Shown here one piece after another: positions 1 to 37,042 of a stretch of DNA of 37,042 nt; the first letter of the stretch is position 1; every line of letters starts with the position of its first letter. Below the pieces are notes generated by a model, which saw nothing but the letters and a program-made list of their open reading frames with translations, searched no databases and had not been told where the DNA came from. The DNA comes from an uncultured Lachnospiraceae bacterium (GTDB lineage: Bacteria; Bacillota; Clostridia; Lachnospirales; Lachnospiraceae): the NCBI GenBank assembly GCA_947063675.1, contig CAMSTM010000014.1, forward strand, positions 1 through 37,042. The letters run 5' to 3'. The translations under genes and the position numbers were made by a program.

Positions 1-378
1 CGGATATGGTTTTTCCGGGGATGGGTACGTATGAAGAGTGGCAAAGATGGAATGTTAGACCCGATTTTCGAGGAAAAGGTGATTGGCCATGCGGAGGTAA
101 GGCAGATTTTCAGGGCATCCGCCGTGGGAAATATTGCGGGCTCCTATGTGCTTGACGGTATTTTCCAGAGAGATTGCAAGATTCGCATCACAAGGCCGGG
201 AGAAAAGGAAAATAACGGACTTATTTATGAAGGAAAACTGGCTTCCTTAAAGCGTTTCAAGGACGATGTAAAAGAGGTGAAAGCCGGATTTGAATGCGGT
301 CTTGTATTTGACGGATTCGACCAGATGCAGGAGCTTGATATCGTGGAGGCCTATATTATGGTGGAGGTTCCAAGGTGA
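1..378 (+). CDS. infB: Translation initiation factor IF-2, C-terminal fragment (partial)
   Basis: IF-2 is the GTPase that delivers initiator tRNA to the 30S subunit. Only the end of domain III and the C-terminal domain IV are present; domain IV binds fMet-tRNA. The IF-2 pattern is clear from about nt 49 (GMLDPIFEEKVIGHAEVRQ), then a GNIAGSYVLDG segment and an ending in MVEVPR. The gene enters from the left edge, so no start is visible. The first 16 or so codons of this frame do not look like IF-2, although a linker of the type DVKSAMDGMLDP would be expected; this could be sequence error at the edge. The stop overlaps the rbfA start by four bases. The order infB-rbfA-nrnA-truB-ribF is the conserved Firmicute nusA operon, which supports the call. 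Confidence 0.95.
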   Translation, partial: RIWFFRGWVRMKSGKDGMLDPIFEEKVIGHAEVRQIFRASAVGNIAGSYVLDGIFQRDCKIRITRPGEKENNGLIYEGKLASLKRFKDDVKEVKAGFECGLVFDGFDQMQELDIVEAYIMVEVPR

Positions 379-761
379 GAAAAAACAGTGTGAAGAATAC
401 CCGCATTAACGGAGAGGTGCACAGAGTTCTGGCTGAGATAATAAGGGGCGGGTTAAAAGACCCCAGAATCAGCCCTCTGACATCTGTGGTCTCCGTTGAG
501 GTAGCCCCGGACTTAAAGACCTGTAAGGCGTGGATTAGCGTTTATGGGGATGAAAAGGCACAGAAGGATACCATTTCGGGGCTTAAAAATGCGGAAGGGT
601 TTATCCGCAGGGAACTGGCGTCCAGAATAAATTTGCGCAACACGCCGGAGATTCATTTCATCGGCGACCAGTCTATCGAATACGGCGTGAGAATGTCAAG
701 GCTGATTGACGAGGTTACCGGCGGGGAAGCGGACGTGGATACGGAGGAAGACCAGGTGTAA
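375..761 (+). CDS. rbfA: Ribosome-binding factor A
   Basis: RbfA binds the free 30S subunit and assists late maturation of 16S rRNA. The 128 residues have the normal family length and its KH-like layout: an N-terminal helix (INGEVHRVLAEIIRGGLKDPRI), a VSVEVAPDLKTCKAWISVYG strand pair, and a C-terminal region with LRNTPEIHFIGDQSIEYG. The start is GTG inside the infB stop (overlap GTGA), preceded by GGAGG about eight bases upstream, so translation is probably coupled to infB. The acidic tail is ordinary for clostridial RbfA. Confidence 0.95.
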   Translation: MRKNSVKNTRINGEVHRVLAEIIRGGLKDPRISPLTSVVSVEVAPDLKTCKAWISVYGDEKAQKDTISGLKNAEGFIRRELASRINLRNTPEIHFIGDQSIEYGVRMSRLIDEVTGGEADVDTEEDQV

Positions 762-786
762 AAGCAGTTTATGACAGGAGAGGGTT

Positions 787-1746
787 ATGAATATTTGTGA
801 AGAAGCAAAGGGAGCGGCTGCCATTGGCATCGGCGGTCATGTAAGACCCGACGGTGACTGTGTGGGGTCAGCCATGGGACTATACCTGTATCTGAAAAAG
901 GCGTGCCCTGAAAGTAGGGTGCAGGTATTTCTTGAAAAGCCGGCGGAGATTTTTTCCTGTATAGCGGGGCTTGACGAGATACATGCGGACTTTGCCACGG
1001 ATGTGGAGGCTTTTGATTTGTTTATTGCCCTGGATACCTCGAAAGAGCGTCTGGGCGGAGCGGAGAAATACTTTGATGAAGCGAAAAAGACCGTGAACAT
1101 CGACCACCACATCAGCAACAAAGGCAGCGGAGATGTGAATTACATAATGCCGAAGGCAAGCTCCACAAGCGAACTTATTTATAATGTAATCGAGGACAAA
1201 GCTCTGATAGACGAGGAGATTGCCAAAGCGCTCTATATCGGCATGATGCACGATACCGGCGTTTTCCAGTACTCCAACACGTCCCCGGACACCTTGAAGA
1301 CGGCGGCGGAGCTGATTTCCTACGGGTTTGATTTTTCAAGGCTCATTGACGAGACCTTTTATGAAAAGACTTATGTCCAGAATCAAATACTGGGCCGGGC
1401 GCTCCTTGAGAGCCTCCTCTTTATGGACGGCAGATGCGTGGTCAGCATGGTTGACAAAAAAACCATGGATTTTTACCGTGCCGTGCCGGCCGATTTGGAT
1501 GGAATTGTCAACCAGCTTCGGAATACCCGGGGAGTGGAGTGTGCGATTTTTATGTACCAGACCAATGTTTTGGAGTATAAGGTAAGCCTGCGCTCCAACG
1601 GAAAGGTAGATGTGGCGAAGGTTGCGGAATTTTTCGGCGGCGGCGGCCATATGAGGGCGGCAGGCGTAACCATGCCGGGGACCTTCCATGACATTGTCAA
1701 CAATCTTTCCGGAAGAATTGCGGAACAGCTCCGGGAGAAGGAGTAA
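787..1746 (+). CDS. nrnA: DHH-family oligoribonuclease / pAp phosphatase (NrnA-like)
   Basis: This is a 319-residue cytoplasmic DHH-DHHA1 phosphoesterase. NrnA degrades short RNA oligonucleotides and dephosphorylates 3'-phosphoadenosine 5'-phosphate. The metal-binding motifs appear in order: PDGD near residue 22, LDTS near residue 98, the signature IDHH near residue 107, and MHDTG near residue 155. The C-terminal DHHA1 domain carries the glycine-rich FFGGGGHMRAAG motif that binds substrate. The start ATG follows GGAGAGG by a few bases. Its place between rbfA and truB is the usual one in Firmicutes. It is too short for RecJ and lacks the extra RecJ domains. Confidence 0.9.
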   Translation: MNICEEAKGAAAIGIGGHVRPDGDCVGSAMGLYLYLKKACPESRVQVFLEKPAEIFSCIAGLDEIHADFATDVEAFDLFIALDTSKERLGGAEKYFDEAKKTVNIDHHISNKGSGDVNYIMPKASSTSELIYNVIEDKALIDEEIAKALYIGMMHDTGVFQYSNTSPDTLKTAAELISYGFDFSRLIDETFYEKTYVQNQILGRALLESLLFMDGRCVVSMVDKKTMDFYRAVPADLDGIVNQLRNTRGVECAIFMYQTNVLEYKVSLRSNGKVDVAKVAEFFGGGGHMRAAGVTMPGTFHDIVNNLSGRIAEQLREKE

Positions 1747-1811
1747 GGACCGGCGGCTGCCCGGAAATGACAGAAAGCGCGAAAAGGCGTATGGGAAAAG
1801 GAATAAAAACC

Positions 1812-2711
1812 ATGTACCATGGAATGATTAACGTTTATAAAGAAGCGGGCTATACCTCCCACGATGTGGTGGCGAAGCTCCGCGGAATCTGCAAACAGAA
1901 AAGAATCGGACATACAGGAACCCTGGACCCGGATGCGGTTGGGGTTCTTCCTGTATGTCTGGGAAACGGGACAAGGCTCTGCGACATGCTGACTGACAAA
2001 GATAAGGAGTATGTGGCGGACTTTTGTCTGGGAATCACCACGGATACCCAGGATATTTCAGGGACCGTACTTGAGAAAAAGGACGTGGATGTGGGCGCGG
2101 AAGATGTGGAAAAGGCGGCGGCGCTTTTTTTGGGGGAGTATTTACAGCTCCCGCCCATGTATTCCGCTCTGAAGGTAGGGGGAAAGAAGCTCTGCGACCT
2201 TGCAAGGGCGGGAAAGGAAGTGGAGAGGACGCCCCGTCCTGTAACCGTTTATTCTCTGGAATTTCTGAAAAAAGAGCATCCCTGCTATACCATAAAGGTG
2301 GCGTGTTCCAAAGGAACCTATATCAGAACGCTCTGCCATGATATCGGGCAGCGCCTGGGCTGTGGCGCTGTGATGACAAAGCTTGTGCGTACAAGAGCGG
2401 GAGAATTCGGCATAGAGAATGCCCTTACCCTGGGGAAGCTGGAGGAGATGGCAAAGGCGGGAACTCTTGGGGAGGCTGTGATTCCGGTGGAGAAAATGTT
2501 TGGCGCGCTGCCGGCGGTTTCTGCCAAAGAAAGCGCTTTTAAGGCCCTTCAAAACGGGAATCAGTTAAAAGATGCGGATGTGTCAGAGGTTCCGGCCGGG
2601 ACGGAGGTACGAATGTATAATCATCAGGGGATATTTTACGGCGTTTTCCGGCGGGACGCGGAACGGGGGCTTTTTTTGCCGGTGAAAATGTTTTTTCCTG
2701 AGCAGGAGTGA
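1812..2711 (+). CDS. truB: tRNA pseudouridine(55) synthase
   Basis: TruB converts U55 of the tRNA T-loop to pseudouridine. The N-terminal motif GMINVYKEAGYTSHDVV and the catalytic segment HTGTLDPDAVGVLPVCLG are present; Asp39 in the numbering used here is the expected nucleophile. Further family blocks are YVADFCLGITTDTQDISG, QLPPMYSALKVGGKKLC and CSKGTYIRTLCHDIG. The frame is open from 1767, but I chose ATG 1812, giving 299 residues. It follows AAAAGGA at normal spacing and matches where family members begin. ATG 1791 is possible. The C-terminal part fits the short PUA-like tail of Firmicute TruB. Confidence 0.93.
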   Translation: MYHGMINVYKEAGYTSHDVVAKLRGICKQKRIGHTGTLDPDAVGVLPVCLGNGTRLCDMLTDKDKEYVADFCLGITTDTQDISGTVLEKKDVDVGAEDVEKAAALFLGEYLQLPPMYSALKVGGKKLCDLARAGKEVERTPRPVTVYSLEFLKKEHPCYTIKVACSKGTYIRTLCHDIGQRLGCGAVMTKLVRTRAGEFGIENALTLGKLEEMAKAGTLGEAVIPVEKMFGALPAVSAKESAFKALQNGNQLKDADVSEVPAGTEVRMYNHQGIFYGVFRRDAERGLFLPVKMFFPEQE

Positions 2712-2759
2712 AAAATGCGCCGGTTCTATCGGCAGTTTCATGTGGAAATGAGGATAAAT

Positions 2760-3710
2760 ATGGAAATTATTCAGAATACAACAGAGTTTTTGCTGGAATC
2801 CCAAACCGGACCCGACGCCGGAAAAGCCGCCGGAAGCGCCGTTGCCATCGGAAAGTTTGACGGCGTTCATAAGGGACATATCCGGTTGCTTTCCCATATA
2901 CTTGAGCGGAAGGCGGAGGGGCTTAAGGCGGTGGTTTTCACCTTTCACCCTTCCGCTTCGGTTTTCTTCGGGCGCGGCGGGGCGGAGGAAATCACCACCC
3001 GTCAGGAAAAGAGGAAGCTCTTTGAAAAACTGGGAATTGACATTTTGATTGAGTTTCCGTTAAATGAGCGGACGGCGGCAACGCCTCCCGAAGAGTTTGT
3101 GAGAAAATATCTGGTGGAGCAGATGCATACGGCTTATCTGGCGGCGGGAGCGGACGTGACCTTTGGTTATAAGGGGCAGGGAAATAAGGAGCTTTTGTTA
3201 AAGCTGGCGGATACCTGCGGCTATCAGATCCGGATTATCGACAAGCTTTATTATGGCGACAGGGAAATCAGCTCCACCTATGTGCGGGAAGAGGTAGAAA
3301 AGGGGAACATGCCCATGGCGGAAAGTCTCCTTGGAAGATATTACAGTTTTGAAGGGCGTGTGGAGGAGGGAAGCAGGCTTGGAAGAGAGCTGGGAATGCC
3401 GACCTTAAATCTTTATCCCGAAAAGGAAAAGCTGCTTCCGCCCAAAGGCGTTTACTACTCCAGGGTGACTCTGGAAGGGGAGGTTTACGCCGGAATTACC
3501 AATATCGGACGAAAACCTACGGTGAATGACACAGACGCCGTGGATGTGGAAACCTATCTCTATGACTTTGACCGGAATGTTTATGGGAAGGAAATCGTGA
3601 CCGAGCTTCTGCAGTTTAAAAGACCGGAGCAGAGGTTTGCGGGCGTAGAGGAGCTGAAAGCGCAGATGGAGAGGGATATTGCGGAGGGAAGGAGGTTCCA
3701 TAAAATCTAG
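2760..3710 (+). CDS. ribF: Bifunctional riboflavin kinase / FAD synthetase
   Basis: RibF phosphorylates riboflavin to FMN and adenylylates FMN to FAD. The N-terminal nucleotidyltransferase half shows GKFDGVHKGHIRLL, VFTFHPSA and a GADVTFGYKGQG segment followed by ISSTYVRE. The C-terminal flavokinase half shows GRYYSFEGRVEEGSRLGRELGMPTLNL in pieces, then GVYYSRV and GITNIGRKPTV. The chosen ATG 2760 has GAGGA just upstream and gives 316 residues. An earlier in-frame ATG at 2715 would add 15 basic residues not typical of RibF. It is the last gene of the operon, ending before a strong terminator. I saw no FMN riboswitch ahead of it. Confidence 0.94.
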   Translation: MEIIQNTTEFLLESQTGPDAGKAAGSAVAIGKFDGVHKGHIRLLSHILERKAEGLKAVVFTFHPSASVFFGRGGAEEITTRQEKRKLFEKLGIDILIEFPLNERTAATPPEEFVRKYLVEQMHTAYLAAGADVTFGYKGQGNKELLLKLADTCGYQIRIIDKLYYGDREISSTYVREEVEKGNMPMAESLLGRYYSFEGRVEEGSRLGRELGMPTLNLYPEKEKLLPPKGVYYSRVTLEGEVYAGITNIGRKPTVNDTDAVDVETYLYDFDRNVYGKEIVTELLQFKRPEQRFAGVEELKAQMERDIAEGRRFHKI

Positions 3711-3783
3711 TGTTTTACAGATATTAAATCTTATAAAATCAAAAAGGGAGAATTTCTCCTGTATCAAAAACAGTTTCTAATTT

Positions 3784-3840
3784 AAAGAACAGCAGAGGCG
3801 CATCGGCAGTAAATGCCGGAGCGTCCCTGCTGTTCTTTTT
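3784..3840. terminator. Bidirectional intrinsic terminator after ribF and the 3845-4036 gene
   Basis: The outer stem AAAGAACAGCAG pairs with CTGCTGTTCTTT. An inner stem GCGCATCGGCA pairs with TGCCGGAGCGT with one mismatch, around a GTAAA loop. A T-run follows on the plus strand, and an A-run precedes the stem so it can serve the minus strand as well. It lies between two convergent genes. Confidence 0.85.
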
Positions 3841-3844
3841 GAGA

Positions 3845-4036
3845 CTATTCTTTGATTTTGTCAATCTCCGTAAGATTAACCCCCGCTACGTTAAGCAATG
3901 CTTTTAATGTTATATATTCTTCTTTAAGGTCGGCATATGTTTCAGTAGCGTTTTCTTTTTTGGCTAATAACATGCGTCTTTGAACTTTTGCAAAATCATC
4001 CAGCGCAGCTTTTGTTACTTCGATACCTGATGGCAT
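3845..4036 (-). CDS. Small helical hypothetical protein (63 aa)
   Basis: I do not recognise this family. The product is 63 residues, charged, with no signal peptide, membrane segment or cysteine. It reads as two or three helices (VTKAALDDFAKVQRRMLLAK, then TYADLKEEYITLKALLNVAG), so a small cytoplasmic helical hairpin or coiled coil is likely. Several points support it as real. An AGGTGA ribosome site lies a few bases before the ATG. A minus-strand promoter with 17-base spacing lies upstream. It shares a terminator with ribF, and its amino-acid composition looks coding. It is divergent from the NlpC/P60 gene, but nothing else links the two. Confidence 0.7.
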   Translation of the reverse strand: MPSGIEVTKAALDDFAKVQRRMLLAKKENATETYADLKEEYITLKALLNVAGVNLTEIDKIKE

Positions 4037-4084
4037 GCGGTCACCTGCTTTCTGTTAATAAGTAGTATTGGCTGATACAGTTTT

Positions 4085-4113
4085 ATTATAGCGAACCGGC
4101 CGGAAAGTGTAAA
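4085..4113 (-). promoter_or_regulatory. Sigma-A promoter for the 63-aa gene
   Basis: On the minus strand TTTACA (4108-4113) is followed after 17 bases by TATAAT (4085-4090). The spacer contains the 8-bp palindrome CCGGCCGG, which could be a repressor site; that part is inference. Confidence 0.7.
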
Positions 4114-4166
4114 GCCTGTCCAATATAATTTCCAGATAACTACCAGTAAAAAATAAAAGAGAACAT

Positions 4167-4195
4167 TTGACATCCAAAAGGTTACTTGTTATAAT
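4167..4195 (+). promoter_or_regulatory. Consensus sigma-A promoter for the NlpC/P60 gene
   Basis: TTGACA (4167-4172), a 17-base spacer and TATAAT (4190-4195) form a perfect consensus promoter. Transcription would start near 4202, giving a leader of about 43 bases. Confidence 0.88.
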
Positions 4196-4209
4196 ACTTT
4201 TGTCAGATT

Positions 4210-4226
4210 TGTAATAAATTTGTAAT
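4210..4226 (+). promoter_or_regulatory. Putative WalR (YycF) binding site
   Basis: Two TGTAAT half-sites (4210-4215 and 4221-4226) are separated by five bases. This fits the published WalR consensus TGTWAH-N5-TGTWAH exactly. The site lies downstream of the -10 and before the ribosome site, a position that would favour repression. The gene it controls encodes a cell-wall hydrolase, the classic WalR target class. Binding is inferred. Confidence 0.65.
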
Positions 4227-4244
4227 AAATTTGGAGGTTATGTT

Positions 4245-5321
4245 TTGAAAAGACAGATGACAGGTAGCTTTTACAGGTCGGCGGCTATGCTGACAGCGGC
4301 CGTAATGCTTTTGGGAGAACCGATGTACATACAGGCTGCAGAGCTGAACGATACCAATAAAGAAAGTGCGGTAAACGATACGGAAGAACTGCTCACGGCA
4401 GGAGTAGGAGACTTATTTATTTCCCCGCTCACAAAAATTGAATATGTGGAGATTGCCAGACAGGCGGAGGGAGCCATGTGGGGCTACACCCACCTTGGCA
4501 TCTGCAACGTGGACGAAAACAATTTAAATATCAGAAAAGAGCCCGACGAGTCTGCGAAACTGGTGGGTAAGCTCCCCAAAAATGCGGCCTGTGAGATTAT
4601 CAGCAGCGAGAACGGCTGGGCATTTATCTCCTCAGGCAAGGTGGAAGGCTATGTAAAGGAGGAGTACCTTCTCACCGGCTTTGAGGCGAAGCAAAAGGGC
4701 GAGGAGCTGGCGTCGGCAATCGCCGTTTCCACAGCGGACAGCCTGAATATCCGGGAAATGCCCAATATCGACGCGGAAGTGGTGACTCAGGTTGCGGCGG
4801 GAGAAATTCTGGATATCGTGGAAATCCAGGACGACGGCTGGATAAAGGTGTACCTGGACGACGAGGAAGTGTATGTATCGGCTGATTATGTGGAAGTGAA
4901 ATCTGATTTGAATACAGCGATTACATTAACCGAGCTGATTTACGGCGAGGGCGTTTCCGATATCAGGGTGGATTTGTGTCAGTATGCAAAGCAGTTTTTG
5001 GGGAATCCTTACGTATGGGGCGGGACAAGCCTTACGAAGGGAGCTGACTGCTCCGGTTTTGTAAAGAGCGTGTTTGCAAATTTCGGCGTTTCACTGCCGA
5101 GAACTTCCAGAGAGCAGGCAAACACGGGAAGCAAAATCAGTGCTTCCGACCTCCAGCCCGGAGATTTGGTATTTTATGCAAAGGGCGGAACCGTAAACCA
5201 TGTGGCGATTTATATTGGCGGCGGTCAGGTAATCCATGCCAGCAGTCCCAAGACGGGGATTAAGATTTCTTCCTATAATTACAGGACGCCTTATAAGATG
5301 ACGAGAGTATTGTACGATTAG
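4245..5321 (+). CDS. Secreted SH3b-SH3b-NlpC/P60 cell-wall hydrolase
   Basis: The predicted product is an exported peptidoglycan endopeptidase of 358 residues. NlpC/P60 enzymes cut D-glutamyl-meso-diaminopimelate or related stem-peptide bonds. A signal peptide covers about residues 1-32 (basic MKRQ start, hydrophobic core, then IQAAE). Two bacterial SH3 domains follow at about 80-145 and 155-220, with the LNIRKEPDESAKLVG and LNIREMPNIDAEVV signatures. The catalytic domain spans about 235-358 and contains YVWGGTS, DCSGF with nucleophile Cys269, PGDLVFYA, and His319 in NHVAIYIGGG. The start is TTG 4245, since GGAGG lies eight bases upstream and the nearby ATG frame stops at once. It is a single-gene unit with its own promoter, a WalR-like box and a terminator. 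Confidence 0.93.
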   Translation: MKRQMTGSFYRSAAMLTAAVMLLGEPMYIQAAELNDTNKESAVNDTEELLTAGVGDLFISPLTKIEYVEIARQAEGAMWGYTHLGICNVDENNLNIRKEPDESAKLVGKLPKNAACEIISSENGWAFISSGKVEGYVKEEYLLTGFEAKQKGEELASAIAVSTADSLNIREMPNIDAEVVTQVAAGEILDIVEIQDDGWIKVYLDDEEVYVSADYVEVKSDLNTAITLTELIYGEGVSDIRVDLCQYAKQFLGNPYVWGGTSLTKGADCSGFVKSVFANFGVSLPRTSREQANTGSKISASDLQPGDLVFYAKGGTVNHVAIYIGGGQVIHASSPKTGIKISSYNYRTPYKMTRVLYD

Positions 5322-5367
5322 AGTGATGGACAGCAGATTACACGCTTTGCGTGCAGGCCATGATTCC

Positions 5368-5402
5368 AAAAACAGCCTTCCGATTTCGGAGGGCTGTTTT
5401 TT
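5368..5402 (+). terminator. Intrinsic terminator after the NlpC/P60 gene
   Basis: AAACAGCCTTCCGA pairs with TCGGAGGGCTGTTT around a two-base loop, and a T-run follows. Confidence 0.9.
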
Positions 5403-5562
5403 GGAATACGGTCAGACGACCGCTTCAATAATTGTTTTATGCCGGCGCTATGGTATGATTATATTGGTTATAGTCAATGCGTTTGAAAAATAATAAACAG
5501 GCGGAAGCAATTCTGCGCAGAATCCATGAAAAATGATTTCCGCGGTGAAAACATTTTTTCAG

Positions 5563-5591
5563 TTGACAAAACAAACCTGATTGAATATGCT
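5563..5591 (+). promoter_or_regulatory. Sigma-A promoter for the cysE-sigH block
   Basis: TTGACA (5563-5568), a 17-base spacer and TATGCT (5586-5591). The leader that follows can fold a short stem (AACTGACAGA against TCTGCAGTT, about 5611-5640). I see no T-box or other known riboswitch. The rest of 5403-5562 holds nothing I can assign, apart from a weaker possible promoter near 5430-5460. Confidence 0.75.
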
Positions 5592-5663
5592 GATAGTGTA
5601 ATTAAGTTAAGGAACTGACAGAGCGCATGTCTGCAGTTACCTGGCAGATTGAAGGGAAATTCA

Positions 5664-6356
5664 GTGGGATTTATAAATAAAATAAAGGAAGAAATTGCAA
5701 TTATCAGGCAAAGGGACCCGGCGATTCACTCTTCCATGGAGGTTTTTCTCTATCCCAGCTTTAAGGTTATGCTGCACTATCGTCTGGCCCATAAGCTGTA
5801 CCTGAAAAAGCATTATTTTCTGGCAAGATGGATATCCCAGAGAGGAGTCCGCAAAACAGGAATTGAAATTCACCCCGGCGCACAGATAGGAAAAGGCTTT
5901 TTTATCGACCACGGCAACGGCGTGATTATCGGTGAAACCACGATTATCGGCGATAATGTGACACTGTATCAGGGGGTGACTTTAGGTGGAACAGGAAAGG
6001 AACAGGGAAAGAGGCATCCCACTATCGGAAATAATGTGATGATTAGCGCGGGGGCCAAGGTGCTGGGTTCTTTTACCATCGGAGATAATTCCAAAATAGG
6101 AGCCGGGAGCGTGGTGCTCGAGGAAGTGCCGCCGAACTCCACCGTGGTGGGCGTACCCGGCAGGGTGGTGAAACGGAACAACCAAACGCTCCCTCAGGAG
6201 GATTTGGACCAGGTGAATATGCCTGACCCGATTAAGGAGGACCTGATTGCGCTTCACCATGCAAACACGGAGTTTACCAATTCCATTATTGATTTGGAAC
6301 GCAAGCTGCGTGAAATGCGTCATCAGTGCGATACCAACTGTGAAAAAAGAAGATAA
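5664..6356 (+). CDS. cysE: Serine O-acetyltransferase
   Basis: CysE transfers acetyl from acetyl-CoA to L-serine, the first step of cysteine synthesis. An N-terminal helical part (residues 1-65) is followed by a left-handed beta-helix of hexapeptide repeats. That part contains the family motifs GIEIHPGAQIGKGFFIDHG, GVIIGETTIIGDNV, LYQGVTLGGTGK and VVGVPGRVV. I chose GTG 5664 (230 residues) because AAGGGAAA lies at normal spacing and the protein then begins MGFINKIKEEI. TTG 5649 is a less likely alternative. It heads the cysE-cysS-mrnC-rlmB-X-sigH block, which links cysteine supply with cysteinyl-tRNA charging. The tail has two cysteines (CDTNC) of unknown relevance. Confidence 0.93.
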   Translation: MGFINKIKEEIAIIRQRDPAIHSSMEVFLYPSFKVMLHYRLAHKLYLKKHYFLARWISQRGVRKTGIEIHPGAQIGKGFFIDHGNGVIIGETTIIGDNVTLYQGVTLGGTGKEQGKRHPTIGNNVMISAGAKVLGSFTIGDNSKIGAGSVVLEEVPPNSTVVGVPGRVVKRNNQTLPQEDLDQVNMPDPIKEDLIALHHANTEFTNSIIDLERKLREMRHQCDTNCEKRR

Positions 6357-6370
6357 AGAGAGTTTGCGCA

Positions 6371-6414
6371 TTGTGCCGCTTTTGCCGAATCCGATACTTA
6401 AGGCAAAGCGGCGC
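6371..6414 (+). other. Intercistronic hairpin between cysE and cysS
   Basis: TGCCGCTTTTGCC pairs with GGCAAAGCGGC, with one bulge, and is extended by G-U pairs. No T-run follows, so it is more likely an mRNA-processing or stability element than a terminator. Confidence 0.55.
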
Positions 6415-6437
6415 AGAAACAGAACAGGAGTTTAATT

Positions 6438-7847
6438 ATGAAAATTTACAACACGCTTTCAAAGAGAAAAGAAGACTTTGTCCCCCTTGAGGAGGGGAAG
6501 GTTAAAATGTACGTATGCGGACCTACCGTATATAATCTGATTCATATCGGAAACGCCCGCCCGATGATTGTTTTCGACACGGTAAGAAGGTACATGGAGC
6601 ATAAAGGTTACGAGGTAAATTTTGTGTCCAATTTTACCGATGTGGACGATAAGATTATCAAACAGGCAATTGCGGAGGGCGTGGAGGCCTCTGTCATTTC
6701 CGAGCGTTACATTGCGGAATGCAAGAAGGACATGCAGGCCATGAATGTGAAGCCGGCTACTACCCATCCGAAGGCAACCGAGGAAATCTGTGGTATGCTG
6801 GACATGATTGGAACCCTGATTGAAAAGGACTACGCCTATGTGGCGTCCGACGGCACGGTTTATTTCAGAACCAGAAGCTTTAAGGATTACGGAAAGCTTT
6901 CCCATAAAAATCTGGATGATTTACAGGGGGGGAACCGTTCTCTTTTGGTGAGCGGGGAGGACCAGAAGGAAGACCCCCTTGATTTTGTGCTCTGGAAGCC
7001 GAAAAAGGAAGGAGAGCCTTACTGGGAGTCCCCCTGGTGCGACGGCAGGCCGGGCTGGCATATCGAGTGCTCTGTGATGAGCAGGCGGTATCTTGGAGAG
7101 GAAATCGACATCCATGCAGGCGGAGAGGACCTGATTTTCCCCCATCATGAAAACGAGATTGCCCAGTCTGAGGCGGCCAACGGCAAGCCTTTTGCAAAAT
7201 ACTGGATGCACAACGGATTTTTGAATATAGATAATAAGAAAATGTCCAAGTCCGAAGGAAATTTCTTTACGGTAAGGGACATCGGTCAGAAGTATGACCT
7301 TCAGGTGCTCCGCTTTTTCATGCTTTCCGCTCATTACAGAAGTCCCCTGAACTTCAGCGCGGAGCTGATGGAGGCGGCGGGAAACGGCTACGACAGAATC
7401 GTGACCAGCGTCAGCAACCTGAATTACCTGATGGAAAACAGCGCGTCAGAGTCCATGAGCGGGGAGGAAAGGGTACTTTCAGACGAGGCGGAAGGATTTG
7501 TGACTCAGTTTGACGAGGCCATGGACGATGATTTCAACACGGCGGACGCCATTTCCGCTATCTTTGAGCTGGTGAAGTTTGCAAACTCCAATACAAAGGA
7601 GGCGCGCAGTAAGGAGTTTTTACAGTGCCTTAAAGATAAAATCGTGACACTTTCCGATATATGCGGTCTGATTGTGGAGAAAAAGCAGGAAATCCTTGAT
7701 AAGGATATTGAAGCGCTGATTGAAAAGAGGCAGGCAGCCAGAAAGGCCAGAAATTTCCAGCTCGCCGATGAAATCAGGAACGAACTGCTTGAAAAGGGCA
7801 TTGTTCTGGAGGATACCCGCGAGGGAGTAAAATGGAAGAGAGCATAG
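6438..7847 (+). CDS. cysS: Cysteinyl-tRNA synthetase
   Basis: CysRS charges tRNA-Cys with cysteine in the cytoplasm. This 469-residue class I synthetase has normal length. It shows the HIGH-type motif HIGN at residues 36-39, in the context [16 protein letters not shown], and KMSKS at 268-272. Zinc-site residues are visible in [15 protein letters not shown] and [10 protein letters not shown]. The C-terminal helical region and an arginine/lysine-rich tail follow ([19 protein letters not shown]). The start ATG has an AACAGGAG ribosome site. Its end overlaps mrnC by 16 bases, so the two are probably translationally coupled. Confidence 0.97.
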
Positions 7848-8398
7848 ATTGTAAGACACCCGACTTCGGCAAAACGCCGGAGTGCGGGGAATGGTCAGAG
7901 GGCGAAAAGTCATCAGATTTAAGCAGGATGCAGGATTGCGATGGGACATCAGAGTATGGTGAATCACCAAATTGCCGCAGGGCTGTGGACCTGCTGACAT
8001 TGATAAAAAAGAGTTTTGCATTAAAAGAGGTGGATATCAGGACATATTCACCTCTTACACTTGCGTATATAGGCGACGCGGTCTACGATTTGATATTTCG
8101 GACGATGGTGGTCCAGAAGGGGAATACTTCGGTAAACAAGCTTCACAACCGGACGATTCAGTATGTGAAGGCGCCGGCGCAGGCAGTTTTGGCGGAGAAA
8201 ATTTTGGACAGGCTTTCGCCGGAGGAATTCGCCGTGTATAAAAGGGGAAAAAACGCCAAGCCTTATACCATGGCAAAGAATGCAACCATGGAGGAATATA
8301 AAAAAGCCACCGGACTGGAGGCGCTGACAGGGTATCTTTATCTGACGAACCAGACGGAGAGGGCGCTTGAACTGATACAAATGGGACTGCAGGAATAA
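7832..8398 (+). CDS. mrnC: Mini-ribonuclease III with an N-terminal extension
   Basis: Mini-III is a dimeric RNase III-fold enzyme without a dsRNA-binding domain; in Bacillus it matures 23S rRNA. The catalytic fold begins near residue 60, with YSPLTLAYIGDAVYDLIFR holding the expected acidic residues. It continues through VNKLHNRTIQYVKAPAQA, FKRGKNAK-type sequence and GLEALTGYLYL. The product is 188 residues, whereas family members are usually about 130-145. The extra 50 or so residues are acidic and carry loosely repeated Cys-Gly-Glu/Asp segments (TPDFGKTPECGEW, SEYGESPNC). An internal start near 7990 would remove the extension, but no comparable ribosome site precedes it, whereas GGGAG precedes ATG 7832. 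Confidence 0.9.
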   Translation: MEESIDCKTPDFGKTPECGEWSEGEKSSDLSRMQDCDGTSEYGESPNCRRAVDLLTLIKKSFALKEVDIRTYSPLTLAYIGDAVYDLIFRTMVVQKGNTSVNKLHNRTIQYVKAPAQAVLAEKILDRLSPEEFAVYKRGKNAKPYTMAKNATMEEYKKATGLEALTGYLYLTNQTERALELIQMGLQE

Positions 8399-8446
8399 AA
8401 TTGAAGTCTTGAAATGCGCAAAAAGCAGCGCAGGAATGGGAAAAGT

Positions 8447-9196
8447 ATGGAAGAAAAACAGATAAACGAATTACTGGTGGAGGGAAGAAACCCGGTGACG
8501 GAAGCCCTGCGTTCGGGAAAGCCTGTTGACAGAGTGTATATTCTGGACGGGTGCAAGGACGGCCCGGTTATGACGATTAAGCGTGAGGCAGGAAAAAGGA
8601 ATGTACAAATTAAGTATGTGGAAAAGGAACGCCTTGACCGGATGTCGGAGACCGGAAGGCATCAGGGGGTAATTGCCAGCGTGGCCGCCTATGAGTACGG
8701 AACAGTGGAGGATATTCTGCGCCTTGCAAGGGAAAAGGGCGAGCCTCCTTTTATTATTTTGCTTGATAATATTGAAGACCCCCATAATCTGGGGGCAATT
8801 ATCAGAACGGCGAATCTTGCCGGCGCCCACGGTGTGATTATTCCCAAAAACAGAGCTGTGGGGCTGACCGCCGTGGTGGCAAGAACCTCTGCGGGGGCGC
8901 TTAATTATACGCCCGTCGCGCGGGTGGCCAATCTCACAAAGGCCATTGAACAGTTAAAGGGCGAGGGGCTCTGGTTCGTGTGTGCGGATATGGACGGAAC
9001 CCGGATGTACGATTTGAATCTGAAAGGGCCAATCGGGCTGGTTATCGGCAATGAGGGAACCGGCGTGGGCAGGCTTGTAAAGGAAAAATGCGATATGGTG
9101 GCGGCAATTCCCATGAAAGGGGAAATTGACTCTCTGAATGCGTCTGTGGCAGCAGGCGTGCTTGCCTATGAGATTGTGCGCCAGAGACTTTTGTAA
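8447..9196 (+). CDS. rlmB: 23S rRNA 2'-O-ribose methyltransferase, TrmH/RlmB (SPOUT) family
   Basis: This enzyme uses S-adenosylmethionine to methylate a ribose 2'-OH, in RlmB that of G2251 of 23S rRNA. An N-terminal substrate-binding domain contains LLVEGRNPVTEALRSG. The SPOUT domain has its three motifs in order: DNIEDPHNLGAIIRTA, GLVIGNEGTGVGRL and IPMKGEIDSLNASVAAGVL. I chose ATG 8447 (249 residues), which has AGGAA upstream and matches family starts; the frame is also open from ATG 8414 but without a ribosome site. The exact target nucleotide is inferred from synteny. It lies between mrnC and the SGNH gene. Confidence 0.88.
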   Translation: MEEKQINELLVEGRNPVTEALRSGKPVDRVYILDGCKDGPVMTIKREAGKRNVQIKYVEKERLDRMSETGRHQGVIASVAAYEYGTVEDILRLAREKGEPPFIILLDNIEDPHNLGAIIRTANLAGAHGVIIPKNRAVGLTAVVARTSAGALNYTPVARVANLTKAIEQLKGEGLWFVCADMDGTRMYDLNLKGPIGLVIGNEGTGVGRLVKEKCDMVAAIPMKGEIDSLNASVAAGVLAYEIVRQRLL

Positions 9197-9205
9197 AGGA
9201 TTGCT

Positions 9206-10645
9206 ATGGGAAAAGTAAACCGGTTTTTGATGATGCTCATTGCCATGGGGGCGATTATGATTGCAGCCGTGGGGATTGACAGAGGCATAAAATTGTATAA
9301 TACCCGCAAATGGGAGGCGGAGCTGCATGAGAGATACGAGCAGGCCCGCGCGGACGTGGCCAGTATTGAGATGACCATCAGCCAGATATCCAATGACCCC
9401 GAGGCTTTAGAGGCGTTTATAGAGGAAAACAGAGAGTATTTCGATGAGATGCTGGAAAATATGGGGGGTTTTGAGGGGGAATATATCGGCAAAATACCCG
9501 GACAGTCAGAGAGTTTCCCGGGCGTCGATTCAGAGGAACCGGGCAGTACGGAGCCGGGAGAGGGCTTTGACGCGGAAGGTATGGAGGGGGAAACTGCTTT
9601 TGTCTCCGGAAATGAGATATCGGAAAATCAGCTTTGGGACGTTTCGGGAAACAAGGTGGGAGACATATCCGGCAACGGGCTTTACGACGAGTCCGGCAAT
9701 CGGCTGTATGACGTGTCTGGAAACGGACTTTACGACGTGTCCGGCAACAGAATTTTTGACGTATCGGGCAACAGGCTGATGAGCGTATCCGGCAATACCG
9801 TTTCCGGTAACAGTATTTCCGGCAATGCGATTCAGAAAGATGCGTTTCACGGCGGTAGAATTTCAGAAAACAGCGGCTCCACGCTTTTGGAGAAACGGAA
9901 AATCCGGGGCTCCTATATTGAAACCCGGAAACAGAACGGAATTGATAAGAAAGCGATTTCTGAAAATGACGTTGATTTTTCAGAGATTTCCATTGCATGT
10001 CTCGGGGACAGTATTACTGAGGCGGCAAATTTAAGCGATATGGAAAACTATCAGCAGTATTCCTATCCGACGAAACTGAAAGACCTGCTGGGAGCCGAGA
10101 GCGTGGTTAATCTCGGTATCGGCGGTTCTTCCATCGGTCGTTACTGGGACCAGGCTTTTGTGGACAGATATCAGGAAATACCGGAGGATACGGATTTAAT
10201 TCTCGTGATGGGCGGCACAAACGACGGCTTTTGCCTGAGCGAGAATGAGCTGGGAACGATGGAAGAAAGGAAAGAGCGGACTTACATCGGGGATTTGGAC
10301 GAGCTGATGCGCTCCTTAAAGCTGGACTATCCTGATGCGACGATTGTATTTGCCACACCTCTTCCTAACGTGCTTCATGATATTTTACGGAAAGAGCGGG
10401 ATTATCTACTGCCCCAGGCGTTGCTTGTAAACATTATGAAGCAGCTTGCCGCGGAGTATGAAATACCGGTAATCGATTTATATAATTCAAATATACTGGA
10501 TACCCATGACGCGGCGGTTATCTACAATTATATGCCGGACGGCGTGCACTGTAATTCCGATGGGTATACTCTGCTGGCGGAGCACATGGCGGCGGAGGTG
10601 ATACGGCTGTATGAGATGGATGAGAATGAGGCGGAAGATAGATGA
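9206..10645 (+). CDS. Membrane-anchored SGNH/GDSL hydrolase with SGN repeats
   Basis: This 479-residue protein has an N-terminal membrane anchor (about residues 4-22), then a charged helical stretch (WEAELHERYEQARADV) and an acidic linker. A block of ten SGN-containing repeats follows (about 132-210). The C-terminal SGNH esterase domain begins near residue 260. It shows GDSIT with the nucleophile Ser (block I), NLGIGGSS (block II), GGTNDGF (block III) and DGVHCNSDGY with the Asp-His pair (block V). It would act outside the membrane as an esterase or deacetylase on an unknown substrate, possibly wall polymer or glycan. It sits where Bacillus has yacP/rae1 and overlaps sigH by four bases (ATGA), which implies translational coupling. 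Confidence 0.85.
   Translation: MGKVNRFLMMLIAMGAIMIAAVGIDRGIKLYNTRKWEAELHERYEQARADVASIEMTISQISNDPEALEAFIEENREYFDEMLENMGGFEGEYIGKIPGQSESFPGVDSEEPGSTEPGEGFDAEGMEGETAFVSGNEISENQLWDVSGNKVGDISGNGLYDESGNRLYDVSGNGLYDVSGNRIFDVSGNRLMSVSGNTVSGNSISGNAIQKDAFHGGRISENSGSTLLEKRKIRGSYIETRKQNGIDKKAISENDVDFSEISIACLGDSITEAANLSDMENYQQYSYPTKLKDLLGAESVVNLGIGGSSIGRYWDQAFVDRYQEIPEDTDLILVMGGTNDGFCLSENELGTMEERKERTYIGDLDELMRSLKLDYPDATIVFATPLPNVLHDILRKERDYLLPQALLVNIMKQLAAEYEIPVIDLYNSNILDTHDAAVIYNYMPDGVHCNSDGYTLLAEHMAAEVIRLYEMDENEAEDR
9599..9838 (+). repeat. Ten tandem SGN-type repeats inside the SGNH hydrolase
   Basis: Eight-residue units of the form SGN-x-(L/I)-(Y/F)-D-(V/E) recur seven to eight times, then shorten to five- or six-residue units near the end (VSGNTVSGNSISGNAI). 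DNA copies are similar but not identical (TCCGGCAA or TCCGGAAA cores). This suggests expansion by duplication followed by drift. The reading frame is kept throughout. Confidence 0.9.
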
Positions 10646-11271
10646 TATATAAAGACTATGAAAAATGCAGCGATGAAGAATTAATCATACGTCAGCGGGA
10701 CGGAGAAGAAGCCGTCACGGATTATATTATGGACAAGTATAAAAATCTGGTGCGGAATAAGGCCAAATCCATGTATATTCTGGGCGCGGACAGGGAGGAT
10801 CTGATTCAGGAGGGAATGATAGGGCTTTTCAAGGCAATCCGTGATTATGACACCGGAAGGGATGCGAGCTTTTCCACCTTTGCGGATTTGTGCGTTTCAC
10901 GTCAGATGTACACGGCGGTTCAGGCGGCGGGAAGGCAGAAGCATGCCCCTTTGAACACCTATATTTCCCTCTACGCAGGCGGTTCTGAAAATGACGGCTT
11001 CGATAAAGGGGAAGAATGGGAGCTGATAAACAATCTGATTTCCAAATCCGAACGAAGCCCCGAGGAGCTTGTCATTGACAGAGAAAATGTGGAGCTGCTT
11101 GAAAAGGTAATCGAAAAGGAGCTCAGCAGTTTTGAAAAGCAGGTGCTTGACCTCCATCTTACAGGGATGAGCTACAGCCAGATTGCAAAGGTGCTGGGAA
11201 GGGACGATAAGTCCACCGACAATGCTTTGCAGAGAATGAAGGCAAAATTGAAGAAGGCAATTTTAAAATAA
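10642..11271 (+). CDS. sigH: RNA polymerase sigma factor SigH (Spo0H)
   Basis: SigH directs transition-state and early sporulation transcription. This 209-residue sigma-70 family protein contains region 2 (ADREDLIQEGMIGLFKAIRDYD, then FSTFADLCVSRQMYTAVQ), the diagnostic RQKHAPLNTYISL, and region 4 (LSSFEKQVLDLHLTGMSYSQIAKVLG, then KSTDNALQRMKAKL). Length and motifs match Bacillus SigH closely. The start ATG overlaps the stop of the SGNH gene, so translation depends on that gene being read. It ends the cysE block; I see no terminator right after it. Confidence 0.93.
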   Translation: MIYKDYEKCSDEELIIRQRDGEEAVTDYIMDKYKNLVRNKAKSMYILGADREDLIQEGMIGLFKAIRDYDTGRDASFSTFADLCVSRQMYTAVQAAGRQKHAPLNTYISLYAGGSENDGFDKGEEWELINNLISKSERSPEELVIDRENVELLEKVIEKELSSFEKQVLDLHLTGMSYSQIAKVLGRDDKSTDNALQRMKAKLKKAILK

Positions 11272-11299
11272 AATTATTTCGGATATTCGTATAAAAAGG

Positions 11300-11328
11300 T
11301 TGACAGAGTTATCGTAAAAACATATAAT
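11300..11328 (+). promoter_or_regulatory. Perfect sigma-A consensus promoter after sigH
   Basis: TTGACA (11300-11305), a 17-base spacer and TATAAT (11323-11328). It points into 11340-11860, where no convincing large gene is present. Confidence 0.85.
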
Positions 11329-11560
11329 TTTGTTATAACAAGTGAAAAGCAATTCACCATGACTTTCCCGTCAGGCAGAGTTTCTTTGGCATATCGCCGG
11401 CGTTTTCACGAAAAACATATGTTGGCGCTGCCGTTGTCTGATAAAAAGGAGAGTATACCATTCCTCCGGCCGGTTCGGCTTCGCCGGAAAAGGTTGGGAT
11501 ACGATTACATGGCGTACAGTATCAGGAATAAGTGTGAGGAAATAGAGGAGCTGGAATACG

Positions 11561-11740
11561 GTGGACGGGGCCACGAAGAAGCTGCACACGTTTGCGGAGA
11601 GTGTAAAAATTCAGCCGGAAGTGAGGGAGAGCTATATGCTGTGGGAAGATTATGAGGAAATGATGAGGGAAGCAGGAGAGCTGAACGCAAGGATAGAAAC
11701 CGTCTTTGACCTTCTGCAGGGCAAAGGGGCAATCCCGTAA
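11561..11740 (+). CDS. Possible small protein or gene remnant (59 aa)
   Basis: From GTG 11561 this frame encodes 59 residues beginning MDGATKKLHTFAES. It contains VRESYMLWEDYEEMMREAG and ends in LLQGKGAIP. AGGAG lies ten bases upstream of the GTG. The sequence looks like genuine amphipathic protein, more so than an overlapping frame (11359-11655), which is rich in arginine and lacks domain features. I do not recognise the family. The ending resembles helical tails of some PD-(D/E)XK transposase-like proteins, so it may be the 3' remnant of a decayed gene; this is a weak impression. Confidence 0.4.
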   Translation: MDGATKKLHTFAESVKIQPEVRESYMLWEDYEEMMREAGELNARIETVFDLLQGKGAIP

Positions 11741-11782
11741 ACCATGACAGAGTGTATAAAAACAGAAAAGAACCCAATGCTT

Positions 11783-11817
11783 GCAGCAAAGGCAGACAGC
11801 ATAGCCGACTTTGCTGC
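11783..11817 (+). other. Hairpin in the sigH-RND intergenic region
   Basis: GCAGCAAAG (11783-11791) and CTTTGCTGC (11809-11817) form a perfect nine-base stem around a 17-base loop. No T-run follows. With the promoter at 11300 it could be part of a short transcript of about 500-600 bases; its role is unknown. Confidence 0.5.
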
Positions 11818-11862
11818 GAAGATATAATCAAACAAAAATTAAATTTCTGTAAAAATCCAAAG

Positions 11863-11905
11863 GAGTATATTGACAGGCAATCTGTTTATCAATATACTCT
11901 TTTTT
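11863..11905 (+). terminator. Terminator-like hairpin overlapping the RND promoter
   Basis: GAGTATATTGA (11863-11873) and TCAATATACTC (11889-11899) are exact inverted repeats followed by six T residues. For upstream transcripts this would be an intrinsic terminator. The same bases contain the exporter's -35 and -10 boxes. Confidence 0.7.
11870..11898 (+). promoter_or_regulatory. Sigma-A promoter for the RND exporter-tetR unit
   Basis: TTGACA (11870-11875), a 17-base spacer and TATACT (11893-11898). Transcription would begin near 11905, a few bases before the palindromic operator. Confidence 0.75.
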
Positions 11906-11909
11906 GGTG

Positions 11910-11929
11910 CCGACTGACCGGACGGTCGG
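11910..11929. promoter_or_regulatory. Putative TetR-family operator
   Basis: CCGACTGACCGGACGGTCGG is a near-perfect 20-base palindrome, with 16 of 20 positions self-complementary. The GACCGG core resembles operators of AcrR/TetR-type repressors. It lies just after the expected transcription start of the exporter gene. The exporter is followed by a TetR gene, so autoregulated repression is the natural inference. Confidence 0.65.
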
Positions 11930-12002
11930 AAGGAAATAAAGTCCCATGGCACGGTTTATAATCTGTCACAGAAAAAATATATGGAAAGAGAGCAGAATAC
12001 AT

Positions 12003-15000
12003 ATGTTATCAAAATTCAGTGTTAAAAAATCCTATACAGTGCTGGTGGCGGTGGTTCTTGTAATTGTACTCGGAGTGGTTTCTTTTACAAGGATGACAAC
12101 AGACCTTCTGCCAAATATCAGCCTGCCCTATGCAATTGTAATGACTGCCTATCCGGGAGCAAGTCCGGAAACGGTGGAAATGGTGGTGACCAAGCCTGTG
12201 GAGGCTTCCATGGCAACGGTGAGCAACATAGAAAGTATCAGCTCAGTTTCCAGTGAAAATTATTCCATGGTAATTCTGGAATTTTCCCAGTCTGCGGATA
12301 TGAACGCAGTATCTCTGGAAATGCGGGAAAATCTGGACCAGATTAAGGGCTATTGGGACGATTCCGTGAGCAATCCCATTATTATCAAGTTAAATCCCGA
12401 CATGCTGCCGGTTATGATAGCGGCAGTGGGCGGTAACAATATGGATGCCGCTTCGGTGACAAAAATGACGGAGGATATCATTATTCCTGAGCTGGAAAGC
12501 ATTGACGGCGTGGCCTCCGCCAGCGCTACCGGACTTTTGGAGGAAAGCGTTAACGTGATTATCCGTCAGGATAAAGTGGATAAGGTGAATCAGCAGGTTT
12601 TCGGTTCCATTGATGAGGAAATTGACGAGGTATTGGAGGAGCTGGATGAAAACCGGCAGGAAATATATGACGGACAGGCGGAGCTTGCCGACGCCAGAGC
12701 GGACCTGGAGGAGTCCAAGCAGGAGCTTGCGGACAAGTGGCAGGAGCTGGACGATTCCAAAAAGGAAATCGAGGATTCCAGAAAGGAGCTGGAGGATTCG
12801 AAAAGAGAGCTTGCCGACGGCAGAGCGGAGATTAACGAAAACAGGACAAAGCTTGAGGAGGGAAAGAACGAGCTTGCGGACAGAAAATCCGCCACGGCGA
12901 GGCAGCTTGCCGAAGCGGAAACGCAGATTGTGACGGCGAAAGCGGATTTGGAAGCTACGAAGATGCATATCACGCTTGAGATTGCTACTGCAAAGGCTAC
13001 CAATGAAGGATATAATTCGGCGCTGAGTCAGGCGGAGAATGGAATAGCGCAGATTGACGAAGCAATTCAGATGGTAGAGATGGCAAAGAAGGTTATTACA
13101 GAAATAGATGCGATAGATTTGACTGCAAGTGATGATGATACAAAAAATGCAATAATTGCAATTTTAACACAGGCTAATATTCCGGTAGACGGAATTGATA
13201 ATTTAGATGTACTTAAAACTATGCTGGCAGGATACAAAGATACTTTAAAGAATAAAATAGCCGGAATTGATATAGATGAATTAGAAGCTAAAAAAGCCGA
13301 ATTTGAACCGACAATCCAAACTTTGAAATCCAGTATTGAAGCCAACAATATGATGATAGCCCAAATGGAAGGACAGCTTCCTCCCATAGAGGAGAATCTT
13401 GTTCAGCTTAATAACGCTTTGCAGGAGGTTTATCAGGGCAACCTCATAGCCGCCATCGAGTTCGCCAACGCCCAGAGCACCATCAGCCTTGGAGAGTTTC
13501 AGTTAAACTCTGCAGAAGCCCAGCTTGAAGCCGGAGAGAGTCAGTTAGAAGCCGGCGAGGAACAGTTAGACGCTGCGGTGGAACAGATTGAAGCCGGAGA
13601 AAAGCAGTTGCGGGAGGGCGAAGACCAGATTATCTCCGGCGAGGAACAGTTAAACGACACCGCCGAGCAGCTTGCGGATGCCCTTGAGCAGATTCTTGAG
13701 GGCGAGGAGGAAGTGGAAGAAAACAGGCTGGACGCCTACGACAAGGCCAATATGCACAGCATTCTTACCGTGGAGACGGTGGAAGCGCTCCTGACGGCGC
13801 AGAATTTTTCCATGCCTGCCGGCTATGTAACGGAAAACGGGATTTCCTACCTGATTCGCGTAGGGGATAAGCCGGAAAGCATAGAAGAATTAAAGAAAAT
13901 GCCCCTGATGAATCTGGAAATGGATGGTGTGGACATCATAACCCTCGGCGACGTGGCGGATGTGTTTATGACCGATAATTCCGGCGATATTTACGCCAAC
14001 GTAAACGGCGCGCCGGGCATTATGGTAACGCTTCAAAAGCAGACAGGTTATTCCACCGGCGACGTGTCCGACAAGATTCTGGACAAATTTGATACGCTGA
14101 TGGAGGAAAACGAGGACCTGATGCTGATTACCCTGATGGACCAGGGAATTTATATCGACCTTGTTATGGACTCCATTTTAAACAATATCCTTTTCGGCGC
14201 GGTGCTGGCGATTTTCATCCTGATAGTTTTCCTGAAGGATTTACGGCCTACGGCGGTGATTGCCTGCTCCATTCCCATCAGTCTGGTGACGGCAATCGTG
14301 TGTATGTACTTCAGCGGCGTCACCCTGAACGTGATTTCGCTATCCGGTCTTGCGCTTGGAATCGGTATGCTGGTGGATAACTCCATTGTGGTAATAGAAA
14401 ACATTTACCGCCTGAGGAAAGAGGGATATTCTGCAAAGGATGCGGCCATAGAGGGAGCCGGAGAGGTGGCGGGCGCAATCATGGCCTCCACGCTGACTAC
14501 GGTGTGCGTATTTTTACCTATTGTGTTTACGGAGGGAATTACCAGACAGTTGTTTGTGGATATGGGTCTGACTATCGCCTATTCCCTGTTGGCAAGCCTT
14601 GTAATTGCCCTTACGGTAGTTCCGGCAATGGCTTCTAAGGTGCTGATAAAAACAAAAGAAAACGCTGACGGCAAATTCTTCACGGGACTGATTGGCATTT
14701 ATGAAAAGCTGTTGAATCTGTCGTTAAAAGGCAAGCCGGTGGTATTGATTCTGGTGGTTGTTTTTCTTGCGGCAAGCGCGGCGGCGTCTTACGCTAAGGG
14801 CACGGCTTTTATGCCGGATATGGACAGCACCCAGTTTAATATGTCCATTACCCTGCCGGACGACACGCCTTTGTCCAAAACCGCGGAAGTGACGGACGAG
14901 GTGGTGGAAAGGCTCCTTGCCAGAGAGGAGATTCAGGATGTAGGCGCAATGGCATCAACTTCCTCCATGTCAATGCTTACGGGAAGCGGCAATGCCGCAA

Positions 15001-16298
15001 CCAACGCCACCACGCTGTACCTTACTTTAAGCGCGGAGAAAGAAAAGGATAATGATACGATTGCCGCTGAAATTATGGAAGAGATGGCGGATATCTGCGA
15101 GAAAAACGAGGCGGAAATCGTGATAGATACCTCATCCATGGATATGAGCGCCATGGGCGGCAGCGGTATTTCCGTGCAGGTGCGGGGACGCGATATCGAC
15201 GTGATGCAGAAAATTGCCGTGGACATTGCGGCTATTGTGGAGAGTGTGGAGGGGACGGAAAACGTTTCCGACGGATTAGAGGAATCTACGGGGGAACTGC
15301 GTGTAATTGTTGACAGGGACAAAGCCATCGAACACGGAATGACTGTCGCAGAGGTATTCCAGCAGCTTTCCGCAAAACTGGCCGAAAGCGCCAGCATCAC
15401 AACGCTGGAAACAGTTGACAACGAGTACAGTGTTTATGTGAAACACGGCTCAGATATTGCGCTTACCAGAAATCTGGTGAGGGATGTGGTGCTTGAGCGG
15501 ACAAAGCAGGACGGAACAAAGGACAAGGTGGCTTTGTCGGAAATTGCGGATTTTGAAAACGCCATTTCACCGGATTCCGTAAACAGAATTGACCAGAACC
15601 GTTATATCCAGGTTTCCGCACAGATTGCAGACGGTTATAATGTGGGGCTTGTGTCGGACGTATTGGAGGAGGAGCTGGACAAGTATGAAATGCCGGGCGG
15701 CTACAGCCTTGTGATGAGCGGTGAAAACGAAATGATTACGGACGCCATGGAGCAGCTTTACCTGATGCTTCTTCTGGCGCTGATATTCATGTACCTGATT
15801 ATGGTGGCGCAGTTCCAGTCACTGTTATCGCCCTTTATCATTATGTTTACCATACCTCTTGCCTTTACCGGAGGTTTCCTTGGTCTTGTAGTGAGCGGAA
15901 GCGAGCTCAGCGTAATCGCGCTTATCGGATTTGTCATGCTTTCCGGTATCATTGTAAATAACGGAATTGTGATGGTGGACTATACGAACCAGTTAAGGGA
16001 CGAGGGAATGGGTAAGAGAGAAGCCCTGATTCATGCCGGAAAAACCAGGCTGCGGCCGGTGCTTATGACGGCCCTCACCACCATTCTTGCACTGTGCACG
16101 ATGGTATTCAGCAACGATATGGGCTCGGAGATGGGCAAACCAATGGCAATCGTTACCATTGGAGGTCTTGTTTACGGAACCCTGCTTACCCTGATAGTGA
16201 TTCCCTGCATCTACGATATTTTTTCAAGGGAAAAAAAGGAAGGCGGCAAAATGGCGGAGGCGTTGCCTGTGGAAAAAGAGGACGGGAGGCAGGCGTAA
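12003..16298 (+). CDS. RND-superfamily efflux permease with large coiled-coil insert
   Basis: This is a 1431-residue proton-driven exporter of the hydrophobe/amphiphile RND class (AcrB/SwrC type). It begins with a membrane helix (about 12-32), then TTDLLPNISLPYAIV and a porter domain. A long extracytoplasmic insert (about 200-572) is packed with glutamate-rich repeats such as ELADARADLEESKQELAD. The first membrane bundle includes GIGMLVDNSIVVIENIYR, where Asp792 is the expected proton-relay acid; the usual second Asp is Asn793. A second bundle contains MLSGIIVNNGIVMVDYTNQL. I chose ATG 12003 (MLSKFSVKKSYTV), where relatives start; ATG 11946 adds 19 residues. No membrane-fusion partner is nearby. 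About 13060-13320 is clearly more AT-rich than its flanks. Confidence 0.9.
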   Translation: MLSKFSVKKSYTVLVAVVLVIVLGVVSFTRMTTDLLPNISLPYAIVMTAYPGASPETVEMVVTKPVEASMATVSNIESISSVSSENYSMVILEFSQSADMNAVSLEMRENLDQIKGYWDDSVSNPIIIKLNPDMLPVMIAAVGGNNMDAASVTKMTEDIIIPELESIDGVASASATGLLEESVNVIIRQDKVDKVNQQVFGSIDEEIDEVLEELDENRQEIYDGQAELADARADLEESKQELADKWQELDDSKKEIEDSRKELEDSKRELADGRAEINENRTKLEEGKNELADRKSATARQLAEAETQIVTAKADLEATKMHITLEIATAKATNEGYNSALSQAENGIAQIDEAIQMVEMAKKVITEIDAIDLTASDDDTKNAIIAILTQANIPVDGIDNLDVLKTMLAGYKDTLKNKIAGIDIDELEAKKAEFEPTIQTLKSSIEANNMMIAQMEGQLPPIEENLVQLNNALQEVYQGNLIAAIEFANAQSTISLGEFQLNSAEAQLEAGESQLEAGEEQLDAAVEQIEAGEKQLREGEDQIISGEEQLNDTAEQLADALEQILEGEEEVEENRLDAYDKANMHSILTVETVEALLTAQNFSMPAGYVTENGISYLIRVGDKPESIEELKKMPLMNLEMDGVDIITLGDVADVFMTDNSGDIYANVNGAPGIMVTLQKQTGYSTGDVSDKILDKFDTLMEENEDLMLITLMDQGIYIDLVMDSILNNILFGAVLAIFILIVFLKDLRPTAVIACSIPISLVTAIVCMYFSGVTLNVISLSGLALGIGMLVDNSIVVIENIYRLRKEGYSAKDAAIEGAGEVAGAIMASTLTTVCVFLPIVFTEGITRQLFVDMGLTIAYSLLASLVIALTVVPAMASKVLIKTKENADGKFFTGLIGIYEKLLNLSLKGKPVVLILVVVFLAASAAASYAKGTAFMPDMDSTQFNMSITLPDDTPLSKTAEVTDEVVERLLAREEIQDVGAMASTSSMSMLTGSGNAATNATTLYLTLSAEKEKDNDTIAAEIMEEMADICEKNEAEIVIDTSSMDMSAMGGSGISVQVRGRDIDVMQKIAVDIAAIVESVEGTENVSDGLEESTGELRVIVDRDKAIEHGMTVAEVFQQLSAKLAESASITTLETVDNEYSVYVKHGSDIALTRNLVRDVVLERTKQDGTKDKVALSEIADFENAISPDSVNRIDQNRYIQVSAQIADGYNVGLVSDVLEEELDKYEMPGGYSLVMSGENEMITDAMEQLYLMLLLALIFMYLIMVAQFQSLLSPFIIMFTIPLAFTGGFLGLVVSGSELSVIALIGFVMLSGIIVNNGIVMVDYTNQLRDEGMGKREALIHAGKTRLRPVLMTALTTILALCTMVFSNDMGSEMGKPMAIVTIGGLVYGTLLTLIVIPCIYDIFSREKKEGGKMAEALPVEKEDGRQA

Positions 16299-16327
16299 AG
16301 CCCCTGCCTAAAAGGGAGGATTAGGTG

Positions 16328-16963
16328 ATGGAAAAAAATCTGGCGCCAAAGGCAGAAGCCCTATATCAGGCAATTATGGCATTATTTGCGGAAGGAGCGG
16401 ATTTAAATACGCTGACGGTTGCGGAAATTGCCAGAAAGGCCGGAATCGGAAAGGGCACGGTTTACGAGTATTTTGACAATAAAGAAGAGATGATTGCCGG
16501 GGCAATTTATTACTTTGCGACAAGCTCCTGCCAGAGAATGTATGAGAAGCTTGAGGAAAAAGAAAGCCTGCATGAAAGAATGCACCTGTTTTTTGTGAGC
16601 ATGGACCAGGAGGCCAACGATATTATGTGCTTTATCCGGGTGCTCCATATGATGCTTGACAACACTGCCGTCAGCAGCAGACTGCAGGAAATGGTGAAAA
16701 ACAAAGAAGCGGGAGAAGTACTGATAACGGATTTGGTGCGGAAAATCATAGCCGCGGAAGTAGACGTTGACGGGGAAAAAGAAAATGACGCCGCCTATCT
16801 GGAAATGATGGCTTTGTCCAGAATAATATGTTATGCTTTATACCAGTTTAAGGCGAAAGAGAGAATAAAAGTAGACGCCGGTTTTATGCGGGAAATGCTT
16901 TGCAGGGATTTTGGCCGGGATGTGGAGAATTTCAAGGCACAGAGGGACGGAAAAACAAAATGA
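16328..16963 (+). CDS. TetR/AcrR family transcriptional regulator
   Basis: This 211-residue protein has the TetR DNA-binding domain at its N-terminus (about residues 8-55: helix ALYQAIMALFAEGADLN, then LTVAEIARKAGIGKGTVYEY and FDNKEEMI). The ligand-binding C-terminal domain is divergent, as is usual. GTG 16325 and ATG 16328 are adjacent; ATG is favoured because GGGAGG then sits eight bases upstream. It follows the RND gene by about 26 bases and is likely cotranscribed. It probably represses the unit through the palindrome at 11910-11929. The inducer is unknown. Confidence 0.88.
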   Translation: MEKNLAPKAEALYQAIMALFAEGADLNTLTVAEIARKAGIGKGTVYEYFDNKEEMIAGAIYYFATSSCQRMYEKLEEKESLHERMHLFFVSMDQEANDIMCFIRVLHMMLDNTAVSSRLQEMVKNKEAGEVLITDLVRKIIAAEVDVDGEKENDAAYLEMMALSRIICYALYQFKAKERIKVDAGFMREMLCRDFGRDVENFKAQRDGKTK

Positions 16964-17060
16964 TGTGAAATTCAGTAAAATAAAAATCAATATTTGGATT
17001 TTAAATGGGTGGTAAACGTATAAACTAAAACGCCCGGAAGCGGAAGAAAGGAAACTGGCA

Positions 17061-17687
17061 ATGGGAATTTGCTACATTGTGGGAGCGGGGGAGTTTGGAG
17101 ACGGACTCCCCTGTCTTTTAACAGAGGATATATTGATTGCCTGCGACGGCGGCTATGCTTACTGCAGGGAAAAGAAACTACCGGTTACTTTGGTGGTGGG
17201 GGACTTCGATTCCCTGAAATATCTGCCGGAACATCCTGATGTGGTGGAACTGAAGCCGGAAAAGGATGATACCGACACGGGCTGGGCGGTGAAAGAGGGC
17301 TGGCGGCGCGGCTACCGGGATTTTGTCATTTACGGAGGCAGCGGCGGGCGTATTTCCCATACCATTGCCAATATCCAGCTCCTTTCCTGGCTGGCTGCAG
17401 AGGGCGGAAGGGGCGTTCTGATAGGGAGAGGCTCCTGGTACTGCGTGATAAAAGACAGCGAAATATGCTTTGGAGAGGAAGAAGAAGGATATCTTTCCGT
17501 ATTCTGCCTTAGCGACAGGGCGGAGGGCGTTTGCGAAACAGGGCTGAAATACGGACTGGATAATGCCGTGCTGACAAAAGAATATCCGGTGGGAGTCAGC
17601 AATGAATTTACCGGTGAAAAAAGCAGGGTGTCTGTCAGAAAGGGTACGCTGCTTTTAATCAAAGAGCAGTTTGATGCCGTAAGGTAA
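17061..17687 (+). CDS. thiN: Thiamine pyrophosphokinase
   Basis: ThiN transfers pyrophosphate from ATP to thiamine to make the cofactor TPP. The 208-residue product has the catalytic-domain motifs IACDGGYAYC, LVVGDFDSL, and a KDDTDTGWAV acidic cluster followed by YGGSGGRISHTIANIQLL. The C-terminal B1-binding domain ends with LKYGLDNAVL and GVSNEFTGEKSRVSVRKGTLLLI. The ATG has AAAGGAAA upstream. In many Firmicutes thiN is near rsgA and rpe; here it stands alone behind the tetR gene. I see no TPP riboswitch. Confidence 0.92.
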   Translation: MGICYIVGAGEFGDGLPCLLTEDILIACDGGYAYCREKKLPVTLVVGDFDSLKYLPEHPDVVELKPEKDDTDTGWAVKEGWRRGYRDFVIYGGSGGRISHTIANIQLLSWLAAEGGRGVLIGRGSWYCVIKDSEICFGEEEEGYLSVFCLSDRAEGVCETGLKYGLDNAVLTKEYPVGVSNEFTGEKSRVSVRKGTLLLIKEQFDAVR

Positions 17688-17727
17688 CGTATGTTGTCTG
17701 TTATTGTAACAAACTAAATTTGCATTG

Positions 17728-17751
17728 CAGGCAGTCGCCTGGCTCGCTGCC
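17728..17751 (+). other. Alternative hairpins in the thiN-dehydrogenase gap
   Basis: CAGGC-AGTC-GCCTG (17728-17741) and GGCAG...CTGCC (17730-17751) are mutually exclusive stems. No T-run follows. Nothing else in the 176-base gap is convincing except a possible promoter near 17795-17820. Confidence 0.35.
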
Positions 17752-17863
17752 AGCGGGAGTAAAAATTTCCTTTAACCAGAAAATCCATATTGAATTTGAG
17801 CAGGGATTGTTATAAGGTTATGAACCATAAACACAAATTCAGACAACCTATGGAGGAAAAGGT

Positions 17864-18928
17864 ATGCAGGAGATGATGAAAGCAGTAGTGTCATACGCAC
17901 CGTATGACAACAGGTACGAAGAAGTCGCAGTCCCGGAAATCGGTGAAGAGGAGATTTTAATCCGTGTGGAGGGATGCGGAATCTGCGCCGGCGACGTAAA
18001 GGCTTATCACGGGGGAATCCGAATCTGGGGGACCTCGGAAAAGGACCGTTACATTGAGGCGCCTGTGATTGGGGGCCACGAATTTACGGGAAGAATCGTA
18101 AAGACGGGCGAGAAGGTAACCGGATTTACAGAAGGCGAGCGCATCGTCGCAGAACAGATTGTTCCCTGTAATGAATGCGATTTCTGCCGCAGGGGCATCT
18201 ACTGGATGTGTACGGGTTCGGCAGTATACGGATTTAAGCAGCATGCCCAGGGCGGTTTTGCAGAGTATGTGAAGATACACAAAAACAGTCTGGTGCATAA
18301 AATCCCCGATTCCTTTACCCTGGAGGAGGCTGTTCTGGTAGAGCCCCTTGCCTGCGGTATGCATGCGGTGGAGCTGGCCGGGATAAAACATGACGACGTG
18401 GTGGTGATTGCCGGACTTGGCGCAATCGGGGCGGCTATGGTCCGGATGGCGCAGTTGATGCTGCCCAGGCTGATTATCGGAATTGATTTGCGGGAGCACC
18501 GTCTTACAATGGGCGAATCCTATGGTGCTGACGTGGTACTAAACCCCGCGAAGCAGGATGTGATGCAGGAAATTATGAGACTGACAGATGGAAAAGGATG
18601 CGATGTGTATATCGAGGCTTCGGGCAGCCCCCAGAGCGTGAAGCAGGGGCTTGGCGTTTTGAAAAATCACGGAAGATATGTGCAGATGGGTGTATTTGCC
18701 GAGGAAGTAAAGGCTGACTGGAATGTAATCGGGGACGGAAAGGAGCTGACGATTATCGGTTCTCATCTCTCTGCGAAGACTTATCCGGCGGTTATCAGCG
18801 GGATTGAGACAGGCCTGATTAAAACAGAGGGGCTGATTTCCCATATATACCCTTTGGCGGACTGGAAAGAGGCGTTTGAAGCGGCGGAAAAGGAGCCTTC
18901 GGCTATGAAGGTTATGCTGGTGCCGTAG
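17864..18928 (+). CDS. Zinc-dependent medium-chain dehydrogenase (polyol type)
   Basis: This 354-residue NAD(P)-dependent alcohol dehydrogenase has the normal family length. The catalytic zinc ligands appear in CGICAGD and GGHEFTG. Structural zinc cysteines are in CNECDFCRRGIYWMC. The Rossmann glycine motif is VIAGLGAIGAAMVRMAQ. Substrate is unknown. The overall pattern (LVEPLACGMHAVE, IGIDLREHRL) resembles sugar-alcohol dehydrogenases such as erythritol/L-threitol dehydrogenase, a modest inference. A GGAGG ribosome site sits seven bases before ATG. It is isolated from the sugar island by about 500 bases and appears monocistronic. Confidence 0.85.
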   Translation: MQEMMKAVVSYAPYDNRYEEVAVPEIGEEEILIRVEGCGICAGDVKAYHGGIRIWGTSEKDRYIEAPVIGGHEFTGRIVKTGEKVTGFTEGERIVAEQIVPCNECDFCRRGIYWMCTGSAVYGFKQHAQGGFAEYVKIHKNSLVHKIPDSFTLEEAVLVEPLACGMHAVELAGIKHDDVVVIAGLGAIGAAMVRMAQLMLPRLIIGIDLREHRLTMGESYGADVVLNPAKQDVMQEIMRLTDGKGCDVYIEASGSPQSVKQGLGVLKNHGRYVQMGVFAEEVKADWNVIGDGKELTIIGSHLSAKTYPAVISGIETGLIKTEGLISHIYPLADWKEAFEAAEKEPSAMKVMLVP

Positions 18929-19044
18929 GAGGCAGAGAAACAGTGCGCCGGGGTGCAGGCAGGGAGCATTGGCTGTAAGAAAGGTAAAAGTGAAGGGCGT
19001 TGCGGTTTAAAAGGGCTGCAATGAAAACAGAATGATTGAAAAAT

Positions 19045-19088
19045 AGTGGCGTGTTTCCTTCAAATGAAAGAGAAGGGGATGCGCTACT
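19045..19088 (+). terminator. Long hairpin downstream of the dehydrogenase gene
   Basis: Two 17-base arms (19045-19061 and 19072-19088) pair at every position, with five G-U pairs, around a ten-base loop. The following T-run is short (CTTTATT), so it is a weak terminator or a processing site. The remaining 18929-19443 DNA is very AT-rich and non-coding. Confidence 0.5.
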
Positions 19089-19196
19089 TTATTGCATAAA
19101 AAATAGAGATTATATCATTTTATGAGGAGATATAATGTATAAAATAATATTATTATAAATACTTGACAATCAAATATTGTTGTCTTTTTTTATTTT

Positions 19197-19226
19197 TTGT
19201 CAAAATGTATTGCTTTTTTCTATAAT
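19197..19226 (+). promoter_or_regulatory. Probable sigma-A promoter for the ABC-importer operon
   Basis: TTGTCA (19197-19202), an 18-base spacer and TATAAT (19221-19226). This would leave a leader of about 210 bases before the binding-protein gene. A second inverted repeat, GAATAT (19370-19375) with ATATTC (19387-19392), lies in that leader and could be an operator. Confidence 0.6.
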
Positions 19227-19443
19227 GTCTGATATATTATAAACACTACATTAATATGTAAATATATTATAATGTTACAACATAGTGATAAAGAAAGGAG
19301 GCATTGAATTTAGTATAATATATGGCATATTAATCAGTACTATTAAAAGGTATATTCGGTAACAATATAGAATATTTTAATATTTTATATTCATTCAGGG
19401 TAGGACTTATTACGAAAAAAGACAAAGCTAGGAGGTTTCAGGT

Positions 19444-20901
19444 ATGAGAAGTAAATGGGTCAACAGGTTAATAGCGTTATCTATGACAGTGGTAATGGCT
19501 GAAAGTATGATTGGCTGTGGTGCCAGGAACGATACTTCATCGGCAACGAATGAGGCAGCGGGTAGTGAAGCCGGAGGAACAGTTGATGATGTAGCCGATA
19601 CATCCGATACAGGAACTGGAGAAACAGAAAATTCCTCAGCTGGTAAGGATGCAGTTACTGTGGTATATAACACAAATAATGGCGATATGGCAAAATGGGA
19701 TTTGGAGGGTTTGTACGATGGGGAAATTAACTGGGTAGGATACTCAGAAAATGAGTTGGATAATAAAATTCTGCTGGAAATGACTACCGGCGCAAAAACT
19801 TTTGATATTGCCATTACACAGGCGGCAGGTGCAAAGCAGTTTGGTTCCCTGGGACTTTTGGAACCGCTTGAACCGTTGGAGGATATGGATGATATTTTCA
19901 AAGGAAATGTGGAACAGCACAGCCTTGGAGATGACCTTTATGGATATCCGCTTACAGGTGACGCGATGATTATGTATGTGAATACAAAAATGTGGGAAGA
20001 GGCTGGATATACAGAAGATGATATTCCCAAAACACTGGAAGAGTATGGGGAGAAAGCAATTCATCTGACAATGGATTCGGCAGGAAAACGTGGGGATGAA
20101 GAAGGGTTTAACAAGAATGACGTAGTACAGTGGGGTACAATGTACATGGGCGGCTCTGTTGTGGGAAATCCCTGGGAACTGGCAACTCTCTCCTATGGCA
20201 ACGGCGCAAAATATATTAAGAAGGATTATAGTAATAATACCTGTGAAGTAGTTTGCAATTCACCGGAAATGGTTGGAACACTTCAGTTTATCAAAGATTT
20301 GGCTGATGCGGGCGCTATGCCGGAAGGATATGTAGGATACGATTATAACGAGGTTGACGCTCAATGGATTAGCGGAAAAATTGGTTTATTTATTAACTGG
20401 CCATATCTTCTGGACCGTTGTTCAGGAACAGAAATGGAAGGAAATGTAAAGGTTTACGGACTGCCTGCAGGTTCAACCGGTAAGAGTGAGTCCTGCCTGG
20501 GCGGATGGTCTGTAAATGTGTTTAAGGATGCCCCTCACAAGGAAGATGCTCTTAAGCTGGCAAAAGCTCTGGCATCTGCTGAGGCTGACTATAACTATTG
20601 CAAACTGCAGGGGTCTTCTACAGCAAGAACGTCAGTTTTGGAAAGACAGAATGAAGAATATAAGGCAGCAGGGGAAGATATTCTTATTGAGGTAAACGAG
20701 GCATATCTTGCGTCTGCATCCGCCGGTGCGGAAATGGATTTGGCACAGACAAATGCTGCCGCAACCGATTGCCAGCAGACAGCGGCTCAGTATATTAATA
20801 TGGCATTAACCGGACAACTATCCTGCCAGGAAGCAATGGACCAGCTTAAAGTCGAACTGGAAGATATTCTGGCAGCAAATGATTATATGCAGGGTAATTG
20901 A
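19444..20901 (+). CDS. ABC sugar transporter substrate-binding lipoprotein
   Basis: This 485-residue extracellular binding protein belongs to the family 1 (MalE-like) carbohydrate class. The signal peptide ends in a lipobox-like SMIGC, so Cys25 would be lipidated. A low-complexity Ser/Thr/Asp/Glu linker (about 26-70) tethers the domain. Typical segments are YGYPLTGDAMIMYVNTKMWEEAGY and LGGWSVNVFKDAPHKEDALKLAKAL. AGGAGG lies eight bases before the ATG. Two permease genes follow. With GH105 and GH4 enzymes in the cluster, the ligand is probably an oligosaccharide or uronic-acid glycoside; this is inference. Confidence 0.9.
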   Translation: MRSKWVNRLIALSMTVVMAESMIGCGARNDTSSATNEAAGSEAGGTVDDVADTSDTGTGETENSSAGKDAVTVVYNTNNGDMAKWDLEGLYDGEINWVGYSENELDNKILLEMTTGAKTFDIAITQAAGAKQFGSLGLLEPLEPLEDMDDIFKGNVEQHSLGDDLYGYPLTGDAMIMYVNTKMWEEAGYTEDDIPKTLEEYGEKAIHLTMDSAGKRGDEEGFNKNDVVQWGTMYMGGSVVGNPWELATLSYGNGAKYIKKDYSNNTCEVVCNSPEMVGTLQFIKDLADAGAMPEGYVGYDYNEVDAQWISGKIGLFINWPYLLDRCSGTEMEGNVKVYGLPAGSTGKSESCLGGWSVNVFKDAPHKEDALKLAKALASAEADYNYCKLQGSSTARTSVLERQNEEYKAAGEDILIEVNEAYLASASAGAEMDLAQTNAAATDCQQTAAQYINMALTGQLSCQEAMDQLKVELEDILAANDYMQGN

Positions 20902-20911
20902 CATAGTAAAC

Positions 20912-20935
20912 GGGGCAGAACTTCGCTTCTGCCCC
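20912..20935 (+). other. Intercistronic hairpin after the binding-protein gene
   Basis: GGGGCAGAA (20912-20920) pairs perfectly with TTCTGCCCC (20927-20935) around a six-base loop. No T-run follows. Such stems after binding-protein genes commonly stabilise the upstream mRNA so that the binding protein outnumbers the permeases. Confidence 0.7.
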
Positions 20936-20963
20936 TTGCTGATAAAACAGGAAATGGTGAGGA

Positions 20964-21884
20964 ATGTTGAATAAAAAATATAAAAAAAGTACTAGACAGA
21001 TAAAAGATGAGAGATTTGGATTTTTCATGTCTCTCCCTTCAATGATATTGCTGGGACTCTTGTTTATATTTCCCATTATATATTCATTTGGCGCCAGTTT
21101 CACTAATTACAGACTGGTGCAGGGAGACCTGAAATTTATTGGATTTGAAAATTATATAAAGGCGTTTACTGATGCAACTTTCTGGAGTTCTGTAAAAATT
21201 ACTTTATTGATTACAGTAGGTGCGTTATTGGTAGAATTCTTTTTTGCGATGCTTCTGTCTGGACTTATTACAAATATCAGAAGGGGACAGGGTGTATTAA
21301 AGACCATCTATTTAATTCCGATGATGGTAGCTCCCACGGTTGCAGGGCTTTTATTCCGTTTTATGCTAAATGATGATTTTGGACTGTTAAATGTAATTTT
21401 AAAGTCTCTTGGGGTCATATCTTCAAACATTCACTGGTTGACAGACAGTAAGATTGCAATTATCAGTATTATTTACGTAGACTCGTGGGCGACGATTCCT
21501 TTTGTTTTTCTTTTACTTTATACAGGGCTTTCTTCCGTGTCGGAGGATGTTGTTGAATCGGGGAAAATTGACGGAGCTAACAGGTTGCAGATTTTCTTCA
21601 GGATACAGATGCCTATTATTAAGCCTACTGTTATTATTGCCCTTGTAATCAGGTTTATGGATGTATTCAGAATTTTCGATTCTATCTATGTACTGACAAA
21701 GGGAGGACCCGGCAAGGCGACCGAATCATTATCTCTTTTGATTTACAGAACAAACTGGAATAAATACAACGTAGGATATGCCTCGGCAATGTCTTACATT
21801 ATGTTGATATTTATGATTATAGTAGCATTATTTATCCAGTATATGGGAAGAGATAAAGACAACTACAGGCGGCGGAAGGGGTAG
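20964..21884 (+). CDS. ABC sugar transporter permease, MalF/UgpA type
   Basis: This inner-membrane permease of 306 residues has six predicted helices, the first around PSMILLGLLFIFPIIYSFG. The cytoplasmic EAA loop that docks the ATPase is present as SGKIDGANRLQIFFRIQMP. It pairs with the next gene to form the channel. It starts 62 bases after the binding-protein gene, across the hairpin, and leaves only four bases before the second permease. No cognate ATP-binding protein gene follows. Confidence 0.92.
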   Translation: MLNKKYKKSTRQIKDERFGFFMSLPSMILLGLLFIFPIIYSFGASFTNYRLVQGDLKFIGFENYIKAFTDATFWSSVKITLLITVGALLVEFFFAMLLSGLITNIRRGQGVLKTIYLIPMMVAPTVAGLLFRFMLNDDFGLLNVILKSLGVISSNIHWLTDSKIAIISIIYVDSWATIPFVFLLLYTGLSSVSEDVVESGKIDGANRLQIFFRIQMPIIKPTVIIALVIRFMDVFRIFDSIYVLTKGGPGKATESLSLLIYRTNWNKYNVGYASAMSYIMLIFMIIVALFIQYMGRDKDNYRRRKG

Positions 21885-21888
21885 AACT

Positions 21889-22710
21889 ATGAGTATACGA
21901 AAATTACGTACTTTTATCATATATTTCATTTTATGTGTGGCTGTTATATTTGTTTTGCTTCCTATTGTATGGCTGGTAATCACGTCATTTAAGCCAAGAG
22001 GGGAAATTTATATGGCTTCCCTTCCCAGCAAGTGGGTGCTAAACTCTTATGTAGAGCTGCTGGAAAATTTTTCTTTTGATTTATATTTTGGAAATTCCCT
22101 GATTGTAGCAGGAGTTACAACAATTTTGGTATGTCTGATTAGTATACCGGCGGCATACGGATTTACCATGTATGGTTTTCCGGGAAGCCGTAATATTTTC
22201 CGGGGCTGCGTATTTTTGAGAATGTTCCCTTTTATCACATTGCTGATTCCGCTGTATATCTACATTTCGAAGTTGGGAATTATGAATACAAAGCTGGCGC
22301 TTATCATAGCGGATACAACCTTCAACCTTCCTATGAGCCTTTGGATTATGGAAGCCTGTTTTGAAGGAATGCCAAGGGAGCTGGTAGACGCGGCGGAGAT
22401 TGATGGAGCTTCCAGGATGAAAACCTTTTTGCAGGTGATTATTCCTGTAGCAAAGCCCTCCATTGCGACAGTGGTAATTTTAACATTTCTGAATGCATGG
22501 AATGAATTTATGTTTGCATTTATCAGTACTTCCAGTGAAAAGGCAAAGACGATTACGGTAGGTATGACTATGCTTACACAGGAAAAGGGAATCCGATGGG
22601 ATTTGATGGCGGCGGCGGGTTCGCTGTATATTATACCTATGTTGATTATTGTAGTGATTTTTCAGAAATCTATTGTGCGCGGTATGACGCTGGGGTCGGT
22701 AAAAGGTTGA
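21889..22710 (+). CDS. ABC sugar transporter permease, MalG/UgpE type
   Basis: This second permease half has 273 residues and six predicted helices. The EAA loop reads DAAEIDGASRMKTFLQVIIP. The C-terminal ending IVRGMTLGSVKG is typical of MalG-type proteins, as is the NAWNEFMFAF segment. It is cotranscribed with the preceding permease and with the oxidoreductase that starts 20 bases later. The ATPase is presumably a shared MsmK/MsmX-like subunit encoded elsewhere. Confidence 0.92.
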   Translation: MSIRKLRTFIIYFILCVAVIFVLLPIVWLVITSFKPRGEIYMASLPSKWVLNSYVELLENFSFDLYFGNSLIVAGVTTILVCLISIPAAYGFTMYGFPGSRNIFRGCVFLRMFPFITLLIPLYIYISKLGIMNTKLALIIADTTFNLPMSLWIMEACFEGMPRELVDAAEIDGASRMKTFLQVIIPVAKPSIATVVILTFLNAWNEFMFAFISTSSEKAKTITVGMTMLTQEKGIRWDLMAAAGSLYIIPMLIIVVIFQKSIVRGMTLGSVKG

Positions 22711-22729
22711 TTAAAAGAGGAGAATGTAA

Positions 22730-23707
22730 ATGAGAGTTGGTTTTTTAGGTGCAGGCCTCCATGCGGCGAACATGGCCTTCACGATGTATAACATGAAAGA
22801 TACCGTAGAACTGTATGCGGTTGCGGCAAGGGATTTGGAGCGCGCCAGGCAGTTTGCGGATAAATACGGCTTCGAAAAGTCATATGCAAATTATGAGGAT
22901 ATGCTCAGGGACGATAAGGTTGAACTGGTGTTTATTTCTACTACTATTGCCATGCATTATGACCATATAAAATTGTGTCTGTCCCATGGAAAGCATGTTC
23001 TGTGTGAAAAAGGATTTGTATTAAACAGCGGGCAGGCAGAGGAAGTGTTTGCAATTGCGGAGAAAAAGGAACTTCTTTTAACGGAGGCCATCTGGACAAG
23101 ATATATGCCGAGCCGCCGGATGATTGATGAGATTCTGGAATCCGGTATTATCGGTAATGCGACTTCCCTGAATGCGAATCTGGGCTATTCCCTTGCGCAT
23201 ATTGAAAGGTTGCAGGATATTGCTCTTGGCGGCGGTACGGTTCTTGATTTGACTATCTATACCCTTAACTTTGCCTGTATGGTATTTAAAGAGAAAGTGA
23301 CGGACATCCGGGCGGTGTGTACAAAGACAGACCGGGGTGTGGACGGACAAAACAGCGTGGCATTATTGTTTGAAAACGGGAAAATAGCACATTTATTCAG
23401 TTCGTTTCTGGTGCAGACTGACAGAAGGGGCGTAATTTACGGCGATAAGGGGTATATTGAAGTCCAGAACATTAACAACTGTGAGAAGATAACCGTCTAT
23501 AATCTGGAAAGGGAAGTGGTTTTGGAAAAGATAGTTCCAAAGCAGATAACAGGGCTGGAATATGAGGTTCTTTCCTGTGAAAAGGCTTTGCGGGAAGGAA
23601 GAATCGAGTGTCCGGAAATGCCTCATAAGGAAACCTTGCGTATGATGGGAATTATGGATGAAATACGGCGTCAGTTAGGGATTGTATTTCCACAGGAGGA
23701 AGCATAA
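22730..23707 (+). CDS. Gfo/Idh/MocA family oxidoreductase
   Basis: This NAD(P)-dependent dehydrogenase has 325 residues. The N-terminal Rossmann fold opens with VGFLGAGLHAANMA, and the catalytic lysine is Lys94 in CEKG. The C-terminal half has GGGTVLDLTIYTLNF, the pattern of the dihydrodiol-dehydrogenase-like branch. These enzymes oxidise or epimerise sugars, often at C3 or C1. The gene lies between the permeases and the GH105 hydrolase, with two bases before the latter, so it probably acts on the imported sugar. The exact substrate cannot be read from sequence. Confidence 0.88.
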   Translation: MRVGFLGAGLHAANMAFTMYNMKDTVELYAVAARDLERARQFADKYGFEKSYANYEDMLRDDKVELVFISTTIAMHYDHIKLCLSHGKHVLCEKGFVLNSGQAEEVFAIAEKKELLLTEAIWTRYMPSRRMIDEILESGIIGNATSLNANLGYSLAHIERLQDIALGGGTVLDLTIYTLNFACMVFKEKVTDIRAVCTKTDRGVDGQNSVALLFENGKIAHLFSSFLVQTDRRGVIYGDKGYIEVQNINNCEKITVYNLEREVVLEKIVPKQITGLEYEVLSCEKALREGRIECPEMPHKETLRMMGIMDEIRRQLGIVFPQEEA

Positions 23708-23709
23708 GG

Positions 23710-24795
23710 ATGGAAAATGCGGTAAAATTTGCAGAATATCTGATGAAAAAATATCCCCAGGCGGATTTATATCCGTACAGAAGCTGGACTTATCCTCAGG
23801 GCTTCTTATTATGGGGATACATCCGGCTTTATGAAAAGACAGGACGGGAAGATTTTTATAACTATATTCTGGCATATTGCCAGGAGCATGTAAATGAAGA
23901 TGGCGAATTATTGGGATACACAGGCATCAGCCTTGATGATATCATGACGGCATCAGTCATTGTATGGGCATGGTCGGTTACAAAAGAAGAAAAATACAGG
24001 ATTGCGGCGAAAAGGGTCAGGGATACCTACGAAACTTATCCGAGAAATCCAGATGGAGGATTCTGGCATGGAAAGGACAGACCCGGGGAAATGTGGGTTG
24101 ACGGATTGTTCATGGGGCTGATGTTTCTTGCAAGATACGGAAAATATATGGGGGACAGTGAATATTGTTTTTCGGAAACAGTAAAGCAGCTTAACATTAT
24201 ATTTGCCAGATGCAGAAAAGACAGCACAGGTCTTTTGTATCATGCCTACAGCGAAGGCGCTCAAGCGGAATGGGCAAACAGGATTACCGGGTGCTCGCCC
24301 GAGATATGGAGCGAGGGACTTGGTTGGTACGCCATGGTTTTGCCGGAGGTGCTGGCGCTTTTGCCGGAAAATTTCCCCGGGCGGGATTCATTAGTGTTTC
24401 AGCTTCAGAGTCTGTGCGCGGACCTTCTAAAGGTGCAGGATGAAGGCTGCGGACTCTGGTATCAGGTTGTGGACAAACCGGGATTCCCCAGAAATTTTCA
24501 TGACACGTCGGGAAGCGCGATGTTTTTATATGCCATGAAAAAATCGTTGGATATGAAACTGATTGAAGGGAATGAATATGAGGAAGCTGTAAAAAAAGCG
24601 TATATCGGAGTTTTATCAAAATGTGTCTGCGGACTGGACGGAGGGTATCATGTTCTTGATGCCTGCAACGGCTTATGTGTTCAGAAGAATTATGATATTT
24701 ATGTGGATTATACAAGAACCGCGGACGCTCAGGAAGCGGTAGTTGCAGTTTTGTGGGCGCTGACAGCCGTAGAAAACGGTACGGATAAACTGTAA
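23710..24795 (+). CDS. GH105 unsaturated rhamnogalacturonyl hydrolase-like protein
   Basis: This 361-residue (alpha/alpha)6-barrel protein belongs to the GH88/GH105 (YteR/YesR) group. Those enzymes hydrate the unsaturated uronic acid left by pectin lyases and so release it from the oligosaccharide. Diagnostic blocks are DDIMTAS, MWVDGLFMGLMFLARYG with the expected catalytic Asp, YHAYSEGAQAEWANRITG and SPEIWSEGLGWYAMVLPEVL. No signal peptide is present, so it works in the cytoplasm on imported oligosaccharides. It is the last gene of the importer operon before the regulator. Confidence 0.87.
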   Translation: MENAVKFAEYLMKKYPQADLYPYRSWTYPQGFLLWGYIRLYEKTGREDFYNYILAYCQEHVNEDGELLGYTGISLDDIMTASVIVWAWSVTKEEKYRIAAKRVRDTYETYPRNPDGGFWHGKDRPGEMWVDGLFMGLMFLARYGKYMGDSEYCFSETVKQLNIIFARCRKDSTGLLYHAYSEGAQAEWANRITGCSPEIWSEGLGWYAMVLPEVLALLPENFPGRDSLVFQLQSLCADLLKVQDEGCGLWYQVVDKPGFPRNFHDTSGSAMFLYAMKKSLDMKLIEGNEYEEAVKKAYIGVLSKCVCGLDGGYHVLDACNGLCVQKNYDIYVDYTRTADAQEAVVAVLWALTAVENGTDKL

Positions 24796-24811
24796 AATAA
24801 GAAACGGGCTG

Positions 24812-24839
24812 TTGAAATATGAGTTTGCTATGATATAAT
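24812..24839 (+). promoter_or_regulatory. Sigma-A promoter for the GntR regulator
   Basis: TTGAAA (24812-24817), a 16-base spacer and TATAAT (24834-24839). The regulator may also be read through from the importer operon, since no terminator separates them. Confidence 0.65.
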
Positions 24840-24876
24840 GTAATTACAAAAATATTTGGTTATAATAGGGGGAAGT

Positions 24877-25626
24877 ATGCTGTTCGATTGTAAAAAACTT
24901 GATAAATCAGTTCCGATTCCATTATATTTTCAGTTAAAAGAGCTGGTGCTGGACGAAATCAAAAAGGGAAATTATAAAGAAGGGGATATGATTCCGACGG
25001 AAAATGAAATCAGCGAAGAATTTCAGATAAGCCGTACCACTGTCCGCCAGGCAATTACGGAATTGGTTCAGGAAGGATGGCTGTACAGGGTAAAAAGTAA
25101 GGGAACTTTTGTTACCCGCCCCAAGATTCCACAGGATTTTCTGAGAAAACTGGAATCATTCCGGGATCAGATTGAGCGTCTTGGAATGAAACCGTCTACA
25201 CAGCTTATAGAGCTTAGAAGGGAGAAGGCTGATGAAGAAGTTGCCAATGCGCTGAATATTGCGGAGGGAGAAGATGTGATTTATCTGTTTCGGAAACGGT
25301 TTGCCGACGAACAGCCGATTGTAACTATACATACCTATCTTCCATATGACAAATGCGCTTTTATTATGGGACATGACCTGGAGCAGGAATCGTTGTATGA
25401 AATTATGGCGCAGGGAGAGAATACCAAAATATTAAAGGTAAAAAGAAGGATAGAAGCGGTGGAGGCGGACGAGGAGGATGCCCGGCTTCTTGATATGGAA
25501 AGGGGAAAGCCTGTTCAGTATTTCATTACCGTGGGGTATACTTCTGAGGATGTGCCGCTTGAGTACTCCAAGGCACGGTACAGAGGTGACAGGAGTTCTT
25601 TTGAAATTGTAGTATTAACCGAATAA
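24877..25626 (+). CDS. GntR family regulator, HutC subfamily
   Basis: This 249-residue repressor has an N-terminal winged helix (PLYFQLKELVLDEIKKGNYKEG, EEFQISRTTVRQAITELVQE, SKGTFVTRP) and a C-terminal UTRA ligand-binding domain (VIYLFRKRFADEQPIVTI, RRIEAVEADEEDARLL, PLEYSKARYRGDRSSFEI). UTRA domains sense sugars or their phosphates. I chose ATG 24877 because AGGGGGA lies just upstream; TTG 24856 is also open. It most likely controls the importer operon. A clear terminator follows. Confidence 0.9.
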   Translation: MLFDCKKLDKSVPIPLYFQLKELVLDEIKKGNYKEGDMIPTENEISEEFQISRTTVRQAITELVQEGWLYRVKSKGTFVTRPKIPQDFLRKLESFRDQIERLGMKPSTQLIELRREKADEEVANALNIAEGEDVIYLFRKRFADEQPIVTIHTYLPYDKCAFIMGHDLEQESLYEIMAQGENTKILKVKRRIEAVEADEEDARLLDMERGKPVQYFITVGYTSEDVPLEYSKARYRGDRSSFEIVVLTE

Positions 25627-25636
25627 AAATGAATAC

Positions 25637-25676
25637 AAAAAACCGCTGTACAGATAATGGATACAGCGGTTTTTTG
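25637..25676 (+). terminator. Intrinsic terminator after the GntR gene
   Basis: AAAACCGCTGTA pairs with TACAGCGGTTTT around an 11-base loop, and a T-run follows. Confidence 0.9.
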
Positions 25677-25687
25677 ATTCTAATACC

Positions 25688-25716
25688 TTGACGAAAGTAA
25701 AATCATATAATATAGT
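25688..25716 (+). promoter_or_regulatory. Sigma-A promoter for the isomerase-like operon
   Basis: TTGACG (25688-25693), a 17-base spacer and TATAGT (25711-25716). Confidence 0.7.
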
Positions 25717-25731
25717 AATAAATAACATAAA
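25716..25731 (+). promoter_or_regulatory. Shared 16-mer operator candidate, copy 1
   Basis: TAATAAATAACATAAA begins at the end of the -10 and is repeated exactly at 29759-29774, in the same place relative to another promoter. ATAACA recurs 13 bases later (25735-25740), forming a direct repeat, which suits a DeoR-type regulator. Binding is inferred. Confidence 0.55.
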
Positions 25732-25762
25732 ACGATAACAAACAAAAGGAGAGTGAAATGCT

Positions 25763-27103
25763 ATGAAAGCAAAAGCAATGTCATTATTTTTCGAAGGAAG
25801 AAATGACAGAGAAGTTGAAGAGTATAACCGGCAGTTGGACAGATTGAAAGAAATGTATGCGGATGAAGTGTGTTTTATGGAATCTGTCTGTATAGGCAGT
25901 AAAATAAGTTCTGAAGCAGATATTGTAATCATCCCGCAGCTTTTTGGAGCGGTATTTAAGGAGAGTGAACGGCTGAAGGCCATCCAAAAACCTGTTATGA
26001 TTCTCACATCAGAATTTGGAACGGTGGAGATGTGGGACTGGGAGATTGTGGCATGGCTTCGGGATGAATTGAAGATGAATATATTTTTCCCGTACAACTG
26101 CGAGATTGCAAGAGTAATATTCCGTTCGCTTGCGGCAAAGAAACTGATGGGAAGCGGGATAAAGTTTTTGATGTTTCAGGATGAACCGGGTGAAGGGATG
26201 CAGGCATATCTTTTCAAAAAATTTTACTGGTGGGATAAGAGCTGTACGGAGCTGATGGAAAATGCTTTTGGAATTAAAATCCTGTATAAAAGCTATAAGG
26301 AGCTGAACGAGAGGGCAGACAGCATAGAGGACGAGAGAGCATGGGCTTTGTGGGAAGAACGAAAAACGCCATGTGAGAATGTTTCGGACAGGTGTATTTT
26401 GAAGGCAGTAAAGCTTTATATAGCTGTTAAGGAGGTAATTGACGAAACGGGAGACGTATATGGAGTGGGGTGCAATTGCCTGAACGAATCCTTCCATTCC
26501 TGCACAACACCATGTCTGGCATGGAATTGGATTTTTGAGTATGACCATATTATCTGGGCGTGTGAGGGCGATACCATTACAATGCTGAGTAAATTCATGC
26601 TGTATACGGCTTTAAAAAAGCCTATGATGATGACAAATATTTATCCGTTTTTGATTGGAATGGCAGCCTTAAAACATGAAAAAATAAGTGAATTTCCGCA
26701 GATTGATGACCCGGATAATCATGCGCTTGGGGTTCATTGCGGATATTTCGGGTTTGCACCCGAAAGCTTTTGCAGCAGATGGGTTATGAGGCCGAAGATA
26801 TTGGAGATTGTAAATGATGATGCAATTGTGATAGACTGTGAGATGGAAAAGGGAAAAATAACTATGGCAAAGGTTCGCCCGGACATGAAGAAAATAACAA
26901 TAATCGAAGCGGAAATAGAGGATTATGTTCAGTACCCGGGAAGCGACTGCAGGAACGGCGCACTGATTCGTTACAGAAATAACAGTGGACATAAGGTTAT
27001 GGAAAGTCTGTCCTCTCATCATGCGATTTTAATTCAGGGTGATGTTACCCATCTTCTGGTACAGATGGCAAGAGTTTATGGAATTGAGTGGGAAGTTGTG
27101 TGA
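25763..27103 (+). CDS. L-fucose/L-arabinose isomerase-like protein
   Basis: This 446-residue protein shares the layout of the fucose-isomerase fold: an N-terminal Rossmann-like half (ADIVIIPQLFGA, PVMILTSEF) and a C-terminal half rich in metal-site residues. Glu242 in NCLNES, Glu268/Asp270 in ACEGD and His419/His420 in SSHHAIL are spaced like the metal-binding Glu-Asp-His set of FucI. Known FucI proteins are longer (about 590 residues), so this belongs to the shorter, mostly uncharacterised branch. Probable role: aldose-ketose isomerisation of an unusual sugar; some relatives may have other functions. It starts the second operon, with GNAT and Gfo/Idh genes downstream. Confidence 0.7.
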   Translation: MKAKAMSLFFEGRNDREVEEYNRQLDRLKEMYADEVCFMESVCIGSKISSEADIVIIPQLFGAVFKESERLKAIQKPVMILTSEFGTVEMWDWEIVAWLRDELKMNIFFPYNCEIARVIFRSLAAKKLMGSGIKFLMFQDEPGEGMQAYLFKKFYWWDKSCTELMENAFGIKILYKSYKELNERADSIEDERAWALWEERKTPCENVSDRCILKAVKLYIAVKEVIDETGDVYGVGCNCLNESFHSCTTPCLAWNWIFEYDHIIWACEGDTITMLSKFMLYTALKKPMMMTNIYPFLIGMAALKHEKISEFPQIDDPDNHALGVHCGYFGFAPESFCSRWVMRPKILEIVNDDAIVIDCEMEKGKITMAKVRPDMKKITIIEAEIEDYVQYPGSDCRNGALIRYRNNSGHKVMESLSSHHAILIQGDVTHLLVQMARVYGIEWEVV

Positions 27104-27116
27104 CGGGAGAAATTAT

Positions 27117-27680
27117 ATGGAACTAAAATTTATTCTTAAAAATGATGTAACGAAGTCGCAGCAGGATATGATAGACAGTCTGAACAAAGTATGTTTTGGG
27201 ATTGACGAAACAATTCTGAAGAATCAAAGTGAAGGACATTATTTTGGAGCAGAGGAAGCAGGCGTCTGCGTGGCACTGGAGGACCGGAAAATAGTCGGAA
27301 TAGTTTACGTTTACAAAAGATTGACACATTATGACGGCGATGAATTTTATATAGGCGGAATAGGCGGATTAGCTGTTGCGCCCGAATATCGCGGAAAAGG
27401 ATACGCCCGCAAACTGGTTGAGAGCGGTTTGAAAATGTCATATGAAATCGGAGTAGATGTTGCATGCTTGTTCATAGACAAAGGCGAGACGATATATCAA
27501 TTATATGAAAAGCTGGGGTATGTTTTCCTGAACAGGGATGCTTATTATATCGATTCACTGGGGAAAGAAAGAACAAAAGACGGTATAATGATATTAGGAT
27601 TAAGAAAGAAGGAATTAGCTGAAAAAATTCTTTCCACAAATGATAAGTTTCATTATGGAAATGATGAAGGCTGCTGGTAA
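27117..27680 (+). CDS. GNAT family N-acetyltransferase
   Basis: This 187-residue acetyl-CoA-dependent acetyltransferase shows motif A, LAVAPEYRGKGYARKLVESGL, which holds the pyrophosphate loop. Motif B-like DVACLFIDKGETIYQLYEKLGY follows. I chose ATG 27117, which has GGGAGA just before it, rather than the longer frame that overlaps the preceding gene. Its substrate is unknown. Placement between a sugar isomerase and a sugar oxidoreductase hints at acetylation of a sugar amine or a metabolite in the pathway, but such genes are also common hitchhikers. Confidence 0.8.
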   Translation: MELKFILKNDVTKSQQDMIDSLNKVCFGIDETILKNQSEGHYFGAEEAGVCVALEDRKIVGIVYVYKRLTHYDGDEFYIGGIGGLAVAPEYRGKGYARKLVESGLKMSYEIGVDVACLFIDKGETIYQLYEKLGYVFLNRDAYYIDSLGKERTKDGIMILGLRKKELAEKILSTNDKFHYGNDEGCW

Positions 27681-27749
27681 TGAAAGAAAATATCAGAGAC
27701 AGTAGATGCAGTATGCCGACTTTTAGCATCACAGGAAAGGAGAAGATGG

Positions 27750-28820
27750 ATGAAGGCAAAATTTGTTGTTATCGGGTACGGATGGAGAGCGGATTTTTTT
27801 TACCGTATTGCGAGAGCGCTGCCGGAGAAGTTTGAGGTTTGTGCGGGCGTTTTGCGTACAGAAGAAAGGGCCGGACAGGTAGCGAAAGAGAAGGGGATTT
27901 TTGCAACGGCAAATCTGGAAGAGGCGCTGGCGACAGAGCCTGATTTTGCAGTATTGTGTGTGCCCCGGGCAATTGTAAAGGAATATCTGTACCGGCTTAT
28001 GGAAAAGAAAGTGCCGGTACTATGTGAAACGCCGCCGGGGCAGAATACAGAGGAGCTGTGTGAACTCTGGGCGGAGACACAGCTGAAGAATGGGCAGGTG
28101 CAGGTGGCAGAGCAATATTTTCTTCAGCCTTATTATGCAGCGGTGGCGGAGGTAATAAGGGCCGGATATCTGGGAGAAGTGTCAAACGTTACGTTGTCAG
28201 CCCTTCATGGCTATCATGCTGTCAGTATGTTTCGGAGGATATTGGGGGTTGGATTTGAGAATTGCACAATTAAAGGGCAGAAGTTTTCTTTTGAAGTGAC
28301 TGCTACAAACAGCAGGAAAGGTTTTGATTACAGTGGGAAGGTTTTGACAGATGACAGAACAATCGCAACTCTGGAATTTGCAAATGGAAAAACAGCATTT
28401 TTCGATTTTTCAGGAGAACAGTATTTTTCACTTATTCGTACCCGAAGATGGAATATTCAGGGGATAAGGGGGGAAATTAATAATAATACTGTAAGGTTTC
28501 TGACAGAAAAAAATCTCCCTGTAGAGCAGACTTTAAAAAGGATGGATGTGGGCGTAAATAATAATAAGGAATGGGCGCACAGAGGAATCATGTTTCTGGA
28601 CAGTATGGTTTATGAGAATCCCTTTTATCCAGCGCGGCTGAATGATGATGAGATTGCCGTGGCCTCATCTCTTAAGGCGATGAAAGAGTATGTGGAAACA
28701 GGAAAAGAATTCTATCCGCTTAAAGAGGCTCTTCAGGATACCTATCTGTCATTTGCCATGGAAGAAGCAACAGAGGACGGAGAAACTGTTATCACCAAAA
28801 CACAGGCATGGGCGTTATAA
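27750..28820 (+). CDS. Gfo/Idh/MocA family protein with substituted catalytic lysine
   Basis: This 356-residue protein has the N-terminal NAD(P)-binding fold (FVVIGYGWRADFFYRI, with one fewer Gly than the norm) and a Gfo/Idh-type C-terminal domain. At the catalytic position the usual EKP reads CETPPG, so Thr94 replaces the lysine. The fold shows IRAGYLGEVSNVTLSALHGYH and an NDDEIAVASSLKAMKEY tail. Loss of the lysine suggests altered chemistry, a non-redox role or a different base. It ends eight bases from the convergent deoR gene; no terminator separates them apart from a tiny GCTTATTTAAGC palindrome. Confidence 0.82.
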   Translation: MKAKFVVIGYGWRADFFYRIARALPEKFEVCAGVLRTEERAGQVAKEKGIFATANLEEALATEPDFAVLCVPRAIVKEYLYRLMEKKVPVLCETPPGQNTEELCELWAETQLKNGQVQVAEQYFLQPYYAAVAEVIRAGYLGEVSNVTLSALHGYHAVSMFRRILGVGFENCTIKGQKFSFEVTATNSRKGFDYSGKVLTDDRTIATLEFANGKTAFFDFSGEQYFSLIRTRRWNIQGIRGEINNNTVRFLTEKNLPVEQTLKRMDVGVNNNKEWAHRGIMFLDSMVYENPFYPARLNDDEIAVASSLKAMKEYVETGKEFYPLKEALQDTYLSFAMEEATEDGETVITKTQAWAL

Positions 28821-28828
28821 AGGCTTAT

Positions 28829-29620
28829 TTAAGCGAAAACGGTCTGCATGGAGTCCTGTAATTCCTCCAGATAACGGCGGGATTCGGGAGCAATCTGAGA
28901 ATCGGTTATCAGCTTGTCAACGTCATGCAGGCCGGCAAATTTAACGAAACTGATTTTACCGATTTTGCTGCTGTCGCATAGGACAATTTTTTCCACAGCA
29001 GATTTCAGCATTGCCTTTTTAACTTCCGCCTGATTCATGTCCGGGGTCATAAAACCTTTATCCGGTGAAAAAGCATTGGTGGCAAGAAAAACTTTATCAA
29101 TATTTAAGGAAGTCAGGGTTGATAAGGTTATGGGACCGACAGTGCATTGCTGTCGTCTCCTTAAATTGCCGCCAAGTACTATAATATTTGCGTTGCTGTT
29201 TTGTTCAAGGAACAGTGCGATATTTAAATCATTGACAACAACGGTTAAGTTCCTTTTTTTCACAAGCATTTTCGATAATTCCATCATCGTGCTTCCGGCA
29301 TCTATGGCTATGGTATCGCCGTCTTCCACAATCTCAGCTGCAAGTCTGGCAATCGCCTGTTTTTTTTCTGCATTGCAGATTTTTTTATCGTCTGTTGAAG
29401 GCTCAAATAAGGTTTGTCTGATTGGAATCGCTCCGCCGTGGGTTCTCTTTAAACGGCCTTTGGAAGCAAGTTCACGCAAATCACTGCGGATAGTTGCAGG
29501 CGAAACCTGAAAATGTTCGCATAATTCCGGAACCAAAAGTTTTGTATTTTTGTTAAGTAAAGTGACAATCTGTTCTTGTCTCTCTTCTGCAAATAAGGGT
29601 TGATTTTCTGTCTGTTTCAT
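28829..29620 (-). CDS. DeoR family transcriptional regulator
   Basis: This 263-residue repressor has an N-terminal winged helix (RQEQIVTLLNKNTKLLVPEL, then FQVSPATIRSDLRELASKG and RLKRTHGGA, the DeoR signature). The C-terminal sugar-phosphate sensor domain shows DTIAIDAGSTMMELSKML, VVVNDLNIALFLEQ and VLCDSSKIGKISFVKF. AAAGGAAA precedes the start at good spacing. It is divergent from the GH4 operon. The shared 16-mer places both flanking operons, and its own promoter, under its likely control. The effector is probably a phosphorylated sugar made by the neighbouring kinase. Confidence 0.92.
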   Translation of the reverse strand: MKQTENQPLFAEERQEQIVTLLNKNTKLLVPELCEHFQVSPATIRSDLRELASKGRLKRTHGGAIPIRQTLFEPSTDDKKICNAEKKQAIARLAAEIVEDGDTIAIDAGSTMMELSKMLVKKRNLTVVVNDLNIALFLEQNSNANIIVLGGNLRRRQQCTVGPITLSTLTSLNIDKVFLATNAFSPDKGFMTPDMNQAEVKKAMLKSAVEKIVLCDSSKIGKISFVKFAGLHDVDKLITDSQIAPESRRYLEELQDSMQTVFA

Positions 29621-29671
29621 AAAAATATTTCCTTTGAATAGCCGTTATATAAGTGCTTCCCTATATTTACC

Positions 29672-29700
29672 AGAATATCATATATTCTTTATCAAGTCAA
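29672..29700 (-). promoter_or_regulatory. Sigma-A promoter for deoR
   Basis: On the minus strand TTGACT (29695-29700) is followed after 17 bases by TATTCT (29672-29677). A near copy of the shared operator, AAATAACAATAAA (29699-29711), abuts the -35. Confidence 0.7.
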
Positions 29701-29734
29701 ATAACAATAAATGAATTGTAAAAAATAATAAACA

Positions 29735-29762
29735 TTGACAAATAATAATAATAATATATAAT
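29735..29762 (+). promoter_or_regulatory. Sigma-A promoter for the GH4-glycyl radical operon
   Basis: TTGACA (29735-29740), a 16-base AAT-repeat spacer and TATAAT (29757-29762). The leader is about 40 bases with an AAAGGAG ribosome site. Confidence 0.78.
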
Positions 29763-29774
29763 AAATAACATAAA
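29759..29774 (+). promoter_or_regulatory. Shared 16-mer operator candidate, copy 2
   Basis: TAATAAATAACATAAA overlaps the end of the -10 and is identical to the element at 25716-25731. A repressor bound here would block polymerase. DeoR is the obvious candidate. Confidence 0.55.
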
Positions 29775-29806
29775 GAGAAAGTAAACAATAAGAAAGGAGA
29801 AATAAA

Positions 29807-31171
29807 ATGGCAAAAATTGTATTGTTGGGGGCGGGAAGTACATCATTTTCAATAGAATTGTTGAAGGATATATCTACACTGCCGTCGCTTGAGGGAAGTG
29901 TATTATCTTTGGTGGATATTGATGAACACCGTCTTCACATGGCAGAATCACTGGTAACAAGATACTGCAGGGAATCAAATATGAAGCTGGAGGTTCATTC
30001 CTATACGGAGAGAAGGGATGCGCTGAAAGGAGCGGAATATGTTATCTGCGCGGTAAAAATCGGAGGATACGGGCCGCTGGAGAAGGAAAGGGAAATTGCA
30101 GAGAAAAGAGGTTTTTACCGGGGAATAGGTGACAGAGTGTCCTGCTACTATGGCGGGATTGGCGCTTATCATCAGATACGTTTTCTTGAGGAAGTTGCAA
30201 AGGATATGGAAGAACTATGTCCTGATGCCTGGCTGGTGCAGACTGCAAATCCGGTTTTTGAGGGAACGAATTATGTGACAAAGCATTTCGGCATAAAGGC
30301 GGTAGGGGTTTGCCACGGGCATAATGCATACAAAGAAATTGCCGAAGAACTTGGTCTTGATTTACAATTTGTTAATGCCGAAGTGGTGGGATTTAATCAC
30401 TGTGTCTGGCTGACAAAATTCCTGTACAAAGGAAAGGACGCTTATCCGCTGCTTGACAAATGGATTGAAGAAAAGTCGGAAGAATACTGGAAAAGCGAGA
30501 AATATATGGACCCGAACAGGGTGTTTTCCAAAGACCAGCTCTCTCCGGGGGCAATTGAAGCGTACCGCCTGTATGGTGTAATGCCGATAGGAGATGCGGT
30601 TCGTTCCGGAACACCCTGGTGGACGCATACGGATTTTGAAACGAAATGCAAGTGGTATGGAAAAAACGGCGGCTTTGATTCAGAGATTGGATGGAAAAGT
30701 TATCTGGATTCCAAGGTGGATATTCAGGAACGTCTGAATGAAATTGTGGAATCCGGTAAATCTGTAATGGAGGAGTATCGTCCGTCAGAAACCACGGAAC
30801 AGCACATACCGTTTATTGATTCTATGGCCAATGGAAATGAAAGGATTCTGACTTTGAATGTTCCGAATAAGGGAGCAATTGAAGGGCTGCCTGATGACAT
30901 TCTGGTAGAGATTCCGGTTCTATGTAATGCCACGGGAATCCATAATGTGCAGATAGGTAAGCTTCCTTACAAGGTAATGAACCATGTAATTCTTCCAAGA
31001 CTGGCAAGGGCTCAGAGCATCATAGATGCCTATGAGAACCACAGCCGAGAAATGCTTATTTTAATGTTGTGTGAGGACCAGAGAACGAAGTCCTATGAGC
31101 AGGCAAAGGCATTGGTGGATGAACTTTTGGCTCAGCCGTGGAATAAGGATGCGGATGCTCACTATTTATAA
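29807..31171 (+). CDS. GH4 family glycosidase, possibly alpha-galacturonidase
   Basis: GH4 enzymes hydrolyse glycosides by an unusual NAD- and metal-dependent mechanism that transiently oxidises C3. The 454-residue product opens with the NAD motif VLLGAGSTSF. It has QTANPVFEGTNYV, then Cys169 in VGVCHGHN and His198 in GFNHCVW as the expected metal ligands. The CHG tripeptide matches the signature reported for the LplD alpha-galacturonidase group, rather than CHS (alpha-glucosidase or alpha-galactosidase) or CHE (alpha-glucuronidase). A GH105 enzyme in the same cluster agrees with a galacturonic acid substrate, but this is inference. It is first in the third operon. Confidence 0.85.
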   Translation: MAKIVLLGAGSTSFSIELLKDISTLPSLEGSVLSLVDIDEHRLHMAESLVTRYCRESNMKLEVHSYTERRDALKGAEYVICAVKIGGYGPLEKEREIAEKRGFYRGIGDRVSCYYGGIGAYHQIRFLEEVAKDMEELCPDAWLVQTANPVFEGTNYVTKHFGIKAVGVCHGHNAYKEIAEELGLDLQFVNAEVVGFNHCVWLTKFLYKGKDAYPLLDKWIEEKSEEYWKSEKYMDPNRVFSKDQLSPGAIEAYRLYGVMPIGDAVRSGTPWWTHTDFETKCKWYGKNGGFDSEIGWKSYLDSKVDIQERLNEIVESGKSVMEEYRPSETTEQHIPFIDSMANGNERILTLNVPNKGAIEGLPDDILVEIPVLCNATGIHNVQIGKLPYKVMNHVILPRLARAQSIIDAYENHSREMLILMLCEDQRTKSYEQAKALVDELLAQPWNKDADAHYL

Positions 31172-31186
31172 TACTGAAGGGTTGAC

Positions 31187-31221
31187 AGGAGGATGTCCCG
31201 AAAGAAGAGACATCCTTCTTT
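31187..31221 (+). terminator. Possible attenuating hairpin between the GH4 and kinase genes
   Basis: GGATGTC (31191-31197) pairs with GACATCC (31209-31215) and the stem extends to about 11 pairs with one G-U. A short TTCTTT follows. It could lower expression of downstream genes. Confidence 0.5.
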
Positions 31222-31243
31222 AAAGTTACAAGGAGGTGAATCC

Positions 31244-32749
31244 GTGAAATATTTAATAGGAGTTGATATCGGAACACAGGGGACGAAAGCGGCGCTGTAT
31301 GATGAGAATATGACTTTAGCCGGAACCGCCTTTTGTGAATCCAATCTGATTATGTCTGATACAGGAGGAATCTGGCAGGAAGCGGATGAAATTTACCGTT
31401 CGGTGATTTTAAGCATCAGGCAGCTTGTCTCTGAGTCGGGGGTATCCGGAAGATGCATAGAAGGAATCGGTATAGATTCCCAGATGGCCGGGATTATGGG
31501 AATTGACAGAGACGGTGAGGCTGCTACGTACTTTGATTCCTGGTTGGATACCAGATGCGGGAAATATGTAGATTTTATGGAAAAAACGGCCGGAGAAAGA
31601 GTTACCCGTATTACAGGAAGTCCGGTATCCTACGCCCATGGGCCTAAAATCCTGTGGTGGAAAAATGAGCATCCCGAAATTTATAAAAAGGTATGCAAGT
31701 TTGTTTTGCCCCATGCTTATGTGACCGGGAAACTGGCCGGCATAAAAGGCGGGGACGCCTATATGGATTATACCTGTATTCAGTATTCCGGTTTCGGCGA
31801 TAATCAGGCAAAAAGCTGGTCGGAAGAACTGCTTGCTGACTTTAAGGTGGAAAAAGAAAAAATGCCGCAAATTGTTTCGCCTTTTGAGATAGCCGGCCGG
31901 CTGAAGAAGGAAGCGGCTTTGCTTTGCGGCCTTAAGGAAGGGACTCCCATAGTAGCGGGGGCCGGGGATACGGCATCTTCCATATTTGGCGCAGGTCTTT
32001 TTCAGAAAGGTACCATTCTGGACTGTGCGGGAACGGCTTCTGTTTTGTGCAGCGTGGTGGATGAGTATAAACCGGACATTAATAACAGGACTATGATGAT
32101 GATGCGCTCTCCGATAGATGGGCTGTGGTATCCTCTGGCATATATCAGCGGCGGAGGATTGTGTCTCAGATGGCTGCGCAACCTTTTTCCGGGAACGGCC
32201 TATGAAGATTTGGAGAGAGAGTCAAAAGAGATAGAAGCAGGCAGTGAAGGGCTTATTTTCGTGCCTCATTTTGAAGGAAGAGTTCTGCCCAATAATCCCA
32301 ATGTGAAAGGGAGTTTTACCGGCCTTAACTGGCGGCATCAAAGGGGGCATATGTATCGGGCGGTGATGGAGGGCATAGCCTATGAATACCACTATTATCA
32401 GAGCGTTTTAAGGCAGTTATATCCCGAGAACACTTTTCAGAAGATGTGGGCAATCGGCGGCGGCGCAAAGTCGGAGCTTTTCCTGAAAATCAAAGCGGAT
32501 GTAATGAATGCGGAAATATCTTCGTTTGAAATGGGAGATACGGCGCTCACCGGAATTGCAGTTATTGCCGGTATGGGAATCGGAATGATAAAAGATTATG
32601 AGAAAATAATTGAAGGAAACCGTCAACTGAGGTGGAAGTATGCGGCAGGAGACGATGGGACAGATAATTCTGAAAGGTACGGGAGACTTGCGGAAAGGTA
32701 TCTTCAGGTGATGGAGAGCCTTGGCTCCGTTTATAAGGAAAGATGGTGA
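31244..32749 (+). CDS. FGGY family carbohydrate kinase (xylulokinase-like)
   Basis: This 501-residue sugar kinase has the FGGY actin-like two-domain fold. It begins with the phosphate loop YLIGVDIGTQGTKAALYD. The catalytic region GIGIDSQMAGIMGIDRDG, then SWLDTRC, is followed by the adenosine segment GAGDTASSIFGAG and a C-terminal GGGAKSELFLKIKADVM. The sequence is closest in feel to XylB, but FGGY kinases change substrate readily. I chose GTG 31244: AGGAGGTGA lies just upstream, whereas the ATG at 31193 sits inside the hairpin. It likely phosphorylates the sugar or polyol made upstream, and the product may be the DeoR effector. Confidence 0.88.
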   Translation: MKYLIGVDIGTQGTKAALYDENMTLAGTAFCESNLIMSDTGGIWQEADEIYRSVILSIRQLVSESGVSGRCIEGIGIDSQMAGIMGIDRDGEAATYFDSWLDTRCGKYVDFMEKTAGERVTRITGSPVSYAHGPKILWWKNEHPEIYKKVCKFVLPHAYVTGKLAGIKGGDAYMDYTCIQYSGFGDNQAKSWSEELLADFKVEKEKMPQIVSPFEIAGRLKKEAALLCGLKEGTPIVAGAGDTASSIFGAGLFQKGTILDCAGTASVLCSVVDEYKPDINNRTMMMMRSPIDGLWYPLAYISGGGLCLRWLRNLFPGTAYEDLERESKEIEAGSEGLIFVPHFEGRVLPNNPNVKGSFTGLNWRHQRGHMYRAVMEGIAYEYHYYQSVLRQLYPENTFQKMWAIGGGAKSELFLKIKADVMNAEISSFEMGDTALTGIAVIAGMGIGMIKDYEKIIEGNRQLRWKYAAGDDGTDNSERYGRLAERYLQVMESLGSVYKERW

Positions 32750-32753
32750 TGAA

Positions 32754-33785
32754 ATGACAAACGAAAAAGGGATGGAAAAAACGATAGGTATTTGTCTGAT
32801 TGGAGCCGGCAGGGCCGGTATGATACATGCCAGAAATTTTGCATCAAGAGTGCCTTATGCAAAAATGACGGCTATAGCAGATACAGTGGAAGAAATGGCG
32901 AAAGCGGCGGCTGACGAGCTTAAGGCAGAATTTTACACAACAGATTACAGAGAAGCGCTTAATAGAGACGATGTAGACGCTGTGGTAGTGGTTACGCCTA
33001 CAAAGTACCATGTTGACGTGGTAGTGGCTGCGGCACAGGCAGGAAAGCATATATTCTGCGAGAAGCCTATGGCAATGAATAAGGAAGAATGCGAAAAGAT
33101 GATTGAAGCAGCCAGGGCTAACGGCGTAAAGCTTCAGATAGGCTTTATGAGAAGATTTGACGAGAATTTCCGCCGTGCCAAAAAGATGATTGAAGACGGG
33201 GAAATCGGCGATGTGGTGACGGTAAAATCCCTTACCCACGGACCCAGCACACCAAGAGAATGGATGTATGATATTGAAAAGAGCAATGGGCCGCTGGCGG
33301 AAGTGAACAGTCATGATATTGATACAGTCCGCTGGCTTACAGGAGGAGAAGCCGATTATTTATATGCTATGGCTGGAAATTTCCGATGTGAGGAAGCCAG
33401 AAAAAATTATCCTGACTTCTACGATACGGTTATGATGAATATCAGGATGAATAACGGATGCATTGTTAATATTGACGGAGCACAGGGTGTGCAATATGGA
33501 TATGACGCGAGGGTCGATGTGGTAGGAACCAAAGGGATTATCCAAATAGGCGATTTGAAACAGGGAACCACATTGTCGTATACAAAAGACGGTATGAAAG
33601 GGGCAGTAGTAAAAAGCTGGACGGATTTATTTTCAGAGGCCTATTTAAATGAGGATATCAGCTTTATCCGGTCTATTATGGAGGATAAAGAGCCGGAAGT
33701 AACGGGTTGGGACGGAATGAAAGCGGTTGAAATCGTAAAGGCAGGAAACGAATCCATCCGAACCGGACAAATAGTAAAGTTATAA
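32754..33785 (+). CDS. Gfo/Idh/MocA dehydrogenase, inositol 2-dehydrogenase-like
   Basis: This 343-residue NAD-dependent dehydrogenase is of the IolG type. It has the Rossmann motif CLIGAGRAGMIHARNF, the catalytic FCEKPMAMN with Lys104, and EVNSHDIDTVRWLTGG, which supplies the Asp-His pair. It keeps all usual active-site residues, unlike the protein at 27750. Possible substrates include inositols and related cyclic or linear sugars; no other iol gene is present, so I do not call it iolG. The gene begins five bases after the kinase stop, at ATG 32754, the first good start following GGTGATG. Confidence 0.88.
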   Translation: MTNEKGMEKTIGICLIGAGRAGMIHARNFASRVPYAKMTAIADTVEEMAKAAADELKAEFYTTDYREALNRDDVDAVVVVTPTKYHVDVVVAAAQAGKHIFCEKPMAMNKEECEKMIEAARANGVKLQIGFMRRFDENFRRAKKMIEDGEIGDVVTVKSLTHGPSTPREWMYDIEKSNGPLAEVNSHDIDTVRWLTGGEADYLYAMAGNFRCEEARKNYPDFYDTVMMNIRMNNGCIVNIDGAQGVQYGYDARVDVVGTKGIIQIGDLKQGTTLSYTKDGMKGAVVKSWTDLFSEAYLNEDISFIRSIMEDKEPEVTGWDGMKAVEIVKAGNESIRTGQIVKL

Positions 33786-33851
33786 ATAAGGTGATATAGA
33801 AACAAGGTGGCATTGCTGTGACAGATGCGGAACTGGAATGGAGGAAAACAA

Positions 33852-34892
33852 ATGAAAGCAGCACGAATGTATGGAGTGAATGATATTCGGGTAGAGGAAT
33901 GTGCAATACCTCAAATCGGCCCGGACGAAATCTTACTGAAAGTAAAGGCGGCGGCAATCTGCGGTACGGATTTGCGCATGATTCAAAACGGAGACAAACG
34001 TATTGACAGGGAACACCCCAGGATTCTTGGCCATGAGATAAGCGGAATTATTGATGCTGTGGGAGAAAAAATAACCCGTTATCAAAAGGGGATGCATGTC
34101 TGTCTTGCGCCTAATATGGGATGCGGGGTATGCAATCAGTGTGTATCGGGCAACACCCATCTGTGTAACGACTATCAGGCCTTTGGCATTAATATCGACG
34201 GAGGATTTGCGGAGTATATGCGGATTCCTGCAGAAGCGGCAGCACAGGGAAATCTGATGGTTATCAATGAAAATGTAGATTTTGGGGAAGCGGCGCTGCT
34301 CGAACCGGCGTCCTGTGTAATGAACGGGCAGAGCAGAGTAAATATCCGTTTAAATGACACGGTTCTGGTGATTGGGGCAGGGCCTATCGGGCTGATGCAC
34401 GCGCTTATTGCAAAGGCTTCCGGTGCCGGCAGAGTATACATGCGGGATTTGTCTGAAGAAAGACTGCGTCAATGCACGGAAGTAGATGATGATTTGATTC
34501 CGGTATACGGCCGGAACCTTCTGGAGCAGATTATGGATTTCACCGGCGGAAAAGGGGTGGATGTCTGTATTGTGGCATGTCCATCCGGGCAGGCACAGGC
34601 GGAATCTTTGGAACTGATGGCGATGAACGGAAGAATCTTATTTTTCGGCGGGCTGCCTCAGGGAAAAGATATGGTTTCGCTGCCCAGTAATTTGATTCAT
34701 TACAGGCAGCTTTCAATTTGTGGCTCTACGCGGGCAAATGTCGAGCAGTACAGAAGTGTGGCGGACATGGTCGGAAACGGACGTCTTAATATGAAAAAAA
34801 TCATATCAGGGAGGTATGCTCTGGAAGATATAGAGGATGCGCTTACATATGCAAAAAGCGGAAAGGGTCTAAAGACAGTAATTGAATTTTAA
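33852..34892 (+). CDS. Zinc-dependent medium-chain dehydrogenase (sorbitol/threonine type)
   Basis: This 346-residue NAD-dependent polyol or alcohol dehydrogenase shows CGTDLRM (catalytic zinc Cys), GHEISG (catalytic zinc His and Glu) and a structural-zinc cysteine series in GCGVCNQCVSGNTHLC. The Rossmann motif is VLVIGAGPIGLMHALIA. GGAGGAAAACAA precedes ATG 33852, so I rejected the upstream ATG at 33825. It belongs to the sorbitol, L-threonine and galactitol dehydrogenase branch. It sits directly before the glycyl radical pair, so it may supply or consume a carbonyl compound in that step. Confidence 0.88.
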   Translation: MKAARMYGVNDIRVEECAIPQIGPDEILLKVKAAAICGTDLRMIQNGDKRIDREHPRILGHEISGIIDAVGEKITRYQKGMHVCLAPNMGCGVCNQCVSGNTHLCNDYQAFGINIDGGFAEYMRIPAEAAAQGNLMVINENVDFGEAALLEPASCVMNGQSRVNIRLNDTVLVIGAGPIGLMHALIAKASGAGRVYMRDLSEERLRQCTEVDDDLIPVYGRNLLEQIMDFTGGKGVDVCIVACPSGQAQAESLELMAMNGRILFFGGLPQGKDMVSLPSNLIHYRQLSICGSTRANVEQYRSVADMVGNGRLNMKKIISGRYALEDIEDALTYAKSGKGLKTVIEF

Positions 34893-34910
34893 GCATGGAG
34901 GATGCTGCTG

Positions 34911-35837
34911 TTGGAACTGTTAATTACAAATATTCAGAGAACCTCTTTCCATGACGGTCCGGGTATACGTACTACAGTTTTTTTGAAGGGGTGTTCTTTA
35001 CGCTGCTTTTGGTGTCATAATCCGGAAACGCTCCATATGGGCAGCGTGCTTCGTTATGTTGATTCGCGCTGTATCCATTGTGGGATGTGTACAGCAGTAT
35101 GCCGGGAGATTTCCGGTCTGGACAGCCTGCATTCTCCTGAAGATTTGGTGAAGTATGCGGGGAGTCAGGAAATCTGTGCAGAATGTATTCGATGCACAAA
35201 CCTGTGTCCGGCCGGGGCGATAACTTTCACAGGCCGGAAGTATGGAGTGGACGAACTTATTCCCTTACTGCTGGCAGATAGGGATTACTATGCATGCAGC
35301 GGCGGAGGGGTGACGTTTTCAGGCGGGGAGCCCTTGCTTCAGGCTGAAGGTCTGTCATATGTTATGGACAGGCTCAAAGCGGAAGGGATATCCATAGCCG
35401 TGGATACTGCAGGAAATGTTCCGTGGGAAGCATTTCAAAAGGTACTGAACAAGACAGATTTATTTCTGTTTGATTTAAAGACGGCAGATTCTAAGCTGCA
35501 CCGGAAAGTTACGGGAAGCTCTAACGGACTTATACTGGAAAACCTTGGAAAGCTTTACCGGGCGGGAGCGACTGTCAGGATTCGTATTCCGCTGATACCT
35601 GGAGTTAATACATCGCTGGAAGAACAGGAAAAGATTTCGGAAATTCTATGTGTATATCCGGGAGTGGAAGAGGTGGAGCTGCTCCCGTTCCATCGTGTTG
35701 CTTTGTCAAAATACCGACAGTTGGGAATGGATTATCAGGCTGCCGGGTTAGAACCTCCTGACAGGCTGACTTTGCAGCAAATAGAGAGGAATATGAAGAA
35801 GAGGCTTTCAGTTCCGGTACTTTGCCGGGGACTGTAA
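34911..35837 (+). CDS. Glycyl radical enzyme activating enzyme (radical SAM)
   Basis: This 308-residue activase uses S-adenosylmethionine and a [4Fe-4S] cluster to create the glycyl radical on its partner. Radical SAM cysteines are Cys28, Cys32 and Cys35 (GCSLRCFWC). A ferredoxin-like insert adds two Cys sets (54/57/60/64 and 89/92/95/99), as in activases of non-PFL glycyl radical enzymes; the PFL activase lacks it. SGGEPLLQ contacts SAM. I chose TTG 34911: GGAGG (34897-34901) then has a nine-base spacer, while ATG 34902 begins immediately after it. The partner gene follows by 51 bases. Confidence 0.93.
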   Translation: MELLITNIQRTSFHDGPGIRTTVFLKGCSLRCFWCHNPETLHMGSVLRYVDSRCIHCGMCTAVCREISGLDSLHSPEDLVKYAGSQEICAECIRCTNLCPAGAITFTGRKYGVDELIPLLLADRDYYACSGGGVTFSGGEPLLQAEGLSYVMDRLKAEGISIAVDTAGNVPWEAFQKVLNKTDLFLFDLKTADSKLHRKVTGSSNGLILENLGKLYRAGATVRIRIPLIPGVNTSLEEQEKISEILCVYPGVEEVELLPFHRVALSKYRQLGMDYQAAGLEPPDRLTLQQIERNMKKRLSVPVLCRGL

Positions 35838-35888
35838 AGATTTCAGATTTGTTTTGCGGAAAAAGCTGTACAGGAAAGGATATTATGT

Positions 35889-37042
35889 ATGATGATGAAA
35901 GACGGGTTGACTAAGCGGGTTCAGTTGGTACTTAGCGGTATCTCAAAAGAGGAGCCGGCGGCTTCAACACAGGATTTTTTATCTCTCTGGGAAAAAAGCG
36001 GGGAACAGGAAGATGATACTGTTTACCGTCGGGGAAAGTTTTTCAGGTTTTGTATGGGACAGATTGTAACACCTGTCTACGATAATGAAATAATTGTCGG
36101 GGATTTCCCTTACAGAGAATGGGATTGTAATTGCTGCTGTCTGCCCGATACTATATCAACGGAAGAACGAGAACTGGCGTTTACGGAAGCCAGGCGGGAA
36201 TTTCTGGAACGCTCGAAGTTGAAAAAAGTACCGGATTTTGAGAAATGGGATGAAGTATTTTGGGGTGGAATAAACTTCGGACATGTAATTGTAGACTATG
36301 CGAAGGTGCTGCAGGTTGGATTTGGTGGATTGGAAAAAGAGATTGAAAAGCGGTTGGAGGATTCAAATCTGGAAGCAGGACAGCGAAGTTTTCTTTGTTC
36401 CGCCAGGGAAACCGTTTTAGGCTGTGAACTTTTGATTCGCAGATATGGTGAAGAGGCATTGCGGTTGGCAGAAACTGCCGAATCGGGACGGGCCGGAGAA
36501 CTGCGGGAGATAGGGAGTGTGTGTAAGCGTATTGCCGAGCAGCCGGCTTCCGGTTTTCGGGAGGCGGTGCAGCTGATATGGTTCGTTCAGCTTCTTTTGG
36601 AGATTGAGTCCGGGGCATCGGCATTTTCCTATGGCAGGATGGACCAGTATTTATATCCTTTTTATCAAAAGGATGTGGAAAGCGGACGTCTGACAAAGGA
36701 TGATGCTCAGGAACTGATTGATTTGTTATGGCTGAAAAACTGGCGGTATCCGTCCAGAATGTCTGACCCGGGGCGGGCTGTCAGTCTGGGCGGGATGCTT
36801 CCCGACGGAACAGATGGCGTTAATTCTCTTACCTATCTGATGCTTAATGCAACCCGTAGACTGAAAATTTTTCAGCCTAAGCTTAATGCACGTATATGGA
36901 ACGGCGCGCCGGATGAATATGTCGAAGCCTGTGTCCTGACGGCACAGGAAAACTGTGGTCCTATGTTTTACTGTGATGAGGTTTCCATTGCAGCAGGTAT
37001 TTTCGTATATTTCTTAATTGTCTCGTCTATGGAAAAAAAGTC
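35889..37042 (+). CDS. Glycyl radical enzyme (PFL/dehydratase superfamily), 5' part only
   Basis: This is the activase's partner; 384 codons are visible and no stop is reached before the edge. Superfamily blocks are NEIIVGDFPYREW, a Cys-rich CNCCCLPD, FGHVIVDYAKVLQVGFGGL, GFREAVQLIWFVQLLLEIESG, YGRMDQYLYPFYQKDV, and GGMLPDGTDGVNSLTYLM, then GPMFYCDE. The catalytic Cys and the C-terminal Gly-radical loop lie beyond the visible part, so the reaction cannot be assigned. The ferredoxin-bearing activase argues against pyruvate formate-lyase. AGGAAAGGA precedes ATG 35889 by eight bases. The last 14 codons (after DEVSIAA) no longer resemble the family and may be an edge artefact or real divergence. 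Confidence 0.88.
   Translation, partial: MMMKDGLTKRVQLVLSGISKEEPAASTQDFLSLWEKSGEQEDDTVYRRGKFFRFCMGQIVTPVYDNEIIVGDFPYREWDCNCCCLPDTISTEERELAFTEARREFLERSKLKKVPDFEKWDEVFWGGINFGHVIVDYAKVLQVGFGGLEKEIEKRLEDSNLEAGQRSFLCSARETVLGCELLIRRYGEEALRLAETAESGRAGELREIGSVCKRIAEQPASGFREAVQLIWFVQLLLEIESGASAFSYGRMDQYLYPFYQKDVESGRLTKDDAQELIDLLWLKNWRYPSRMSDPGRAVSLGGMLPDGTDGVNSLTYLMLNATRRLKIFQPKLNARIWNGAPDEYVEACVLTAQENCGPMFYCDEVSIAAGIFVYFLIVSSMEKK

Follow-up and report, generated by a model that had tools for sequence, protein, structure and literature searches.

The stretch of DNA analysed here, called the window, comprises 37,042 nucleotides of an uncultured Lachnospiraceae genome (contig CAMSTM010000014.1, hereafter C14) and ends in a sugar operon whose last gene encodes a glycyl radical enzyme (GRE). 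This raises the question of which reaction the GRE performs and on which compound. Many abundant gut GREs have no known function, according to the part of PMC11574389 consulted. The motifs of the present GRE lead us to predict a 1,2-elimination by an eliminase-type enzyme of a rare subfamily that matches no named GRE member. Given the lack of such a match, we suggest that this oxygen-sensitive enzyme probably detaches a group from some sugar-derived compound.

Organization of the operon

A preliminary description, drawn from the sequence alone, had placed six genes in one packed unit, and each was found where it had been placed, on one strand and with short gaps (Table 1). By ORF coordinates, the gaps in the series GH4, FGGY, IolG-like, zinc dehydrogenase, activase and GRE are 21, -29, 39, 9 and 51 bases. 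The assignments of all six products likewise stood in Pfam and NCBIfam searches, the GRE as a protein similar to pyruvate formate-lyase (PFL). The promoter-like site preceding the operon is the only perfect one among 15 such sites in 28700-37042, where shuffled sequence gives a mean of 14.5 sites. An ortholog of the divergent DeoR-type regulator, 89% identical, precedes the GH4 operon in the related genome G036.

Table 1. Features of the window and of contig C136 that bear on the GRE operon
Feature	Position	Strand	Evidence
Sugar ABC importer (binding protein, two permeases)	19444..22710	+	Named from translations
GH88/GH105-type unsaturated uronyl hydrolase	23710..24795	+	Glyco_hydro_88, 269 bits
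446-aa protein	25763-27103		No family match
DeoR-type regulator, divergent	28829..29620	-	Pfam DeoRC and HTH_DeoR
Promoter-like site TTGACA-16-TATAAT	29735..29762	+	12/12 consensus matches; precedes operon
GH4 glycosidase, AglA-like	29807..31171	+	Pfam, 152 bits; CHGH motif
FGGY sugar kinase	31193..32749	+	Pfam and NCBIfam
IolG-like Gfo/Idh/MocA dehydrogenase	32721..33785	+	Best NCBIfam model IolG, 293 bits (below cut-off of 355)
Zinc-dependent dehydrogenase	33825..34892	+	Pfam ADH_N and ADH_zinc_N
Radical SAM GRE activase	34902..35837	+	TIGR02494, 318 bits (above cut-off of 174)
GRE, N-terminal part ending just ahead of the Cys loop	35889..36995	+	PFL-like (Pfam), 217 bits; homologous to ortholog
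Contig-end bases differing from ortholog	36996..37042	+	No second copy in genome
GRE, C-terminal part	Contig C136, 8847 to about 9947	-	Matches the same 746-aa ortholog

The best PDB match of the GH4 glycosidase is the alpha-glucosidase AglA (1obb, 370 bits), which we take to be the enzyme of Thermotoga maritima. The two align over nearly their full length and have the CHGH motif in common, but the present protein falls below the AglA equivalog cut-off of NCBIfam (440 of 650 bits). The top PDB matches of the IolG-like protein are inositol dehydrogenases, and the zinc-dependent dehydrogenase scored under the cut-offs of the NCBIfam models for threonine 3-dehydrogenase and IolM. The activase translation contains CX3CX2C and ferredoxin-type cysteine motifs with Fer4-type Pfam matches, part of them below cut-off.

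The preliminary description had further combined these genes with a GH105 enzyme, an importer and an isomerase-like protein nearby. The hydrolase, as a GH88-type protein, and the importer (orthologs in G036 at 82-95%) were upheld, but the isomerase-like label was not: searches of Pfam, NCBIfam and the PDB yielded nothing for the 446-aa protein beyond PDB rows at E 0.08, which are chance. Similarly, the proposed lack of uronate genes is true only locally, because a uxaC piece (446 bits) is present on contig C37; a genome search for UxuA, the other uronate enzyme sought, gave nothing. The family-library search covered part of the window's ORFs.

A GRE gene on two contigs

The GRE gene overruns the end of C14, its homologous part being followed by 47 bases unlike the ortholog. 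The part sought beyond position 37042 was located on contig C136, and the Cys and Gly loops could be read. The C14 and C136 halves are 73% and 76% identical, respectively, to one 746-aa ortholog in G036, with whose residues 4-372 the N-terminal half aligns. Each contig end carries about 50 bases unlike this ortholog, and about 10 codons are absent between the halves. These features could mean that the gene was broken by an insertion in the source strain and that the operon functions without its GRE, as in G036. We consider this doubtful, as the remaining reading frame is open and another GRE gene likewise seems to be split by contig ends. In addition, no further copy of the end sequences was found elsewhere in the assembly, whereas a mobile element present in several copies, with its flanks assembled, would be expected to leave some. 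Such an element was rejected on this ground; some other insertion may have occurred.

Motifs and class of the enzyme

Membership in the GRE family rests on a mid-protein catalytic Cys (GCYE) and a partner radical SAM activase. The glycine loop reads RVTGY on C136 and in both full-length orthologs (from G036 and G013), the catalytic Gly occurs at its column in all 83 compared GREs, and the beta-1 histidine is retained. RVXG[FWY] is given as the GRE fingerprint in the portion of PMC11528403 available to us. The Cys loop, C-Y-E, is the CXE motif of GRE eliminases, in which the motif is conserved and the Glu contacts a substrate hydroxyl, as far as the consulted sections of two papers go (PMC7077986; PMC8473560). 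The motif is widely shared, since Glu stands at that column in 74 of the 83 GREs; Tyr as the middle residue was seen in two, both from the present subfamily.

The claim that the operon ends in a GRE named by no curated model was thus sustained. All listed NCBIfam GRE models scored the whole G036 ortholog below cut-off: TIGR01774 ranked first (458 of 678 bits), HypD, at 393 of 1100 bits, led the equivalogs once the general model is set aside, and CutC gave 350 of 1050 bits. Pyruvate formate-lyase was rejected on the score of TIGR01255 (135 of 994 bits) and on a Cys-Tyr in place of the Cys-Cys pair, which is C418/C419 in PflB (PMC12338860, seen in part).

The two GRE relatives form an isolated lineage, the stem of which (1.81 changes per column) is the longest inner branch among 39 tree rows. 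A genome-contig scan with the N-terminal half recovered other GREs alone, at 13 loci and 28-37% identity, and a plasmid search yielded 37 records, all below 60% identity and at 30-34% in the yardstick rows. Part of the ortholog searches scored at most two candidates per genome, and therefore an ortholog in a GRE-rich genome could be missed. No description of the subfamily was found in the GRE literature surveyed, mostly openly accessible and largely covered by listing, nor did a literature search return a paper joining a GRE with GH4 and GH105.

Comparison with known GREs

The preliminary description had offered as an alternative a fucose/rhamnose route in which the GRE would be a B12-independent glycerol or 1,2-propanediol dehydratase. 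Such dehydratases (1r8w, 5i2a) are the best PDB matches (1r8w, 390 bits with the G036 ortholog) and have the fold family, CXE Cys loop, glycine loop and beta-1 histidine in common with the present GRE. However, H281, S282 and D447 of glycerol dehydratase (numbering per the 1r8w alignment), which we take to be substrate-contact residues, are replaced by S, A and M, not only in the two full-length relatives but also in the pieces from the window and from C136. The triad occurs in 19 of the 83 GREs, including the genome's own canonical diol-dehydratase-type GRE on contig C56, to which the G036 ortholog is 31% identical. A pocket segment has 17 instead of 27 residues, and a common clade with diol dehydratases received p 0.03. 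The alternative was rejected because the pocket residues and this stretch of about 10 residues are absent, and we regard it as very improbable indeed.

HypD, the trans-4-hydroxy-L-proline dehydratase, is likewise an eliminase with CXE, and a common clade with it was not rejected (p 0.52). It differs from the present GRE in the pocket, where Ser occupies the Asp278 position and a deletion removes the segment with Asp339/Phe340 (our own numbering from the 6vxc alignment; roles of Asp278 and Asp339 from the part of PMC7077986 consulted). No proline genes were noticed near the present GRE.

YbiW and PflD, which convert anhydrohexitol 6-phosphates into 1-deoxyfructose 6-phosphate (PMC12441222, in the part available), share the sugar-polyol setting and the eliminase features. 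By analogy, the present GRE might open or deoxygenate an anhydro-sugar or cyclic polyol without phosphorylation. The subfamily lies outside the YbiW/PflD group in the tree, although a common clade was not rejected for YbiW (p 0.078) or PflD (p 0.113). In contrast to these enzymes, the operon has FGGY kinases and no PTS gene, the surroundings of the Cys loop differ and identity is 29-31%, which makes this reading quite improbable.

Genomic context in related genomes

This GH4 was found in 3 of 194 related genomes (E <= 1e-90) and the GRE in the same three, with all candidates scored in the rows shown; the three belong to one genus and represent few independent events. This co-occurrence links an orphan GRE to one particular glycosidase, and candidate substrates are therefore narrowed to products of small alpha-glycosides. 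The arrangement nevertheless varies. Activase and GRE close the GH4 operon in the source genome, and G013 has GH4, activase and GRE directly one after another. In G036, the order is GH31, a DUF6259 protein, activase and GRE, whereas orthologs of the GH4, FGGY, IolG and zinc dehydrogenase genes stand without an adjoining GRE; therefore, GH4 may not feed the GRE. Homologs of the FGGY, IolG and zinc dehydrogenase genes in G136 (46-53%) also lack an adjoining GRE. The GREs of G013 and G036 are 48% identical, a range below the threshold separating most functionally distinct GREs in the portion of PMC11528403 consulted, and the three GREs may therefore not share a substrate.

A single fixed route made up of the nearby genes was thus not supported. 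Of two signs said to speak against an unassigned radical enzyme, a variable neighbourhood was observed, but tight clustering with a known class was not. Neighbourhoods of five other GRE lineages (L029, L030, L033, L036 and L039) had no recognised shared context beyond an activase in L030 and L036.

Downstream of the GRE, C136 carries genes for an SMP-30-type protein, a XylB-like kinase, a dehydrogenase, a GPI-cupin and an AroE-like protein, and then a phospho-lactonase-like PTE, a KDPG aldolase and a 2-hydroxyacid dehydrogenase. This order could suggest a dehydratase of aldonate- or uronate-derived sugar acids that feeds the KDPG aldolase in an Entner-Doudoroff-like route, in keeping with a GH88/GH105-type gene close by in G000 and G013 and with the presence of another, different GRE at the G051 SMP-30 locus. 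In the stretches fetched, however, a GRE accompanies 3 of 10 SMP-30 loci (G000, G013 and G051) and is missing from the other seven. The one-route reading is weakened because the cluster occurs without the GRE, whole in G022 and G036 and partial in G074 and G136. Moreover, 186 bases containing a promoter-like site separate the GRE from the cluster (two such sites there, matching the shuffled mean of 1.9), and the G013 locus has a DeoC-type aldolase and no KDPG aldolase. We therefore consider the sugar-acid route improbable. As to the uronic-acid glycoside considered in the preliminary description, the evidence points both ways: the nearest match of the GH4 is an alpha-glucosidase, AglA, whereas a GH88-type hydrolase and a KDPG aldolase are encoded nearby.

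Proposed role of the GRE

The landmark residues, the partner activase, the single gene run and the co-occurrence with AglA-like GH4 are consistent with an eliminase-type GRE, switched on by its activase, that acts on an alpha-glycoside breakdown product, the activase-GRE pair being a movable module. We give this reading slightly less than an even chance. The ABC importer would take up an alpha-glycoside, which GH4, or GH31 in G036, would cleave. Once switched on by the activase encoded directly upstream, the GRE would use its thiyl radical to abstract a hydrogen at a hydroxylated carbon of a cleavage product, for which the non-sugar part or a small polyol or hydroxy acid is the likeliest candidate. 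The CXE glutamate would accept the hydroxyl proton and the adjacent group would depart, leaving a carbonyl product (aldehyde or ketone) for reduction by a local dehydrogenase, of the zinc type in the source genome and of the iron type in G013. The activase-GRE pair would have been inserted into differing glycosidase operons.

A more specific version, in which the eliminase, its pocket remodelled, would act on the GH4 or GH31 product and the mobile pair would supply a plug-in deoxygenation step, is possible but unlikely. If true, it would add a substrate class without an assigned GRE in the literature, as far as the portions consulted extend. The shortened pocket segment offers a structural handle on the change of substrate, and G036 supplies an intact 746-aa ortholog suited to expression.

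The operon and its split enzyme gene

The source is a draft genome (3.74 Mb, 272 contigs), of which the window is one whole contig, C14. The six-gene operon ending in a glycyl radical enzyme (GRE), as proposed in the preliminary description, is borne out: the genes share a strand, are packed nearly end to end and matched their families, and a perfect promoter-like site (TTGACA-16-TATAAT) precedes the run. A DeoR-type regulator gene is divergent from the operon.

The GRE reading frame leaves the contig. Five PFL-like matches were found in the genome, and the C-terminal piece on contig C136 was taken as the rest of the gene because a single 746-aa GRE of the related genome G036 matches C14 in its first part (73%) and C136 in its last part (76%). 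The pieces were kept apart, and no joined sequence was used. The Cys loop (GLIGCYEMAVPGKECGNPMGG) and the glycine loop (VRVTGYSAYF) are both on C136. About 50 bases at each contig end are unlike the G036 ortholog, about 10 codons are absent between them, and a search of the rest of the genome found no second copy of the end sequences; the odd bases reflect either assembly trouble or a real insertion. Another GRE gene appears to be split over the ends of contigs C237 and C61 (end of L008, start of L007), at nearly the same point in the protein.

Features of the window and of related loci
Location	Feature	Observation
C14, from 29807	GH4, FGGY kinase, IolG-like dehydrogenase, zinc dehydrogenase, GRE activase, GRE	one strand, nearly gapless
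C14, 25763-27103	446-aa protein	no match in Pfam, NCBIfam or PDB; G036 counterpart 85% conserved, between GntR and SMP-30 genes
L006:687-8660	SMP-30-type (SMP30), XylB-like FGGY kinase, zinc dehydrogenase, GPI-cupin, AroE-like, PTE-like lactonase, KDPG aldolase, 2-hydroxyacid dehydrogenase (2HADH)	kinase above cut-off; AroE-like match weak
L040+L041 (G036 C44, 31532-33163)	543-aa protein matching DUF6259	between GH31 and activase
L142:6765-9119 (genome G051)	different GRE, loops ACWEF and VRVWGWSGYF	under cut-offs of listed NCBIfam GRE models; accompanied by activase, ureidoglycolate-lyase-like and xylose-isomerase-like proteins, beside SMP-30, FGGY and DeoC genes
L116:3797-7172	GRE and activase pair	plasmid-borne

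Enzyme class and active-site pocket

Two papers give the CXE motif of the Cys loop as a mark of GRE eliminases (PMC7077986; PMC8473560), and because of this motif the window GRE was grouped with them. The glutamate is common to 74 of the 83 GREs compared, and thus CXE settles the broad class only. Against the general NCBIfam GRE model (cut-off 678), the full-length relatives in genomes G036 and G013 reached 458 and 456 bits, and against equivalogs of characterised GREs (cut-offs at least 994) at most 393 bits; no curated model names the subfamily, as judged from these two. The X of CXE is Tyr in two of the 83, both of this subfamily, and Thr precedes the glycine-loop Gly in three. The window GRE is an orphan of the eliminase class, a distinct subfamily in a real operon.

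Residues H281, S282 and D447 of glycerol dehydratase, a triad kept in 19 of the 83 GREs, including the genome's own C56 enzyme, give way to Ser, Ala and Met, both in the two relatives and in the C14 and C136 pieces. Further, the beta-2 to beta-3 stretch spans 17 residues in the relatives versus 27 or 28 in 77 of the 83 (other odd lengths are three short unassigned rows of 17, 13 and 13, and one of 36), and the window's own half is equally short. HypD Asp339 and Phe340, pocket residues according to PMC7077986, fall in the part missing here (alignment to 6vxc, numbering by our own count). By sequence, the replaced triad and shortened stretch point to a rebuilt pocket.

In a 39-row tree the relatives form a lineage of their own, with a stem 1.81 changes per column long; L039, a lone Lentisphaeria GRE, was left out of that tree. 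In the 83-row tree they pair with full support, join L039 (support 0.93) and fall with it within a nine-row group of unassigned GREs (support 0.97). Common clades with HypD (p 0.52), PflD (p 0.113) and YbiW (p 0.078) were unrejected, and one with diol dehydratases was weakly rejected (p 0.03).

Distribution and gene neighbourhoods

Among 194 relatives, the N-terminal GRE half matched 13 genomes (E <= 1e-40), but a match over the entire half, with at least 41% identity, was confined to the source genome, G036 and G013; in the remaining ten it covered about residues 123 to 369 (38-42%), as expected of other GREs. Overlapping order, phylum and family samples (392, 398 and 397 genomes; at most two candidates scored per genome) gave, own genome aside, matches of only 32-39%; G013 and G036 are missing from these matches, being outside the samples or unscored. 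A GH4 search (E <= 1e-90) with equal settings and set size returned the same three genomes, the genome lists being uncompared item by item. If three carriers fell at random among about 37 genus members (own genome plus G001-G036, a count inferred from the genome handles), they would coincide with the GRE's three with a probability of 1 in 7770; shared descent lowers the real weight of this. In G036, GH4 and GRE sit on separate contigs and still co-occur. We read this as a functional link, short of proof.

The gene order in G013 (59% complete) is GH4-activase-GRE-importer-iron dehydrogenase-GH88/GH105-Gfo-zinc dehydrogenase-SMP30-FGGY-DeoC. In G036, contig C44 carries importer-GH31-DUF6259 protein-activase-GRE, and alpha-xylosidases take the top four places among the PDB matches to the GH31. 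The DUF6259 match is borderline (29.4 versus 28.7 bits), and its protein is perhaps another glycosidase. G036 contig C159 has DeoR-GH4-FGGY-IolG-zinc dehydrogenase, 75-94% identical to the window genes, without a GRE behind, and continues with importer, GH88/GH105, SMP30 and the KDPG-aldolase cluster. The activase-GRE pair thus resembles a module that is gained and lost. Their identity to G036 (72-76%) lies at or under the low end of the neighbours' range (GH4 94, IolG 87, zinc dehydrogenase 80, FGGY 75%), which would fit separate movement, short of proof; G+C content is unremarkable.

A gap of 186 bases, which holds a promoter-like site, separates the GRE from the SMP30-to-2HADH cluster downstream, found whole or in part in G022, G036, G074 and G136. 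The cluster is regarded as a neighbour because of this gap and site and because it stands alone in other genomes. The same observations speak against a sugar-acid route, in which the GRE would be a dehydratase feeding the KDPG aldolase; this route is kept alive by the GREs adjoining three of ten SMP-30 loci, one of which (G051: CWE, RVWGW) is of another class. The full new uronate route proposed earlier is unsupported as stated.

Proposed mechanism

Landmark residues, activase, gene run and co-occurrence were observed, and the steps that follow are a proposal. The ABC importer would take up a glycoside, to be cleaved by GH4; the GRE Cys radical would abstract a hydrogen, the CXE glutamate would deprotonate with loss of a neighbouring group, and the carbonyl product would then be reduced.

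Plasmids from Acinetobacter towneri and Moraxella osloensis carry a further GRE and activase pair, although an oxygen-sensitive enzyme is unusual in such hosts; in A. towneri a six-bladed beta-propeller gene lies behind it.
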